From Nitrosomonadaceae bacterium (GTDB taxonomy: Bacteria; Pseudomonadota; Gammaproteobacteria; Burkholderiales; Nitrosomonadaceae), in the NCBI GenBank assembly GCA_919902515.1, contig CAKKRD010000025.1, forward strand, positions 1-64,000: a DNA stretch of 64,000 nt. Direction: 5' to 3'. This document shows positions 1 to 64,000 of the stretch, in pieces. Position 1 is the first letter of the stretch, and each line of letters begins with the position of its first letter. A program made the position numbers and the translations under genes. A model generated the notes under the pieces. That model saw nothing but the letters and a program-made list of their open reading frames with translations, had not been told where the DNA came from and ran no database searches.

Positions 1-48
1 GGAATCATAATCCGTTGGTCCCCAGTTCGAGTCTGGGATTCGCTACCA
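1..48 (+). tRNA. tRNA with CAU anticodon, 3' part only (Met or Ile2)
   Basis: The first 48 bases read as the anticodon arm, variable loop, T arm and 3' acceptor strand of a tRNA. The anticodon loop is ATCATAA, giving anticodon CAU. The T arm is a CCCAG/CTGGG stem around TTCGAGT, and the encoded terminus is CCA at 46-48. The 5' half is outside the window, so elongator tRNA-Met cannot be separated from tRNA-Ile2, whose CAU is converted to lysidine-AU. The TTGGTC variable region resembles tRNA-Ile2, but this is weak evidence. Confidence 0.8.
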
Positions 49-365
49 TCCATTTTCTGCCCGACCGTCACAACTGACAATCCTATGTAAACTCTGGCGT
101 GCTACGCCGTTTACAGATACGATTTTTTGTCAAAAAACCTAAAGTTTTCCGAATCCAGACCGTAGTACCAAATATGGTAGTTGCGACTCCCCTGAGTACC
201 TGACCACAACAAGGCGCCGGAATCCCTCCCTGGCGCCTTTTTTTATCCAATCCATGAAGTCGGCCACCACAGATTGCCCGCAAAGCCTCGTTCCACGGAA
301 GACTTATTCAGAAGTACCATAAGTAGTAAAATGGCGATGGATATATTCAACCGGAGCTATGCGAC
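49..365. other. Intergenic region with one hairpin and one terminator
   Basis: No convincing gene lies between the tRNA and the GGDEF-EAL gene. At 86-115 there is a nested hairpin: TGTAAAC pairs with GTTTACA, with GGCG/CGCC inside. It is followed by T-rich and A-rich runs and could end the tRNA transcript. A stronger terminator follows at 211-244. No c-di-GMP riboswitch is evident before the diguanylate cyclase gene. Confidence 0.5.
211..244 (+). terminator. Rho-independent terminator
   Basis: A perfect 8-bp stem (AAGGCGCC at 211-218, GGCGCCTT at 232-239) closes a 13-base loop and runs into a tract of seven T. It would stop readthrough from the tRNA side before the GGDEF-EAL gene. Confidence 0.75.
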
Positions 366-2501
366 GTGACCAGCCCCGAAGAAAAAACAAACAATAATCA
401 GGAAGAGCGGCTGCGCTATACGGCACTGGAAAACCGTTCCCAGGAATTGACCGCTTATATTGAGGCCGTCGGCCAGTTGGCGCTGGTCTCCGTCGCCGAC
501 CGTAGCGGCCGCATTCTTCAGGTCAACGCCAAGTTCTGCGAAGTCTGCGGCTACAGCGAGCAAGAATTAATCGGGCAGGATCATCGCATTCTCAATTCCG
601 GCATGCACCCCAAGGCCTTCTTCGCTGACATGTGGGCAACCATCAAACGCGGCGACATCTGGCACCAGGAAATCTGCAATCGCAGCAAAAATGGTCAACT
701 CTACTGGATAGACTCGACCATCGTGCCGCTCAAAGGTAGTGATGGGCAAGTTGACCGCTATCTCTCGGTCAGGGTTGACGTCAGCGCGCGCAAACAAAAG
801 GAGATGGCGCTGCGCGAGCGATTGAAGGAGATCACCTGTCTCTACGCGATCCGTCGTGGCATGGAACAGGAATTGCCGGCGGATGAGATCTACCAGCGGA
901 TTATTACGCATCTGACAGGGGCGATGCAGTTCCCGGAGATTGCTATTGCCGTGATCGAACTCGATGGCAGGCGCTTCGCTTCCGAGAATTATAGCCAGGA
1001 TCTTGCGCACGGACTGCAGGCGCAGATCATGCTCAATGGCAAGACCTGCGGTCGGCTGCAGGTGTTCTACAGTGAGGATAAACCCTTCCTGCTGCCGACA
1101 GAACAAGGCCTCATCGAGGCTATCACGGATGATCTGGGGAAATGGCTCGAGCGCATGCAGGCCGAAGCTGCAAGGAAGGAGAATGAAACTCTGATCTGGC
1201 GACAGGCCAACTTCGATTCGCTGACCAATCTGCCCAACCGCCACATGTTCCATGACCGGCTCGAACAGGAAATGAAAAAATCCGACCGCACCGGCCTGCC
1301 ACTGGCGCTGCTGCTGTTCGACCTCGATCATTTCAAGCAGATCAACGATACCTACGGCCACGCCATGGGCGACCTGCTGCTTCAGGAAGCGGCGCTGCGC
1401 CTGGGTAGTTGCGTGCGCGAGTCCGACACTGTGGCGCGTCTGGGTGGAGACGAATTCATCGTCATCCTGGGTGAGCTGGACGATCCCAATACCGTCGAAT
1501 GTATCACCCAGGATGCCCTGCGCAAACTGGCTGAGCCGTTCCGACTGAAGAATGAAGTGACCTATGTGTCGGCCAGTATCGGCATTGCATTCTATCCGGC
1601 GGATGCCACCGACCCCAGCGTATTGCTCAAGAGTACCGATCAGGCCATGTATGCCGCCAAGAGTCAGGGACGCAATCGCTACAGCTATTTCACATCAGCC
1701 ATGCAGCAAGCCGCGCAAGTCCGGCTGCGGCTGGTCAACGACTTGCGCGGGGCCTTGGCCGATGATGAGCTCCTGGTGTATTACCAGCCTATCGTGGAAC
1801 TCTCGACCGGGACCGTCCACAAAGCAGAAGCGCTGGTACGCTGGCAACACCCGACGCGTGGCCTGATTGGCCCCGCTGAATTCATCCCCATCGCCGAAGA
1901 CACTGGCATGATCGTCGACATTGGCGACTGGGTATTCCGCGAGGCGGCCAGACAGGCCGCCCTGTGGCGCGCATCGCATCATGCGACGTTCCAGATCAGC
2001 GTTAACCGCTCGCCTGTGCAGTTCCACAGTGAGGCCGGTGTCCACAGCGCGTGGTTTGACCATCTGCAAAAGCTCGGTTTGCCCGGGCAAAGCATTGTGG
2101 TGGAAATCACCGAAGGATTGCTGCTCGACACCGATGCCGCTGTCACCGATCAGTTACTCGCCTTCCGCGATGCGGGTATGCAAGTATCGCTTGATGATTT
2201 CGGTACCGGCTATTCAGCGCTCGCCTACCTCAAAAAGTTCGACATCGACTATCTCAAGATAGACCGGTCATTTGTTCACAATCTGTCGCCCAGTTCCAAT
2301 GACATGGCACTATGTGAGGCCATCATCGTGATGGCGCACAAACTTGGCCTGAAAGTGATTGCCGAAGGGGTCGAAACCACGCAACAGCGCGATCTGCTGG
2401 CTGCTGCCGGCTGCGACTACGGCCAGGGCTATCTGTTCTCGGAACCGTTGCCGGCCAAACAGTTCGAAGTCCTGCTGCAAACCGCACGTCAGTCAATCTG
2501 A
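366..2501 (+). CDS. PAS-GAF-like-GGDEF-EAL cyclic-di-GMP turnover protein
   Basis: A 711-residue signalling protein predicted to make and/or break down cyclic di-GMP. In order: a PAS sensor (about residues 31-145) with a PAC-like tail, a GAF-like segment (about 150-265), a diguanylate cyclase domain with an intact GGDEF active-site motif near residue 361, and a phosphodiesterase domain with the EAL motif near residue 488 and the later conserved DDFGTGYSAL, KIDRSF and EGVET motifs. Both catalytic signatures are intact, so the net activity cannot be read from sequence. No membrane segment is visible, so a cytosolic sensor is likely. The start is GTG. The next gene begins seven bases downstream, suggesting cotranscription. 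The ligand of the PAS domain is unknown. Confidence 0.9.
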   Translation: MTSPEEKTNNNQEERLRYTALENRSQELTAYIEAVGQLALVSVADRSGRILQVNAKFCEVCGYSEQELIGQDHRILNSGMHPKAFFADMWATIKRGDIWHQEICNRSKNGQLYWIDSTIVPLKGSDGQVDRYLSVRVDVSARKQKEMALRERLKEITCLYAIRRGMEQELPADEIYQRIITHLTGAMQFPEIAIAVIELDGRRFASENYSQDLAHGLQAQIMLNGKTCGRLQVFYSEDKPFLLPTEQGLIEAITDDLGKWLERMQAEAARKENETLIWRQANFDSLTNLPNRHMFHDRLEQEMKKSDRTGLPLALLLFDLDHFKQINDTYGHAMGDLLLQEAALRLGSCVRESDTVARLGGDEFIVILGELDDPNTVECITQDALRKLAEPFRLKNEVTYVSASIGIAFYPADATDPSVLLKSTDQAMYAAKSQGRNRYSYFTSAMQQAAQVRLRLVNDLRGALADDELLVYYQPIVELSTGTVHKAEALVRWQHPTRGLIGPAEFIPIAEDTGMIVDIGDWVFREAARQAALWRASHHATFQISVNRSPVQFHSEAGVHSAWFDHLQKLGLPGQSIVVEITEGLLLDTDAAVTDQLLAFRDAGMQVSLDDFGTGYSALAYLKKFDIDYLKIDRSFVHNLSPSSNDMALCEAIIVMAHKLGLKVIAEGVETTQQRDLLAAAGCDYGQGYLFSEPLPAKQFEVLLQTARQSI

Positions 2502-2508
2502 ACCCGCG

Positions 2509-2856
2509 ATGAAGAGAATACTGGCTCCGTTGCTTGTGTTCGTCACCGTGACAGCCGGTCTGACTGGCGATGTTCACGCCCAGCTTGTACGGGCCTTTCC
2601 TCCAGACAGCAAACTGGGTGAACTCATGGCGATGAGATATCCTGAAATCAGGATCAGCGACCGGACCATGTATTTGAGCGCAGGCGGACAGATTCGTGGC
2701 AAAGATAATCTGATTATTTTACCGACGATGCTCAACGAGTCCGGTCCGATCCGTTACCAGACGGATATCATGGGCAACGTACACCGTATCTGGCTGCTGA
2801 CCCCGGCAGAAGCCGCTCAGGCGAAAGAAGAAGAAAAATCCAGGCAGAAGCAGTAA
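2509..2856 (+). CDS. Small exported protein of unknown function
   Basis: A 115-residue protein starting at the ATG seven bases after the GGDEF-EAL stop. A typical Sec signal peptide (residues 1-24, basic MKR, hydrophobic core, ending VHA) predicts export to the periplasm. The mature part has the segment [23 protein letters not shown] and ends in a charged [11 protein letters not shown] tail. I do not recognise a named family. Its position suggests cotranscription with the upstream gene but gives no function. An in-frame open region continues upstream, but it lies inside the previous gene and lacks a better start. Confidence 0.7.
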
Positions 2857-2894
2857 TTCCTGTCACCGCCAGTCACAATACTCTCGCAATAATC

Positions 2895-4256
2895 GTGGCC
2901 AAAAAACTCTACATCAAAACTTTCGGTTGCCAAATGAACGAGTACGACTCGGACAAAATGGCGCAGGTACTGCATGCCGCACACGGTATGGAGCAGACCG
3001 ACAATCCCGACGCGGCTGATGTGATTCTGTTCAATACCTGCTCGGTGCGCGAGAAAGCCCAGGAAAAAGTATTTCATGATCTGGGGCGCATCAGGCATCT
3101 GAAAGAATCCAACCCCGATCTGCTCATCGGCGTGGGGGGTTGCGTTGCCAGCCAGGAAGGCGCGGCGATCGTAAAACGTGCACCCTATGTGGATATCGTG
3201 TTCGGGCCGCAAACCCTGCATCGGTTGCCACAACTGATCGCGGCACGCCAGGTTACCGGCCGGCCGCAGGTTGATATTTCCTTTCCGGAAATTGAAAAAT
3301 TCGACTATCTGCCACAAGCGCTGGCGCGTACCGAAGATCGCACGGGAAATGTGAGCACTTTCATTTCCATCATGGAAGGTTGCAGTAAATATTGCAGCTT
3401 TTGCGTGGTTCCGTATACGCGCGGTGAGGAGGTTTCGCGCCCATTGAGCGATGTATTGGCGGAAATTGCGGGACTGGTGCAGCAGGGTATCAAGGAAGTG
3501 ACGCTGCTGGGGCAGAACGTCAATGCCTATCGCGGTATCATGGATAACGGAAACGATGGCGACACTGCAGATCTGGCGCTGTTGCTTGAGTGCATCAACG
3601 AAATATCCGGCATTGAACGCATCCGCTACACCACTTCGCATCCCAGGGAAGTTACCGCGCGCCTGATCGAAACCTACGCGACATTACCCAAACTGGTCAG
3701 TCATTTGCACTTACCGGCACAATCCGGCTCTGACCGGATACTGGCAGCAATGAAGCGTGGCTATACTGCGCTGGAATACAAATCCATCGCCCGCAAACTG
3801 CATGCCGTGCGCCCCGATATTTCACTCACGTCTGATTTCATCATCGGCTTCCCCGGTGAGACTGAAGCCGATTTCGAAGCCACCATGAAACTGATCGGAG
3901 AAGTGAATTTTGATGACTCCTTCAGCTTCATTTACAGCCCGCGTCCTGGCACACCCGCCGCCGAATTACCCGACAGCACCCCCCACGAAATCAAACTGGA
4001 GCGACTGCACCGCCTGCAGGCAAAAATTGCACAGCAGACGCAAGCCATCAGCCAGAGCATGGTTGGCACGACGCAGCGCGTCCTGGTGGAAGGTCCGTCC
4101 AAAAGAAATCCCAGTGAATTTTGTGGGCGCACCGACAACAATCGTATGGTGAATTTTGCCGGTCACCCCGACTGTGCCAACCATTTCATAAATGTAAAAA
4201 TTACCGCTGCCCTGTCACATTCACTGCGTGGCGAGATGGTGCAGAATGACCGTTGA
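2895..4256 (+). CDS. miaB: tRNA-2-methylthio-N6-isopentenyladenosine synthase MiaB
   Basis: A radical-SAM methylthiotransferase that adds the methylthio group to i6A37 of tRNAs reading U-starting codons. The N-terminal MTTase domain has its three cluster cysteines in [12 protein letters not shown] (C12), [10 protein letters not shown] and [11 protein letters not shown]. The radical SAM CxxxCxxC motif is CSKYCSFC (C163, C167, C170). A C-terminal TRAM-like RNA-binding region ends the protein. The length of 453 aa is near the family norm. The start is GTG, chosen because [15 protein letters not shown] is the conserved N terminus. It precedes phoH-ybeY-corC-lnt, the usual arrangement in proteobacteria. 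Confidence 0.97.
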
Positions 4257-4292
4257 TGAATCGCTTGCAAAGTACGTCCGTCACTGCGAAAA

Positions 4293-5297
4293 TTGAAACT
4301 ACATAACCGTTTTAACGTACCTTTGAAACCCCAGCCCGTCGAAATTTCTTTTTCACCAACCGATAACCAGCGTCTTGCCAACCTGTGTGGGGCGCTGGAC
4401 GAAAACCTCAAGCAGATCGAAACTACGCTGGATGTCACCATCGCACGGCGCGGGGAACATTTCAATCTACGTGGCAGATCTGCCCAGACCAGGCTCGCGG
4501 CGGAAGTGCTGCGCAATTTCTATAATCAGGCACAGCATCACCTGAGCATCGAGCAGGTGCAGTTGGGTCTGATCGAGGTGATGAATCTGCAACGCTCGCC
4601 AAAACATGCCGCGATTGATGCCGCAGTGAAGAACGCGGCAGTGCCAGTGCTGAGTACCCGCCGTAGCGATTTACACGGCCGGACGCCGCGCCAGGTGCAA
4701 TATCTGCAGCAAATTCAGCAGCACGACATCACTTTCGCCATCGGTCCGGCGGGTACCGGCAAAACCTATCTTGCTGTAGCCAGCGCAGTAGATGCGCTGG
4801 AACGGGATACGGTAGCGCGCATTGTGCTGGTGCGGCCGGCAGTGGAAGCTGGTGAACGGCTGGGTTTTCTCCCTGGCGATATGGCGCAGAAAGTGGACCC
4901 TTATTTGCGTCCTCTCTACGATGCGCTCTACGATCTAATGGGATTCGACAAGACCAGCAGGCAATTCGAACGTAGCGCGATTGAAATTGCGCCGCTGGCT
5001 TTCATGCGTGGACGCACGTTGAACCAGTCGTTCATCATTCTTGATGAGGCACAGAACACCACGCCGGAGCAAATGAAAATGTTCCTGACCCGGATCGGCT
5101 TTGGCTCCAAAGCGGTGGTGACAGGCGATGTGACCCAGATCGATCTGGCCAAGCACCAGAAAAGCGGCCTGGTCGAAGCCAAACTGGTGCTGGAAAAGGT
5201 GCGCGGCATTGCCTTCACTCATTTCGAGGCTGAGGATGTGGTGCGGCACCCTCTGGTGCAAAGAATCGTCAACGCCTACGAAAAATATGAGAAATAG
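4293..5297 (+). CDS. PhoH family ATPase (PhoH/YbeZ)
   Basis: A PhoH-like P-loop ATPase of 334 residues, the YbeZ type that accompanies YbeY and is linked to rRNA and ribosome metabolism. Walker A is GPAGTGKT (151-158) and Walker B lies in QSFIILDEAQNTTPEQMKMFLTR. The N terminus (about residues 15-110) resembles the KH-like region of these proteins. The likely start is a TTG at 4293; no closer ATG keeps the conserved N terminus. The stop overlaps the proposed ybeY start, so the two are probably translationally coupled. YbeZ/PhoH partnering with YbeY is known; the exact reaction is not settled. Confidence 0.93.
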   Translation: MKLHNRFNVPLKPQPVEISFSPTDNQRLANLCGALDENLKQIETTLDVTIARRGEHFNLRGRSAQTRLAAEVLRNFYNQAQHHLSIEQVQLGLIEVMNLQRSPKHAAIDAAVKNAAVPVLSTRRSDLHGRTPRQVQYLQQIQQHDITFAIGPAGTGKTYLAVASAVDALERDTVARIVLVRPAVEAGERLGFLPGDMAQKVDPYLRPLYDALYDLMGFDKTSRQFERSAIEIAPLAFMRGRTLNQSFIILDEAQNTTPEQMKMFLTRIGFGSKAVVTGDVTQIDLAKHQKSGLVEAKLVLEKVRGIAFTHFEAEDVVRHPLVQRIVNAYEKYEK

Positions 5298-5787
5298 GGA
5301 CAAGGCTTCTGAGTTTGTCGAAGCATCCGCCCGTACCGAAGCAAAGCTGAAATTGACGGTGCAATATGCAACCGGTACCGCAACTCATGTCGGGGGAGTT
5401 CCCACCCGGTCACAATTTCGCAAATGGGTCAAAGCGGCGCTGACACGGGATGCAGAAATCGTGTTGCGTATCGTGGATGAAGCTGAGGCCCGCGGCCTCA
5501 ACCGGGATTTCCGCGGCAAGGATTACGCTACCAATGTGCTGACCTTCGTCTACAGTGATGCTCAGCCGTTGTCTGGTGATATTGTGCTATGTGCTCCGGT
5601 AGTGGAGAAGGAAGCAAGGCAACAGCACAAGAATCTGACGGCGCATTATGCCCATCTCACGACACACGGAGTCTTGCATCTGCAGGGCTGGAATCACGAA
5701 AACGAGCCCGATGCGGCAGCAATGGAGCAGCTGGAAACGGCAATCATCACGAAACTGGGATACGATGATCCCTACCAGGAACGATAA
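5287..5787 (+). CDS. ybeY: Endoribonuclease YbeY (rRNA maturation factor)
   Basis: A zinc-dependent endoribonuclease for 16S rRNA 3' maturation and late 70S quality control. The family signature HGVLHLQGWNH (HxxxHxxxxxH zinc ligands) is intact near the C terminus, with DYATNVLTFVYSD earlier. I take the ATG at 5287, overlapping the end of phoH, giving 166 aa. The family core begins only at about residue 22 (KLTVQYA). The preceding residues DKASEFVEA are encoded by a TTCGACAA-type interspersed repeat, so the true start may be a non-ATG codon near 5347-5353. A longer reading from 5209 lies inside phoH and is unlikely. Confidence 0.93.
   Translation: MRNRDKASEFVEASARTEAKLKLTVQYATGTATHVGGVPTRSQFRKWVKAALTRDAEIVLRIVDEAEARGLNRDFRGKDYATNVLTFVYSDAQPLSGDIVLCAPVVEKEARQQHKNLTAHYAHLTTHGVLHLQGWNHENEPDAAAMEQLETAIITKLGYDDPYQER
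5309..5326. repeat. Degenerate TTCGACAA-type repeat at the ybeY start
   Basis: Read on the minus strand this contains CTTCGACAAACTCAG, 14 of 15 bases like CTTCGACAAGCTCAG in the element inside glyS at 11116-11140. It lies in the 5' part of ybeY and encodes residues outside the conserved YbeY fold. Confidence 0.4.
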
Positions 5788-5830
5788 TTTATAACCGATT
5801 TTCATATCACCCACGAACTGGCAGATTAAT

Positions 5831-6664
5831 ATGAACGACCCCTTGCCCAAACCTAGTTGGCTTGAACGCCTGAGTGCGCTGCTGCTGCGCGAACCGGGTG
5901 ATCGCGAACAATTGGTGGCATTGCTGCATTCTGCGTATGAGCGCGATCTGCTTGATTCCGATGCCCTGAGTATGATCGAGGGCGTGATGCAGGTCTCCGA
6001 AATGCAGGCACGCGACATCATGGTGCCGCGTTCGCAAATGGATGTGATCGACATCAGTGAAACCCCGGATAAATTCATTCCATTGATGATCGAAACCGCC
6101 CACTCGCGTTTTCCCGTCACCGAAAATGATAAAAACAATGTGATCGGCATCCTGTTGGCAAAGGATCTGCTGCGCTACTACGCCGGAGAGGAGGAATTCA
6201 ACGTACGCGAGATGCTGCGCCCGGCGGTATTCATCCCCGAATCCAAGCGGCTCAATGTTCTGCTCAAGGATTTTCGCAGCAATCGCAATCATATGGCCAT
6301 CGTGGTGGACGAATATGGCAGTGTGGCGGGACTCGTGACCATCGAGGATGTGCTGGAGCAAATCGTCGGTGAAATCGAAGATGAGTATGATTTCGACGAG
6401 GCCGAGGACAACATCGTGCAGGACACGATTGGTCATTACCGCGTCAAAGCCATTACCGAGATTGCCGATTTCAACCAAACGCTGATGGCGAAATTCGACG
6501 ATGAGGATTACGACACCATCGGCGGCCTGGTGCTGAACAAGTTTGGCCGCCTACCCAAGCGTGGCGAGTCGGTCATGATCGGCGACTTCAAATTTACGGT
6601 GCTGCACGCCGACAGTCGCAGATTGCATACGCTGCTGGTTGAGAGAATCGGGGGCGAGGATTGA
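5831..6664 (+). CDS. corC: CBS-pair CorC/HlyC family protein (YbeX)
   Basis: A 277-residue cytosolic protein with a tandem CBS pair (about residues 65-190, including RDIMVPRSQMDVI and VDEYGSVAGLVTIEDVLEQIVGEIEDEYD) and a C-terminal CorC/HlyC domain (about 200-275). There is no DUF21 membrane domain, so this is the short YbeX/CorC type. Its name comes from a role in Co/Mg efflux in enterics; later work links YbeX to ribosome metabolism, consistent with the ybeY neighbourhood. Its stop overlaps the lnt start by four bases. Confidence 0.92.
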   Translation: MNDPLPKPSWLERLSALLLREPGDREQLVALLHSAYERDLLDSDALSMIEGVMQVSEMQARDIMVPRSQMDVIDISETPDKFIPLMIETAHSRFPVTENDKNNVIGILLAKDLLRYYAGEEEFNVREMLRPAVFIPESKRLNVLLKDFRSNRNHMAIVVDEYGSVAGLVTIEDVLEQIVGEIEDEYDFDEAEDNIVQDTIGHYRVKAITEIADFNQTLMAKFDDEDYDTIGGLVLNKFGRLPKRGESVMIGDFKFTVLHADSRRLHTLLVERIGGED

Positions 6665-8208
6665 ACCGTAAGGATTCGAGAATCGAGAATCAGTCAGCAA
6701 AAAGTAATCTCCGTTCCAGTTTAATTATTGTTTTTGTTCTCGGTGCGTTTACCGTCCTCGGTTTCGCACCGTTCTATCTTTTTCCCATTCCGGTTATCAC
6801 GCTCGCACTGCTGCTTCATTTCTGGCGCAAGAGTGCGACGCCACTGCAAGCAGCTTTGCTGGGCTTCTGTTTCGGCATGGGTTTATTTAGTGCGGGGGTG
6901 ACCTGGATTTACGTGAGCCTGCACGATTTCGGTGCGATGCCGATGCCCATCGCAGTGTTTGCCCTGATCGTGCTCTGTGCCTACCTTTCGTTATTCGCCA
7001 CACTGACAGGCTGGTTGCTGACAAAGCTGCGTATCGCCGCACCCGCAGTCTGGTCGTTGACTGCTGCTGCGCTGTGGGTATTGTCCGAATGGCTGCGCAG
7101 CGTGCTGTTCACCGGTTTCCCCTGGCTGACTTTGGGTTATTCACAAGTCCCTGCCAGTCCTCTGGCAGGCTTTGCTCCGCTGCTGGGAGTCTATGGCGTT
7201 TCACTGATGCTGATACTGAGCGCCGCATTCCTGTGCCTGTTTGTTGAGCTTGTTGAAAAAGGAATGCGCACCCGGCGCTATGCACTGCCTCTGCTGGCAA
7301 TATGGGTTACGGGTTTCGGCTTGCAGCAGATCAGTTGGACTGAACCACAGGGTGAGCCGGTAACAGTGAGTTTGTTGCAGGGAAACATCTCGCAGGATCT
7401 GAAGTGGCGGCCGGATCACGTGGTGAATTCGATGGATATTTATGCCGGGCTCGCACTGGAAAGCAGCAGCCGCCTCATCATCACACCGGAAATTTCGGTG
7501 CCGCTGTTTCGCAACGAAGTACCCTGGGGCTATCTGGCGCAACTTGCCGAGCATGCCAAGCAGAATGATGGCGATATTCTTGTCGGCATGGTTGAGACAT
7601 CTGCTGGAGGCAAAGAATACTACAACACCATGTTCAGCTTCGGCACTGCTCCCGATCAGAGTTACCGCAAGTTTCATCTGGTCCCATTTGGTGAATTCAT
7701 CCCGCTAAAACCTGTATTTGGCTGGGTCATCAATGTGCTGCAAATTCCGCTGTCAGACTTTTCCCGCGGGGGGCTTGATCAGCGTCCGATGAATCTGGCC
7801 GGACAACGCGTGGCGGTAAATATCTGCTACGAGGATGTGTTCGGTGAGGAAATAATCAACCAGTTGCCGCAAGCCACGCTGCTCGCCAATGTCAGCAATG
7901 ATGCCTGGTTTGGGCGCTCCATTGGCCCGCGCCAGCACTTGCAGATTTCACAGATGCGCGCACTGGAGACCGGCCGCTACATGCTGCGCGCCACCAATAC
8001 CGGCGTCACTGCCATCATCGATCAACGCGGCGTAGTGCTGCAGGAAGCAGAAATATTCACCACTACTGCGCTGCACGGTTTGGCGCAGGGATATACCGGT
8101 GCGACGCCGTATGTCCACTTTGGCAACAGTTTGATACTGGGACTCGCCGGCTTGTTACTGCTTATCGGCTTGCTGCCGGCATTTCGCAGCACGCGCAAAA
8201 CCCTGTAA
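6661..8208 (+). CDS. lnt: Apolipoprotein N-acyltransferase Lnt
   Basis: An inner-membrane enzyme that adds the third acyl chain to the N-terminal cysteine of lipoproteins before Lol sorting. Several N-terminal membrane helices (about residues 18-225) precede a periplasmic nitrilase-like domain and a final helix near 490-508. The catalytic triad is visible: E277 ([10 protein letters not shown]), K337 ([12 protein letters not shown]) and C389 (NICYEDVF). The length, 515 aa, is normal. It starts at TTG 6661, overlapping the corC stop. The first 15 or so residues ([14 protein letters not shown]) come from a GATTCGAGAATC-like repeat and are probably not conserved. Confidence 0.95.
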
Positions 8209-8255
8209 AATCCCGGCAATCACTAATAACCATTGTTGTTTCGCCCAGCACCCTC

Positions 8256-9161
8256 ATGCCCACATTCCAGGAAATCATTCTCACCCTGCAACACTATTGG
8301 AACAAGCAGGGTTGCGCGTTGCTCCAGCCTTATGACATGGAGGTAGGCGCAGGCACCAGCCATACCGCAACTTTCTTGCGCGCATTAGGGCCGGAGCCGT
8401 GGCAAGCTGCTTACGTGCAACCTGCGCGCCGCCCCAAGGACGGCCGCTACGGCGAGAATCCAAACCGTCTGCAGCATTACTACCAGTTTCAGGTGGTACT
8501 GAAACCCGCGCCAGCCAACATCCTGGAACTGTACCTTGATTCGCTGAAAGAACTGGGTTTTGACCTGAAGCAAAATGACGTTCGCTTTGTCGAGGACGAT
8601 TGGGAGAACCCGACACTGGGCGCGTGGGGACTGGGCTGGGAAGTATGGCTGAATGGCATGGAAGTCACGCAATTCACTTACTTCCAGCAAGTGGGCGGCA
8701 TCGACTGCAAACCGATCACCGGCGAAATCACTTATGGCCTGGAACGGTTGGCGATGCATCTGCAAGGCGTGGAAAGCGTATTCGATCTGACCTGGACGAA
8801 AGGGCTCACCTACCGCGATGTATACCACCAGAACGAAGTCGAACAATCGGCCTACAACTTCGAACACAGCGACGTGGAGTTTTTGCTGCTGGCTTTTGGC
8901 AAACACGAGCAACAGGCCAAATATCTGATGGAACAACAACTGGCATTGCCGGCTTACGAGCAGGTACTGAAAGCTGCGCACAGCTTCAATTTACTGGATG
9001 CACGCGGGGCGATTTCCGTCACCGAACGTGCCGCCTACATCGGGCGCATTCGCCACCTGGCGCGCAGCGTCGCGCAAGCCTACTACGAGAGCCGCGAACG
9101 CCTGGGCTTCCCGCTGGCGCCGCGCGAGTGGGTGGCGCAGATGCCAGAGAAAGCGACATGA
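8256..9161 (+). CDS. glyQ: Glycyl-tRNA synthetase alpha subunit
   Basis: The catalytic alpha chain of the bacterial alpha2beta2 glycyl-tRNA synthetase, which activates glycine and charges tRNA-Gly. The whole 301-aa protein matches the family: [25 protein letters not shown] at the start, class II segments [18 protein letters not shown] and [23 protein letters not shown]. It overlaps glyS by ATGA, which fits coupled synthesis of equal amounts of both subunits. Confidence 0.98.
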
Positions 9162-11419
9162 ACATGACCACAAAAAGCCTGCTGGTCGAGTTGCTGGTCG
9201 AAGAACTGCCACCCAAAGCACTCAGGAACCTAGGTGATACCTTTGCCAAGGACCTCTATGATAGTTTGAAAGAATTCGATCTATTGGAAGAGGCAAGTCG
9301 CCCCACTGCCTTCGCGTCTCCACGTCGACTTGGCGTACATATCACCCACGTTCGTTCAAAATCACCAGAGCGCACGGGGAAAAAGAGACTCATGCCGTCA
9401 GCGATCGCGTTCACTTCAGATGGCAGTTGGAGCGAAGTACTTCAGAAGCGCCTCGCGAAAGATCAGATTTCTAAGATGGATATTGACCGGGGAGACTTTA
9501 TCCTTGTGAAATCTGTTGAAGGCTCGACTGAGTATGTTTTTCTTGAAGAAAAAAATGAGGGCAATTCTCTATCTTGGTACCTTGGTCTAGCGTTAATTGT
9601 CGCACTTCGATATCTGCCAATCCCGAAAGTAATGACTTATCAACTTGCAGACGGCTGGACCGATGAAAAGTTTGTACGCCCGGCACATGGGTTGGTCGCG
9701 CTGCATGGCGCAGAGATTGTGGAGTCGGTTAGCGCACTGGGACTGGATGCCGGACGCGAAACGCAAGGCCATCGCTTTGAGGCCAGCGTGAATCCGGTGG
9801 TGCTCAAGGATGCAGACAGCTACGCGCAGCAACTGGGAACAGAGGGCGCGGTCATTGCCAGTTTCGCTGCCCGCCGCGCCGAGATTGCCAGGCAACTTGC
9901 CGCTGCTGCAACTAAAGAAAATCTCAGGCCCATCGCAGATGAAGCCCTTTTGGACGAAGTGACTGCTTTGGTTGAGCGTCCCAATGTGCTGATCGGAGAA
10001 TTTGATGCTACATTCCTCGAAGTGCCACAGGAATGCCTGATTCTGACCATGAAAACGAATCAGAAATATTTTCCGCTACTGGATGCCAACGGCAAGCTCA
10101 CTAACAAATTTCTGATCGTGTCCAACATCCGCCCCGCAGATGCGAGTCTGGTGATCAGCGGTAACGAACGCGTGCTGCGAGCGCGTCTTGCCGATGCGAG
10201 ATTTTTCTTCGATCAGGATAGGAAGAAGCCACTGGACTCGCGCGTACTCGGTCTGGCTAAGGTGGTATACCACAACAAGCTGGGTAGCCAAGGTGAGCGC
10301 GTAACGCGGGTGCAAGCCATTGCACGTGCCATCGGCCAGCAATTGAGGGGGGATGCTCTCGCCCTGCAAGCCGATCAGGCAGCATTACTGGCCAAGGCCG
10401 ATTTACTTACCGACATGGTGAGTGAATTCCCCGAGTTGCAAGGCATCATGGGTCGCTATTACGCGCAACACGATGGAGTGAATGACGACATTGCTTACGC
10501 CATCGAGGATCACTACAAACCGCGTTTCGCGGGCGACGAGTTGCCGCGCAATATGGTCGGCATCTGTGTGGCGCTGGCAGATAAACTGGAAACACTGGCC
10601 GGCATGTTTGGCATCGGGCAAATACCTACCGGCGACAAAGACCCATTTGCGTTGCGCCGCCATGCACTGGGTGTTGTGCGTATGCTGATCGAGAAAGAAT
10701 TGCCGCTTGAACTTGGCAATCTTGTTGAAACAGCATTTGCAATTGGGTCCAACCCAGAGACCTATGCAAACCACCAAAAGGAGCGGATGAGCTTGGCTAT
10801 GGCTGAAGCTCGTCCGCAAGCCTTAGGAATAAAAGTAGCGGCTACTATGACGGTAATGCCTGGGCAAGCGAATGATGCAATAAAGCTGTCGGTGATGACA
10901 TTTATCTATGACAGATTCTCTGCAAACTTGCGCGACCAAGGTTACAGCGCACAGGAAGTAGACGCGGTTCTGTCGTTGCGACCACAATTATTAGTTGAAG
11001 TACCCAAACGCCTCGCTGCAGTGCGTGCTTTTTCCGCGTTGCCGGAAGCGGCTGCGTTGGCTGCCGCAAATAAACGGGTGGGTAACATCCTGAAAAAGGT
11101 CGAAGGTAACTTTTCCCTTCGACAAGCTCAGGGCGAACGGTTTGAGATTGACACTGGGCTGTTGCAAGAGCCAGCCGAGCAAGCCTTGCATCAAATATTG
11201 AGCCAGATCGCACCCAAGGCCGAAGCAGCTTTCGTGGCAGGCGATTACACCGCTTCATTGCAAGCCTTGGCTGCGTTGAAAGAACCGGTGGATACGTTTT
11301 TCGACAAGGTGATGGTCAACACCGAGGATGCGGCGCTGCGCGCCAATCGCCTCACGCTGCTGCTGCGGTTACAACAGGCGATGAATCGCGTGGCCGACAT
11401 TTCCAAGCTGGCTACCTGA
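9158..11419 (+). CDS. glyS: Glycyl-tRNA synthetase beta subunit
   Basis: The tRNA-binding beta chain of glycyl-tRNA synthetase. Recognisable blocks include [20 protein letters not shown] (start), [85 protein letters not shown] and [14 protein letters not shown] start at ATG 9158, which overlaps the glyQ stop; the frame is open upstream but only inside glyQ. At 753 aa it is longer than the roughly 690 of E. coli. Two stretches (about residues 21-161 and 521-591) are poorly conserved, look AT-richer, and the second holds about 35 extra residues. Residues near 653-661 (SLRQAQGER) are encoded by an interspersed repeat. Confidence 0.95.
11116..11140. repeat. Interspersed repeat read in frame inside glyS
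   Basis: CTTCGACAAGCTCAGGGCG followed by AACGG is a common interspersed element in environmental proteobacteria, usually intergenic. Here it sits inside glyS, translated as SLRQAQGER, in a loop region between KRVGNILKK and the C-terminal conserved blocks. Confidence 0.6.
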
Positions 11420-11420
11420 T

Positions 11421-11954
11421 ATGAAACTGATCATTCTCGACCGTGACGGCGTCATCAATTACGACAGCGACGCTTTCATCAAAATACCAGATGAATGGAA
11501 ACCCATTCCCGGCAGCCTGGAGGCAATTGCCCATCTCACCCAGGCCGGTTACCGGGTAGTGATCGCCACCAATCAGTCCGGTATCGGTCGCGGCCTTCTG
11601 GACATGACGGCGTTCAATGCCATCAACGACAAGATGTGCAAGGCGGTGAACCAGACAGGCGGACGCATTGATGCGATGTTTTTCTGTCCGCACACCCAGG
11701 CGGATCAGTGCGACTGCCGCAAGCCCGCAACCGGCATGTTCGAGGAAATCGCGCAGCGTTTCAGTCTGGATTTGAAGGGTGCGCCCGCAATCGGCGATTC
11801 GCTGCGTGACCTGCAGGCTGCGGCCGCAGTGGGTGCAGCTCCGGTGCTGGTGCTGACCGGCAAAGGCAAAGAGACCAGAGCGGCGGGCGGACTTCCCGAA
11901 AATACGCAGATTTTCGCCGACCTGGCGCAAGCAGTTGACACTCTGACAGGATGA
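11421..11954 (+). CDS. gmhB: D-glycero-beta-D-manno-heptose 1,7-bisphosphate 7-phosphatase
   Basis: A HAD-superfamily phosphatase of ADP-heptose synthesis, giving heptose 1-phosphate for the lipopolysaccharide inner core. The HAD nucleophile motif is LDRDGVIN at residues 6-13 (D7, D9), the zinc-binding loop is CPHTQADQCDCRKP, and the last acidic motif is IGDSLRDLQAA. The length, 177 aa, is typical. It follows glyS by one base and overlaps the acyltransferase gene, so it belongs to the same run of genes. Confidence 0.94.
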   Translation: MKLIILDRDGVINYDSDAFIKIPDEWKPIPGSLEAIAHLTQAGYRVVIATNQSGIGRGLLDMTAFNAINDKMCKAVNQTGGRIDAMFFCPHTQADQCDCRKPATGMFEEIAQRFSLDLKGAPAIGDSLRDLQAAAAVGAAPVLVLTGKGKETRAAGGLPENTQIFADLAQAVDTLTG

Positions 11955-12709
11955 GCATGATCCTGGCGGTGCTACGCTCGACACTCTATACCCTGATCCA
12001 GTTCGTCATCACGCCACCTTATGCGCTGATCGCGCTGGCTACCTTCCCGCTGCCGCCGCTCAGCCGCTATCGGATTATTTCCGGGTGGGCGCATCTGATG
12101 TTATTCCTGCTGCGCGTCATCTGCGGCATCCGCTATCGTGTCCTGGGAGCGGAACATATCCCCGAGACACCCAGTATCGTGTTGTCGAAACATCAATCGG
12201 CGTGGGAGACGCTGGCATTTCAGCAGATCTTTCCGCCGCAGGTGTGGGTACTTAAAAAAGAGTTGTTGCGTATTCCATTCTTCGGCTGGGGACTGGCGAT
12301 GACCAGCCCTATCGCTATCGACCGCAGTTCTGGAAAGGCAGCGCTGAAACAGATTGTCGAACAAGGCAGAAACCGGCTGAAGCAGGGATTCTGGATCGTG
12401 ATTTTCCCGGAGGGCACCCGCATCGCCCCCGGGGAGAAAGGCAAATATGGCATCGGCGGCGCATGGCTTGCGACCCATGCCGATGCGCCGGTAGTGCCGG
12501 TCGCGCACAATGCGGGGGAGTTCTGGAGCAAAGATGCCTTTGTCAAACTACCGGGCACGATTACCGTCAGCATCGGTGCGCCGATAGACTCCACCGGTAT
12601 GGAACCGGGCGAGCTCAATACCAGGGTGGAGACATGGATTGAAGCCGAGATGGCCCGCATCAGTAACCAGGAAACATCACGCTCCCATCCGACGGGAGAG
12701 AATCAATGA
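11951..12709 (+). CDS. plsC: 1-acyl-sn-glycerol-3-phosphate acyltransferase
   Basis: A membrane-associated acyltransferase making phosphatidic acid from lysophosphatidic acid. The catalytic block is KHQSAWET, a HX4E form of the usual HX4D motif, and the glycerol-phosphate binding block is FPEGTRIAPGEKGKY. A hydrophobic N-terminal region (about 10-60) would anchor it in the inner membrane. It has 252 aa. Start and stop overlap both neighbours by four bases. Other acyl acceptors cannot be excluded. Confidence 0.9.
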   Translation: MSMILAVLRSTLYTLIQFVITPPYALIALATFPLPPLSRYRIISGWAHLMLFLLRVICGIRYRVLGAEHIPETPSIVLSKHQSAWETLAFQQIFPPQVWVLKKELLRIPFFGWGLAMTSPIAIDRSSGKAALKQIVEQGRNRLKQGFWIVIFPEGTRIAPGEKGKYGIGGAWLATHADAPVVPVAHNAGEFWSKDAFVKLPGTITVSIGAPIDSTGMEPGELNTRVETWIEAEMARISNQETSRSHPTGENQ

Positions 12710-13464
12710 CAGAAAATCTGCTTCAATTCCCGTCAAAAGATCGAGTAGCCCCTGCGGGGGAAACTTACCGTGTCAGTTTGAATGGCAAGGAAGTGGTCTA
12801 TACACTCAAGCGTTGCAGACGCCGGACCATCGGCATGAAAATAGACAGCGATGGCCTGACTGTCAGCATTCCACCGCGCGAGTCGCTGCGCTGGGTCGAA
12901 TCGGCCCTACGCGACAAGGCCGACTGGGTGGTAAAAAAACTTGCCGAATGGGCAAACAAAAAAACGATCCGGCTGGTGTGGGAGGAAGCTGCGATTTTCC
13001 CGCTGTTGGGGGAGCCATGGCAGTTGACAACGACAGCGCCTGGAGTAATGCAAATGACCCAGGCAAGAATGAAAACCAGAACAGAAGATAAACAACTGGC
13101 ATTGCCGTTGCCGTCCGTACTGACCATGTCGCAAATCGAGGAAATCGTGATGGCTTGGTATCACCAGCAAGCGCTGGCCTGCTTCAGCGAACGCATCACG
13201 CTGTACGCGAATAAACTCGGTGTACCGCAGCCGCAACTGCGGTTATCGCGTGCCAGAACTCAGTGGGGCAGTTGCAATGCGCGCGGGATCGTCCGTCTCA
13301 ACTGGCGACTGATCCAAATGCCGCTCCCTCTGGTGGATTACGTGGTGGCGCACGAACTGTCACACCTTATCGAGATGAACCACTCCCCAGCATTCTGGCA
13401 AACGGTGGCAAGCATTTACCCGGATTATCTGGCAGTGCGAAAGGAATTGCAGAAGCTTGGGTGA
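12706..13464 (+). CDS. YgjP-like zinc metallopeptidase (DUF45, M48-like)
   Basis: A predicted soluble zinc metallopeptidase of 252 aa. The C-terminal half has the DUF45/WLM signature: RTQWGSCNARGIVRLNWRLIQMP followed by the HExxH motif in VVAHELSHLIEMNHSPAFW. The N-terminal half (about 20-110) is a beta-rich part seen in YgjP relatives. The substrate is unknown. It overlaps plsC by ATGA. Confidence 0.88.
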   Translation: MTENLLQFPSKDRVAPAGETYRVSLNGKEVVYTLKRCRRRTIGMKIDSDGLTVSIPPRESLRWVESALRDKADWVVKKLAEWANKKTIRLVWEEAAIFPLLGEPWQLTTTAPGVMQMTQARMKTRTEDKQLALPLPSVLTMSQIEEIVMAWYHQQALACFSERITLYANKLGVPQPQLRLSRARTQWGSCNARGIVRLNWRLIQMPLPLVDYVVAHELSHLIEMNHSPAFWQTVASIYPDYLAVRKELQKLG

Positions 13465-13533
13465 CAATTCGGGTTCATGCATTGCAGTGCCTTTATGTTA
13501 ATATTTTGCATCCATAGTCTGGGCAATTATCCC

Positions 13534-13659
13534 ATGCATAAATTCTGTATCACCACTCTGCTAGTCCTGCTGCTTGGCGCCTGCGGTCTGAAAGGGCCGC
13601 TCTATCTTCCGCAAGATGCGCCTGCACAACAGTCCAAGGACGAAGAGAAAAAGAAGTGA
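13534..13659 (+). CDS. lptM: LptM-like lipoprotein
   Basis: A 41-residue lipoprotein with a lipobox, LLGAC, making C17 the lipidated residue, followed by GLKGPLYLP. The GLKGPLY(L/F)P motif marks the LptM/YifL family, a small outer-membrane lipoprotein that helps the LptD-LptE lipopolysaccharide translocon mature. The tail is short and charged. It immediately precedes lysA, overlapping its GTG start, which is the usual proteobacterial arrangement. Confidence 0.88.
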   Translation: MHKFCITTLLVLLLGACGLKGPLYLPQDAPAQQSKDEEKKK

Positions 13660-14909
13660 GCGGCTTCCCGTCATTTTCTTATCGCAATGCCAAGCTCTGT
13701 GTCGAATCGGTTGCGCTGGATCGCATTGCCGAGGAATTTGGCACCCCCTGCTATGTCTATTCACGCGCGGCGCTGACTGCCGCCTACCGGGAATTCGACT
13801 CGGCCTTTGCTGGACGCGATCATCTGGTGTGCTACGCGGTCAAAGCCAATTCAAATCTCGCCGTACTCAATTTATTCGCCCGTCTCGGCAGTGGCTTCGA
13901 CATCGTTTCCGGCGGTGAACTACAACGGGTACTGAATGCCGGCGGTGATCCGCAGAAAGTAGTATTTTCCGGCGTGGGTAAACACCCTGACGAAATGCGT
14001 GCAGCACTTGCTGCCGGAATATTCTGCTTCAACGTGGAGTCGGAAGCTGAATTGGTAACGCTGAACCGGATAGCGGCTGAGATGGCTAAGATCGCGCCGG
14101 TGAGCTTGCGGGTCAACCCTGATGTAGATGCGAAAACTCACCCTTACATTTCCACCGGCCTCAAGGAAAACAAGTTCGGTATCCCTTTCGATGAAGCGGA
14201 AAAACTCTATCTCTCTGCCCGGCAGTTTGCCAACGTACATATTACCGGATTGGACTGTCATATCGGTTCGCAACTGACCGAACTTGATCCTTTCGTTGAA
14301 GCCTGCGGGAAAATGCTCGGTCTGCTGAACCGCCTGGAAGCGCAGGGATTGCAGATCGAACATCTGGATCTGGGCGGTGGACTGGGGATCCGTTATTCCG
14401 CAGAAAAACCGCCATCGGCACGGGACTATGTTGCGGCATTGTGTGCCGATATCGGTCAGCGGAGCCAGCGCATTTTGATCGAACCTGGACGCGCGCTGGT
14501 AGGGAACGCTGGCTTACTGCTCACCCGTGTTGAGTACCTCAAACATACACCTCATCGGGATTTCGCCATCGTGGATGCAGCCATGAATGATCTGATACGC
14601 CCGGCGCTCTATGACGCATACCATGAAATCCTGCCAGTCACTGCAAACGGCAGTAACGCTAAAACCTACCAAATCGTTGGCCCTGTCTGTGAAACCGGTG
14701 ATTTTCTGGGGCATGACCGCAAGCTTGCCCTGTCCCAGGGAGACTTGCTCGCCGTCATGTCTGCCGGAGCCTATGGCATGAGCATGAGTTCCAATTACAA
14801 CACCCGCCCCCGCGCCGCTGAGGTAATGGTAGACGGCGACCATATCCACTTGATCCGCGAACGCGAGTCGGTGGAACAATTGATCGCTGGCGAAAAAATC
14901 CTGCCCTAG
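13656..14909 (+). CDS. lysA: Diaminopimelate decarboxylase
   Basis: A PLP enzyme converting meso-diaminopimelate to lysine. The alanine-racemase-like barrel carries the PLP lysine in CYAVKANSN (K63), followed by GSGFDIVSGGEL, HIGSQL, LDLGGGLGI, EPGRALVGNAG, and the C-terminal GPVCETGDFL and GAYGMSMSSNYN. It has 417 aa. It starts at GTG 13656, overlapping the lptM stop. It is the last gene of this rightward run, and a convergent mgtE follows. Confidence 0.97.
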   Translation: MSGFPSFSYRNAKLCVESVALDRIAEEFGTPCYVYSRAALTAAYREFDSAFAGRDHLVCYAVKANSNLAVLNLFARLGSGFDIVSGGELQRVLNAGGDPQKVVFSGVGKHPDEMRAALAAGIFCFNVESEAELVTLNRIAAEMAKIAPVSLRVNPDVDAKTHPYISTGLKENKFGIPFDEAEKLYLSARQFANVHITGLDCHIGSQLTELDPFVEACGKMLGLLNRLEAQGLQIEHLDLGGGLGIRYSAEKPPSARDYVAALCADIGQRSQRILIEPGRALVGNAGLLLTRVEYLKHTPHRDFAIVDAAMNDLIRPALYDAYHEILPVTANGSNAKTYQIVGPVCETGDFLGHDRKLALSQGDLLAVMSAGAYGMSMSSNYNTRPRAAEVMVDGDHIHLIRERESVEQLIAGEKILP

Positions 14910-14988
14910 CAAGGTACGTCAGGAATAGTGTAAGGAATACGCTGCAGCTTCCGTCACCACTCGCGCTGTGCATCCCTCCTGATTCCGA

Positions 14989-16431
14989 CTACAACAGGAA
15001 AATCGTAGCCAGCCCTAGGAAAATAAAAAATCCACCGCTGTCAGTAACGGCGGTGATCATCACGCTGGAGCCCGCCGCCGGGTCACGTCCCAATTTTTGC
15101 AGAACCAATGGAATCAATACTCCCAAGGATGCTGCCAGCAGCAGATTCAATGTCATCGCCAGCGCCATCACCAGACCAAGGCCGACACTGTCATAAATAA
15201 AGAAAGCAAACAATCCGACTGCACTGCCCCATACCATGCCATTTACGGCACTCACTCCAATTTCCTTGGCAAACAGCTTGCGTGCATTGCCGAGGTTGAG
15301 CTGCCCCAAGGCAAGGGCGCGTACAATCATGGTGATGGTTTGATTGCCAGAGTTGCCGCCGATGCCGGCAATGATCGGCATCAGCGCCGCCAGCGCTACC
15401 AGCTTTTCGATGGAATCTTCAAACACACCGATCACGCGTGAGGCAATAAATGCTGTCACCAGATTAACCGCCAGCCAGACCCAGCGATTCTTCACGCTCT
15501 TCCACACCGGGGCAAACAGATCTTCTTCTTCGCTCAAACCACCCAGCTTGAGCGCTTCATTTTCTGATTCCTCGCGGATGAAATCCATCACCGCATTGAC
15601 GGTAACGCGCCCCACCAGCTTTCCCTTCGCATCCACCACTGAGGCGGAAACAAGATCATAACGCTCGAATGCATGCGCCGCCTGTTGTGCTTTATCGTTG
15701 GGGTGAAGCTTCAACATTTCCGTAGACATCACTACCGCCACTTCGGTATCGGGATCACTCACCAGTAGACGATTTACCGGCAGCACACCCTTGAGATGTT
15801 CGTCCCGGTCTACCACGAACAGCTGGTCAGTGTGGCCAGGCAGTTCATCCAGCCGTCGCAGATAACGCAGCACCACTTCCAGCGTCACATCTTCGCGGAT
15901 CGTGACCATATCGAAATCCATCAACGCCCCCACCGCATCTTCCGGGTAGGACATGGCGGCACGCAACTGCTCGCGCTCCTCCACCGGCAGCGACTGGAAC
16001 ACATCATCGATAACATAGCGTGGCAAGTCCGGGGCAAGATCGGCAATCTCATCTGCATCAAGTTGCTCCGTCGCAGCTACCAACTCGTTGCCGTCCATGG
16101 CAGCGATAAGCGTTTCGCGTACCGCATCGGAAACTTCCAGCAGGATCTCACCGTCCCGTTCTGCCTTGACCAGATCCCAGATCGTCAGACGATCTTGCAG
16201 TGGCAAGGCTTCCAGAATATAAGCAACATCGGCAGGATGGAGCCTATCGAGTAACTGTTGCAGTTCTGCCAGATTCTGTTTATGCACCAGGGATTCGGTC
16301 AACTCATGGCGTGGCATTTCCTGCATCTGCACAAAACCCGCCATCAGTTTGTGCTTGCTCAGCAAATGGATCACCTTCTGCAATTGCACTTGCAGGTTTT
16401 CCGTTTCTCTGCGGTTGTTTGCTTCGGTCAT
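14989..16431 (-). CDS. mgtE: Magnesium transporter MgtE
   Basis: A dimeric Mg2+ channel gated by cytosolic Mg2+. The order is family-typical: acidic N domain (about 1-135), CBS pair (about 140-260, DMVTIREDVTLEVVLRYLRR and AHAFERYDLVSASVVD), plug helix (MDFIREESENEALKLGG), then a C-terminal membrane domain of five helices with the conserved PIIAGIGGNSGNQTI. I start at the ATG giving MTEANNRRETEN (480 aa); an ATG five codons earlier is also possible. It converges on lysA. Confidence 0.94.
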   Translation of the reverse strand: MTEANNRRETENLQVQLQKVIHLLSKHKLMAGFVQMQEMPRHELTESLVHKQNLAELQQLLDRLHPADVAYILEALPLQDRLTIWDLVKAERDGEILLEVSDAVRETLIAAMDGNELVAATEQLDADEIADLAPDLPRYVIDDVFQSLPVEEREQLRAAMSYPEDAVGALMDFDMVTIREDVTLEVVLRYLRRLDELPGHTDQLFVVDRDEHLKGVLPVNRLLVSDPDTEVAVVMSTEMLKLHPNDKAQQAAHAFERYDLVSASVVDAKGKLVGRVTVNAVMDFIREESENEALKLGGLSEEEDLFAPVWKSVKNRWVWLAVNLVTAFIASRVIGVFEDSIEKLVALAALMPIIAGIGGNSGNQTITMIVRALALGQLNLGNARKLFAKEIGVSAVNGMVWGSAVGLFAFFIYDSVGLGLVMALAMTLNLLLAASLGVLIPLVLQKLGRDPAAGSSVMITAVTDSGGFFIFLGLATIFLL

Positions 16432-16567
16432 GGCAGATCGCCCCAACAGCGAGACAAAATTGCCAGATTGTAAGGAAAATCAGGGGCTAGGTCGAATAAT
16501 TATCCTGGGCAGGATGCTGAATGGAGAGCAATGCGTGCTCTATTGGCGGCAGCCAGACCACGAATTA

Positions 16568-17266
16568 TCAGGGAATTGGTGTCGAAACCATCCGGTTGAA
16601 AATGATATCTGTTTTTTTCAGAAGCCACGGCGTATTGCGATTGAGATCGTAGAAACGCGGATTGGGAACCATTGCGGCGAGACGGGCAGCTTGTTTTGCC
16701 GTGAGGGCTGAAGCGGAGACGCCGTAGTAATGGCGGCTAGCAGCTTCCGCGCCGAATACGCCATTACCCCACTCAATCTTGTTCAAGTAAATTTCCAGAA
16801 TGCGACGCTTGGACATTACATTCTCCAGCATCAACGTAATGATGGCTTCCTCGATCTTGCGCCACGGTGTCTTTTTGTCAGAGAGAAACAAATTCTTCGC
16901 AAGCTGCTGGCTGATGGTGGAGCCACCCCTGACAAATTTTCCCTTTTCCAGGTTCTTCTCGTAGGCTTTCTGAATGGCCTCAAAGTCGAAACCTTCATGC
17001 TGCAGAAATTTGCCATCTTCGGCCGCAATGATGGCGCGCTTGAGATGAGGAGAAATCCGCTCATAAGGCACCCATTGATGGTGCAACATTGCTTCGGGTT
17101 TCTTCTCCTGCAGTACATCCAGCCGCTCCTGCATGAATGCGCTGGTAGATGGATTGTAGAAATTCCAGTAAACGACATGGCCGAAAATCCACAATTGATA
17201 GAGCAATACTGCGCCGGCGAGAAAGAAGAGAAATCGCCAGAGCCAGCGCTTGAGAAATTTTCCCAT
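16568..17266 (-). CDS. mtgA: Monofunctional peptidoglycan transglycosylase
   Basis: A GT51 glycosyltransferase polymerising lipid II into glycan strands. It has one N-terminal membrane anchor (about residues 10-30), the catalytic-glutamate motif AIIAAEDGKFLQHEGFD, then GGSTISQQLAKNLFLS and RRILEIYLNKIEWGNGVFGAEAASRHYYG. No transpeptidase domain follows, so this is the monofunctional type; 232 aa is normal. The aroE-mtgA pairing is common in betaproteobacteria. Confidence 0.96.
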   Translation of the reverse strand: MGKFLKRWLWRFLFFLAGAVLLYQLWIFGHVVYWNFYNPSTSAFMQERLDVLQEKKPEAMLHHQWVPYERISPHLKRAIIAAEDGKFLQHEGFDFEAIQKAYEKNLEKGKFVRGGSTISQQLAKNLFLSDKKTPWRKIEEAIITLMLENVMSKRRILEIYLNKIEWGNGVFGAEAASRHYYGVSASALTAKQAARLAAMVPNPRFYDLNRNTPWLLKKTDIIFNRMVSTPIP

Positions 17267-17537
17267 GCTTTATCCTAAATCCGGCAGTTGATCGCTCATT
17301 TTTCAGCTTAACTGCATGATTCATAGTACCTTTTTGCAGCGCCTGATTTTTACCCTTTGGATGAGTCCGCCACAGGGCAGATTGCACGATTTTTGCAGCA
17401 CATGGCTGCGTTGCAACTCCTTGGAATGGAATGACCATTCCGCGTCGTTACGCCTTGCCCTGCACACCAAAAACCGCACACTCTACCCCGTCCAACCGCC
17501 GGATTTAGGCTTATTGGACAGCCTTAAATCCGCATCT
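17267..17537. other. Spacer between aroE and mtgA with a hairpin
   Basis: Of 271 bases, the aroE-proximal end has an imperfect inverted repeat (GGATTTAGGC at 17501-17510 and GCCTTAAATCC at 17521-17531). It has no clear T tract and could be a weak terminator or a processed hairpin. A 79-codon open frame on the plus strand has no recognisable features and I do not call it. Confidence 0.35.
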
Positions 17538-18356
17538 TCATGTCTCTGGCCTTAGCATCGTAATCACAGGCTCCGTTTCCGGCCTCACTCCGCGCCACAG
17601 AAAGAACGATTCCGCTGCCTGCTCCACCAGCATGCCAATGCCGTCAGCCAGGTGGGTCGCGCCTTGCTGTTGCGCAAATTGCAGAAAAGGCGTGAGCCCA
17701 CTACCGTACATCATGTCGTAGGCCAGCGACTCGGCAGCGAACACGCCTGCGGGTAGTGGCGGCAGCTCGCCACTCAGGCTGGCGGAGGTCGCGTTGATGA
17801 CAATGTCGAATCTTTGTCCGGCAAGATCCGCATAATTAGAGGACGCAATACTCCCATATGCAGAAAACTGCTGCTGCAGTTCGTGTGCTTTTTGTGCGGT
17901 GCGATTGGCGATGGTCAGTATCTGCGGCTGGTGTTCCAGTAGCGGCAGCAACACGCCACGGGCGGCTCCACCCGCGCCCATTAGCAACACCCGCTTGCCT
18001 GTAATGACAAAATCCAGATTGATTACAATGTCGCGCACCAATCCGGCGCCATCGGTGTTGTCACCGAGAATTTCATCGTTATCGAATACGAGTGTGTTGA
18101 CCGCTTGGGCAGCGGCGGCCCGTTCAGTCAGGCGGGTCGAAATCTTGCAGGCTTCGAGCTTGAACGGAACGGTCACATTCATGCCCTTGCCGCCACATTG
18201 CCGGAAGGTTGCTACCGCTATGGCAAAGCCATCTGGCGGCGCAAGGATGGCTTCATAGCGCATGTCTTGGTCGGTCTGTCGGGAAAATTCAGCATGAATT
18301 AACGGTGATTTGCTGTGAGCGATGGGGTTGCCGATAACGGCATAAAGATCAGGCAT
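17538..18356 (-). CDS. aroE: Shikimate dehydrogenase (NADP+)
   Basis: Reduces 3-dehydroshikimate to shikimate in the aromatic amino-acid pathway. The substrate-binding SKSPLIH is at the N terminus, the catalytic lysine is in MNVTVPFK, then NTDGAGLVRD, and the NADPH-binding GAGGAARGVLLPL. The length of 272 aa and these motifs fit AroE rather than the quinate-active YdiB relatives, although the latter cannot be fully excluded. Confidence 0.96.
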   Translation of the reverse strand: MPDLYAVIGNPIAHSKSPLIHAEFSRQTDQDMRYEAILAPPDGFAIAVATFRQCGGKGMNVTVPFKLEACKISTRLTERAAAAQAVNTLVFDNDEILGDNTDGAGLVRDIVINLDFVITGKRVLLMGAGGAARGVLLPLLEHQPQILTIANRTAQKAHELQQQFSAYGSIASSNYADLAGQRFDIVINATSASLSGELPPLPAGVFAAESLAYDMMYGSGLTPFLQFAQQQGATHLADGIGMLVEQAAESFFLWRGVRPETEPVITMLRPET

Positions 18357-18419
18357 AAGCGTAATGATTAGTGGTTAGTACTGCAGTGTCAAGCAGCTCT
18401 AGGTTGGAAGCTGCGTTGA

Positions 18420-19337
18420 TTATTCGCTCAGCAGCTCGTCCGAGCGGGTAAATACCCAGGTACGGGTGATATGCAGGATGTCGGTATCTTGACTGATGTC
18501 AGGCGGAAAAGGAGCGAAGCCGTTCTGCCCGGCGAGCTTTACAATGCGTATCGCTGCCTCATCCAGAATCTTTTTTCCTGAGGAGCGGTTGATTTCAACC
18601 GACTCCAAGCTGCCATCAGACTTGATGCCGACGGTGAGTTGCAAGTTTCCAAACAGCTTTTCTCGCTTGGCAGCTTCGGGATAATTCAGATTTCCAACCC
18701 GCTCCACCTTTGCCCGCCAGTCTTCGACATAGCGAGCGAAGCGGTATTCCTGTGCACGAGCACCGATGAATCTGCGTTTCGGGCGCTTCTGATAAGCTTC
18801 ATAATCCTTGGCAATCTGTGCTTCCAGGCGTGCAATCTCAAGGCTGCGCTGAACCAGGTCAGTGGTATTGGGCATGTCCTGCCTCTGTACCAGCCGCTCT
18901 GACTGAAGATCGGGTTGATGGACGTCGTGCTTGCTATTGACCGCAGTCATCAGCCTTTTTGCTTCCTGTTCGAGTTGCTCAGTCTTTTGTTTGGCATTGG
19001 CCACATCGACCGGTTGCTTGTGCTCCGGCAATAGTGGAAAGGGTGTCTTGGCGCGGCGGTTGTCGTCAGTGTTGCCGCCGCCATCCAGGTTGGCCTGCGC
19101 CAGGGTATTTGCCTTGTGCGGTTTTGATGCGGATTTACTATTGACCAGCACCACTTCCAGTGTTGTTGCAGCTTTGTCTATTTTTGCAGACGGAAGCTTG
19201 AAGGTAACGCCAAACAATACAACTGCATGAAAAATCAATGACAGCAGTATCGCCACATTCAGGCGTGATGATGGATCAAGCAGCCAGCTATGGAATATGG
19301 CGAGATTGAAATCTGGTCTATTTGGTGTGGCGGCCAA
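18420..19337 (-). CDS. TonB family energy-transducing protein
   Basis: A 305-residue inner-membrane-anchored periplasmic protein. One transmembrane helix (about residues 27-47, LNVAILLSLIFHAVVLFGVTF) is followed by a long polar linker containing a helical, probably coiled region (about 105-185). The TonB C-terminal domain (about 210-300) includes YPEAAKREKLFGNLQLTVGIKSDGSLESVEINRSSGKKILDEAA. It probably couples the proton gradient to outer-membrane receptors. No exbB/exbD lies nearby, so it must share those or act differently. Confidence 0.88.
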   Translation of the reverse strand: MAATPNRPDFNLAIFHSWLLDPSSRLNVAILLSLIFHAVVLFGVTFKLPSAKIDKAATTLEVVLVNSKSASKPHKANTLAQANLDGGGNTDDNRRAKTPFPLLPEHKQPVDVANAKQKTEQLEQEAKRLMTAVNSKHDVHQPDLQSERLVQRQDMPNTTDLVQRSLEIARLEAQIAKDYEAYQKRPKRRFIGARAQEYRFARYVEDWRAKVERVGNLNYPEAAKREKLFGNLQLTVGIKSDGSLESVEINRSSGKKILDEAAIRIVKLAGQNGFAPFPPDISQDTDILHITRTWVFTRSDELLSE

Positions 19338-19420
19338 CGTACTAGCGAGTTTGAGAATTAAGCCTGAGAATGTTTTAGGTCGCGCCCATTGTAAGCAACA
19401 ACGGCACGCTTGTCACATGG

Positions 19421-21277
19421 TTAGGCTTCCAGTTTACGCAGGAATCTTGCGTTGCATGTAAGATCCAGTAAATCAACCTGAGAAATCTCCACCTCAATAT
19501 ACGTTTCCGGCGACATGTCCGGCAACGAGGGTACCCGTATCACCAGCGGCAGGCGATCCAATTTCACCAGATTCTCCTTGAGTACCTGCGCACCGGTTGT
19601 ATTGATATTTTCCTGCAATAGCCAGCGCAGGCACCAATAGCGCTCCATGCCACGCTGGAAATCCCCATAGGCCTCGTAAATCGCCTCAAAATCCCGCATC
19701 GCCAGCAACAGATCATCGCTTTCTCTGGTGTAGGGCGGTGTTTCTCTGCGCAACAGCGCGATTAGTTGCCGCTGATTAATGAGATCCACATAGCGCCGCA
19801 ACGGTGAACTGATCCAGGCATACTGAGAAACACCCAAACCCTGGTGTGGCGCAGGAGAGGTGCTCATTCTCACTTTGCCGCCGCTCTGGTTGCGATAGAT
19901 GCCGGCGACACCGCCATCGGCCAGCTGCTTACCCCATTCGGCATTGACGTAAATCATCAGCTCCGCCACCACCTTGTCGATCGGCGAACCACGTCGGCGC
20001 TCGCTGATAATGACATGATCATCTTTAACATTAAAACTGTAATCGATTTTCTCGTTATTGCTGTCGCTGGCCTTGCCGCGCAATGCCTCCATCTTGCCGG
20101 CGAAATTCCATAGCGCCCGCAGCTCTTTGCCGAAAGGATGATCGAGATTGTCACCTGCCAGGGTATATTCGTTAAAATGTTGCTCCAGCGTGTCGTGTCG
20201 CAGGTTCGCGGCGATTCTCACCTGCTCGATGCAGCTGTGCGTGGCAGTTATGGTGAAATCATCCGCCACGTCGAGATACATTGAAAGCACTGGGCACAAA
20301 CGCTCTTCGCCCAGCGTGTAGTGATGTATCACAGCTTCCGGCAACATGGTGATCTTGTTACCCGGCAGGTAGACGGTAGAAAGGCGCTTTGCCACCACTC
20401 TGTCCAGAGGTGATCCTGGCGCAATCCCCAAAGCAGGGGCGGCAATGTGGATGCCGATGCGAAAGCTGCCGAGAGTCAACGGTGTAACTGAAAAAGCGTC
20501 ATCAATTTCGGTGGTGGTGGCATCGTCTATGCTGAAAGCAGCCACATCCGCTACCAGCAGGTCTGCCGGGTCGCTCAGTTCACCGCCCGTGTCAAGCGGG
20601 CCGAAGCCTGTACCTTCTGGAAAATACTCCAGCAGAAATCGGTTGAAATGATAATCATGCGAGGACGGTATTGCGCCGCATTTCTCCAGCAGTCTGGGAA
20701 CGTTTAGTTTGGCTGCAGTACAAGCAGCATCCAACGCCTTCCATTCAACCGTATTCTTGTCGGGCCGGTAGAGTAGTTCGGTCAACAACGGCCTGAACTC
20801 ATCCGGCAAGGTGAATGCTGCTAACAACCCCACATAACGGGATTGCTGTTCTGCCTGCAGGCGTTTTTTTTCCTGGCTGGCGAGCGCTGCCTTGAGTGCT
20901 TCCGGTGGCGCGGCTTTATATCGCCCCCGGCCTTTTTTATAGAAATACATCGGCGCTGCATGCAACCGGATCAGTACTGCCGCTGCCTCCAGTGAGCCGG
21001 GCGAATGGCCAAAATAATCTGCAGCCAGAGCATCGCTAGCAAACTCAGCATCGCTCACGCAACACTCCCAGAGGAAGTTCAGATCCAGGTCGTCTGCCGT
21101 TTTTTGTGCAAAATGCATGAATTCAGACAGCGGTGGCGCATCAAACCGCAGCAGTACCGACGCAACCTTGATTTTCGAGCGCTTACCGTGAGGTGCTTCT
21201 ACTTGCAGTGAAGTCGTATTGTCGGTAAGGATGGCGCCTACCTTGAAAACGCCTTCCTCTTCGTAAAAAACATTCAT
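19421..21277 (-). CDS. RNase II/RNB-domain exoribonuclease
   Basis: A 3'-5' exoribonuclease of the RNase II family, 618 aa. The RNB catalytic centre reads FSIDDATTTEIDDAFSVTPL, with the metal-binding aspartates of the family, and later motifs include ISERRRGSPIDKVVAELMIYVNAEWG and SPLRRYVDLINQRQL. There is no basic S1/K-rich RNase R tail, so it is a shorter RNase II-like form of the kind found next to tonB-aroE in betaproteobacteria. A TATAAT box sits about 75 bases upstream on the minus strand (21353-21358), without an obvious -35. Confidence 0.92.
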   Translation of the reverse strand: MNVFYEEEGVFKVGAILTDNTTSLQVEAPHGKRSKIKVASVLLRFDAPPLSEFMHFAQKTADDLDLNFLWECCVSDAEFASDALAADYFGHSPGSLEAAAVLIRLHAAPMYFYKKGRGRYKAAPPEALKAALASQEKKRLQAEQQSRYVGLLAAFTLPDEFRPLLTELLYRPDKNTVEWKALDAACTAAKLNVPRLLEKCGAIPSSHDYHFNRFLLEYFPEGTGFGPLDTGGELSDPADLLVADVAAFSIDDATTTEIDDAFSVTPLTLGSFRIGIHIAAPALGIAPGSPLDRVVAKRLSTVYLPGNKITMLPEAVIHHYTLGEERLCPVLSMYLDVADDFTITATHSCIEQVRIAANLRHDTLEQHFNEYTLAGDNLDHPFGKELRALWNFAGKMEALRGKASDSNNEKIDYSFNVKDDHVIISERRRGSPIDKVVAELMIYVNAEWGKQLADGGVAGIYRNQSGGKVRMSTSPAPHQGLGVSQYAWISSPLRRYVDLINQRQLIALLRRETPPYTRESDDLLLAMRDFEAIYEAYGDFQRGMERYWCLRWLLQENINTTGAQVLKENLVKLDRLPLVIRVPSLPDMSPETYIEVEISQVDLLDLTCNARFLRKLEA

Positions 21278-21481
21278 GAGTGTTGTTGCGGACGTGGCCA
21301 GCGAGAGTGATTGAAATCGCCGAGCCAGAAGTGGTTAATGCATCGGTATTGGATTATACCCCGAAACCTATCATCAGCCGCGGCTGAACTATTTCCCAAG
21401 GGGATTGGGTTCTAATGTGCGGCCGGGATAACCTACGATGCAAGTGAGGATGATCGATATGAACGGCGAAGAGTTGAACAG

Positions 21482-24208
21482 TCAATTCAGTTTGCCGTGA
21501 CACTGCTTATACTTTTTCCCCGACCCGCACGGGCACGGATCATTGCGGCCGACCTTGCCGCCTTGTCGCACGAACGGCTGGTGCTTCTCCTGTTCATCTT
21601 CGCGCTCACCGTCCTCCCCCAGGGCCTCCTCATAAGCTGCATGGTGATACTGAACATTCGCTGGCGGCCGCGGTGCTTCCGCTACCTCTTCCACCTGCTG
21701 CTCACTTCTGATCTGAACCGTCATGAGTATCCTGGTGACTTCGGCCTTAATCTCTTCCAGCATGGTGGAAAATAGCTCAAACGCTTCGCGCTTGTATTCC
21801 TGTTTGGGGTTTTTGTGTGCATAGCCGCGCAGGTGGATACCTTGACGCAGGTGGTCCAGCGCTGCCAGATGCTCGCGCCAGTGATTATCGAGACTTTGCA
21901 GCAGCACCGCGCGCTCATAATGGTGCATGACATTAGCGCCGACCTGCTGCACCTTGTTCTGATAATGCTCGTGCGCTGCCCCAGCAACACGCTGAAGTAA
22001 ATTCTCTTCATGCAAGTCAGGCTCTTTCTCCAGCCACTCGTGCAGCGGCAAATGCTGCTGATATTCGGCAGCCAGCGCCTTTTCCAGCCCTGGTACGTCC
22101 CATTGTTCTTCGACGCTCTGCGGCGGGATATAGAGGCCGATAAGATTACTCAGCACGTCCTCGCGCATTGACGTGATCGTCTCTGAAATGTCTTGTGACT
22201 CCATTAGCTCATTACGCTGCTGGTAAATCACCTTGCGCTGGTCGTTGGCGACATCATCGTATTCCAGCAATTGCTTGCGCATATCGAAGTTGCGGGCCTC
22301 CACTTTGCGCTGAGCGTTCTCAATAGCGCGCGTAACCCACGGATGTTCGATGGCCTCGCCCTCGGGCATGTTGAGGCGCTGCATGATGCTAGCCACGCGG
22401 TCAGAAGCGAAGATACGCAAAAGCGGGTCTTCCAGCGAAAGATAAAAGCGGCTGGAGCCTGGGTCGCCCTGACGCCCGGAACGTCCGCGCAACTGGTTAT
22501 CCACCCGGCGCGATTCATGCCGTTCGGTGCCAATGATGTGTAATCCCCCCTGCTTCAGTACCTCATCGTGGAGAAGTTGCCATTGCGCACGCAACTCGGC
22601 AATACGCTCTGCCTTGGCCGGTTCGCCGAGATTCTCGTCCGAGCGGATGCGGTCGATCTCTGGCTCCGGGTTGCCACCCAGCACGATGTCGGTACCCCGT
22701 CCGGCCATATTGGTGGCGATAGTAACCATCTTCGGGCGCCCAGCCTGGGCGACGATCTCTGCTTCGCGTGCGTGCTGCTTGGCATTCAGCACCTGATGCG
22801 GCAGCTTTTCCTGGGCTAATAATCCAGACAGCAATTCATTGCTTTCGATTGAAGTAGTGCCGACCAGAACCGGCTGGCCACGCTGGTGGCAGTCTTTGAT
22901 GTCTGCAATGATGGCGTGGTTCTTCTCGCCCGTGGTGCGGAACACTTGGTCCATGCGATCGTCACGAATCATCGGACGATGCGTTGGAACGATCACGGTC
23001 TCCAGCCCATAGATTTGCTGAAATTCGTAAGCCTCGGTATCCGCCGTGCCAGTCATGCCGGCCAGCTTCTGATACATGCGGAAATAATTCTGAAAAGTGA
23101 TCGAAGCAAGTGTCTGGTTTTCCTTCTGGATCGGAACACCTTCCTTCGCCTCTACCGCCTGATGCAACCCTTCCGACCAGCGTCTGCCGGACATGAGCCG
23201 TCCGGTAAATTCATCCACAATAACCACTTCGTTGTTCTGCACCACATAATGCTGGTCAAGGTGAAACAGAGCGTGGGCGCGCAGCGCTGCGTAGAGGTGA
23301 TGGACCAGATTAATGTTGCTGGGATCATAGAGACTGGTCCCTGGTGAGAGCAAACCGGCTTGGGCAAGCAACTTTTCTACATGTTCGAAACCTGCCTCGC
23401 TCAGCAGCACCTGCTGCGCTTTTTCATCCACGCTGAAATCACCGGGACTATTCTCTTTTTCCTGACGGACAAGTTTTGGAATCAGCGCGTTCATGCGCAT
23501 GTAAACTTCGGAACTCCCCTCCGCCTGGCCGGAAATAATCAATGGAGTACGCGCCTCGTCGATCAAAATTGAATCGACTTCGTCAACAATTGCATAGTTG
23601 AGGTGGCGTTGCACCCGTTCGGCAGGGTGATTCACCATATTGTCGCGCAGGTAATCGAAGCCAAATTCGTTGTTGGTACCGTAGGTGATGTCGGCAGCGT
23701 AGGCAGCCTGTTTGTCGCCGTGCTCCATTTGCGAGAGAATCACGCCCACACTGATGCCAAGGAATTGGTAGATGCGCCCCATCCACTCCGCATCACGCTT
23801 GGCCAGGTAATCGTTTACCGTTACCAGATGCACGCCTTTGCCAGCCAACGCATTGAGATAGGATGGCAAAGTCGCCATCAGCGTTTTGCCCTCCCCCGTC
23901 CGCATCTCGGCAATCTTGCCGTTATGCAGCACCATGCCACCTATCAACTGCACACCGAAATGGCGCATTCCCAGCACCCGTTTGCTAGCCTCGCGCACTA
24001 CTGCAAACACCTCTGGCAGCAAAGCATCCAGGGTCTCTCCGTTAGCAATGCGTTGCTTGAACTCATCGGTTTTGGCGCGCAACTCGGCGTCAGTCAGCGC
24101 TGCCATCGCAGGCTCCAGCGAGTTAATCACACCCACCGTCTGGAAATATTGTTTGATCAGCCGATCATTACGGCTGCCGAAGACCTTCTTGAGCAGATTG
24201 TTCAGCAT
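21482..24208 (-). CDS. secA: Preprotein translocase ATPase SecA
   Basis: The motor of Sec-dependent protein export, acting at SecYEG. Walker A is [18 protein letters not shown], the DEAD-box segment is [20 protein letters not shown], followed by the preprotein-crosslinking domain, NBD2 ([45 protein letters not shown]) and the helical scaffold. The C-terminal zinc/SecB-binding motif [13 protein letters not shown] ends the protein. It has 908 aa, full length. The M23 peptidase gene lies directly upstream in place of enterobacterial secM. Confidence 0.98.
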
Positions 24209-24242
24209 AAAATCTCGAAAAAATTCTGTTTAAACAGTCGTC

Positions 24243-24279
24243 CAAAAAACAAAGGGGTGAGGTTTTCGGCCTCACCCCC
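24243..24279 (-). terminator. Rho-independent terminator between the M23 peptidase gene and secA
   Basis: GGGGTGAGG (24254-24262) pairs perfectly with CCTCACCCC (24270-24278) across a 7-base loop. On the minus strand the stem is followed by TTTGTTTTTTGG. It would end the M23 peptidase transcript about 22 bases after its stop, so secA probably has its own promoter in the remaining ~35 bases or depends on partial readthrough. Confidence 0.75.
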
Positions 24280-24300
24280 ACAGCAGATCATCAATCCGAC

Positions 24301-25224
24301 TCAGCCGGGTGCTTTCAAGAATCGCGTTGGATTCTGCGGCAGGCCTCTGTGTCTGACTTCAAAATGAAGGTGCGGCCCGGTGGAACGGCCGGTACTCCCC
24401 ACTTCTGCGATCTTCTGTCCCCGTAATACCACTTGCCCTGGTTTGACCAAGCGCTTGGCGGCATGGGCATAGCGGCTGACGAGGTCATTGCCGTGGTCAA
24501 TGTCGATCATGTTACCATATTCAGGATGATAGTCAGAGTAGACTACCACGCCGCCTGCCGCAGCCATGACGGGCGTCCCGATCTCAGCGATGAAATCAAC
24601 TCCCTCATGAAAAGCGCTTTTTCCTGTGAAAGGGTCGATGCGCAAGCCAAAACTGGAAGTAAACCATCTCGCTTCTACAGGCGCGAGGGTCGGTAGCGTT
24701 TTTTTCTTGAGTCTGTCTTGCAGCAGAAAGGTGTCGAGCGCACCCAACTTATCGGTGCGATCATTCAATGTAAGCGACAGCTCATTCATTTTGCTGTTAA
24801 ATTCATCAAATGAAATATCCTGTGACGGCAGGGTGGAAAGCGCGCCCCCTTGTCCCAGAGTTTGATTAAACAGAAATTCCTGGGGCTTGATGCCGGACAG
24901 TTCAGCCAAGCGCTCGCCCAGGCTATCGAGCCGCAATAGTTGCGCCTGCATTTGTCCCATTCTGACAGCCATGGCATTCAAGCTATCGCGCAGGTATGAT
25001 TGGTTTTTTTGGTGCTCTTCCTGCTGTACACTCAATACCAGAGATCGGAGGGAGGGGCTATCTATCTTGTCCGCATAGCGCAACGAAAGATAATTCAACC
25101 CCAGTGCCAGCACTGCGATAACCAGAAAGAGTGCCCCTGCCAGCAATGCCAGATGCACGCCGGTCAGGGTCAGGGTCAGGGTTCTTGCTTTTACCAAATT
25201 ACTGGAAACTAGAATAACATTCAT
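24301..25224 (-). CDS. M23 family (LytM-type) peptidase
   Basis: A membrane-anchored peptidoglycan endopeptidase or activator. One N-terminal helix (about residues 18-42) is followed by a coiled-coil-like region (about 55-165) and a C-terminal LytM domain. Zinc ligands appear in FHEGVDF and GPHLHFEVRHRG, so it is probably catalytically active. I start at MNVILVSSN (25224), 12 codons inside the longest frame. Residues 12-18 (TLTLTLTG) come from a tandem hexamer, GGGTCA. It is divergent from the DUF721 gene with only 26 bases between start codons. Confidence 0.88.
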   Translation of the reverse strand: MNVILVSSNLVKARTLTLTLTGVHLALLAGALFLVIAVLALGLNYLSLRYADKIDSPSLRSLVLSVQQEEHQKNQSYLRDSLNAMAVRMGQMQAQLLRLDSLGERLAELSGIKPQEFLFNQTLGQGGALSTLPSQDISFDEFNSKMNELSLTLNDRTDKLGALDTFLLQDRLKKKTLPTLAPVEARWFTSSFGLRIDPFTGKSAFHEGVDFIAEIGTPVMAAAGGVVVYSDYHPEYGNMIDIDHGNDLVSRYAHAAKRLVKPGQVVLRGQKIAEVGSTGRSTGPHLHFEVRHRGLPQNPTRFLKAPG

Positions 25225-25250
25225 CTTATTCCCTAAATATTCGTTCAGCC

Positions 25251-25715
25251 ATGACCGCACGCAAGATCAATTTTTACCTCACCACCCTTGGCGCAGCGGC
25301 AGATCAGCAAGGACTGTTCGCCCAAGCAAACCAGTTAACTCTGATGCAGCGAGCATTCGTGGAAATCGCCCCACCTCAATTGGCAGGATACTGCACGGTA
25401 GGCTGGTTTTCCGAAGGAAGCTTGACTCTATACGCGAGTAGCGGCGCAATTGCGGCAAAACTAAAACAGATTTCGCCATCGTTATTATTAAAATTCAAGA
25501 AGAAGGGCTATGAGGTTACTGCAATTCGGGTTGCTGTGCAAGCACATAACCATATTATTAAAATGGATAACAAGGTCGATAAAAACCTGAATATCGGCCC
25601 GGTTGGCGTGGAAAACCTGAGTCAACTGGCTGCAGGATTGCCGGCATCACCACTAAAAAGCGCGGTCGAATCACTGCTGAAAAAGCAAGCCAAGCAGATG
25701 GTACTGCGGCGCTAG
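25251..25715 (+). CDS. DUF721 (DciA-like) protein
   Basis: A 154-residue protein of the DUF721 family. The N-terminal half matches the DciA-like fold (ANQLTLMQRAFVEIAPPQLAGYCTVGWFSEGSLTLYASSGAIAAKLKQISPSLLLKFKKKG), a KH-like domain. DciA loads the DnaB replicative helicase in many bacteria lacking DnaC. Family membership rests on this pattern; the loader role is inferred. It occupies the usual betaproteobacterial position between ftsZ and the M23-secA pair. Confidence 0.75.
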   Translation: MTARKINFYLTTLGAAADQQGLFAQANQLTLMQRAFVEIAPPQLAGYCTVGWFSEGSLTLYASSGAIAAKLKQISPSLLLKFKKKGYEVTAIRVAVQAHNHIIKMDNKVDKNLNIGPVGVENLSQLAAGLPASPLKSAVESLLKKQAKQMVLRR

Positions 25716-25933
25716 AACGCATGGGTGATCTCCATTATCTGGTCTACATTTGTAGATACAAAAAAATGGGGACATCCTCAAACCAATAGTGCAGGCGGCA
25801 AAACTCGCGTTGCCGTATGCGCTCCCGACATCTGCAGCGTGATGCCAAGCGGCACGACTGGCTGCGCATTCCGGAAACACAGCGGGATCAAGGCGCCGGC
25901 ATGCTCTGGTGGTTGGCCCTTAAGGACCCCCCA
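25716..25933. other. Intergenic region downstream of ftsZ
   Basis: These 218 bases lie between the convergent DUF721 and ftsZ stops. I see no gene and no convincing terminator hairpin. Open frames crossing it overlap ftsZ in other frames and have no family features. Confidence 0.4.
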
Positions 25934-27100
25934 TCAATCAGCCTGCTTCCGCAGGAACGCCGGGATATCCAGCACATCCACTCCGGATTGCTTCATCGCC
26001 TCCACGGTCGCATCGTGCCTTCTGTTGGTGCGGATCGCGGCGGGAATCTCCAGTTCCTTCCAGTTCGCCGCATCTACCAACACTGCATCGTCGGTTCCGG
26101 TACGGGTGTGAATAATGCTCAACGGCTTGGGCTGAGTACGGCCGACCGCTCCACCCAGCCCAGTCGCCACCATGGTGACCCTTAGGTTGTCCCCCATGCT
26201 CTCGTCGATTACGGTGCCGACAATTACAGTCGCATCTTCAGCGGTAAAGTCTTTAATGGTACTCATCACCTCATGAACTTCCCGCATCTTCATTCCCGAA
26301 CTGGCAGTAATGTTTACCAGCACCCCGCGTGCCCCGGAGAGATTCAAGTCTTCCAGCAGAGGACTTGATACCGCCTGCTCTGCTGCTACGCGGGCGCGGT
26401 CTATGCCCGAGGCGAATGCGGAACCCATCATCGCTACCCCCATTTCCGACATCACTGTTTTCACATCGGCAAAGTCTACATTGACCAGACCCGGGCAGTT
26501 GATGACCTCCGCAATTCCGGCAACTGCGCCATATAGCACGTTGTTTGCGGCCTTGAATGCATCCAGCATACTGATATCCTCCCCCAGCACCATCATCAGC
26601 TTGTCGTTGGGAATCACGATCAGCGAATCAACATGCTGCGACAGCGCTTCCATTCCAGCCTGCGCCGCTTTCAGGCGCTTACCCTCAAATGCAAATGGCT
26701 TGGTCACTACCGCCACGGTGAGGATGCCCATTTCTTTCGCCACCTGTGCCACCACTGGCGCAGCACCGGTGCCGGTACCGCCGCCCATTCCGGCAGTGAC
26801 GAACAGCATGTCCGCACCTTCGATCAGTTCGGCAATACGATCGCGATCTTCCAAAGCTGCTTCACGCCCGATTTCGGGATTGGCCCCCGCACCCAGTCCC
26901 TTGGTAATGGTCGATCCCAATTGCAACAAGGTGCGCGCCTGATTACGCTTCAACGCCTGCGCATCAGTATTGGCACAAATGAACTCAACACCCTGCACGC
27001 CGTTCTGGATCATGTGATCCACCGCATTACCACCGCAACCACCGACACCGATAACTTTTATGACCGCTTCCTGTGTTTGTGTATCCATGATTTCGAACAT
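25934..27100 (-). CDS. ftsZ: Cell division protein FtsZ
   Basis: The tubulin-like GTPase forming the Z ring. N-terminal VIKVIGVGGCGGNAVDHM, the tubulin signature GGGTGTGAAPV, the T7-loop NVDFADVKTVM, and a conserved C-terminal peptide, LDIPAFLRKQ, that binds FtsA and ZipA. I start at the ATG giving MFEIMDTQTQEAV, preceded by AAAGGAGA; the frame is open 49 codons further upstream but lacks homology there and reads through repeat-like DNA. The result is 388 aa, typical of betaproteobacteria. It is the last gene of the dcw cluster. Confidence 0.98.
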   Translation of the reverse strand: MFEIMDTQTQEAVIKVIGVGGCGGNAVDHMIQNGVQGVEFICANTDAQALKRNQARTLLQLGSTITKGLGAGANPEIGREAALEDRDRIAELIEGADMLFVTAGMGGGTGTGAAPVVAQVAKEMGILTVAVVTKPFAFEGKRLKAAQAGMEALSQHVDSLIVIPNDKLMMVLGEDISMLDAFKAANNVLYGAVAGIAEVINCPGLVNVDFADVKTVMSEMGVAMMGSAFASGIDRARVAAEQAVSSPLLEDLNLSGARGVLVNITASSGMKMREVHEVMSTIKDFTAEDATVIVGTVIDESMGDNLRVTMVATGLGGAVGRTQPKPLSIIHTRTGTDDAVLVDAANWKELEIPAAIRTNRRHDATVEAMKQSGVDVLDIPAFLRKQAD

Positions 27101-27225
27101 TATGCTTCTCCTTTGGTGAATTAAAAACGCAATTTCTAAAAATTTTTCTAAAACTTTCAACCCTAAACCTGACAATCTTGATACCAACCGCAGCACGCCC
27201 ACCCCTCTATCCCTAATCCCAAACC

Positions 27226-28464
27226 CTAAAAATTTCCCTGGAACCAACTCCTCATTCTCTCCAGAACCTGCTTGAACGAATTACCCTGCAGCCGGCTGTG
27301 CTGGTTGCGCTGAAGCTGTTCCATACCGGCGATAATCAGCCCGACACCAGTGGAGAACCGTGGTGTGCGCACCACCTCTGCCAAGCCGCCACGATAGTGC
27401 GGCAATCCCAACCGTACCGGCATGTGAAATATTTCTTCACCCAGTTCCACCATGCCTTGCAGGGAACTGCTGCCACCGGTGATGACGATCCCGGATGAAA
27501 GCAGTTCCTCGAAACCGCTACGGCGCAGTTCAGCCTGCACCAGGGAATAGAGCTCCTCCACCCGCGGCTCAATCACTTCCGCCAGCGTTTGTCTGGAAAG
27601 CTGGCGCGCACCACGGTCGCCTACGCCCGATACCTCCACCATTTCGTGAGGGTCAGCCATACCACGCAGAGCGCAACCGTAGCTGCACTTGATGTCCTCC
27701 GCATCCTTGGTGGGAGTGCGCAAAGCCATCGCAATATCATTGGTGATCTGGTCGCCAGCGATCGGAATTACCGCCGTATGGCGAATTGCACCATTGGTAA
27801 ATACTGCAATGTCAGTAGTACCGCCGCCAATATCCACCAGGCACACACCCAGATCTTTCTCGTCTTCCGACAGTACCGCCATTGCCGAAGCCAATGGTTG
27901 CAGCACCAGATCGCGCACTTCCAGACCGCAGCGGCGCACACACTTCATGATGTTCTGCGCCGCCGATACTGCCCCGGTAACAATGTGCACTTTCACTTCC
28001 AGGCGGATGCCGCTCATACCGATAGGCTCGCGTACGTCTTCCTGACCGTCCACGATAAATTCCTGATTGAGAATATGCAGCACCTGCTGGTCAGCCGGGA
28101 TGTTCACCGCCTTGGCGGTTTCCATCACCCGCTCCACGTCTATGCGCGACACTTCCTTGTCCTTGATCGCCACCGTCCCGTGTGAATTGAAACTCTTGAT
28201 ATGACTACCGGCAATGCCGGTATAGACCTCACGAATCTTGCAATTGGCCATTAGCTCCGCTTCTTCCAGCGCGCGCTGGATCGCGTTCACCGTAGTTTCG
28301 ATGTTGACCACCACGCCTTTCTTCAAACCGCGCGACGGGTGGCTGCCCATGCCGATAATCTCAAATCCGCCCTCAGGCTTGACCTCGGCGACGATAGCAA
28401 CGATCTTTGAAGTGCCGATATCGAGGCCGACGATCAGATTCTTATTTTCATTAACTCTATTCAT
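27226..28464 (-). CDS. ftsA: Cell division protein FtsA
   Basis: The actin-like protein tethering FtsZ to the membrane. It has the phosphate-binding GLDIGTSKIVAIV, LVDIGGGTTDIAVF, the adenosine motif SGIVITGGSSSLQGM, and a C-terminal amphipathic membrane-targeting helix (LERMRSWFQGNF). It has 412 aa and lies between ftsQ and ftsZ as expected. The 125-base ftsA-ftsZ spacer contains degenerate CCCTAA/CCCAAA repeats. Confidence 0.98.
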   Translation of the reverse strand: MNRVNENKNLIVGLDIGTSKIVAIVAEVKPEGGFEIIGMGSHPSRGLKKGVVVNIETTVNAIQRALEEAELMANCKIREVYTGIAGSHIKSFNSHGTVAIKDKEVSRIDVERVMETAKAVNIPADQQVLHILNQEFIVDGQEDVREPIGMSGIRLEVKVHIVTGAVSAAQNIMKCVRRCGLEVRDLVLQPLASAMAVLSEDEKDLGVCLVDIGGGTTDIAVFTNGAIRHTAVIPIAGDQITNDIAMALRTPTKDAEDIKCSYGCALRGMADPHEMVEVSGVGDRGARQLSRQTLAEVIEPRVEELYSLVQAELRRSGFEELLSSGIVITGGSSSLQGMVELGEEIFHMPVRLGLPHYRGGLAEVVRTPRFSTGVGLIIAGMEQLQRNQHSRLQGNSFKQVLERMRSWFQGNF

Positions 28465-28484
28465 TTATTTTGGAACCCTTAATC

Positions 28485-29252
28485 TCACGCTGCTTTTTTC
28501 AGATTTAGTTTGCGTGGTTCCTGCTGCGACGCTTCCGGCATCCGCACAGCAAAACCGTTGGAATAACGCAAATCTACATAAGCCAGCTGCTGATTCAATT
28601 GCGCGAGGCTGCGGTCGTACGCCAGGACGTAGCGTGCCAAGCGCGCTTCCATCTGATCGCGTCCCAGTTCCAGTACAGTCCCGTTCTCCAGGTGAATGCG
28701 CCAGGCGCGACGCGGCGAAAGATTCAACTGGGCAATGTTCTGCCGCAACGGTTGCAGCAACTTGCCGAAAGCGGTGTATTGCCGCGCCACATCGAATGAA
28801 CTTTCCGGCGGCCCGATGAATACCGGTAATTCCCCTTCAACCGTGGTGACAGCGCCGTCAAATACTTCTCCATGGGTATTTATCAACGCCTCGCTGCCCC
28901 AGCGTGCCACTGCCACATGTTCTTCCAGCGTTACTTCCAGAGTCTGCGGCCAATGCCGCCGCACACCTGCAACCCTTACCCAGGGCAATTTCTCGAATGC
29001 GTCACGCGTCGCGTCCAGATCAACTGTCAGAAAATTCCCCGCGATCTTGCTACGAACCACTTTATCTATTTGCTCCCGTGTCACGTGCCTCAATTCACCG
29101 TTGCTGTTGTTAATGCCGCTGACACTCACCTGCTTCAACGGAAATACTGACGAATTCACCGCCCATGAACCGATTGTGTAAGTTGCCGCGAGCGCAACCA
29201 TCGCAAACAGCAGATTAGCCAGCAAATGCAACGTGTGATGGTTATCCCACAT
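28485..29252 (-). CDS. ftsQ: Cell division protein FtsQ
   Basis: The bitopic divisome protein linking early and late division proteins. A membrane helix (about residues 8-30) is followed by a POTRA domain ([29 protein letters not shown]) and the FtsQ/DivIB beta domain. I start at [11 protein letters not shown] (29252), 12 codons inside the longest frame, which still overlaps the end of ddl. The length is 255 aa. Confidence 0.95.
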
Positions 29253-30159
29253 GGGCCAACTCCAGTATTCGCACCACCAGATCCTCAAACGATATTCCCG
29301 CCGCTCTTGCCGCCATCGGCACGAGGCTGTGGTCGGTCATACCGGGCGAAGTATTGGTCTCGAGAAAATAAGCCCTGCCCGATTTATCCAGCATTACATC
29401 CACTCTGCCCCAGCCTTCACATCCCAAAATCTTGTGTGCCTGTAGCGCTTGTGCCTGGATCGCCTGTTCCTGTCCGGCGGACAGACCACTCGGGCAGAAA
29501 TAGCAGGTATCATTGGAAAAATACTTGGCTTGGTAATCGTACAATCCGCCTGCTGTTTCGATCCGCACCAGCGGCAGCGGGGTCTCTCCAAGAATGGCAG
29601 CAGTCAGCTCCATCCCCTCGATAAATTGCTCCGCCAGTACCACTGAGTCATGCTGCGCTGCCAACTGGTAGGCAGCTGGCAAATCCTCTGCCGCCGTCAC
29701 CTTGCTCAAGCCTATGGTCGATCCTTCGCGTGAAGGCTTGACGATCAGGGGCAGACCCAATTCCTTCACCACCGCGCTAAAATCGCTTTGCGCATCAAGC
29801 ACGGCATAGCGCGGAGAATTGATCCCCGCCGCCTGCCATAGCAACTTGGTGCGCCATTTGTCCATCGCCAGCGCGCTCGCCATGACGCCGCTGCCGGTAT
29901 AGGGCAGCCCCATCAGTTCCAGCGCACCTTGCACCGTACCATCTTCACCATAGCGCCCATGCAAGGCGATATGCGCCCGCTTGAATCCCTGTCGCAATAA
30001 CGCTTCCATTGGTTGTTCGGCAGGATCGAACGGGTGCGCATCTACGCCTTTGCGCTGCAACGCATCCAATACAGCTTTGCCGCTTTTGAGCGAAATCTCG
30101 CGCTCGGCGGAACGGCCGCCCAGGAGAACCGCTACTTTTCCAAAATCGTGATTACTCAC
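29242..30159 (-). CDS. ddl: D-alanine-D-alanine ligase
   Basis: An ATP-grasp ligase making D-Ala-D-Ala for MurF. Motifs: [67 protein letters not shown], and the metal-binding C-terminal [20 protein letters not shown]. It has 305 aa, corresponding to the dcw-linked DdlB. Confidence 0.97.
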
Positions 30160-30214
30160 AGCTGACTGCTCCTGCCAGAAAAATCCATAGTCGAACTTCT
30201 GAATTCATCGCGAA

Positions 30215-31192
30215 TCACTTGACCTCTCCGATAATCCGCACTTCCTGCACCAATTCGATTCCGGTCTGTTCTTTCACAGCGCTACGCACCGCTGCAATCG
30301 CTGCCTCAATATCGGCCGCAGTGGCGTTGCCGGTATTGACAATGAAATTTGCATGCTTGGATGAAATCATCGCACCACCAATGCAAAAACCCTTCAGCCC
30401 GCATGACTCGATCAACCGCGCCGCATGGTCTCCCGGCGGATTGCGAAACACCGAGCCGGCATTGGGCAGATTCAATGGCTGACTGTCGATCCGCCGGGTA
30501 AGCAATTCCTTGATCTTCTTGCGCGATGCCGCATCATCGCCATTTTTTAATCTGAACCACCCCCCTACAAACCACTCTTCTACAGAAACATTTTCCGGTT
30601 CTGGCTGCAAAACCACATGCCGGTAACCGATCGTGTAATCTCCGGGCAGACGTACCCGCAGCTGGCCGGCATGATTGAGCGTTTGTACGCGTTCGACAAT
30701 TTCCCAGGTTTCGCTGCCGTAACAGCCTGCATTCATTGCCAGTGCTCCGCCCACCGTGCCGGGTATGCCGGCCAGAAATTCAGCGCCTGCCAAAGCATGC
30801 ACTGCCGCGTACCGTGCCACCTTGGCACAGGCCACACCCGCCCCGGCATAAATCAATCCTCCATCTGTGGTCTGTTGCTCCAGATGTAGCTCATCCAGCC
30901 GCGCATGCAGCAGCACTACTGTGCCGCGCACCCCGCCGTCACGTACCAACAGGTTGCTGCCCAGTCCCACCATATGCACCGGCTCTCCCTGCGGCAGGGT
31001 GCGCATGAACTGAGCAAGATCGTTCAAATCAGCCGGAATATAAACACGCTCTGCCTCTCCGCCCGCGCGCCAGGAAGTATGCTTTTTCATCGACTCATTC
31101 ATTCGCACTTCACCGCGCAGAATTCCTTTCACTCCCTCCTTGGGAGGCACGCACGAATTAGCAGTGAATTTATTGGGTTCCGTCATCTCCAT
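30215..31192 (-). CDS. murB: UDP-N-acetylenolpyruvoylglucosamine reductase
   Basis: The flavoenzyme forming UDP-MurNAc. FAD-binding motifs [14 protein letters not shown] and [14 protein letters not shown], substrate motifs [19 protein letters not shown] and [14 protein letters not shown]-like [27 protein letters not shown]. The longest start gives 325 aa. The conserved region begins at about [17 protein letters not shown], so the first 24 residues may not be translated. Confidence 0.96.
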
Positions 31193-31301
31193 TCACGCAT
31201 CCTGTAACAGACCGGTGATGTAAAAAAATAAAATTCGGTAATGCTGCTGCGCAGATCTTTGCTCGCTGCTTTGTTCCTTGCCTCTCCAACCCCCAGGCGA
31301 A

Positions 31302-32732
31302 TCATGCTTTGCCCCCTGCATCTCCATCCCCCAGCGCAATACTGGGCGCCACCCCACCCACCGACCCCGCTCCCATCACCAGTACCACGTCGCCGTCCTG
31401 TGCCACGCTACAGATGGCAGCAGGCAGTTCATCCACGGTCTCGACATAAATCGGTTCCACCTTGCCTTGCACCCTTACCGCTCGCGCTAGCGACCTGCTA
31501 TCGGCGGCCACGATCGGCGCTTCACCTGCGGGGTAAACTTCGGTTAACAACAGCACGTCAGCGGTGGACAGAACCTTGACGAAATCCTCAAACACGTCGC
31601 GTGTACGCGTGTAGCGATGCGGCTGGAACGCCAGCACCAGGCGACGCCCGGGGAACGCACCGCGAGCAGCAGCAATGGTGGCAGCCATTTCCACCGGGTG
31701 GTGGCCATAATCATCAACCAACGTAAAGCTGCCGCTACGGCCATTCTTATCACTGGCTAATTTGACTTCGCCGTAGCGCTGAAAACGCCGCCCCACCCCT
31801 CTGAATCCAGCCAGGGCATTGATGATGGCTTCGTCCGGCACCCCCACCTCATTGCCCACTGCAATTGCCGCGAGCGCATTCTGCACGTTATGCAGCCCCG
31901 GTAGATTGAGTGTGATGTCAAGCTTGCGTGTCTTGCCATTTACCCCTATCAGTGCGGTAAAGTGCATCCGCCCCCCGCTGTGACGAATATCCGCAGCGCG
32001 GATTAACGCCGTATCCGACAGACCGTAGGTGGTGATGGGTCTGGCAATGGCAGGCATGATTGCACGCACGTTGGCATCATCCACACACAGCATCGCCATC
32101 CCGTAAAAAGGCAGGTGCTGCACAAAATCCACGAATGCCTGTTTGAGTCTGCCGAAATCATGGCCGTAGGTTTCCATGTGGTCGGCATCGATATTGGTCA
32201 CCACCGCCAGCACCGGTTGCAGGCAGAGAAATGAGGCATCCGATTCATCCGCTTCCACCACGATGAATTCACCGCTGCCCAGCCTGGCATGTGAACCCGC
32301 AGCCTCCAATCTGCCACCAATAACGAAGGTTGGATCCATTCCCGCTTCCGCCAGAACGCTGGCAATCAAGCTGGTGGTGGTAGTCTTGCCATGAGTACCG
32401 GCGACAGCGATGCCCTGGCGCAACCTCAATAATTCCGCCAGCATCATGGCGCGTGGCACCACCGGGACATTACGTTCATGTGCCGCAATCACTTCCGGAT
32501 TGTCCGGCTGCACCGCAGTCGACGTCACGACCGCATCCGCTGATGCCACTTGATCGCGTGCGTGGCCGCGATGGATGGTGATACCCAGACTTTTCAGGCG
32601 TTGCGTAGCGGCGTTGTCGGCCAGATCCGAACCGCTCACCTGGTAACCCAGATTGAACAGCACTTCGGCAATGCCGCTCATACCCGAGCCGCCGATGCCG
32701 ACAAAATGAACGTGTTTGACTTTATGTTTCAT
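31302..32732 (-). CDS. murC: UDP-N-acetylmuramate-L-alanine ligase
   Basis: Adds L-alanine to UDP-MurNAc. The N-terminal Rossmann motif is [16 protein letters not shown], the ATP-binding loop is [13 protein letters not shown], then [11 protein letters not shown] and [15 protein letters not shown] start at [12 protein letters not shown] (32732), 20 codons inside the longest frame because the conserved N terminus begins there. The product has 476 aa. About 110 bases separate it from murB. Confidence 0.97.
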
Positions 32733-32742
32733 GGTCCCAGAT

Positions 32743-33828
32743 TCATGCCTTTGCCATCTCAATGCAAACTTGCGCCACCAATTGGGTGGCATCGGGTTTC
32801 GCCAGTGCGCGCGCCTTTACCGCCATCTCTAATAATCTGTCGCGGCTTAACTCCGTCAGAAGTTGTGCCAGACCTTGTGGGGTCAGCTCGTTTTGCGGCA
32901 GCAGCACGGCTGCATCCCGCTCGCTCAGAAATCTGGCATTGCTGGTTTGATGATCATCCACGGCGTATGGGAACGGCACCAGTATGCTTGCCACCCCCGC
33001 CGCTGCCAGTTCAGCGATGGTGAGTGCGCCGGCGCGGCAAATCACCAGATCACAATCGGCATAGCAAGCGGCCATGTCTTCGATGAACGCTACCAGCTCA
33101 CCTGCCACTCCCGCTTCCGCATAATTCTTTCTCAACGTATCCAGATGTTTCGCTCCTGCCTGGTGCGTCACCTGCGGGCGCCTGTTTTCCGGGATCAGTC
33201 CCAATGCCTGCGGCACCACGGCATTCAGCGCATGTGCGCCCAAACTGCCGCCTATCACCAGCAGTCTCAATCTTCCACCGCCGTTTTTGTCATGAGCGGC
33301 ATATCTTGTTTCCGGCGCATCCAACTGGCCGATCGCGTTGCGCACCGGATTACCGGAAAATACTGCCTTGTTATCGTTTCTGATTGCATCTGGAAAACCC
33401 AGCAAAACTTTATCTGCAAACTTCGCCAACACTTTGTTGGTGAGGCCCGCTATCGAATTCTGTTCGTGTATCACCAGTGGCTTGCCCAGCAACGAAGCCA
33501 TCAGGCCACCGGGAAACGCCGGATAACCACCCATGCCCAACACCACGTCGGGGCGCACCTGGAACAGCACCTTGGCGCTTTGCCAGAATGCCAGCAGCAA
33601 CCGCAGCGGCAGCGTCAGCCACGCCGCGGCATTTTTCCCGCGCACACCGGAAAAGCGGATGATTCTTGTGTCATACCCGCGTTGCGGCACCAGCATTGTC
33701 TCCATTCCTCCCTCGGTTCCCAGCCACACGACGCGCCAACCCGCTGCCTTCATGTAATCCGCCACCGCCAATCCGGGAAACACATGGCCGCCAGTTCCTC
33801 CAGCCATGATCAGGATAGTGTGTGCCAA
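32743..33828 (-). CDS. murG: UDP-GlcNAc:lipid I N-acetylglucosaminyltransferase
   Basis: A peripheral membrane GT28 enzyme turning lipid I into lipid II. The glycine-rich loop is [18 protein letters not shown], with [16 protein letters not shown] and the UDP-GlcNAc-binding [31 protein letters not shown]. It has 361 aa and lies between ftsW and murC. Confidence 0.98.
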
Positions 33829-33865
33829 GTCAACGCTCTCCCATTAATCCTCTGTAAGCGCCCGC

Positions 33866-35029
33866 TCATACGGTGAAACCCCGCATGAGTTGCCGGTTCT
33901 CCCAGTCCACCCGCAGCAACACCGCCAGCGCGATACAGTTGGCGACAATACTGCTGCCGCCGAAGCTCATCAGCGGCAGGGTCAATCCTTTGGTCGGCAA
34001 TACCCCCATGTTCACACCCATGTTGATGAAAGCCTGCACCCCCAGCCATACGCCGATGCCTTGCGCCACCAGCGCGGAAAAGTGCCGTTCCCGCATCGCT
34101 GCCTGGCGACCTATTACGAAGGCGCGCATCACCAGCCCCGCAAACAGTGCCACCACTGTTACCACGCCGATAAAACCAAGCTCTTCTGCAATCACCGCCA
34201 GCAGGAAATCGGTATGTGCTTCGGGCAAGTAAAAAAGTTTTTCCACGCTGCCACCCAAGCCAACGCCCAGCCATTCGCCGCGCCCGAATGCAATCAAGGC
34301 ATGGCTTAACTGGTAGCCTTTTCCATAAGGATCGATCCACGGGTCCATGAACCCCACAATGCGTTGCATGCGGTAAGGCTCAACCCAGATCAGCGCCAAT
34401 AGACCGGCAACCAGGAAACTGATCAACCCCGCGAACAGCTTCAGGTTCATGCCCCCCAGGAACAAGGTTGCCATCGCGATGGCAGTGATAACGACGAATG
34501 CGCCGAAATCCGGCTCGCGCAGCAGCAGCAGACCTATCACCAGCATCACGATCAGCATCGGGAAAAAACCTTTGCGAAAACTATCCAGATACGCGCTTTT
34601 GCGGATGGTGTAATCGGCAGCGTAAATCACTACGAACAGCTTCATGAACTCGGATGGCTGTAAGTTCACTACCAGCAGCGATAACCAGCGTCGACTGCCG
34701 TTGACCTCACGGCCTATTCCGGGAATCAACACCAGCACCAGCAGCAGCACTCCCAGCAGGAACAGGTGAAACGAATATTTCTGCCATGCCGGCATCGGCA
34801 CTTGGAACGCAATCAACCCCGCCAGCAGACCCACCAGCAGATAGGCGCCATGCCGCACAAGAAAATGGGCCGCATAGCCACCGGTTCCGCGCCCTGCCTC
34901 GGCGATGGCAATGGAAGCGGAATAGACCATCACCAGTCCCAGGCTCAGCAGCAATATCGCAGACCAGACCAGGGTCTGATCAAAGTCGTGCGGCATTCTC
35001 TGGTTGTTGATGTCGGTCTGGTAAATCAT
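33866..35029 (-). CDS. ftsW: SEDS peptidoglycan glycosyltransferase FtsW
   Basis: The polytopic SEDS polymerase of septal peptidoglycan, working with FtsI. It has about ten membrane helices; conserved parts include INGSRRWL-like [24 protein letters not shown], the catalytic-aspartate region [11 protein letters not shown], and the C-terminal LGFIGVV and [24 protein letters not shown]. It has 387 aa and overlaps murD by four bases. Confidence 0.97.
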
Positions 35030-36441
35030 CGGCTGGAACCGTGCTCAATCGTGGCTGGGACTCTTGCCGCCAACTCTCTTACCGCCGCAACGAACACTTC
35101 AGCGCGGTGCGCATAATTTCTGAACATGTCGAGGCTGGCGCACGCCGGTGACATCAACACTGCATCACCCTGCTGTGCCAGCACAAAGCTTTGCTGCACC
35201 GCTTCTTCCATCGTCTCTGCCTGATGCAGCGGCACACCGCAGCCAGCCAGCGCAGCGGCGATTTTCCCGGCATCACGCCCGATCAGCACTACCGCGCGCG
35301 CGCATTCTGTCAGCGGCTGCCTCAACGGGGAGAAATCCTGTCCCTTGCCATCGCCGCCAGCGATCAACACCACACGTTGCGTCATACCGTTCAGAGCCGC
35401 GACCGTGGCGCCGACGTTGGTGCCTTTCGAGTCGTCATAGAAAGTGATGCCACCAAACGCCGCCACTTTCTCCATCCGATGCGGCAGCCCCTTGAATTCA
35501 CGCAAAGCCTGCAGCAATGGCTCAAACGGCAATTCCACGGCGCGACATAGCGCCAGCGCAGCCAGCGCATTGGCTACATTGTGCTGACCGGTAATGGCAA
35601 GTTCACTGGTTTTCATCAGGCGTGCTCTCCCCTGTACCAGCCAGGTGTCGCCACCGTCACACAGCAAACCAAAATCACTCTCGGCAACCGGTGCATCCAG
35701 ACCAAAAGTTATCTGCTTCCTCCCGGGCAATGCCATCGCACACACCAGTGGGTCGTCACGGTTGAGAATCTGCGCACTACCGCCCTCGCCCAAAAATATC
35801 CTAGCTTTGGCAGCGGCATAATCCTGCATTCCAGCGTAACGGTCGAAATGGTCTTCGCATAAATTCAGCACTGCCGCCGCATCGGGATCAAGGCTTCGAG
35901 TAGTTTCCAACTGGAAACTGGAAACCTCCAGGACCCATGCTTGCGGCAACTTTCCAGTATTTTTCCGCTGCATCAGCGCATCCAGCACTGCCGGACCGAT
36001 GTTGCCCGCCACCTCGACATCCCACCCGGCTCGCTTCACCATCGCCCCCACCATGGCGGTTACCGTGGTCTTGCCGTTGGAACCGGTAATGGCCAGGATC
36101 TTTGGTTTTGAACTGGTGTATTGTCTAAGTTCCAAGCCGAAAAACTCAATATCACCCAGCACTGGCACACCACGCTTTGCTGCCTGCTGCACCAGCGGCT
36201 CCGCCAGCGGCACCCCGGGGCTGATAGCGATAAGATCTATTCCGGCGAAGGTCTTGGCGGCAAATGCGCCGGCAAATACCTGCGCAGCAGGTACGGCCCG
36301 TTGCATTGCATCCAGATTGGGGGGTGTTGCACGGCTGTCAGCGGCACGCACGTTTGCACCCTGGCGCGACAGCCACTTGGCCATGGACAATCCGGTTTCA
36401 CCCATTCCCAGTACCAACACGGTTTTACCTCGCAAATTCAT
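35026..36441 (-). CDS. murD: UDP-N-acetylmuramoylalanine-D-glutamate ligase
   Basis: Adds D-glutamate to UDP-MurNAc-L-Ala. Motifs: [17 protein letters not shown], the ATP loop [42 protein letters not shown] and [15 protein letters not shown]. It has 471 aa with a stop/start overlap to ftsW downstream. Confidence 0.98.
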
Positions 36442-36460
36442 AAGGCTGCCTAAAAGTCCT

Positions 36461-37546
36461 TTATCGCAACTTCAACGTGGACAAGCCAAACAGCACCAGC
36501 ATCATGGTGATAATCCAGAATCGCACCACCACCTGGTTCTCTTTCCAGCCCTTCAATTCGTAGTGATGATGCAGTGGCGCCATGCGAAAAATGCGTTTTC
36601 CCGTCAACTTGAATGAAGCCACTTGCAGCATCACTGACAGGGTTTCCACCACGAACACCCCACCCATGATGACCAGCACAATCTCCTGGCGCACGATCAC
36701 CGTTACCACGCCCAGTGCAGCGCCAAGCGCCAGCGCACCGACATCGCCCATGAATACTTCCGCCGGATAGGCGTTGAACCACAGAAAAGCAAGCCCAGCG
36801 CCCGCCATGGCACCGCAGAAGACAGCCAGTTCACCTGCATGCGGGACATAGGGAATGCCGAGGTACTTCGCGAACACTGCATGACCTGCCACATAGGCGA
36901 AAATCGCCAGGGCACTGCTGATCATCACAGTCGGCATGATGGCCAGGCCATCGAGGCCGTCGGTCAGGTTGACTGCATTGCTGGTGCCAACGATGACAAA
37001 ATAGGCCAGCGTCACGAAACCGAACACGCCCAGCGGTATCGCCACCTGTTTGAAGAAAGGCACGATTAAACTGGTCTGCGCCGGCAGATCGGCGGTGAGC
37101 GCAAGGTACAGCGCCACCGAGATCGCAATCACTGATTGCCAGAAGAACTTGGACTTGGCAGATATTCCCTTGGGATTGCGATATACCACCTTGCGGTAAT
37201 CATCCACCCAGCCGATCACACCGAAACCCAGTGTGGTCAGCAACACCACCCACACGTAACGATTGCTCAAATCCGACCACAGCAAAGTGGTGACAGCGAT
37301 GGACACCAGTATCAACGCACCGCCCATGGTGGGCGTACCCGCTTTGATCAGATGAGATTGCGGCCCGTCATCGCGTACCGACTGACCGATTTTATAAGCG
37401 GTGAGCTTGCGTATCATGGCCGGGCCGACCACGAATGAAATCGCCAGAGCGGTAAGTGCCGCCAGCACCGCGCGTAACGTAATGTAATTGAGCACGTTGA
37501 ATGCGCGGATATCCTTGGCCAGCCATTGGGCGAGTTCTAGCAGCAT
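36461..37546 (-). CDS. mraY: Phospho-N-acetylmuramoyl-pentapeptide transferase
   Basis: The integral membrane enzyme that makes lipid I. It has ten helices, with the signatures [52 protein letters not shown] and [41 protein letters not shown], followed by the HHHYE motif near the C terminus. It has 361 aa. Confidence 0.98.
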
Positions 37547-37606
37547 GACAACCGCAATAATGAAATTATGTTTTTCATGATCATTTCACGCTTAAGAGTT
37601 CAGTAC

Positions 37607-38965
37607 TCACAACTCGATATCCTTGACCACTCGCTCCATTTGCATGAAGCGCGATCCCTTTACCAGCACCGTGACATTGGCTGCCAACTGAGTCCTGACC
37701 TCGGCCACTAACTCCTCGATGTGCTCAAAATGCCGCGCCCCCGCACCGAATTTCGCCACGGTATATGCGCTCAATTCGCCCACAGCAAACAGCCCGTCCA
37801 CCCCGGCAAGGCGTGCCTCTTCACCGATGCGCTCGTGCAAAACCACTGCGTTCGCACCCAGCTCACCCATGTCGCCCAGCACCAGAATTTTTTTACCTGG
37901 AGCGGCGGCTAGCACGGCCAGTGCGGCTCGCACCGATTCCGGGTTAGCGTTGTAACTGTCATCTATCAGCGTTGCCTCATGCAAACCGCGTTTTTTCTGC
38001 ATGCGTCCCTTCACCCCGCTGAATCTGCTCAGTCCCAGCGCGATAATTTCCTTGTCTATGCCCATGGCTGCTGTGGCCGCCGCCGCCGCCAGCGCGTTAC
38101 GCACGTTATGTTCGCCGGGGACCTGCAATGCCACCTCCTCCACTCCATCTGGAAGTGTCATTGTCATCTTGCTGTTAAGCAGATTCAGCTGATAGCAGGC
38201 GCTCACCGTCGCGCCTGCACCCAGACCAAAATCCACCACCCGTCTGCTGCCCGCGAACTTGCGCCATAACGGCGCGTAGGGGTCGTCAGCGTTGATAACC
38301 GCCACTCCCGTTAGATCCAGCCCTTCGAAAACTTCACCCTTGGCGCGGGCAACCGCCTCCACCGAACCAAGCCCCTCAAGATGTGCTGCACCCGCATTGG
38401 TTATCAGCGCCACGCTGGGCTTCGCCAAGCCGGTCAGGTATGCGATCTCGCCGGCGTGATTCATGCCCATTTCGATCACTGCGTAGGCATGCTGCGCGCG
38501 CAATCGCAGCAACATCTGCGGCACACCGATATCATTGTTGAGGTTGCCTTCCGTCGCCAGCACCCTGTCTGCGCCACCTGCTGTCTGCCGCAAAATCGAC
38601 GCAATCATTTCTTTCACCGTGGTCTTGCCGTTGCTGCCTGTCACCGCAACCAGCGGTATGGTAAAGCGCCCGCGCCAGTGCGCCGCAAGCTGCCCCAGAC
38701 CCAAGCGCGTATCCTTCACCAGTATCAAGGAAATTCCCAATTCCTGGTTTCCGGTCTCCGCCCCTTGGCACACCATTGCCGCCACCGCGCCCCTCTCCTT
38801 CGCAGTAACCACAAACTCATGGCCGTCGAATTTCTCCCCTCTCAGCGCAACAAATAAATCGCCGCGTCCCACCATGCGGCTATCGGTGCTAACTCCGGTA
38901 AAGAACGCATTTTCACCGCGCCATTCAGCACCCAGGGCACGTGCCGCTTCCTGCACTGCCATCAT
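37607..38965 (-). CDS. murF: UDP-MurNAc-tripeptide-D-Ala-D-Ala ligase
   Basis: Adds D-Ala-D-Ala to the UDP-MurNAc tripeptide. VSTDSRMVGRGDLFVALRGEKFDGHEF at the N terminus, ATP loop [18 protein letters not shown], then MGMNHAGEIAYLT, NADDPYAPLW and IDDSYNANPESVRAAL. It has 452 aa; its start overlaps the murE stop by ATGA. Confidence 0.98.
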   Translation of the reverse strand: MMAVQEAARALGAEWRGENAFFTGVSTDSRMVGRGDLFVALRGEKFDGHEFVVTAKERGAVAAMVCQGAETGNQELGISLILVKDTRLGLGQLAAHWRGRFTIPLVAVTGSNGKTTVKEMIASILRQTAGGADRVLATEGNLNNDIGVPQMLLRLRAQHAYAVIEMGMNHAGEIAYLTGLAKPSVALITNAGAAHLEGLGSVEAVARAKGEVFEGLDLTGVAVINADDPYAPLWRKFAGSRRVVDFGLGAGATVSACYQLNLLNSKMTMTLPDGVEEVALQVPGEHNVRNALAAAAATAAMGIDKEIIALGLSRFSGVKGRMQKKRGLHEATLIDDSYNANPESVRAALAVLAAAPGKKILVLGDMGELGANAVVLHERIGEEARLAGVDGLFAVGELSAYTVAKFGAGARHFEHIEELVAEVRTQLAANVTVLVKGSRFMQMERVVKDIEL

Positions 38966-40545
38966 CCTTGCACCCGTGCTTCTTGGGTCGCCAGATCCTG
39001 CAATACCTGGCGTGCGACTTCGCTGTCGCTGAACGGAAATCTGTGTCCGCCGATTTCCTGATACATCTCATGCCCCTTGCCCGCGATCAGCACCACGTCG
39101 CCCGGGCGCGCATCGCGTATCGCCCGGTAAATCGCCGCTGCCCGGTCTTCCTCGATATGGTAGTTAGCATCCGCTGCCGCTGCGATCTCGTCGATAATGG
39201 TGCGCGGGTTCTCGCTGCGCGGATTGTCGCTGGTGATGATGACTTCGTCCGCCAGCCGCGACGCTACCTTCCCCAGCAGCGGACGCTTGCCGCGATCACG
39301 CTCACCTCCGCAGCCGAACACACAGACCAATTTCGGGTTTCGGGTTTTGGCTTTCTGCTGGTTCTCGGGGTTGCGGAGAATTTCACGCAGCGTCGTCAAT
39401 ACCTTCTCCAGAGCATCCGGAGTGTGGGCGTAATCCACTACCACCAGCGGTTGATCACCACCACCCAGCCGCTCCATCCTGCCCGCTATCGGCCGCACTT
39501 GCTGCACGGCCTGCACCGCATCAGCCAGCTTGATGCCGCTGGCCAGCAAAGCAGCCAGCACCGCCAGCATGTTGGAAGCATTGAATCTACCCACTACTTC
39601 GGTTTTGAATTTTGCCCGCTCGTTCTTGAACTCGACGTCGAATTCCAGACCGCCAATGTTTGACTTGAGATTGCTCCCGTGCAGCACGCTGATTTTTTCC
39701 GAGTCCCGGTTACCGATGCCAGATTCTTCAAATCCGTAGCCAATAATCTGCGTGGGCGTAGCTGCAAGCCGCTGCGACAACTCGACACCAAATGCATCAT
39801 CCAGATTGAGCACAGCATATTTGAGCCCGGGCCAGAGGAACAAGCGCGCCTTGACGGCAGCGTACTCCTGCATGCTGTCGTGATAATCGAGATGGTCGCG
39901 TGACAGATTGGTAAACAACGCCACCGCAAATGTCGCACCGTTGATACGTTCTTGCTCAATCCCATGTGACGACACTTCCATCGCCACACATTCGGCGCCG
40001 TGCTGTAAAAACCCCGCCATTTCCTGCTGCAGCAGAACCGCATCCGGCGTGGTATTGATGGTGGATTTAAGCGCACCGGGAAAACCATTTCCCAAGGTGC
40101 CGATGACAGCAGTTTTTCTGCCCAGAGCCGTCATGGCCTGCGCGATCCAATGGCTGCACGACGTCTTGCCGTTGGTTCCGGTGATGCCGATAAGCCACAA
40201 TTTTTGCGATGGCTGGCCGTATGCCTGGCTGGCAATCATTCCTGCCTTGGCGCGCAGCCCGGTTATCGGCAGATTGGGCACTTGCCATGCCGGATTCCAG
40301 GAAAAGCCTCGATGCCGCTCCCACAACACCGCGTTTGCTCCCGCGGCGATGGCTTGGGGAATGAATTCACGGGCGTCGAATTTATCTCCGACACAGGCGA
40401 GGAATGTGTCCCCCGGCTTCACCATGCGACTGTCGGTAACAAGATTGTTAATCTTGACGCCCAGATCATTGAGTAGATGAGTATCAAACTGCGTTTCTGA
40501 TTTTTTCCTAGGCTGCAAATCCCAGATTCCGAATCCCGTATTCAT
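38962..40545 (-). CDS. murE: UDP-MurNAc-L-Ala-D-Glu-meso-DAP ligase
   Basis: Adds meso-diaminopimelate to UDP-MurNAc-L-Ala-D-Glu. ATP loop GITGTNGKTSCSHWIAQAM; the DNPR amino-acid-selectivity motif (SDNPRSENPRTI) indicates meso-DAP rather than lysine, matching the Gram-negative setting. It has 527 aa. The N-terminal GIWDLQPRKKSE and two internal stretches (ESGIGNRDSEKI near residue 275, and RNPENQQKAKTRNPK near 395-410) look like translated GGGATT-type repeat DNA and are not typical of MurE. Confidence 0.96.
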   Translation of the reverse strand: MNTGFGIWDLQPRKKSETQFDTHLLNDLGVKINNLVTDSRMVKPGDTFLACVGDKFDAREFIPQAIAAGANAVLWERHRGFSWNPAWQVPNLPITGLRAKAGMIASQAYGQPSQKLWLIGITGTNGKTSCSHWIAQAMTALGRKTAVIGTLGNGFPGALKSTINTTPDAVLLQQEMAGFLQHGAECVAMEVSSHGIEQERINGATFAVALFTNLSRDHLDYHDSMQEYAAVKARLFLWPGLKYAVLNLDDAFGVELSQRLAATPTQIIGYGFEESGIGNRDSEKISVLHGSNLKSNIGGLEFDVEFKNERAKFKTEVVGRFNASNMLAVLAALLASGIKLADAVQAVQQVRPIAGRMERLGGGDQPLVVVDYAHTPDALEKVLTTLREILRNPENQQKAKTRNPKLVCVFGCGGERDRGKRPLLGKVASRLADEVIITSDNPRSENPRTIIDEIAAAADANYHIEEDRAAAIYRAIRDARPGDVVLIAGKGHEMYQEIGGHRFPFSDSEVARQVLQDLATQEARVQG

Positions 40546-42263
40546 ACATCACCCCGCAACTCAGGTGCTGCCGGAAATGACACAATATTATTGGTGGGCG
40601 CATCATGCGGAACACTCAATATGCGCAAGGCGCCAGCCATTACCTGACTGAATACCGGAGCCGCCACCACACCACCAAAATATTGGCCGGCGGATGGCTC
40701 ATCCAGCATCACTGCAATGACCAGCCGTGGATTGGAAGCTGGTGCGTAACCGACGAACGTAGAGATGTAACGGTTTTTTGCATAACCGTTGCCCTCCAGC
40801 TTGTGCGCGGTGCCGGTCTTGCCTGCTACCCGATAACCGCTAATCTGCGCACGTGGCCCGGTGCCGCCGGGTCTCACCACCATCTCCAGCATTCTGCTCA
40901 CGGCAAGAGCGGTGGCGCGCGAAATCACCCGCTCACCCGCTACGGGTGCATCGAGCTTTAACAGCGATATCGGCTTCAATTCGCCTTCTGTAGAAAACAG
41001 AGTGTAGGCGCGCGCCAACTGCAACAAGCTCACCGAGATGCCGTGGCCATAAGACATGGTGGCTTGTTCGATGGGACGCCAGGTGTGGTGGGGACGCAGC
41101 CTGCCAGTGACTTCTCCGGGAAATCCAGAACCGGTGGATACGCCGAAACCGGAGTGGCTCAACATTTCCCATAGCGTTTGCGACGGCAGTGACAGTGCAA
41201 TCTTTGCTGAACCAACATTACTGGATTTCTGGATCACCTGTGCCACCGTCAACGGGCCTTCCTTGTGAGAGTCGCGGATCGTTGCCCTGCCTATGGTAAG
41301 GGTACCGGGTGCCGTCTGGAATATTGTGTCAGGCGCGATCCGGCCCGCTTCCAGTGCCGCTGCTACGGTGAAAGGTTTCAGGGTTGAACCTGGCTCGAAC
41401 ACATCGGTCAAGGCGCGGTTGCGTGCGCGTGCGCCGCTTATTTTTGCGCGGTTGTTGGGGTTGTAGACCGGCAGATTGGCGAGCGCCAGCACCTCACCGG
41501 TCTGCGCATCCAGCACCACGATCCCGCCTGCCTTGGCTTTACTTGCCTCCACTGCCTGTTTCAATTCGCGGTAAGCGAGATACTGGATTTTGCTGTCTAT
41601 GGACAGCGCTATGTCTTTTCCCGGCCTGGGTGCGCGAATACTCTCGACATCCTCGACAATACGTCCTTTGCGATCCTTGATAACGCGACGGCTGCCAGGC
41701 TTGCCGGCGAGCGCATCCTGCCACGCCAGCTCGATTCCCTCCTGCCCGTTATCATCCACATCGGTAAAACCGAGCATGTGCGCCGTCAACTCACCCGCCG
41801 GGTAATATCGGCGAAATTCGCGCCGAAGAAATACGCCTGACATGTTCAATTCGACCACCTTGGCTGCAGTCTCCGGCGGCAAGTGCCGCTTCAGGTAGAC
41901 AAAATCACGCTGCGGCCCACTGATCCGTTTGCGAACTTCCTCAGCATCCATTCCGATCAGATCCGCCAGTTTTTTTATTTGCGTGGATGTTGCATCCATG
42001 TCCTGCGGACTCGCCCACACCGATTCCACCGGTGTACTGATTGCGAGCGGCTCGCCATGCCGATCCGTAATCATGCCGCGGTGTGCGCTCATTTCAATCA
42101 CGCGGCTGTAACGCGACTCGCCCTTCTGTTGCAAAAAACCGTTGTGCATTCCCTGCAGATAGACAGCACGTCCCGCCAACCCGAGCAACCCCAGCAATAA
42201 AACCGCCACCAGCAGACGCGAACGCCCTGCGGGCAGAATGCTGCGCGGCGTGAAATCTGGCAT
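40542..42263 (-). CDS. ftsI: Septal peptidoglycan transpeptidase FtsI (PBP3)
   Basis: The class B penicillin-binding protein crosslinking septal peptidoglycan with FtsW. One N-terminal anchor (about residues 14-36), a PBP dimerisation domain, then a transpeptidase domain with all three active-site motifs: FEPGSTLKPF (SxxK), SSN in IQKSSNVGSAKI, and KTGTAHK. It has 573 aa from the ATG at 42263, which overlaps the ftsL stop; a GTG one codon earlier is an alternative. It has a four-base overlap with murE. Confidence 0.97.
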   Translation of the reverse strand: MPDFTPRSILPAGRSRLLVAVLLLGLLGLAGRAVYLQGMHNGFLQQKGESRYSRVIEMSAHRGMITDRHGEPLAISTPVESVWASPQDMDATSTQIKKLADLIGMDAEEVRKRISGPQRDFVYLKRHLPPETAAKVVELNMSGVFLRREFRRYYPAGELTAHMLGFTDVDDNGQEGIELAWQDALAGKPGSRRVIKDRKGRIVEDVESIRAPRPGKDIALSIDSKIQYLAYRELKQAVEASKAKAGGIVVLDAQTGEVLALANLPVYNPNNRAKISGARARNRALTDVFEPGSTLKPFTVAAALEAGRIAPDTIFQTAPGTLTIGRATIRDSHKEGPLTVAQVIQKSSNVGSAKIALSLPSQTLWEMLSHSGFGVSTGSGFPGEVTGRLRPHHTWRPIEQATMSYGHGISVSLLQLARAYTLFSTEGELKPISLLKLDAPVAGERVISRATALAVSRMLEMVVRPGGTGPRAQISGYRVAGKTGTAHKLEGNGYAKNRYISTFVGYAPASNPRLVIAVMLDEPSAGQYFGGVVAAPVFSQVMAGALRILSVPHDAPTNNIVSFPAAPELRGDV

Positions 42264-42568
42264 CACAGTTGGGGTGCTCCTGCAATGGCATTTAAATTCG
42301 CCGCGTTCAGCGGCAAAACAATTCGAACGCGTGATGCATCCGGCACTCTCATGCGCAGTTGCTCGCTGGCAATTTTTTCAACACGCGCATGCATCGCCCA
42401 AGTGCTTTGTTCAAGTTGCAACTGTCCCCATTCCACCGCCAACTGCCTCGCCAGTTCCTGTTCTCTCTCCAGTTCCACAAAAAGCTTGCGCGCGTTATGC
42501 TGTGAAGTCACAACACTCAGCGCGCAGGCGATGAGGATAAGTGTCAGCAGTAGATTCAGCCTGGTCAT
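42263..42568 (-). CDS. ftsL: Cell division protein FtsL
   Basis: A 101-residue bitopic divisome protein. A membrane helix (about residues 4-22, LNLLLTLILIACALSVV) is followed by a heptad-like coiled coil (HNARKLFVELEREQELARQLAVEWGQLQLEQSTW) ending in KIASEQLRMRVPDASRVRIV. Size, topology and position between rsmH and ftsI identify it. Confidence 0.95.
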   Translation of the reverse strand: MTRLNLLLTLILIACALSVVTSQHNARKLFVELEREQELARQLAVEWGQLQLEQSTWAMHARVEKIASEQLRMRVPDASRVRIVLPLNAANLNAIAGAPQL

Positions 42569-42612
42569 GTCTGCCTCTTGGTAACCAAGATCATTCCTGT
42601 CTCCGACTCCCG

Positions 42613-43554
42613 CTATGCCGGGTTTACCCTTTCCGCTACCCGCATTACTGCACTTCTGGCCCGTGGATTGGCAGCCACTTCCTCTTCGCTGGGGCGTATC
42701 GCCTTACCCACCAGACGCAATTTCTGACAAGTCAGTTGCTGCACTTCTTTTGCCCGCAACGGCAATCCTCGCGGAAGCTTGTCAGGATTCGCCGCCTCGC
42801 GCATAAAGCGCTTCACTAATCGATCCTCCAGCGAATGAAAGCTGATAGCTACCAGCCGACCGCCAGGATTCAATATCTCCACACATTGCGGCAGAGTCAG
42901 CGACAACTCTTCAAGCTCCTGATTGAGGTAAATCCGTATAGCCTGGAAGGTGCGTGTCGCCGGATTCTGCTTGTTTTCCCGCTGGTGCCCGCGCGCACGC
43001 ACGGTCGCTGCCACAATTTCGGCAAGTTGAAGTGTAGTAACGATAGGTTGCTGCGCTCTTGCCGCAACAACCGCTCTTGCAATCTGTTTAGCAAACCGTT
43101 CTTCGCCATAATTTCTTATCACCTCTCCTAAATGCGCTTCTGAAACAGAGGCCAGCCATTCTGCCGCAGTCTGCCCCCGGCTGGTGTCCATGCGCATGTC
43201 GAGTGGCCCTTCGAAACGAAAGCTGAATCCGCGTAGGGCCTGCTCAAGTTGCGGCGAAGACACCCCCAAATCCAGCAATACTCCATCCACTCGCTCCACA
43301 CCCAGTTCCTGCAATACCTGCCGCATCCGCGAGAATCCGCTATGCACCATACAAAAACGCGCATCCTTGATGGCTTGCCCCACCATCACTGCAGCCGGGT
43401 CCTTGTCGAGCGCGATCAGTCTGCCGCTTTCCCCCAGCCGCTCCAGGATCAGACGGCTGTGACCGCCACGGCCGAAAGTACCATCCACGTAAACCCCATC
43501 CGGCTTGACTGCCAGCGCATCCACCGCTTCATGCAGCAACACCGTGGTATGCAT
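42613..43554 (-). CDS. rsmH: 16S rRNA (cytosine-1402-N4)-methyltransferase RsmH
   Basis: Methylates N4 of C1402 in the ribosomal P site. SAM-binding [16 protein letters not shown] at the start, then [30 protein letters not shown], and C-terminal [21 protein letters not shown]. It has 313 aa and is the second gene of the dcw cluster, 21 bases after mraZ. Confidence 0.98.
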
Positions 43555-43575
43555 GAGAGCGGCATCACCCCGGTA

Positions 43576-44022
43576 TCAAAGTGAGAAACCGTCGAGTTCT
43601 GGCGGTATGCCGCTATCCTTGAACACGAGGGCATTCTCGATTTGCAGATTCCACTTTTCCTCATCCCACAACTCGAATTTCGCACCCTGCCCCACCAGCA
43701 CTACATCCTTGATCAGGCCGGCGAACTGGCGTAAGGGAGGCGGCACCAGAATGCGGCCGGCGCCATCCATCTCCACATCGCTGGCATTGCCGACCAGAAG
43801 ACGTTGCAGACTGCGGCTTTGGGGATTGAAACTGGAAAGACTATTGAGTTTTTGCTCTATGGGCTCCCACGCAGGCTGGGGATAGACCAGCAAACACTTG
43901 GAAGGATCAGCAGTAACGACCAGATGACCGGCGCAAAAGGATAGCAGGCCATCACGGTACTTCGCGGGCACCGCAAGCCTTCCCTTGTTGTCCAGACTGA
44001 TAGGCGTAACACCGCGAAACAT
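43576..44022 (-). CDS. mraZ: Transcriptional regulator MraZ
   Basis: The dcw repressor, which forms a ring oligomer and binds repeated GTGGG-type boxes in its own promoter. Both AbrB-like half-domains carry the family DxxxR motif: LDNKGRLAVPAKYRD (residues 8-22) and MDGAGRILVPPPLRQ. It has 148 aa. AGGGGAA precedes the ATG. The matching box array lies 57-81 bases upstream (44079-44103). Confidence 0.97.
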   Translation of the reverse strand: MFRGVTPISLDNKGRLAVPAKYRDGLLSFCAGHLVVTADPSKCLLVYPQPAWEPIEQKLNSLSSFNPQSRSLQRLLVGNASDVEMDGAGRILVPPPLRQFAGLIKDVVLVGQGAKFELWDEEKWNLQIENALVFKDSGIPPELDGFSL

Positions 44023-44050
44023 ATCGTTCCCCTTATTTTCCGGGAGGAAT

Positions 44051-44071
44051 TCCAGATCTTTCTAGTCTGGA
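44051..44071. repeat. Inverted repeat in the mraZ leader
   Basis: TCCAGA (44051-44056) and TCTGGA (44066-44071) form a perfect 6-bp inverted repeat with a 9-base spacer, between the MraZ boxes and the mraZ start. It could be an RNA hairpin in the leader or a second protein-binding site. Confidence 0.45.
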
Positions 44072-44078
44072 ACTTTCT

Positions 44079-44103
44079 CCCACTTTTTCCCACTTCCGCC
44101 CAC
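44079..44103 (-). promoter_or_regulatory. Three MraZ-type operator boxes
   Basis: On the minus strand GTGGG occurs three times with exactly 10-bp periodicity (44103-44099, 44093-44089, 44083-44079): GTGGGCGGAA, GTGGGAAAAA, GTGGGAGAAA. Direct repeats of this type with one helical turn spacing are the known MraZ target in other bacteria, so the dcw operon is probably autorepressed here. Confidence 0.85.
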
Positions 44104-44131
44104 TGTAATTAAAAAGGGGGGGCTAGTCAAG
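44102..44131 (-). promoter_or_regulatory. Putative sigma-70 promoter of mraZ/dcw
   Basis: TTGACT (44131-44126) and TACAGT (44107-44102) on the minus strand are separated by 18 bases that include a C7/T5 run. The first MraZ box abuts the -10, so repressor binding would cover the start point. The -10 is weak (4 of 6 consensus bases). Confidence 0.5.
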
Positions 44132-44400
44132 TGAAAAATTAGGGGTTTTTGTTTATACGACAAAGACTTAAAGCAGAAACCGGAGAAGATTTCTGGCTCA
44201 GATAAATATCTTATAGAAATAAATGGGATAGATGAAGAACTGAATGTAACTTATCACTTTGTGAGGCGTTGCGGGCGAAACCGGGGGAGTGGCGGGACAA
44301 AGAGGGCGAATCTGGTGTGAGGCTTGAGAAAGGCTCTGAATAAATCCCCATTAAACCGACATGGTCAGGGGACTGCTGAACAAGTCCCTGCAACAATAAA
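44132..44400. other. Spacer between mraZ promoter and rnpB
   Basis: There is no recognisable gene in these 269 bases. Near the rnpB end, GGGACT (44369-44374) and AGTCCC (44383-44388) form a short hairpin about 13 bases past the rnpB 3' end, without a clear T tract; it might help end or process the RNase P transcript. Confidence 0.35.
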
Positions 44401-44715
44401 ATGAAGCTGGCCGATAAGCCGGGTTCTGTCGTGGACAGTCATTCCTCTAGGCGCACGGTTGCCCGTACGCTCAAGCAACCTACCCGCAGGCTCAGCGAGC
44501 AGCGTCATAGCCTGCCTATTTGGTCTTGCTCCGGATGGAGGTTACCGCGTTTCACCGTAACTTAATACGCTCGTCTCTGTGGCCCTGTTCCTCGCCTTGG
44601 GTCTTGCGACTTATAGCGGCCGGCCATTAACCGGCATCCTGCTCTATGGAGCCCGGACTTTCCTCTCCCCGCTTTTCATTGCTGAAAAACAGGCAGCGAC
44701 TGTCTAGCCAGCTTC
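44401..44715 (-). ncRNA. rnpB: RNase P RNA (bacterial class A)
   Basis: The catalytic RNA that trims tRNA 5' leaders. Read on the minus strand it begins GAAGCTGGCTAGACAGTCGC, contains the universal GGAAAGTCCGGGCTCCAT (P4/CR-I region), GGAGCAAGACCAAATAGG, and the 3' ACAGAACCCGGCTTATC that pairs in P4 and contacts the tRNA CCA end. The length of about 315 nt suits betaproteobacteria. The ends are estimated by similarity to E. coli M1 RNA. A TAGTAT box lies 8 bases upstream of the 5' end. Confidence 0.97.
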
Positions 44716-44985
44716 GATGGGGATACTACCATCAAACCGAACCGCAGAAAGATCAAACTTCCGACGCGAGAAATTGCATGCCGGCTGTTGCGCGCAAGAC
44801 CCTCCGCCGATAACAGCAAAGTTTTTGAGCTCATGGCAGCCTCTCTACAAATTCACGCTGCGACCGCCATCACCGCGATGATCTGACCGGTAATATAAGG
44901 CGCATCGGCGATCAGGAACAGCACCGTTCTGGCAATGTCGTCGGGTTCGCCCGTGCGCTTGAGCAGCGTTTTGCTGATGATATGC
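44699..44985. repeat. Left direct repeat bracketing the restriction island
   Basis: Matches 55816-56079 in the same orientation. Shared parts are the first 17-19 bases of rnpB (44699-44717), a diverged spacer containing CCGCCGATAAC and GTTTTTG, and about 141 bases of the pteridine reductase 3' end (about 92% identical). The left copy is about 23 bases longer, from length differences in the spacer next to rnpB. Confidence 0.85.
44845..44985 (-). pseudogene. 3' fragment of a pteridine reductase gene
   Basis: The last 46 or so codons of a second copy of the reductase gene at 55938-56678. The fragment encodes the same residues as the intact protein (ISKTLLKRTGEPDDIARTVLFLIADAPYITGQIIAV), then a one-base deletion shifts the frame before the final DGGRSVNL. 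Ten base substitutions separate it from the intact gene, all synonymous. It ends sharply 15 bases before the hsdR stop. Confidence 0.85.
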
Positions 44986-45000
44986 ATCTGTCCACTATGC

Positions 45001-48000
45001 TCATGCTACCGACCATATCGCTGACAGCAGCTCCGCTTGTGCCAACACCGTTTTCGTCGCCTCCTCCTGCAAATCCGGCGGGTAGCCATGCTTTTTGAGG
45101 ATGCGTTTCACCATCACTTTGATTCTGGCGCGCGCACTTTCACGGACAGTCCAGTCGATAGTCACACTCTTGCGCACCTGGGTTACAAGCTCGGTGGCGA
45201 TGACTCTCAACTCGGCGCTGCCCATCGCTTGCACCGCACTTTCGTTGGCAGCGAGTGCATCGTAGAAGGCAATCTCGTCTTCGTTTAGACCAAGGTCTTT
45301 GCCACGTTTGGTGGCAGCGTCCATTTCCTTGGCTAGTTTGATGAGCTCCTCAATCACCTCTTGCGTGGCGATGGCGCGATTGTGATAAGCGTTGAGCGTG
45401 CTCTTCAGCATCTCGCTGAACTGGCGGCTCTGCACCAGGTTGCGCACCGAACGCAATTTGATCTCGTCCTTGAGCAACTTTGCCAGCAACTCAGCGGCGA
45501 CGTTCTTGTGTTTCAGCCCGCGCACCTCGGCAAGGAATTGGTCAGAGAGAATGCTGATGTCCGGCTTCTTCAATCCGGCAGCGGTGAAAACATCGATGAT
45601 GCCTTCGTCGGCCATGATCGCCTTGGACACGAGCTGGCGTATTGCGGCGTCGATCTCTTCCGGTGGGCGTTGCGTACCGGAGGTCTTTGCGAGCTGCGCC
45701 TTGATCGCCTGAAAGAAGGCAATATCGTCGCGCAACCCGATAGCTTCATCCGTTGCGGCACACAGCGCAAAGGCGCGGGAGAGGTCAGTCACTACCTGCA
45801 TGAAACGTTGCCTGCCGTCCTCCTGTTGCAACACGTGCTCCCATCCAGCGGGGATCAGGCCCAGGCGTTCGGCAGACGTGCCGGTGGTCCACTTGTCCCA
45901 GTTGAAACCGTGCATGATGGCGCAGGCGACTTCGTGTTTTTCCTGCATCGCCGCGATGGCTTGCGCGGTATCGATACTCGGGTTGCCCTGGCCGCCGCTC
46001 TCGGTGTAAGTGGCGAGCGCGTGTTTCAGTTGATCGGCAAGGCCGAGGTAATCCACTACCAAGCCGCCGGGTTTGTCTCGAAACACGCGGTTCACGCGCG
46101 CAATGGCCTGCATCAGGCCGTGGCTGCGCATCGGCTTGTCGGCATACATCGTGTGCAGGCACGGCGCGTCGAAGCCGGTCAGCCACATATCGCGCACGAT
46201 CACGATGCGGAACGGGTCTTTGCTGTCCTTGAAGCGGTTGGCGAGTTCGCGTCTACGTTGCTTGTTGCGGATATGCTGCTGCCAGTCGGGACCGTCGTCG
46301 GCACTGCCGGTCATCACGATCTTCACCACACACGCTTGTTTTTTCTCGGCCTCGATATCGTCGTCCTTGGCACTGACCCAGTCAGGACGTAGCTTGATAA
46401 TGGCGTTGTAGAGGTCTACGCAAATGCGGCGGCTCATGCACACGACCATTGCCTTGCCGTCCATCGCTTCGAGGCGACGTTCGTAGTGCTGCACCAGGTC
46501 TGCGGCGATGAGCGCGACACGTTTTGGGTCGCCAACCAGCGCCTCCAGTGCGGCCCACTTCGATTTCAGTTTCTGTTTCTTGTCTTCTTCTTCACCCTCG
46601 GTGATCTCGTCGAACTCCTCGTCGATCTTCGGCAGCGCGGCCTGGTTCAGTGCCAGCTTGGCGATGCGGCTCTCATAATAAATCGGTACCGTCGCCTTGT
46701 CCGCCACGGCGCGCTGGATGTCGTAGATGCTGATGTAATCGCCAAAAATCGCACGCGTGTTGGCATCATTCTTCTCGATGGGCGTGCCGGTGAAGCCGAT
46801 AAACGACGCATTCGGCAGCGCATCGCGCAAGTTGCGCGCGAGGCCGTCAATCAGGTCGTATTGGCTGCGGTGCGCTTCGTCGGCGATAACGACGATGTTT
46901 CGCCGCGATGATAGCGCCGGCATCTTCTCGCCCTTTTCAGGCATGAATTTTTGTATCGTGGTGAAGACCACGCCGCCGCTGGCCACTTGCAGCAGTTCAC
47001 GCAGCCGCTCGCGGCTATCGGCCTGCACCGGCATCTGGCGCAGCAGCTCGTGGCAGCGCTGAAACTGGCCGAAGAGTTGGTCGTCGAGATCATTGCGGTC
47101 GGTGAGCAAGACCAGCGTCGGATTTTGCATCGCCGGATGCCGCACGATGCGCGCGGCGTAGAACAGCATGGAAAAACTTTTGCCCGAACCCTGCGTGTGC
47201 CACACCACCCCCGCGCGGCGGTCGCCCGGTTTACCGCCGTGCATCCTGCCCGCCCAGTAGGCGCCCAAGTCTTGGTGAAAGTGTCGATTATCCGCCATGC
47301 CCATACCGCTCGCGCGCACCGTTTCCTCCACGGCGGCGTTCACCGCATGGAACTGGTGATAACCCGCGATGATCTTGTGCAGACGGTCGCTGTCCGTGTC
47401 TTCTTCAAACACGATGAAATGCTGGAGCAGGTCGAGGAAGCGTCTCGGCTCGAACACCCCGCGCACCAGCACCTCCAGCTCCAGCGCAGTCTTCGGCGCA
47501 TCGCCCTCGCCGTCTATCGTGCGCCACACCTTGAACCACTCCTGGTTAGCCGTCAGCGAGCCGATGCGCGCATTCATGCCATCGGACACCACCAGCACCT
47601 CGTTGTAATGAAACAGGCCACCGATCTGCTGCTTGTAGGTTTGCAGTTGATTGAACGCCGACCAGATCGTCGCATCCTCATCCGCCGCATTCTTCAGTTC
47701 GATCACCGCCAGCGGCAAGCCGTTGACGAAAACCACGATGTCCGGCCGCCGATTGTTCTGGCCTTCGATTACCGTGAACTGGTTCACCGCCAGCCAGTCA
47801 TTGTTCTTGGCGTTATCAAAATCCACCAGCCGCGCATGATCGCCCGCGATGCTGCCATCCGCGCGCCGGTATTCCACCAGCACACCATCGCGCAGCAGGG
47901 CGTGAAAGTTCCGGTTGGTCTGTGTGGGCGACGGCGTGCCGACCCGCAGCACCTTGCGCAGCGCATCTTCCCGCGCCTCTTCGGGGATGGTCGGATTCAA

Positions 48001-48168
48001 TCGTAAGATTGCATCGCGCAACCGCCCCACCAACACCACGTCGCCGAACGAATCGCGCTCCGCCGCTGGTTCGCCGGGAGCCATGTGCGGTCCGTGGCCG
48101 ATGGCATAGCCCAGCTCCCCGAACCAAGTCAGGGCTGCGTCTTCGACGATAGATTCGTTGAGGCTCAT
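45001..48168 (-). CDS. hsdR: Type I restriction endonuclease subunit R
   Basis: The translocase and nuclease subunit of a type I restriction system. An N-terminal PD-(D/E)xK nuclease region ([21 protein letters not shown], about residues 143-163), then a superfamily 2 helicase: Walker [16 protein letters not shown] (about 326-340), DEAH box [12 protein letters not shown] (about 427-438), [14 protein letters not shown], and helicase C-terminal [19 protein letters not shown]. It ends in the C-terminal HsdM/S-binding region. At 1055 aa it is full length. It overlaps rhuM by ATGA. Its first 32 codons resemble the relic at 50393-50539. Confidence 0.97.
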
Positions 48169-49163
48169 GGTTTCTTGCCCTCGATTCGTTTGATCTCCCT
48201 GTCGAAATCCGAGATATATTCCGCGTCCTGCCGCTTACGATAAATCTCATATTCCCCTTCGGCTTTGAGCTTCGCTTCCAGCGCGCTCACCTTGCCCTTG
48301 TCCTGGAGTATCGGGTAGTTCGACAACTCAAGGAAGCTGTGCAGAAATCCCACCCAATCGGCCATTTTCATCAGGATGCCCCGCTCGGCGCGGTTCTCCG
48401 CCAAATCGAGGTAGGCGGAGACGATCCGATTCAACTCCTTTACATGCGCCTCACTCAGATAGTTCTTCGCCACCACCACATCGGACTTCAGAATCTTCCC
48501 GCCCGGTGCGTGCTTCCACGTCGTCAGCCCCATGTAGATTTTTGTCGCATCTGCGGAAACGTAGATTTTTTCCGCCGCCGTCTGCCCGGTGATCGCCCAG
48601 TGAAGTTTGTTCTGCACCGAGGCAAAAAACTCCTTTGTCATCGGTACGTCGCCGCTGTAGTCCACCGAGAGCGCATAAATATCGGTGATCTTCTGGTAAA
48701 ACCGCCGCTCACTGGCGCGGATTTCCCGGATGCGTTCTAACAACTCATCGAAGTAATCTTTGCCGAAGACCCGCTTGCCCTGCTTAAGGCGTTCGTCGTC
48801 CATGACAAAGCCCTTGATGATGAATTCCTTCAGCGTCTTCGTCGCCCAGATGCGGAACTGTGTTGCTTGGTAGCTGTTGACCCGATAACCGACGGCAATG
48901 ATGGCATCGAGATTGTAGTAACGGGTCTGGTAGTTTTTCCCGTCTGCGGCAGTTGTTTCCAAAATGGAAATAACTGAATCCTCCACCAGCTCCCCCGCTT
49001 CAAAAATGTTCTTCAGGTGCTTGTTGATCGCCGGCACCTTGACGGCAAAAAGCTCCGCCAGCGCCTTTTGCGTCAACCACACCGTCTCTTCCTTGAAGAA
49101 AACATCCACCTTCACCGCCCCGTCCGGCGCGGTGTAGAGAAGGAATTTGTCTTGCTCGCTCAT
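48165..49163 (-). CDS. RhuM family protein
   Basis: A 332-residue protein of the RhuM ('virulence protein RhuM') family: [35 protein letters not shown] (N-terminal DNA-binding-like domain), [63 protein letters not shown], and a C-terminal helical part with [15 protein letters not shown]. Such genes are often inserted in type I restriction operons. The function is unknown; regulatory or toxin-related roles have been proposed. A perfect 10-bp inverted repeat lies just upstream. Confidence 0.88.
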
Positions 49164-49185
49164 GGCTTCATCCCCCCACGTTTTG

Positions 49186-49210
49186 AACTATTAAGTGTCG
49201 CTTAATAGTT
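49186..49210. promoter_or_regulatory. Perfect palindrome upstream of the rhuM-like gene
   Basis: AACTATTAAG (49186-49195) and CTTAATAGTT (49201-49210) are an exact 10-bp inverted repeat with a 5-base spacer, ending 22 bases before the rhuM start on the minus strand. It suits an operator for a dimeric regulator, possibly the adjacent RhuM-like protein. It could also be a leader hairpin. Confidence 0.5.
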
Positions 49211-49412
49211 GCCGTCCCCACGCTCAGCTCCCCGAGACAATTCAGAACAGAATCAACCACGATGGATTCTCTTAACTGGCTCATTCAGGTTTGCGTTTAA
49301 ATAAGCAACTTGTTGAAAATAAATGCGTTAGTTGACATAGAGGATACTTGCTCCGGTTTGCTATTAAATAAGAATGCGACATCTTCGACGATGGGTTCAG
49401 TGAAGACCAATG
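49211..49412. other. Spacer between the rhuM-like and DUF3644 genes
   Basis: About 200 bases, AT-richer by eye than the flanking genes, with no recognisable ORF. With the palindrome, it is the only sizeable gap in the operon, so an internal promoter for rhuM-hsdR is likely here. Confidence 0.4.
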
Positions 49413-50396
49413 TCATCGGTATACCCCGGCATTCTCATTGCAATGCTTGCGCACTTCCGTGAGCCATGCGTCATACCAATACCACGTCTTTGAAATCTGA
49501 ACACCGTACCCCTTCGAGGAATTCCTTGCGTCGCAACTTTTCCAAAGGTCAGTGTGCTGTGCCATCCCGAACTTTGGAAAACCATCAGCCTTCACCTTAG
49601 CCACTATCTGCGAGGGTAGCCACTTTGGACGTTCAATCTCACGAATCACTGCATATGCGGCATTAGCCGTCTTGGCGATCTCGGAATCCGCCTTGACGAA
49701 CGTGATGACCTGATCTGCCTGATTCGGATGATTCGTGGTCTTCGGTACAAAGATCACGCGGTAAGCAAACTTTGCACTCGCAAACTCATCAGACGTTAGT
49801 GCACCGTCGAACCCCTCAATGTACTGCTTGATATGGCGCGGCAGCCCCTCCTGTTGCTCAAGCGTATCGACCTGCTCCTGGCTGAGAGACGAGAATTGCA
49901 GGCTAACCGCGAGGTGCTTGGCGATGCCGTACTCTTCGCCGAACAGTGAAGCTGCTGCATCATGATAGTTGATGCAGCAAGCCTGAAAGCGGGCACTCAG
50001 GAGATCGTCGATCCGCGTGGTCATTTGATGTTCGATTTCGTGCCGAAGACCGATCAGGAACCTTAAGTTCTGAACTACCTCACGCTCAAGAGGGCACTGC
50101 TCCTCATTCAAGCACCGCTCCAGTTCCCAATGCTTGAAGGCACCGTTCTTGGTGCGGTCATACTGTTTCCTCTTCGCTCCTTGAGTGAAGTACCTGTAAT
50201 TAACCTTCTCGGCGCGGTAGTACGCATGGAGAAGATATGTCCACGCGATGTTCATCAGGACAATGTAGGTTTCAGACTTGAACGTTACATTCGGATTATT
50301 GAAGATCTGAACTGCCGCAAGCGCAGCTTCGCGAGATTTCTTTAGAAGCTCTTCCTTGACGGAGAATACTCTGCGAACGCGCTTGGCGGTGCTCAT
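49413..50396 (-). CDS. DUF3644 protein with HEPN-like RHEIEH motif
   Basis: A 327-residue protein that I recognise as DUF3644 from its N-terminal half (KEELLKKSREAALAAVQIFNNP, SETYIVLMNIAWTYLLHAYY, HWELERCLNEEQCPLEREVVQNLRFLIGLRHEIEHQ, SARFQACCINYHDAA). RHEIEH near residue 118 fits the Rx4-6H motif of HEPN-fold RNases, so an abortive-infection-type RNA-cleaving role is possible; this is inference. The C-terminal half (about 200-320) ends in VQISKTWYWYDAWLTEVRKH and is unassigned. Its ATG overlaps the stop of the truncated hsdR leader ORF, indicating translational coupling. Confidence 0.8.
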   Translation of the reverse strand: MSTAKRVRRVFSVKEELLKKSREAALAAVQIFNNPNVTFKSETYIVLMNIAWTYLLHAYYRAEKVNYRYFTQGAKRKQYDRTKNGAFKHWELERCLNEEQCPLEREVVQNLRFLIGLRHEIEHQMTTRIDDLLSARFQACCINYHDAAASLFGEEYGIAKHLAVSLQFSSLSQEQVDTLEQQEGLPRHIKQYIEGFDGALTSDEFASAKFAYRVIFVPKTTNHPNQADQVITFVKADSEIAKTANAAYAVIREIERPKWLPSQIVAKVKADGFPKFGMAQHTDLWKSCDARNSSKGYGVQISKTWYWYDAWLTEVRKHCNENAGVYR

Positions 50397-50539
50397 GGTG
50401 TTGCCTCAGCCACATATGGTTCACCGGCCTTCACCCGCAGATCGCCGGGGGCCAGGTGCGACCCATGACCGATGTCATAGCCCAGCTCCCCGAACCACGT
50501 TAGGGCGGCTTCTTCGACGATGGATTCATTGATGGACAT
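50393..50539 (-). pseudogene. Truncated 5' end of a second hsdR
   Basis: A 48-codon frame starting [20 protein letters not shown], 9 bases after the DUF262 stop. Its first 32 residues match the start of the complete HsdR ([20 protein letters not shown]) with 6 differences; after APG the match ends and 16 unrelated codons follow to a stop overlapping the DUF3644 ATG. It is the scar of an hsdR allele that once followed the DUF262 gene. Confidence 0.85.
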
Positions 50540-50547
50540 GGCGCGGG

Positions 50548-52332
50548 TTACTGCTTCTCAGGATTTGGGACGTTCCAGATTTCGCGGGCCATGCTCCCCA
50601 GCTTGGCTTGTCGGGAAATCACCGCCTCCTCATTCCAGACGGCAAACGGTTCGAGTTCTCGAACAGCTCGGTCGATGCTCGTGTTCGCCCCAATCTTCGG
50701 ACGCTCAGAAATGGCGTGAACCAACAACAGTTTGGACTGCGGATAGACTAACCGTTTCTTCGAATACGGCTTGTTGCCCAACGACGCATTGATCGGCTTC
50801 TCGACCAAGACAAGGTTACCCAAGCGATTGATGATTGCTGGGTCCGTGGCCTTTCCAAATTCATCGAGTGCTTCCTGACATGGTTTTTGCGGCTGGATGT
50901 GCTCGATCTGAAACTCGCTCGCTACATAGTTCTTCAACCACCTCGTGCCTTCTGTTTCGCCGTAAGCGCTGACCTCTACATGTTGGTTGAGCTTCGCGAG
51001 AATGTAGCGCAGGCGATAAACCTGAAGTTCTTCGGAAGTCATTCGCTTGAATGCGTCGTCGAATCTGCCGGATAGGGCAGCCTTTGACGGTTCGATGCGT
51101 TGCCGCAGGAACAACTGCAACTCTTCCTCTGTTTTCGCCTTCTTCAGTTCAGGTGCCCATCTGGCGAAGTTGCGCTCGAAATCACGAGTGTTCTCCCGGC
51201 TCGCCACGTAGATGAAAAACAAGTTTTCGACTTCGCGAACCAACTGGCTGAACAGCACATCCGGGAGGTGCCTTCCTGCGAGCAACAGGATCAAATGCTG
51301 CCTTGCTGCGCTGCCCCCAAGGAATTGCAGGCTCTGCAATTCGGGGCGTTGCTTCCCGGATGGGTCGCATCCTTTGAGGAACAGCCCGTAGGCTTTTGCG
51401 GCGTCGAGCAGCTCTTTCGCGAACTTCAGCGAGTCCTCCGCATAGCCGCACAACTTCTGATTCTTCGAGAACCACCCGTAAATCTCGTCCTCCCTCAACG
51501 CTTCCACGCTATAGCGGCTAAAGATGAAATAACGAAGGAATCGAAGGGGCTTCTCCCCAGCATCGAAGATGGTGTCTTGAAGTTCCTTCCAAATCTTCTT
51601 CAGCGCCTCAAACTCATCCTGGTCCGACTTCATGAACAGTAGATTCTTCAACAGGTCCATGGAATCGAGTCCAACACCACGGTCATTGATCGTCTCAAAA
51701 ATCTTGAGCGCCTTGGCGACGTCTTCCGTTTGAATGCGGATGAGCTTCACCTTGTTGATGAAATAGCCGTAGAAAACCCGAAGGGCGTCCGTGTCGTCAC
51801 CAAACTGATGGGTGAGAAACGCCGTGACTGACGAATAGGCATTCAGAATGTTCCCAATGGACCGGGTCTTTTGGCCATCCGCAGGATCTTCTTTCTTATC
51901 GGCGATTCCAACAAGCACATTGCCACTGTCTTCATACTGCAAATCCAGCCGATACCGGAACACATCGCGTCCGTGAGCATCGGAAGATGTCGTCGCGATT
52001 TGGGGAGCAAGGGCTCCAGGTGCCTTGTCGCCGAGAACTTCGAATCGGTCCCGAATCGCACACAAGGTCAGGAAGAGCGTTGTCATCCGCTGCTGACCAT
52101 CAATGAGATCAAAAACGCCACCCTTGCCTGGGCACACGACGATGCTGCCGATGAAGTATTCCGGGGCTTTCTCCGGGTCAGCTCCATTGAGCTCGCCGTA
52201 GATGTCGGTCAGCAACTGCTCAACCTGCTCCGACTGCCAGACATATTCTCGCTGATAGTCGGGGACGGAGTAGAACCCCTGAAATACTTCGGAAATTTTG
52301 ATGTCCTGACTCTGAATGCTCTGTGTGCTCAT
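50548..52332 (-). CDS. DUF262/DUF1524 (GmrSD-like) protein
   Basis: A 594-residue protein of the GmrSD/type IV restriction kind. The N-terminal DUF262 domain has VPDYQREYVWQSEQVEQLLTDI and the ParB-like FDLIDGQQRMTTLFLTLCAIRD (near residue 80). The C-terminal DUF1524 region has an HNH-like arrangement: FQIEHIQPQ (near 480) and INRLGNLVLVEKPINASLGNKPYSKKR. GmrSD enzymes cut modified phage DNA using nucleotide hydrolysis; activity here is inferred from domains. It overlaps the hsdS stop by ATGA. Confidence 0.9.
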   Translation of the reverse strand: MSTQSIQSQDIKISEVFQGFYSVPDYQREYVWQSEQVEQLLTDIYGELNGADPEKAPEYFIGSIVVCPGKGGVFDLIDGQQRMTTLFLTLCAIRDRFEVLGDKAPGALAPQIATTSSDAHGRDVFRYRLDLQYEDSGNVLVGIADKKEDPADGQKTRSIGNILNAYSSVTAFLTHQFGDDTDALRVFYGYFINKVKLIRIQTEDVAKALKIFETINDRGVGLDSMDLLKNLLFMKSDQDEFEALKKIWKELQDTIFDAGEKPLRFLRYFIFSRYSVEALREDEIYGWFSKNQKLCGYAEDSLKFAKELLDAAKAYGLFLKGCDPSGKQRPELQSLQFLGGSAARQHLILLLAGRHLPDVLFSQLVREVENLFFIYVASRENTRDFERNFARWAPELKKAKTEEELQLFLRQRIEPSKAALSGRFDDAFKRMTSEELQVYRLRYILAKLNQHVEVSAYGETEGTRWLKNYVASEFQIEHIQPQKPCQEALDEFGKATDPAIINRLGNLVLVEKPINASLGNKPYSKKRLVYPQSKLLLVHAISERPKIGANTSIDRAVRELEPFAVWNEEAVISRQAKLGSMAREIWNVPNPEKQ

Positions 52333-53714
52333 GGTGTGATTGTTGTTTCCATTTGAACTGATAGTTTCCCGCTCAGCAGCTTCGGCAGCAGCGCGTCTCG
52401 GATGGTAGCGAGGGTACGGGATTGGTGGAGGTTGGCAGTGATTTGTGCGTAGAGCGGCGAAACTTTTTCGGTGAAGGCGGCCATCAATTCTTTCGGTGGC
52501 AACTCAACGAGAATTGGGCGGAAGTTTTGTTTGCTGATTTCGGCGAAGGTCGTACCAGTGGCGCGGCTTTCTATTTCAGCCATGTTTGTCTGGCACCAGT
52601 TCAGCATAAAGAAATTTGAAGCTCGCTCGTTACACTTGATTGCGATGAAGCCCTGATTGATGGCGACAGGCATTGCGGCGATGGCGAGGTAGCCAACTGG
52701 AGCGCGTGATGACAGCAGGAGAGTTCCAGCGGGCAGCAGGCCGGAAGAAATCTTGGCGATGCCTGCATCGGTAATTTTGCGGTTGGTGTCGAGGAGGATA
52801 GGCGCCTGGAGCGAAGAGAAATCTTTTGGCGTAGTCCAGTGGTGTGTGCCGTCTTCCCAGAACTTTGGCTCTGCGGTGCTTGGCGTGCCACCGCCAACGC
52901 ATTCGACAACTTCACCAACTGGTTCAACCGTCCACCCCTGCGGAATATGTCCGAGGGGGGAGTCTTGGAAGTGGGCGGGGAAAAGGGCGGCGGTGGCGGC
53001 GTCGAGGCCATCGGGTTTGCGGCCATCGAGTTTGGCGCGGACGGGATCGAAATCCACGAACCAGCTTTGGAACAATGCCCGCGCCATTGCCTCCAGTGTC
53101 GCGTTCATCCGCCGGTTCAACTCGATCTTGTCGTCCAGCGTTCCAAGGATGTGGGCGATGGCTTCGCGTGTGCCCTTCGGTGGAATGGGAATTGGAAGCT
53201 TTGCCAAATCACGAAGATTAAAAGTCGCTTGAACGGTCGTCGTCGCCCACATGCGAATACAGTGCTGGATAAACGATGAACGAAGACAGATGGAAACCCA
53301 CAGGCTACCGGGGTCTTTTCGCACGGGAATCACGCCAACGGCGCGGGCCACGTTCCAACCTCGAAAGCCATCTGGGACGATTGCCACCTCGCCAAGCGTT
53401 CCGACGAGAGTCAAAAGAACCTCGCCGCCTCGCAAGCGGGAACGCTGGAACTTTGCTTCGATGCCGGACTCGACTTTCATCATATCTGATGTGTCTATGC
53501 GCCCATTACGAATGTTATTCACGCGAACGATGGGAACACCGTCGGTTGTCTCGCTTCCGGGCTGGACGATGCCGTAGCATACGCCTTGATCTTCAACGAG
53601 GTCGCCAAGCGACTCGTAGCGCCAGCCATTCGGGATGGCTGGCAGTTCATCTGGCAGTGGCAGCTCTTCAGGGCTAGCCGCCATGCCCCAGCCCTTCAGA
53701 TTTTCCTTCATCAT
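52329..53714 (-). CDS. hsdS: Type I restriction specificity subunit S
   Basis: Determines the bipartite DNA target of the type I complex. Two target-recognition domains, each starting with an IPxGW-type motif (AIPNGWRYESLGDLVE and HIPQGWTVEPVGEVVE), are each followed by a conserved helical spacer: PPKGTREAIAHILGTLDDKIELNRRMNATLEAMARALFQSWFVDFDP and FTEKVSPLYAQITANLHQSRTLATIRDALLPKLLSGKL. It begins at MMKENLKG (461 aa); nine further codons upstream (MSCFCVCRL) are within the preceding ORF and unlikely. The recognised sequence cannot be predicted from this. Confidence 0.95.
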   Translation of the reverse strand: MMKENLKGWGMAASPEELPLPDELPAIPNGWRYESLGDLVEDQGVCYGIVQPGSETTDGVPIVRVNNIRNGRIDTSDMMKVESGIEAKFQRSRLRGGEVLLTLVGTLGEVAIVPDGFRGWNVARAVGVIPVRKDPGSLWVSICLRSSFIQHCIRMWATTTVQATFNLRDLAKLPIPIPPKGTREAIAHILGTLDDKIELNRRMNATLEAMARALFQSWFVDFDPVRAKLDGRKPDGLDAATAALFPAHFQDSPLGHIPQGWTVEPVGEVVECVGGGTPSTAEPKFWEDGTHHWTTPKDFSSLQAPILLDTNRKITDAGIAKISSGLLPAGTLLLSSRAPVGYLAIAAMPVAINQGFIAIKCNERASNFFMLNWCQTNMAEIESRATGTTFAEISKQNFRPILVELPPKELMAAFTEKVSPLYAQITANLHQSRTLATIRDALLPKLLSGKLSVQMETTITP

Positions 53715-53952
53715 TAACCTGCAAACGCAAAAACACGACATACTCGTTCATCACGTCTACTGCCACGAGCTTGCCTTCCTGCAAGGCGGTCAGATGTTCT
53801 TTGGTCAGGGTCATGATTTCGCCACCCCAGCGTTTGCCAAAAGGCTGTTCGGTTTCTTCCACATCATAGGGCGCATCGACAATGACGAGAGCCGGTTCGG
53901 TTTCAATCGTTGAGACTTTGGCTGCCGTGCTGATGGTTTGTTTAGAGGTCAT
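53674..53952 (-). CDS. Small ORF between hsdM and hsdS
   Basis: A 92-residue acidic protein of no family I know. It has [60 protein letters not shown], with the last strand-like stretch resembling a small beta domain. It overlaps the hsdM end by 11 bases and the hsdS start by about 40, so it is probably translated within the operon. Its role is unknown; being inside the modification cassette, it may influence methylase assembly or activity. Confidence 0.65.
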
Positions 53953-55555
53953 ACCCGAGTCCTTGCAGGTTTTTCCGAATCGCCCTCTCCAGCTTCGCGG
54001 ATTCGGTGAATTGTTCGTTCAGCTCGGCCACGAGGCGGGTCATCTTTTCCTCGAAGGGTTCGCCGTCGTCTTCGACTTCTTCTGCACCGACATAGCGGCC
54101 CGGCGTGAGCACGTAACCGTGTTGTTTGATTAGATCAAGGTCGGCGGATTTGCAGAAGCCGGGGATGTCGGTGTATGCCCATGGATTCCCGCTTTCGCGG
54201 GAATGACGGCTTTCGAGTGAATCGCCGCGCCAGGCGTGGTAGGTGCTGGCGATTTTGGCGATGTCGGCATCGGTCAGTTCGCGATGCACACGATCAATCA
54301 GCGTGCCGAGTTTCCGCGTATCAATGAACAGGGTCTGTTTGCGGCGATCACGAAGCTTGCCGTCATTTTTTCTTTTTGTGAGAAACCACAGGCAGACGGG
54401 GATCTGCGTACTGTAGAAAAGCTGGCCGGGTAGTGCCACCATGCAGTCCACCAGATCAGCTTCGATAATCGCTTTACGGATGTCGCCTTCGCCGGATTGG
54501 TTGGAGGACATGCTGCCGTTGGCGAGAACGAAGCCGGCGTAGCCATCGGGTGCCAGGTGATGAATGAAGTGCTGCACCCAGGCGAAGTTGGCGTTACCCT
54601 TGGGTGGCACGCCGTATTGCCAGCGCACGTCGTCATCCATGCGATGCCAATCGGAGTCGTTGAAAGGCGGGTTGGCGATGACGAACTGCGCCTTGAGGTC
54701 TTTGTGCAAGTCGCGCCGGAAGGCGTCTGCCTGCTCAGGGCCAAAGTCGGCCTCGATGCCGCGAATGGCAAGGTTCATGATGGCGAGGCGGCGAGTGGTA
54801 GCGTTGCTCTCCTGGCCGTAGATACTGAGGTCGCCGATACGCCCACCGTGTTCGAGCACGAATTTTTCAGACTGCACGAACATCCCGCCCGAGCCGCAGC
54901 AGGGATCATAGACGCGACCCTTATAGGGGCTAAGCATTTCGACGATAACGCGAACGACGCAACTGGGGGTGTAAAACTGGCCACCGTTCTTGCCCTCAGC
55001 GCTGGCAAAGCGGGTGAGGAAGTATTCGTAAACGCGGCCGAGCAGATCAACCGAGCGGTGCGATTTGGCATCGTTCCCTTCCGTGGCAGTTGCCACGAGA
55101 GTGATGGTGCCGATTAGATCGATCAGTTCACCGAGGCGGTGCTTGTCGAGCGCGGGGCGGGCATAATCTTTCGGGAGCACACCTTTGAGGCGCGGGTTGT
55201 CACGTTCGAGGGCGACCATCGCGTCATCCACCACTTTGCCGATGGTGGGCTGCTTGGCCGCAGCCTGGAGCTGTGACCAGCGCGCTTCCTTGGGCACCCA
55301 GAAAACATTCTCAGCGCGGTATTCGTCAGCATCTTCGGGGTCGGAGCCTGCGAACTCGCCTTTGCCAGCGATGAGTTTGGCACGCATTTCCTCGAAGGCA
55401 TCGGAAATGTATTTGATGAAGATGAGGCCAAGGACAACATGTTTGTATTCCGCCGCATCCATGTTGTTGCGCAGCTTGTCAGCGGCAAGCCAGAGCTTGG
55501 CCTCAAAACCGATGTTGGCGGCGGAGTCGTTGTTCTTCGTTGTTGTTTTAGCCAT
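53942..55555 (-). CDS. hsdM: Type I restriction modification subunit M
   Basis: The N6-adenine methyltransferase subunit. It has an N-terminal helical domain ([41 protein letters not shown]), SAM motif [16 protein letters not shown] (about residue 218) and catalytic NPPF in [13 protein letters not shown] (about 296). I start at MAKTTTKNN (55555), preceded by AAGGGAAG. At about residues 449-458 the sequence reads [10 protein letters not shown], a translated copy of a widespread ATTCCCGC palindromic repeat, just before the conserved C-terminal [11 protein letters not shown]. Confidence 0.96.
54183..54209. repeat. ATTCCCGC palindromic repeat inside hsdM
   Basis: ATTCCCGC (54185-54192) and GCGGGAAT (54197-54204) form a perfect 8-bp stem around TTTC, flanked by ATGACGG. 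This resembles the dRS3-like or 'HSRESGNP' intergenic repeats of many proteobacteria, here read in frame within hsdM. Confidence 0.75.
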
Positions 55556-55815
55556 CAGACTTCCCTTCAATTACCTCTTATTCCAATTTCATTTCATCAG
55601 TGACACTTCGTTGATATCCTTACTCGCGCCTTGCCGTACTAATTGTACTGTCTGCGGCGTTCGTTCGTCATCGCCTCGTTTCACTTTCGAACTGGAATTG
55701 GAATTAGAGGCTGGCCATGCCGAAGCCAAGCAAGACATGGATGCCAGCAGGGAATGCTAACAGATTTCGACAGTTTACTCGCTAATGCGAGAAGCGTAAC
55801 CGAGTCTAAGGAACC
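55556..55815. other. Upstream region of hsdM, probable operon promoter
   Basis: About 260 bases between the island's first gene and the right repeat. An interrupted palindrome, GTACTAATTGTAC (55636-55648), lies 80-93 bases upstream of the hsdM ATG and could be an operator. A plus-strand frame ending at 55760 (LELEAGHAEAKQDMDASREC) has no support. No integrase or att-like short repeat was seen. Confidence 0.4.
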
Positions 55816-56079
55816 ACTGTCTAGCCAGCTTCGACGGAAAACACAAGGAATCGTAAGCAGGGTGTCGCGCGCTCAATTTACTTGTGCGAGAGATTTTCCG
55901 CCGATAACGGGAAGGTTTTTGGAGTTTATGACAATCTCTACAGATTCACGCTGCGGCCACCGTCCACCGCGATGATCTGACCGGTGATATAAGGCGCATC
56001 GGCGATCAGGAACAGCACCGTCCGGGCAATGTCATCGGGTTCACCCGTGCGCTTGAGCAGCGTCTTGCTGATGATATGC
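55816..56079. repeat. Right direct repeat bracketing the restriction island
   Basis: Counterpart of 44699-44985. It is continuous with the intact pteridine reductase gene and keeps 19 bases identical to the rnpB 5' end (55816-55834), although no rnpB follows. The spacer is shorter than on the left, and the TAGTAT box seen before the real rnpB is not conserved here. Confidence 0.85.
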
Positions 56080-56678
56080 TGACGCACTGCTACATCCGCC
56101 CATTCATCATTTTCCGGCCACAGAATGGGGCCCGGGGAAACACCATTCACCCTGATTTCAGGTGCAAGCTCCAGCGCCAGCGAGCGGGTAAGCGATGCCA
56201 GTCCACCCTTTGCGGAACTGTAGATGATGTAATTTTTCAGCGGCCGCTCAGCGTGAATATCAACGATATTGACGATGCAACCGTGCTGTTGTCTAAGATG
56301 CGGCGCTGCCGCCTGGGACAGAAATAGCGGCGCTTTCAGATTACTGCCAATGAGATCATCCCATGCCGCCTCGGTGACTTCTCCCAGCGGCGTGGAGAAG
56401 AAGCTGGAAGCGTTGTTAACCAGCGCATCCAGCTTGCCGAACTGCTGTATGGTTGCGTCAACCAGCCTCGGCATCTGGGCAATATCGAGCAGGTCGGCTT
56501 GCGCCAATGCCACTGAGCCGGGACGGGCCTGATTGAGTTCCGTCTGCAACCCCTGTGCTTCCTCCAGCGACGAGCGATAATGCAGCATCAGGTTCGCGCC
56601 GCGCAGGTGCAGCTTGCGGCAGATGGCCGCACCCACCCGTTTGGCTCCAGCGGTGATGAGTACTACTTTCCCTTGCAT
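55938..56678 (-). CDS. Pteridine reductase (SDR family, FolM/PTR1-like)
   Basis: A short-chain dehydrogenase of 246 aa. The NADPH-binding loop is TAGAKRVGAAICRKL with arginine in the PTR1-like TxxxxRxG arrangement, then NNASSFFSTPLGE, the catalytic IIYSSAKGGLASLTRSLALELAP (YxxxK), NGVSPGPILWPEN and C-terminal DGGRSVNL. It probably reduces dihydropteridines such as dihydromonapterin or dihydrofolate. Its 3' end is duplicated at 44845-44985. It is divergent from the MidA-like gene. Confidence 0.88.
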   Translation of the reverse strand: MQGKVVLITAGAKRVGAAICRKLHLRGANLMLHYRSSLEEAQGLQTELNQARPGSVALAQADLLDIAQMPRLVDATIQQFGKLDALVNNASSFFSTPLGEVTEAAWDDLIGSNLKAPLFLSQAAAPHLRQQHGCIVNIVDIHAERPLKNYIIYSSAKGGLASLTRSLALELAPEIRVNGVSPGPILWPENDEWADVAVRQHIISKTLLKRTGEPDDIARTVLFLIADAPYITGQIIAVDGGRSVNL

Positions 56679-56745
56679 CGCTATCTCCTCTACACTTGCA
56701 CATTCAGCAATTTCTGCAATTTACCATAAAGGCACTCCGGAGCCG

Positions 56746-57918
56746 ATGCCGTCACTACCGATACCAAGCGAGGCCGCGCTCCAGCATAGCCGTGCCGTAC
56801 AGGAGTTGATCCGCGCTGACATCGCCGCTGCCGGCGGCTGGGTTTCGTTTGCGCGTTACATGGAACTGGCGCTATATGCACCAGGCATGGGCTATTACAG
56901 CGGCGGCGCAGCCAAGTTTGGCGGCATGGGAGATTTTGTCACCGCACCGGAAATTTCTCCGCTGTTCGGCAAAGCAGTGGCACGGCAAGCGGCGCAGGTG
57001 CTTGAACTCATGGGTGACAAGGGCGGCGACATCCTGGAGTTCGGCGCGGGCACCGGCAAACTCGCGCTCGATTTGCTGCTTGAGCTGGAAAAACTTGGGC
57101 ACCTGCCGGGGCGGTATTTGATCCTCGAAGTCAGCGCGGAGCTACGGCAGCGGCAGCGGGAATTATTCGAGAAACACGCGTCACATCTCGCGCCGCGAGT
57201 TGATTGGCTGGAACATCTGCCCGCCAGATTCAATGGCCTGGTACTTGCTAATGAAGTGCTCGATGCCATGCCGGTGCATCTGGTGGTGTGGCGCGATAGC
57301 GGCTTGCTCGAGCGCGGCGTGGCGTGGAACGGCACAGCGTTCGAGTGGAGTGAACATCCACTGGTTGATGGCGAGCTTTTCGCGGTTGCGCGCGCACTCA
57401 ATCTCCGAGTTGATCCTGGCAAAGACTACATCAGCGAAATCAATCTGGCCGCCCGCGGTTTCATGCGCAGCCTCGCGGGCGTTCTGCAGCAGGGCGCGAT
57501 AGTGTTGATCGACTATGGCTTCGGCCACAGTGAGTACTACCATTCACAGCGCGATCAGGGAACGCTGATGTGCCATTATCGTCACCATGCCCACGATGAT
57601 CCGTTCTATCTGCCAGGCTTGCAGGACATCACCAGTCACGTGGATTTCAGTGCGGTTACCGAGGTTGCAATCAATACGGGATTGGAATTGCGCGGCTATA
57701 CCACTCAGGCGCATTTCCTCATCAACTGCGGCATCACTGAAATTCTGGCACAAACCCCGGCGGAAAATACCGGCGCCTATCTGCCGCTGGCGAACCAGTT
57801 GCAAAAGCTGGTGAGCCCTGCCGAAATGGGTGAATTGTTCAAGGTCATCGCCTTCGGCAAAAATATTCACCAGCCTCTTGCCGGATTTGTCAGCGGCGAC
57901 AAAAGCCGTTTACTGTAA
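56746..57918 (+). CDS. MidA/NDUFAF7-like SAM-dependent methyltransferase
   Basis: A class I methyltransferase of the family of mitochondrial NDUFAF7, which methylates an arginine of complex I in eukaryotes; the bacterial role is less clear. Motifs: GGWVSFARYMELALYAPGMGYYSGG, GDFVTAPEISPLFG, SAM loop ILEFGAGTGKLALDLL, LANEVLDAMPVHLV and IDYGFGHSEYYHSQRDQGTLMCHYRHH. The ATG at 56746 gives 390 aa; the frame is open further upstream but overlaps the divergent reductase start. Confidence 0.9.
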   Translation: MPSLPIPSEAALQHSRAVQELIRADIAAAGGWVSFARYMELALYAPGMGYYSGGAAKFGGMGDFVTAPEISPLFGKAVARQAAQVLELMGDKGGDILEFGAGTGKLALDLLLELEKLGHLPGRYLILEVSAELRQRQRELFEKHASHLAPRVDWLEHLPARFNGLVLANEVLDAMPVHLVVWRDSGLLERGVAWNGTAFEWSEHPLVDGELFAVARALNLRVDPGKDYISEINLAARGFMRSLAGVLQQGAIVLIDYGFGHSEYYHSQRDQGTLMCHYRHHAHDDPFYLPGLQDITSHVDFSAVTEVAINTGLELRGYTTQAHFLINCGITEILAQTPAENTGAYLPLANQLQKLVSPAEMGELFKVIAFGKNIHQPLAGFVSGDKSRLL

Positions 57919-57926
57919 TAACAAGA

Positions 57927-58478
57927 CTAACTAATTAGCGTCCAGCATCCCATCAACACGAACGAAGCTGCTGCAAACCAGCGCACCCACTGCATGTTGA
58001 TGCGATGCGCGAGAGCCTCACCGATCCAGACCGCAGGCACGTTGGCAAGCATCATACCAAGTGTGGTTCCCAACACCACCAGCGCCAGCGCATCGTAATG
58101 TGCAGCGAGCGCCACGGTCGCGAACTGGGTCTTGTCTCCCATCTCCGCCAGGAAAAATGCAATCAGCGTTGTAACAAACACTCCGGCACCGAGAATGCGC
58201 GGGTCGCTGTCCAGCTTGTCCGGCTTCAGCGCCCACAAACCGAAACCGATGAACGACAAGCCGACGATCCAGTTGAGAGCTTGCGCAGAAATCAGGCTCG
58301 CCAGCCACGTGCCGACCGAAGCCGCCAATGCATGATTAAGCAGGGTAGCGACGAAGATGCCCGCCATGATTGGATACGGCCGCCGTAATTTGGCAGCCAG
58401 CACAAACGACAGCAACTGGGTCTTGTCGCCGATTTCAGCGATAGCAACCAGCAGGGTGGAGGTAAGGAAAGCTTCCAA
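57927..58478 (-). CDS. TMEM165/GDT1 family cation transporter
   Basis: A 183-residue, six-helix membrane protein with the two-fold signature of the family: EIGDKTQLLSFVLAAK near residue 15 and EMGDKTQFATVALAAHY near 111, each an E-x-G-D-(K/R)-(T/S) motif. GDT1 proteins move Ca2+ and/or Mn2+ against H+; bacterial relatives include Mn2+ exporters. The ion is inferred, not shown. It converges on the MidA-like gene with 8 bases between stops. Confidence 0.9.
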   Translation of the reverse strand: MEAFLTSTLLVAIAEIGDKTQLLSFVLAAKLRRPYPIMAGIFVATLLNHALAASVGTWLASLISAQALNWIVGLSFIGFGLWALKPDKLDSDPRILGAGVFVTTLIAFFLAEMGDKTQFATVALAAHYDALALVVLGTTLGMMLANVPAVWIGEALAHRINMQWVRWFAAASFVLMGCWTLIS

Positions 58479-58567
58479 GGTGATGGACGGCGGTGAAAGT
58501 GAAGGGCACGGAATTGTAGCGTGAATCCGTCGCGTTGCACGGGGGACTTGTTCAGCGGTTACTTAGA

Positions 58568-60313
58568 TTATTTCTTTGGCATGTAAAGATCAGTGATCGA
58601 TCCTTCCGCGATTTCGGCGGCAAAGAAAATAGTTTCCGACAAGGTCGGGTGTGGATGAATAGTGAGGCCGAGGTCTTCCATATCCGCACCCATTTCCAGC
58701 GCCAGCACAGTCTCAGCGATCAGCTCGCCGGCATTGACGCCAACCATGCCCGCGCCGAGAATGCGGCGGGTGTGTTTATCCAGCAGCAGCTTGGTCATGC
58801 CTTCCTCGCGCCCCATCGCAATCGCGCGGCCACTGGCCGCCCAAGGGAAGCTGGCCTTTTCGTAATCGATACCCTGTTTCGCGGCTTCGGTTTCGGTCAA
58901 ACCCATCCAGGCAATTTCCGGATCAGTGTAGGCCACCGAGGGAATGGTACGCACGTCGAATGCCGCTTTGTGTCCTGTGATGATTTCCGCAGCGAGCTTG
59001 CCTTCATACGAGGCTTTGTGCGCCAGCATGGGTTCGCCGACAATGTCACCGATACCGAAAATGTGCGGTACGTTGGTGCGCAGTTGTTTGTCCACCGGAA
59101 CGAAACCGCGCGCGTCCACATTGACACCGGCATTTTCGGCGCCGATAGCGCGACCGTTGGGACGGCGCCCCACTGCCAGCAGCACGCGGTCGTAAATCTG
59201 CGGTTCGGGAGATTTCTCTCCTGCAAAGGTAACCTTGAGTCCGCTTTCCTGCGGCTCGATCTGGGTGACTCTGGTTTTGAGATAGATCGCCTCGTAGCGT
59301 TTCTGTATGCGCCGATGCAATGGCTTGACGAGATCTGCATCCGCGCCGGGGATCAATTGCTCCATCAATTCCACCACGCTGACTTTGCAACCAAGCGCAT
59401 CATAAACCGTCGCCATTTCCAGACCGATAATGCCGCCGCCGATGATCAGCATGCGCTTGGGAATGTCTGCCAGTTGCAATGCACCGGTCGAATCCATCAG
59501 GCGCGGATCATCGTAGGGAAAACCGGGAATGCGCGCCACGCTGGAGCCGGCGGCGATGATGCAATGTTCGAACGACACGGTTTTCGCGCCATTGGCTGTT
59601 TCCAGCCGGATTATGTGGGGCGAAGTGAACTTGCCTGTGCCGTGCACCACTTCCACCTTGCGCTGCTTCGCCAGCACCGACAACCCCTTGGTAAGTTTGC
59701 CGATGACGGATTCTTTCCATGCCCGCAGCTTGTCGATTTCTATCGCGGGCTGGCCGAAAGCGACGCCTTGATGTTCGGTTTCTTCCGCTTCGGTGATGAC
59801 TTTTGCCACATGCAGCAATGCCTTGGAGGGAATGCAGCCGACGTTGAGACATACGCCGCCGAGCACAGGGTAGCGCTCGATCAACACGACTTTCTTGCCA
59901 AGATCAGCGGCGCGAAACGCAGCCGTGTAGCCGCCCGGACCCGCACCCAGCACCACCACATCGGCGTGAATGTCGCCGCGCGGGGTCGGAGCCGCAGCAC
60001 TGACGGGAGCAGGGATCGAATTGAGCGCAATGGGCGAGACCTCTACATGGGTTGCAGAACTCGTCTCCGTATCCGCTATTTGCAATAGCAGGATAAGCGA
60101 CCCCTCCGAGACCTTGTCGCCAACCTTGACCTTGATTTCCTTCACCACACCGGCTTGCGGCGCAGGGATTTCCACCGTCGCTTTGTCGGTTTCCAGCGTG
60201 ATGAGCGACGTTTCCTTTTCTACCGTATCACCGGGTTTCACCAGTAGCTCGATGACGGGAATATCCTTGAAATCGCCGACATCAGGGACACGTATCTCCA
60301 ACAAATTATTCAT
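58568..60313 (-). CDS. lpdA: Dihydrolipoamide dehydrogenase with N-terminal lipoyl domain
   Basis: The E3 subunit reoxidising lipoamide in 2-oxoacid dehydrogenase complexes. An N-terminal lipoyl domain (about 1-85, lysine in LETDKATVEIP near residue 43) is joined by a Pro/Ala linker to a full flavoprotein: VVVLGAGPGGYTAAFRAADLGKKV, redox cysteines in GGVCLNVGCIPSK, NAD-binding IIGGGIIGLEMATVYDALG, and the C-terminal IHPHPTLSETIFFAAE. I start at MNNLLEIRVPDVGD (582 aa). The fused form is typical of the betaproteobacterial pyruvate dehydrogenase, normally behind aceE-aceF; here jetD lies 35 bases upstream. Confidence 0.95.
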   Translation of the reverse strand: MNNLLEIRVPDVGDFKDIPVIELLVKPGDTVEKETSLITLETDKATVEIPAPQAGVVKEIKVKVGDKVSEGSLILLLQIADTETSSATHVEVSPIALNSIPAPVSAAAPTPRGDIHADVVVLGAGPGGYTAAFRAADLGKKVVLIERYPVLGGVCLNVGCIPSKALLHVAKVITEAEETEHQGVAFGQPAIEIDKLRAWKESVIGKLTKGLSVLAKQRKVEVVHGTGKFTSPHIIRLETANGAKTVSFEHCIIAAGSSVARIPGFPYDDPRLMDSTGALQLADIPKRMLIIGGGIIGLEMATVYDALGCKVSVVELMEQLIPGADADLVKPLHRRIQKRYEAIYLKTRVTQIEPQESGLKVTFAGEKSPEPQIYDRVLLAVGRRPNGRAIGAENAGVNVDARGFVPVDKQLRTNVPHIFGIGDIVGEPMLAHKASYEGKLAAEIITGHKAAFDVRTIPSVAYTDPEIAWMGLTETEAAKQGIDYEKASFPWAASGRAIAMGREEGMTKLLLDKHTRRILGAGMVGVNAGELIAETVLALEMGADMEDLGLTIHPHPTLSETIFFAAEIAEGSITDLYMPKK

Positions 60314-60348
60314 GAGCTCCCTCTGTTTCACCTTTCATCTGGCCCGGA

Positions 60349-61566
60349 TCATATCGCGCCTTCTTGTTCGCCTTTTTTAGCGTGGATGAGCATCCAATCT
60401 GCAAGTACCTGCAAACTAACCGGCAGTGGTTGCTGCAACAAACGCTGCAACTGTTCCCTATCGTTTTGACTCAATGGCTGGCAGTTGGGTAGGCCAGACA
60501 GAGTCTCGACGTCCATGCCCCAAGGCTGCCATGATAACCCAGCCTCGTCCCAGATTCTGGCTGCCTGTAATGCGATTTCAATTCCTGCTGGATCGGGGTC
60601 GCAGGCAATCAACGCAGGTGCTGGACACAAAGTCAGAAACCGCGTAACACTTTGCCGCCACCATGTGGGCGCATAGCCGGGCAACCATACAACCAAGTCC
60701 TGATTTCCGTAGCGACGTGCGGCACGTTCAAAACTGGTACGATTTTCGAGTAATCGCCAACAGCCGATGCGCCCCTTAATACCGGTTAGACTGTTGAGAG
60801 TGCCCGGTGTCAGCGCGATACAGTCATCGACCAGACTGAGATCGAGATGGAGGTCCTCGCGCAATAACACGATAGGGGCACGTAACCAGAGTGCCGGAGT
60901 ATGTTTCTCGATACCCCACTCAACTGGATCCAGGTAACGCTCCAGCCATTCCCACTCGGCAGTCGAGATGGCTTTGGTAGTGCCTCGCGCAAACAAGGAA
61001 AAATCACGGCGAGTGCCAAAACGCTGCTCGATTGACCAGACATCAAGCTTTCGTAGTAACGCTAATCTGCGTAATGCGACGTTCGGAGAAAACGCATCCA
61101 GACTTTGTTGTGCATGCGCAAGACGCGAGTCCTGCAAGGTATGCAACGACTCGACTCGAAATGTTTCAGCAAGCGCATCCTTGTCCGGCAAACCAAAATG
61201 ATGGCGTAATGCGGCGAGATCAAGAAAATTTACCCATACCGGCAGCCAACGTCCAGATTTCCTCCATTCTTCCACTTCCACCCAGCCACCGCGCAGTAGC
61301 GCGTCTAACAGTTCATCGGCGAGGTGTACACGCCGATTTCCGGCTGCGGTCAACAACGTACTCCATTTGCGTTTTGGAGAGGACGCTTTTATCCAGTCGG
61401 CGAGCAATTCCTGCCATGCAGTGGGCCAACTACCTAAAGTAACGGGGGTGGCGGAAAATGACCGGCACAAGCGTTTGCCGCGCAATGTGCTTTTTGCCCC
61501 CACATCCAGATCGCAGATGCAAACACCACGCGCATCCGGTTCCGTCCAGGTTGCAGTTTCAGGCAT
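60349..61566 (-). CDS. jetD: Wadjet-like JetD nuclease subunit
   Basis: A 405-residue protein predicted to be the Toprim nuclease subunit of a Wadjet system, which traps and cuts small closed circular DNA such as plasmids. N-terminal winged-helix-like regions (about 55-200) precede GRIGCWRLLENRTSFERAARR and a Toprim-like core, ALIACDPDPAGIEIALQAARIWDEAG (DxD near 322-324), then WGMD. The Toprim layout recalls DUF2399-type JetD rather than the DUF3322/DUF2220 form, from memory. It overlaps the SMC-like gene by 8 bases, supporting a shared operon. The annotation leans on that neighbour. Confidence 0.75.
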   Translation of the reverse strand: MPETATWTEPDARGVCICDLDVGAKSTLRGKRLCRSFSATPVTLGSWPTAWQELLADWIKASSPKRKWSTLLTAAGNRRVHLADELLDALLRGGWVEVEEWRKSGRWLPVWVNFLDLAALRHHFGLPDKDALAETFRVESLHTLQDSRLAHAQQSLDAFSPNVALRRLALLRKLDVWSIEQRFGTRRDFSLFARGTTKAISTAEWEWLERYLDPVEWGIEKHTPALWLRAPIVLLREDLHLDLSLVDDCIALTPGTLNSLTGIKGRIGCWRLLENRTSFERAARRYGNQDLVVWLPGYAPTWWRQSVTRFLTLCPAPALIACDPDPAGIEIALQAARIWDEAGLSWQPWGMDVETLSGLPNCQPLSQNDREQLQRLLQQPLPVSLQVLADWMLIHAKKGEQEGAI

Positions 61567-64000
61567 GGCTGACCTTTTGCCGGCTTATCTGCGCCACTGG
61601 TGGCGCCCAAGCTTCTTGCGGACGTTTCTTGTAAGTAATGAGCGTGAGTTCTGCCGGGTCGTAGACATTAACATTGTGAGTGATCGGTGTGGTGATCAGG
61701 TATTGGGAACGGGTGGCCTTGAGAAAACTGCCGACGCGGTCGATGTTGAAAATGTCAAGATGTGCAAAAGGTTCGTCGATGAACACGAATCCACCCGGCT
61801 GGCTTTCATCCATCATCAGACCGATCAGCAAGATCAGCGATTTCATCACTTGCTGGCCGCCGGAAGCCTCGCCGTCATTCAATCCAGTCAACCCCTTCTG
61901 ATCGAAATTAAAATGCACTGCTAATCCTGCCTGCGCCAGTACCAGATCGTCATTTTCCAGATGCGGTGCCTCGCAATGCACTTCAATTCCCGCAAGTTCG
62001 CCCAGCTCCTTGATGTTTTTACCGTAACGACGGATGGTGGCACGCAGCCGGTTGATATAGGCTGCGCGTGCTTCATGCGTCAGGTTACGTGCGCGCTCGT
62101 TGGCGGTGCGCCGCTGGGATACATCCGCCTGCATTCTTTGCAAGTCTCCCCGAAGTTTGTCGCGCAGTGCGATGATGCTCTCGTCGGTTTCCCATTCCTC
62201 TGTATTGAAGCGCCTTTCCAAATCGCGCAAATGCAGCTCGACTGCGTCGGCGGATTTAAACTCCTCACGCAACTTGAGCAAGGCATCACGAGCATACCAG
62301 GCAGGCGGCATGGCTTGGCGGTCATGGCGTAGCCGCTGGATGCGTTTGATATTTTCGGCGCGCTGGTTTTGCAGTTGGGGTACCAGCATGTCGGTTTCCT
62401 GTACCAGCCGATTCCGTCTAATATCGGCCGTTTTTAATTCCAACTCGATCTGGTGGCGCTTTTCTACCGCTGCCTCCTTTTCGCTGGCGGCGGTGGCAAC
62501 TGCGTCGGCTGTTTGCTGGGCTGTTTTTTTCAGCGCCTCGATATGGCGTGCTGCACCGGCGAATTCATCCGCGCGCAGTGCCAGCATTTGCGCGGCATCC
62601 AAGCCATCGAGTTGAGCCTGTTTTTGGGCGATGGTTTGGCGCAAATCGGTTTCTTCGATTGTCAATTTTTTGATCTGACTGGACAATGCCCTGGCTTCTA
62701 TCGTCCAAGCGGCGAGGCGGCTTTTTCTGCCAGCTTCGCCAAAATGATGGTCGCCGGGAGCGACGCCGATGAAGCGTCCGCCACGCCGTTCCCGGTGGTA
62801 ACCAGCGCGGGTGATCCAGCTCTGTACTGCCGGCAGCTTGGCGCCGGCTTGGGTGTCTTCGGTGCGCTGCACCTGATTCAGCAATTGCATCAACCATTCC
62901 GGCGCATCGGCGGTAAAGCGCAGCACTTCCAGCAGAGACCCGGCTTGCGGCGCCAGTGCAGCCACCCGCCCGGCAGCCACAAAATGCCGGTAACGCACTG
63001 TCTCACCAATCTGCCATGCCTTGGTCCGGTCGGCTTCATGATCCAGCAACACCAGTTGCCGGTAGGGCGCAAGCAGCGCTTCCACCGCGGCTTGCCAAGC
63101 CAGGTCGGTTACCTCGACGATCTCGATCAACATGCGATGAGGAATTCCCGCATCCCTCAGCGCGGCCCGGAATTCGCGCACATATTCGGGCGGCGTCTGT
63201 TTGCCGCTGTTGAGCGCGGCCATGCTGGCAGTGAGCTCATCCATACGGACGCGCGCTGCCGTCAATTCATTTTGCAACACTGCCAGGCGCTGGCGTTCGC
63301 AACCGAGTGCTTCGGCCAAACTCGCCAAATCCTGGCCGTGGCGCGATTGACTCAAGGCGACAAGCTGATCGCGCTCTTTCAGCAAGGCGGTGGTTTGGGT
63401 CACGGTGTCGCGCGCTGTCTGGAAGTTTTCTGCGGCGGTTCTTTCCGACAGCCGCAACGCCTTCTCACATTCTTGCGCCACCCGCAATGCCGCATCGAGA
63501 GCGGCAATTTCAACACGCACCGCCTTCAGTTCCCGCTGTTTCTCGCGCAGCACCCGGCGTGCGCCTTGAATCTGGCTACGAGCACCGTTGATGGATTCCT
63601 TGAGATCGAGCAACTGCAAGCGCGGCAGCACTTCGCTTTGCAGCCTGATCTGCTCCTGCTTCAGGTTGTGCCATTCGATATAGCGATTGACCTTGAGGGT
63701 CATTGTTTCCACCCTGTTGTCCAACGCTTCCAGGTGATTGCTCATTTCCTGCAATTCCCGCTCGGTCTCGCGCTGCTGCCCTTTGGCTTCCAGATAGGCA
63801 TCCAACACCTGCTTATCACCGAATACCTGAAAAACCAACTCCAGCAAAACCTTGGGTGAATATTCGCAGAGCTTATCAGTATCGCCCTGCTCCAGTGACA
63901 GTACTTCGGCGATGGCCTTGGTGAGGCCAGCACTATCCATGCGCCGCTGGTATTCGATGACTCCCAGCCAATCACCGGCAGACTCCAAGGTTTCAATGGC
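61559..64000 (-). CDS. jetC: Wadjet-like SMC ATPase JetC (partial, 5' end beyond window)
   Basis: The C-terminal 814 or so codons of an SMC/SbcC/MukB-like ATPase; the frame is open to base 64000 and the Walker A loop is not in the window. Visible: a long coiled coil, a hinge-like centre (IEIVEVTDLAWQAAVEALLAPYRQLVLLD), a second coiled coil, then the ATPase signature NDGEASGGQQVMKSLILLIGLMM and Walker B GGFVFIDEPFAHLDIFNIDRVG. The pairing with a Toprim-protein gene matches JetC-JetD. It would be the loop-extruding motor. JetA and JetB are expected further upstream, outside the window. Confidence 0.82.
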   Translation of the reverse strand, partial: AIETLESAGDWLGVIEYQRRMDSAGLTKAIAEVLSLEQGDTDKLCEYSPKVLLELVFQVFGDKQVLDAYLEAKGQQRETERELQEMSNHLEALDNRVETMTLKVNRYIEWHNLKQEQIRLQSEVLPRLQLLDLKESINGARSQIQGARRVLREKQRELKAVRVEIAALDAALRVAQECEKALRLSERTAAENFQTARDTVTQTTALLKERDQLVALSQSRHGQDLASLAEALGCERQRLAVLQNELTAARVRMDELTASMAALNSGKQTPPEYVREFRAALRDAGIPHRMLIEIVEVTDLAWQAAVEALLAPYRQLVLLDHEADRTKAWQIGETVRYRHFVAAGRVAALAPQAGSLLEVLRFTADAPEWLMQLLNQVQRTEDTQAGAKLPAVQSWITRAGYHRERRGGRFIGVAPGDHHFGEAGRKSRLAAWTIEARALSSQIKKLTIEETDLRQTIAQKQAQLDGLDAAQMLALRADEFAGAARHIEALKKTAQQTADAVATAASEKEAAVEKRHQIELELKTADIRRNRLVQETDMLVPQLQNQRAENIKRIQRLRHDRQAMPPAWYARDALLKLREEFKSADAVELHLRDLERRFNTEEWETDESIIALRDKLRGDLQRMQADVSQRRTANERARNLTHEARAAYINRLRATIRRYGKNIKELGELAGIEVHCEAPHLENDDLVLAQAGLAVHFNFDQKGLTGLNDGEASGGQQVMKSLILLIGLMMDESQPGGFVFIDEPFAHLDIFNIDRVGSFLKATRSQYLITTPITHNVNVYDPAELTLITYKKRPQEAWAPPVAQISRQKVSHA

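Follow-up and report, generated by a model that had tools for sequence, protein, structure and literature searches.

The operon and its DUF3644 protein

In the 64,000-nt stretch of Nitrosomonadaceae DNA that was analysed as a whole (further referred to as the window), the list of open reading frames and their Pfam matches reveal an operon of the order HsdM-HsdS-GmrSD-DUF3644-RhuM-HsdR around positions 49413-50396, with all genes on the minus strand. The genes of the type I methyltransferase (hsdM, 53942..55570; PF02384, E=1e-104, and PF12161, E=4.6e-27) and of the intact specificity subunit (hsdS, 52329..53741; PF01420, E=6.1e-28) are followed by three accessory genes and by an intact gene of the restriction subunit (hsdR, 45001..48168; PF11867, E=3.3e-130, as well as PF18766 and PF04313). 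The first accessory gene, which the end of hsdS overlaps by 4 nt, encodes a single-chain GmrSD-like modification-dependent nuclease (50548..52332; PF03235, E=9e-38, and PF07510, E=2.1e-18; PADLOC Orf5, 403 bits, and HEC-06, 263 bits), the second is the DUF3644 gene (49413..50396), and the third is a RhuM-family gene (48165..49163; PF13310, E=1.3e-108) overlapping hsdR by 4 nt. The embedding of DUF3644 in a type I restriction operon, as claimed by the first-pass annotation, is confirmed by its position between hsdS and hsdR together with the GmrSD and RhuM genes. A 92-aa reading frame (53674-53952, minus strand) overlaps both hsdM and hsdS; Pfam gave nothing for it at E 0.1, and its sole NCBIfam match is weak and far below the cut-off. 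Reading frames of 140-146 aa occur in the hsdM-hsdS gap of two related loci (L004 and L002).

The DUF3644 reading frame is intact, starts with ATG and encodes a protein of 327 aa, for which structure modelling predicts a HEPN domain and a C-terminal winged-helix-like domain. The family assignment made earlier is upheld by the match to PF12358 (residues 16-197, E=2.7e-61), which is the sole Pfam domain of this protein at E 0.1, and PADLOC PDC-S19 matches it at full length (residues 5-323, 537.7 bits). NCBIfam offers no name for it (best E 0.072, far below the cut-off). The chain does not end at YGVQISKTWYWYDAWL, as had been read, and runs on with TEVRKHCNENAGVYR. A single DUF3644 copy was found in the source assembly (1.88 Mb, 65 contigs, 82% complete).

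Relatives were collected by scanning genome contigs with six exact peptide patterns, which gave 181 loci, the best 80 of which were kept; a scan of viral sequences with the same patterns added 3 more, to 83 loci in all. As one of the patterns was HEIEHQMT, this set leans towards the motif discussed below. Hosts of the best 80 of 181 and of the three loci of the viral scan are very different bacteria and also archaea. The window protein and those of 79 of the 83 loci were aligned (80 sequences), and its identity to them is 48-89%. Values of dN/dS of 0.07-0.11 between the window gene and five close relatives (L032 was left out because of an unverified offset) indicate purifying selection and a strong constraint on the protein.

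Certain relatives have an additional gene nearby. In four Pseudomonas loci (L047, L048, L049, and L052), a gene of 268-269 aa follows DUF3644; the one member scanned matches DUF3644 weakly (E 2e-4, below the cut-off). Possibly, it encodes a degenerate partner or an antitoxin. In L043 (9231-9992), DUF3644 overlaps by 4 nt with a DprA/SLOG-type gene (PADLOC PsyrA/ShosA match), which may represent a different pairing.

The motif RHEIEH (residues 118-123; 50028..50045, minus strand) is of the Rx4H type. E16, K20, R118, E120, E122, and H123 do not vary among the 80 aligned sequences, and the residue that follows R118 is a histidine (H119) in 79 of 80. The Rx4H pattern is also retained, as RHEIEH, RNKIEH or RNKLEH, in 5/5 further homologues of 27-54% identity, which were obtained as tblastn matches in plasmids and in one phage record. 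According to the excerpted text of PMC3710099, a predicted RNase site of HEPN proteins comprises a polar residue (mostly N, D or H) after the arginine and an upstream Ex3[KR] motif; the window family has the complete signature, namely Rx4-6H, the polar H119 and the upstream E16xxxK20. The HEPN spacing of LIGLRHEIEHQ, pointed out by the first-pass annotation, is present, and the conservation of its arginine and histidine, on which that annotation had staked the HEPN reading in advance, held in 80/80 sequences.

In the full-length model (mean pLDDT 74.3), the N-terminal domain comprises helices 13-33, 40-62, 105-121, and 134-152, and RHEIEH is located at the end of the third. It had been described as all-helical, which proved inexact, as the model contains strands 70-72 and 77-79. 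Upon re-alignment of this domain with 999 PDB chains by VIA-align, ranks 1-8 were all taken by HEPN structures (Z 8.2-9.6), with 2hsb (Z 9.6), MntA-HepT 6m6w (9.4), 5yep (9.1), and Csm6 6tug (8.5) among the leading ones, followed by a protein of unknown function at rank 9 (Z 7.5) and by unrelated bundles from rank 10 (Z 6.5); since in helical bundles Z under about 13 may reflect a common arrangement alone, it is only the ranking that favours HEPN. We take 5yep and 1ufb to be HEPN proteins. The structures 1wwp and 2hsb are among the HEPN structures of PMC3710099 (excerpts). Foldseek searches of PDB gave no match with E below 0.6, and HEPN structures surfaced only on re-alignment; its search of viral models gave nothing at E <= 0.001. 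A sequence search of PDB with the DUF3644 protein returned weak unrelated matches only (the best, E 0.012, to MTA/SAH nucleosidase), and a comparison with the PF05168 profile, which matched in just 3 of 41 genomes, was dropped. With HEPN structures as the best matches of the N-terminal domain, the fold comparison suggested by the first-pass annotation came out in its favour, and the assignment of DUF3644 as a HEPN-type protein is well supported as a prediction.

The C-terminal part, when modelled alone, forms a confident block (pLDDT 91-98) from residue 260 and adopts a winged-helix-like fold at residues about 257-326; the domain was delimited in this separate model to residues about 258-326 (49419..49625, minus strand). 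The nearest solved folds include the DNA-binding domains of NmlR, RacA, and SoxR, with Z of 6.3-7.5 that denote a weak match. A search for a REase-fold C-terminal domain of the EC042_2821 type showed that the model matches winged helices and that the region preceding them, residues about 190-257, is of low model confidence. Pfam analysis of the C-terminal part of 48 sequences gave scattered weak names only.

A HEPN fold with a domain of this kind might also belong to a non-catalytic regulator, which would bind RNA or protein and tune the expression or assembly of the restriction complex. The resemblance of the C-terminal domain to DNA-binding folds is in line with such a function, as is the proposal that some HEPN domains devoid of the motif are probably RNA-binding (PMC3710099, excerpts). 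Unlike in the motif-less HEPN families, the active-site signature of DUF3644 is invariant in 80/80 sequences, with Rx4H in all five further copies, which makes a purely regulatory role improbable.

Genomic settings of the relatives and the putative role of DUF3644

Annotation of the flanks by blastp places type I genes near 50 of the 83 loci, BREX genes near 9, and neither near 24, of which 10 have a flank of under 3 kb on one side. With tblastn, an HsdR match was found within the fetched flanks (up to 10 kb) of 41/83 loci; a profile of the window-type HsdR start, which is a different measure, had only 39 matches in 299 whole genomes of the phylum. HsdS lies directly upstream of DUF3644, ending within 70 nt of it, in 26/83 loci, and in 25 of these 26 the gap between the two genes is from -17 to +7 nt, with an overlap of exactly 4 nt in 7 (starts as called by a simple ORF search). 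On the other side, the distance from the DUF3644 stop to an hsdR start, intact or relic, is at most 20 nt in 25/84 cases (83 loci and the window) at a score of at least 10 bits, the maximum for reversed sequences being 3.9 bits there. HsdR is directly downstream in 18 loci, in two of them (L032 and L051) as a relic. In type I loci that were not selected for DUF3644 (L088-L123), the end of hsdS is at least 0.67 kb away from hsdR in 26 of the 28 in which it was found, and therefore an accessory gene in the hsdS-hsdR slot seems to be usual for the HsdR family of the window.

Outside of type I operons, DUF3644 copies of Phaeobacter, Catenovulum, and Flavobacterium plasmids have no restriction-modification gene annotated in the stretches covered by the PLSDB gene tables, which are incomplete; three of four such plasmid proteins are longer than that of the window (390-417 aa). 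L024, one of the BREX loci, encodes in this order PglX, a 431-aa protein with no match in Pfam or PADLOC, DUF3644, PglZ, and BrxL. A family of proteins of 430-432 aa, represented in L024 at 8712-10007, directly precedes DUF3644 in 7 of the 9 BREX loci (L014, L024, L030, L034, L039, L054, and L059). An MNT antitoxin is absent beside DUF3644 of the window, the neighbours of which are GmrSD and RhuM, and no MNT family was detected by Pfam among 28 neighbour proteins scanned in other loci, which are a small part of all neighbours.

The explanation that we consider the best, and to which we would give about an even chance, is that DUF3644 is a single-gene effector of abortive infection, in which a HEPN RNase is combined with a sensing C-terminal domain and which acts as a second line behind restriction. 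It builds on the predicted fold, the conservation of the motif, the position in the operon, purifying selection and the cassette borders observed in the window. The R118/H123 pair of the N-terminal domain probably cuts RNA, and the winged-helix-like domain probably senses a signal, either DNA or a partner protein, and probably holds the RNase off until infection. The gene would be a cassette carried between hsdS and hsdR, and because the gene ends there are close together or overlap, its translation is probably coupled to that of the restriction genes; DUF3644 coupled in this way would form a second defence line behind DNA cleavage. Toxicity of the released RNase and protection against phages would be expected of such an effector.

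The position of DUF3644 directly behind hsdS in 26/83 loci or directly before an hsdR start in 25/84, with several 4-nt overlaps, would also be consistent with a guard that resembles PrrC: an RNase silenced by bound HsdMS(R) and freed when a phage inhibits or overwhelms restriction. PrrC itself is a precedent, and a PrrC-like backup was proposed in 2013 for HEPN proteins linked to restriction-modification systems (PMC3710099, excerpts); the close coupling with hsdS in many phyla could indeed mean dependence on the restriction complex. On the other hand, the family occurs also in BREX loci, behind PglX and the 431-aa protein, it is devoid of the ABC ATPase of PrrC, and the cassette scars described below suggest exchange between operons, for which functional coupling is not required. 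Since there are BREX-linked copies and plasmid copies with no annotated restriction-modification gene, a strict dependence on such a system is weakened, and a PrrC-like trigger, although possible, is not favoured; we regard the guard as a rather doubtful, secondary explanation. Because of the breadth of contexts (type I, BREX, plasmid, and the 24 partnerless loci), which points to an autonomous effector, we prefer the self-contained effector to a guard of a particular restriction complex.

Hybrid scars and the proposed loading of cassettes

Between the GmrSD and DUF3644 genes of the window there is a scar composed of two core gene fragments. Its first half (50442..50541, minus strand) is a relic of the hsdR 5' end (33 aa), which matches 48071-48170, at the start of the real hsdR, with 84% identity over 100 nt and scores 55.4 bits with the HsdR N-terminal profile (10.7 bits for the best reversed-sequence control). 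The copy of the hsdR start runs in frame into the second half, a relic of the hsdS 3' end (50397..50448, minus strand; LRVKAGEPYVAEATP followed by a stop codon), which aligns with the tail of hsdS that precedes DUF3644 in L003, and the stop codon of which overlaps the ATG of DUF3644 (ATGA). Homology to L003, L005, and L007, as detected by blastn, begins at one common base, 50448, and the homology of the hsdR part to L004 reaches 7 nt past it; the stretch covered by both, CCGGCGA, resembles a short-homology join.

The gap between DUF3644 and the RhuM gene (49222-49412, minus strand) holds two further hsdR-start relics. The shorter one, MTLVFTEPIVEDVAF (49376..49416, minus strand; repeat D5, 75% over 28 nt), has an ATGA overlap with the DUF3644 stop and no match of at least 5 bits in the profile search; the other, RESIVVDSVLNCLGEL (49222..49269, minus strand; repeat D2, 73% over 48 nt), is more decayed and precedes RhuM. 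The segment 49288-49372 matches L008 just behind its Schlafen-AlbA cargo of 469 aa, and therefore the window operon may once have carried a gene of the Schlafen-AlbA type that has since been lost.

Similar scars are present in other operons. In L007 the arrangement is repeated in frame, with an hsdR start of 15 aa and then the hsdS end DTLLTKLISGELRV, and in L041 a short hsdR start (5.6 bits) precedes an out-of-frame hsdS end (21 bits). These two contain both parts together, as the window does; in L072, where a truncated RhuM continues as an hsdS end, they are placed separately, and most relics consist of only one of the two, an hsdR start or an hsdS tail. In the orphan locus L003 (Nitrosospira), in which no intact hsd gene was found, DUF3644 is accompanied by an hsdS tail, a broken hsdR start and 44 aa of an hsdM start. 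Because this hsdM piece is retained, the locus may represent an entire operon that has decayed rather than a cassette in transit.

To count relics, the hsdR start was compared by tblastn with its own upstream region (up to 9 kb). An intact hsdR start was present in 69 loci, of which the 67 with enough upstream sequence were tested; 35 of these (the window among them) contain DUF3644, and 32 were chosen by the hsdR start alone from 299 genomes of the phylum. The latter come from 36 unselected regions, all devoid of DUF3644, from which L114 and L117 (no intact hsdR start) and L099 and L106 (no upstream sequence) were left out. Same-strand relics at E<0.01 were found in 10/35 DUF3644 loci vs. 1/32 unselected ones, and the same search of reversed DNA gave no matches. 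One match on the opposite strand (L091, E 0.008) was taken as chance. After a profile search for additional hsdS tails and hsdR starts had been included, relics were found in 13/21 multi-cargo DUF3644 operons (L002, L007, L008, L016, L018, L026, L027, L032, L041, L051, L056, L072, and the window) vs. 0/14 single-cargo ones and 3/32 unselected loci (L090, L112, and L113). The difference between 13/21 and 0/14 (one-sided p 1.4e-4) is partly expected, as multi-cargo operons have more room for relics, and it is based on sorting by hand; L026 and L027 look like one operon, which makes a stricter count of 12/20, and the single-cargo L070 has just 980 nt upstream.

Profile noise was rejected as the source of the relics: the relics are in neither profile, and reversed controls reached 10.7 bits at best for the window scar, 3.9 and 7.2 bits for hsdR starts and hsdS tails, and 7.6 and 12.1 bits in the search for extra relics. 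Many of the intact hsdS genes that went into the hsdS-tail profile lie directly upstream of DUF3644, so that the 31/84 upstream hsdS-tail matches are partly a matter of construction. That relics occur wherever hsdR does was also rejected, given 3/32 unselected and 0/14 single-cargo loci.

An equivalent was found in one of the 9 BREX loci. In L059, the first 201-202 nt of pglZ occur as two copies (90-91% identity), each ahead of one cargo set. Behind each copy, about 67 shared codons lead into the final 30-35 residues of PglX, with a 4-nt overlap with the start of the next cargo. The middle of about 67 codons is shared by 6144-6653 and 8200-8709 as if one scar had templated the other. In the same search, none of the other 8 BREX loci showed more than one copy of the pglZ start. 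The pglZ-start/pglX-end scars of L059 reproduce the type I arrangement with the core genes that flank the slot in BREX.

We infer from these patterns a cassette-by-cassette loading, without an integrase, into restriction operons. In this model, in which we have moderate confidence, integrase-free cassette arrays stacked by recombination would occupy the interval between hsdS and hsdR in type I systems and that between pglX and pglZ in BREX. The unit would consist of the 3' end of the upstream core gene, the cargo and the 5' end of the downstream core gene of another operon, and one of its sides would be inserted through homologous recombination within the downstream core gene, the opposite side through an illegitimate join at a short homology. 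A hybrid scar, in which the start of the downstream gene is fused to the end of the upstream one, would be left by every such event. These scars may in turn serve as homologous sites for later insertions, and a defence stack would thus grow within one operon. It is the hybrid pattern of the scars that suggests that restriction operons, and perhaps those of BREX, are loaded with defence cassettes step by step.

The scars might alternatively result from internal tandem duplication and decay within a single operon, with no loading from other operons. Such an origin would agree with the similarity of the relics to the hsdR of their own operon, which is the closest one in 5 of 7 comparable loci (L051, L032, L072, L016, and L007) and ranks second or ties in the remaining two (the window and L026). 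Duplication alone does not account for the different cargo that parts the repeats, GmrSD, DUF3644, and RhuM in the window and AbiP2-type reverse transcriptase, SIR2, Schlafen-AlbA, short pAgo, and PsyrT elsewhere. The unit of hsdS tail, DUF3644 and first hsdR bases is, moreover, common to the window, L003, L005, and L007. We therefore find it unlikely that the scars arose in this way, and loading of cassettes from other operons is the preferred explanation.

The scars provide borders at the level of single bases, a possible order of stacking and a recombination model that can be tested and that may span two systems, type I restriction-modification and, in a single locus, BREX. Searches gain a handle as well, since a gene between such scars is a candidate defence gene, and relics may mark lost cargo. 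The invariant predicted catalytic residues make DUF3644 itself amenable to simple toxicity and phage tests.

Relation to known defence systems

The first-pass annotation considered DUF3644 to be a candidate for an undescribed mechanism. DUF3644 was named as a new HEPN family by Anantharaman et al. in 2013, and in the excerpted table of that paper (PMC3710099) the row of EC042_2821, annotated "overlaps with DUF3644", lists a conserved Rx4-6H motif and occurrence in restriction-modification operons. As the HEPN prediction and this linkage had already been published, the family is not undescribed. The EC042_2821/DUF3644 family shares with the window protein the Pfam family, the motif and the operon context; EC042_2821 itself is listed with REase, ZnR, and wHTH fusions, and the C-terminal domain of the window protein models as a winged helix. 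No mention of cassette borders was found in the excerpts of PMC3710099, and they are present in the window. PDC-S19, matched by the window protein over its whole length, is a phage-defence candidate of PADLOC, and no paper under that name was found in the literature searched.

The anticodon nucleases PrrC (EcoprrI) and RloC have a HEPN-type nuclease, and PrrC, like DUF3644, is encoded in a type I operon (sources in excerpt). Both carry an ABC ATPase domain, in contrast to the window DUF3644 protein (Pfam at E 0.1).

While the HEPN nature of DUF3644 is known, the newer part is its mode of arrival and the hybrid scars. In the literature searched, no description of hsdR-start/hsdS-end scars was found; the study of embedded defences by Payne et al. 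2024 lies outside this coverage and may overlap. The cargo of the slot in DUF3644 operons comprises GmrSD, RhuM, Schlafen-AlbA, AbiP2-type reverse transcriptase, SIR2, short prokaryotic Argonaute, PsyrT, and IrrE-like peptidase. According to the excerpts covered, DarTG2 is encoded between hsdS and hsdR, in a slot called a potential recombination hotspot (PMC12255303), the TgvAB defence genes are embedded in a type I operon (PMC11411939), and so is RloF of Campylobacter (as cited in PMC4619093). In these excerpts, neither such scars, nor base-level borders, nor a BREX equivalent were found for DarTG2, TgvAB, and RloF, in contrast to the present study; the type I operon slot that these three systems occupy is the same as that of DUF3644.
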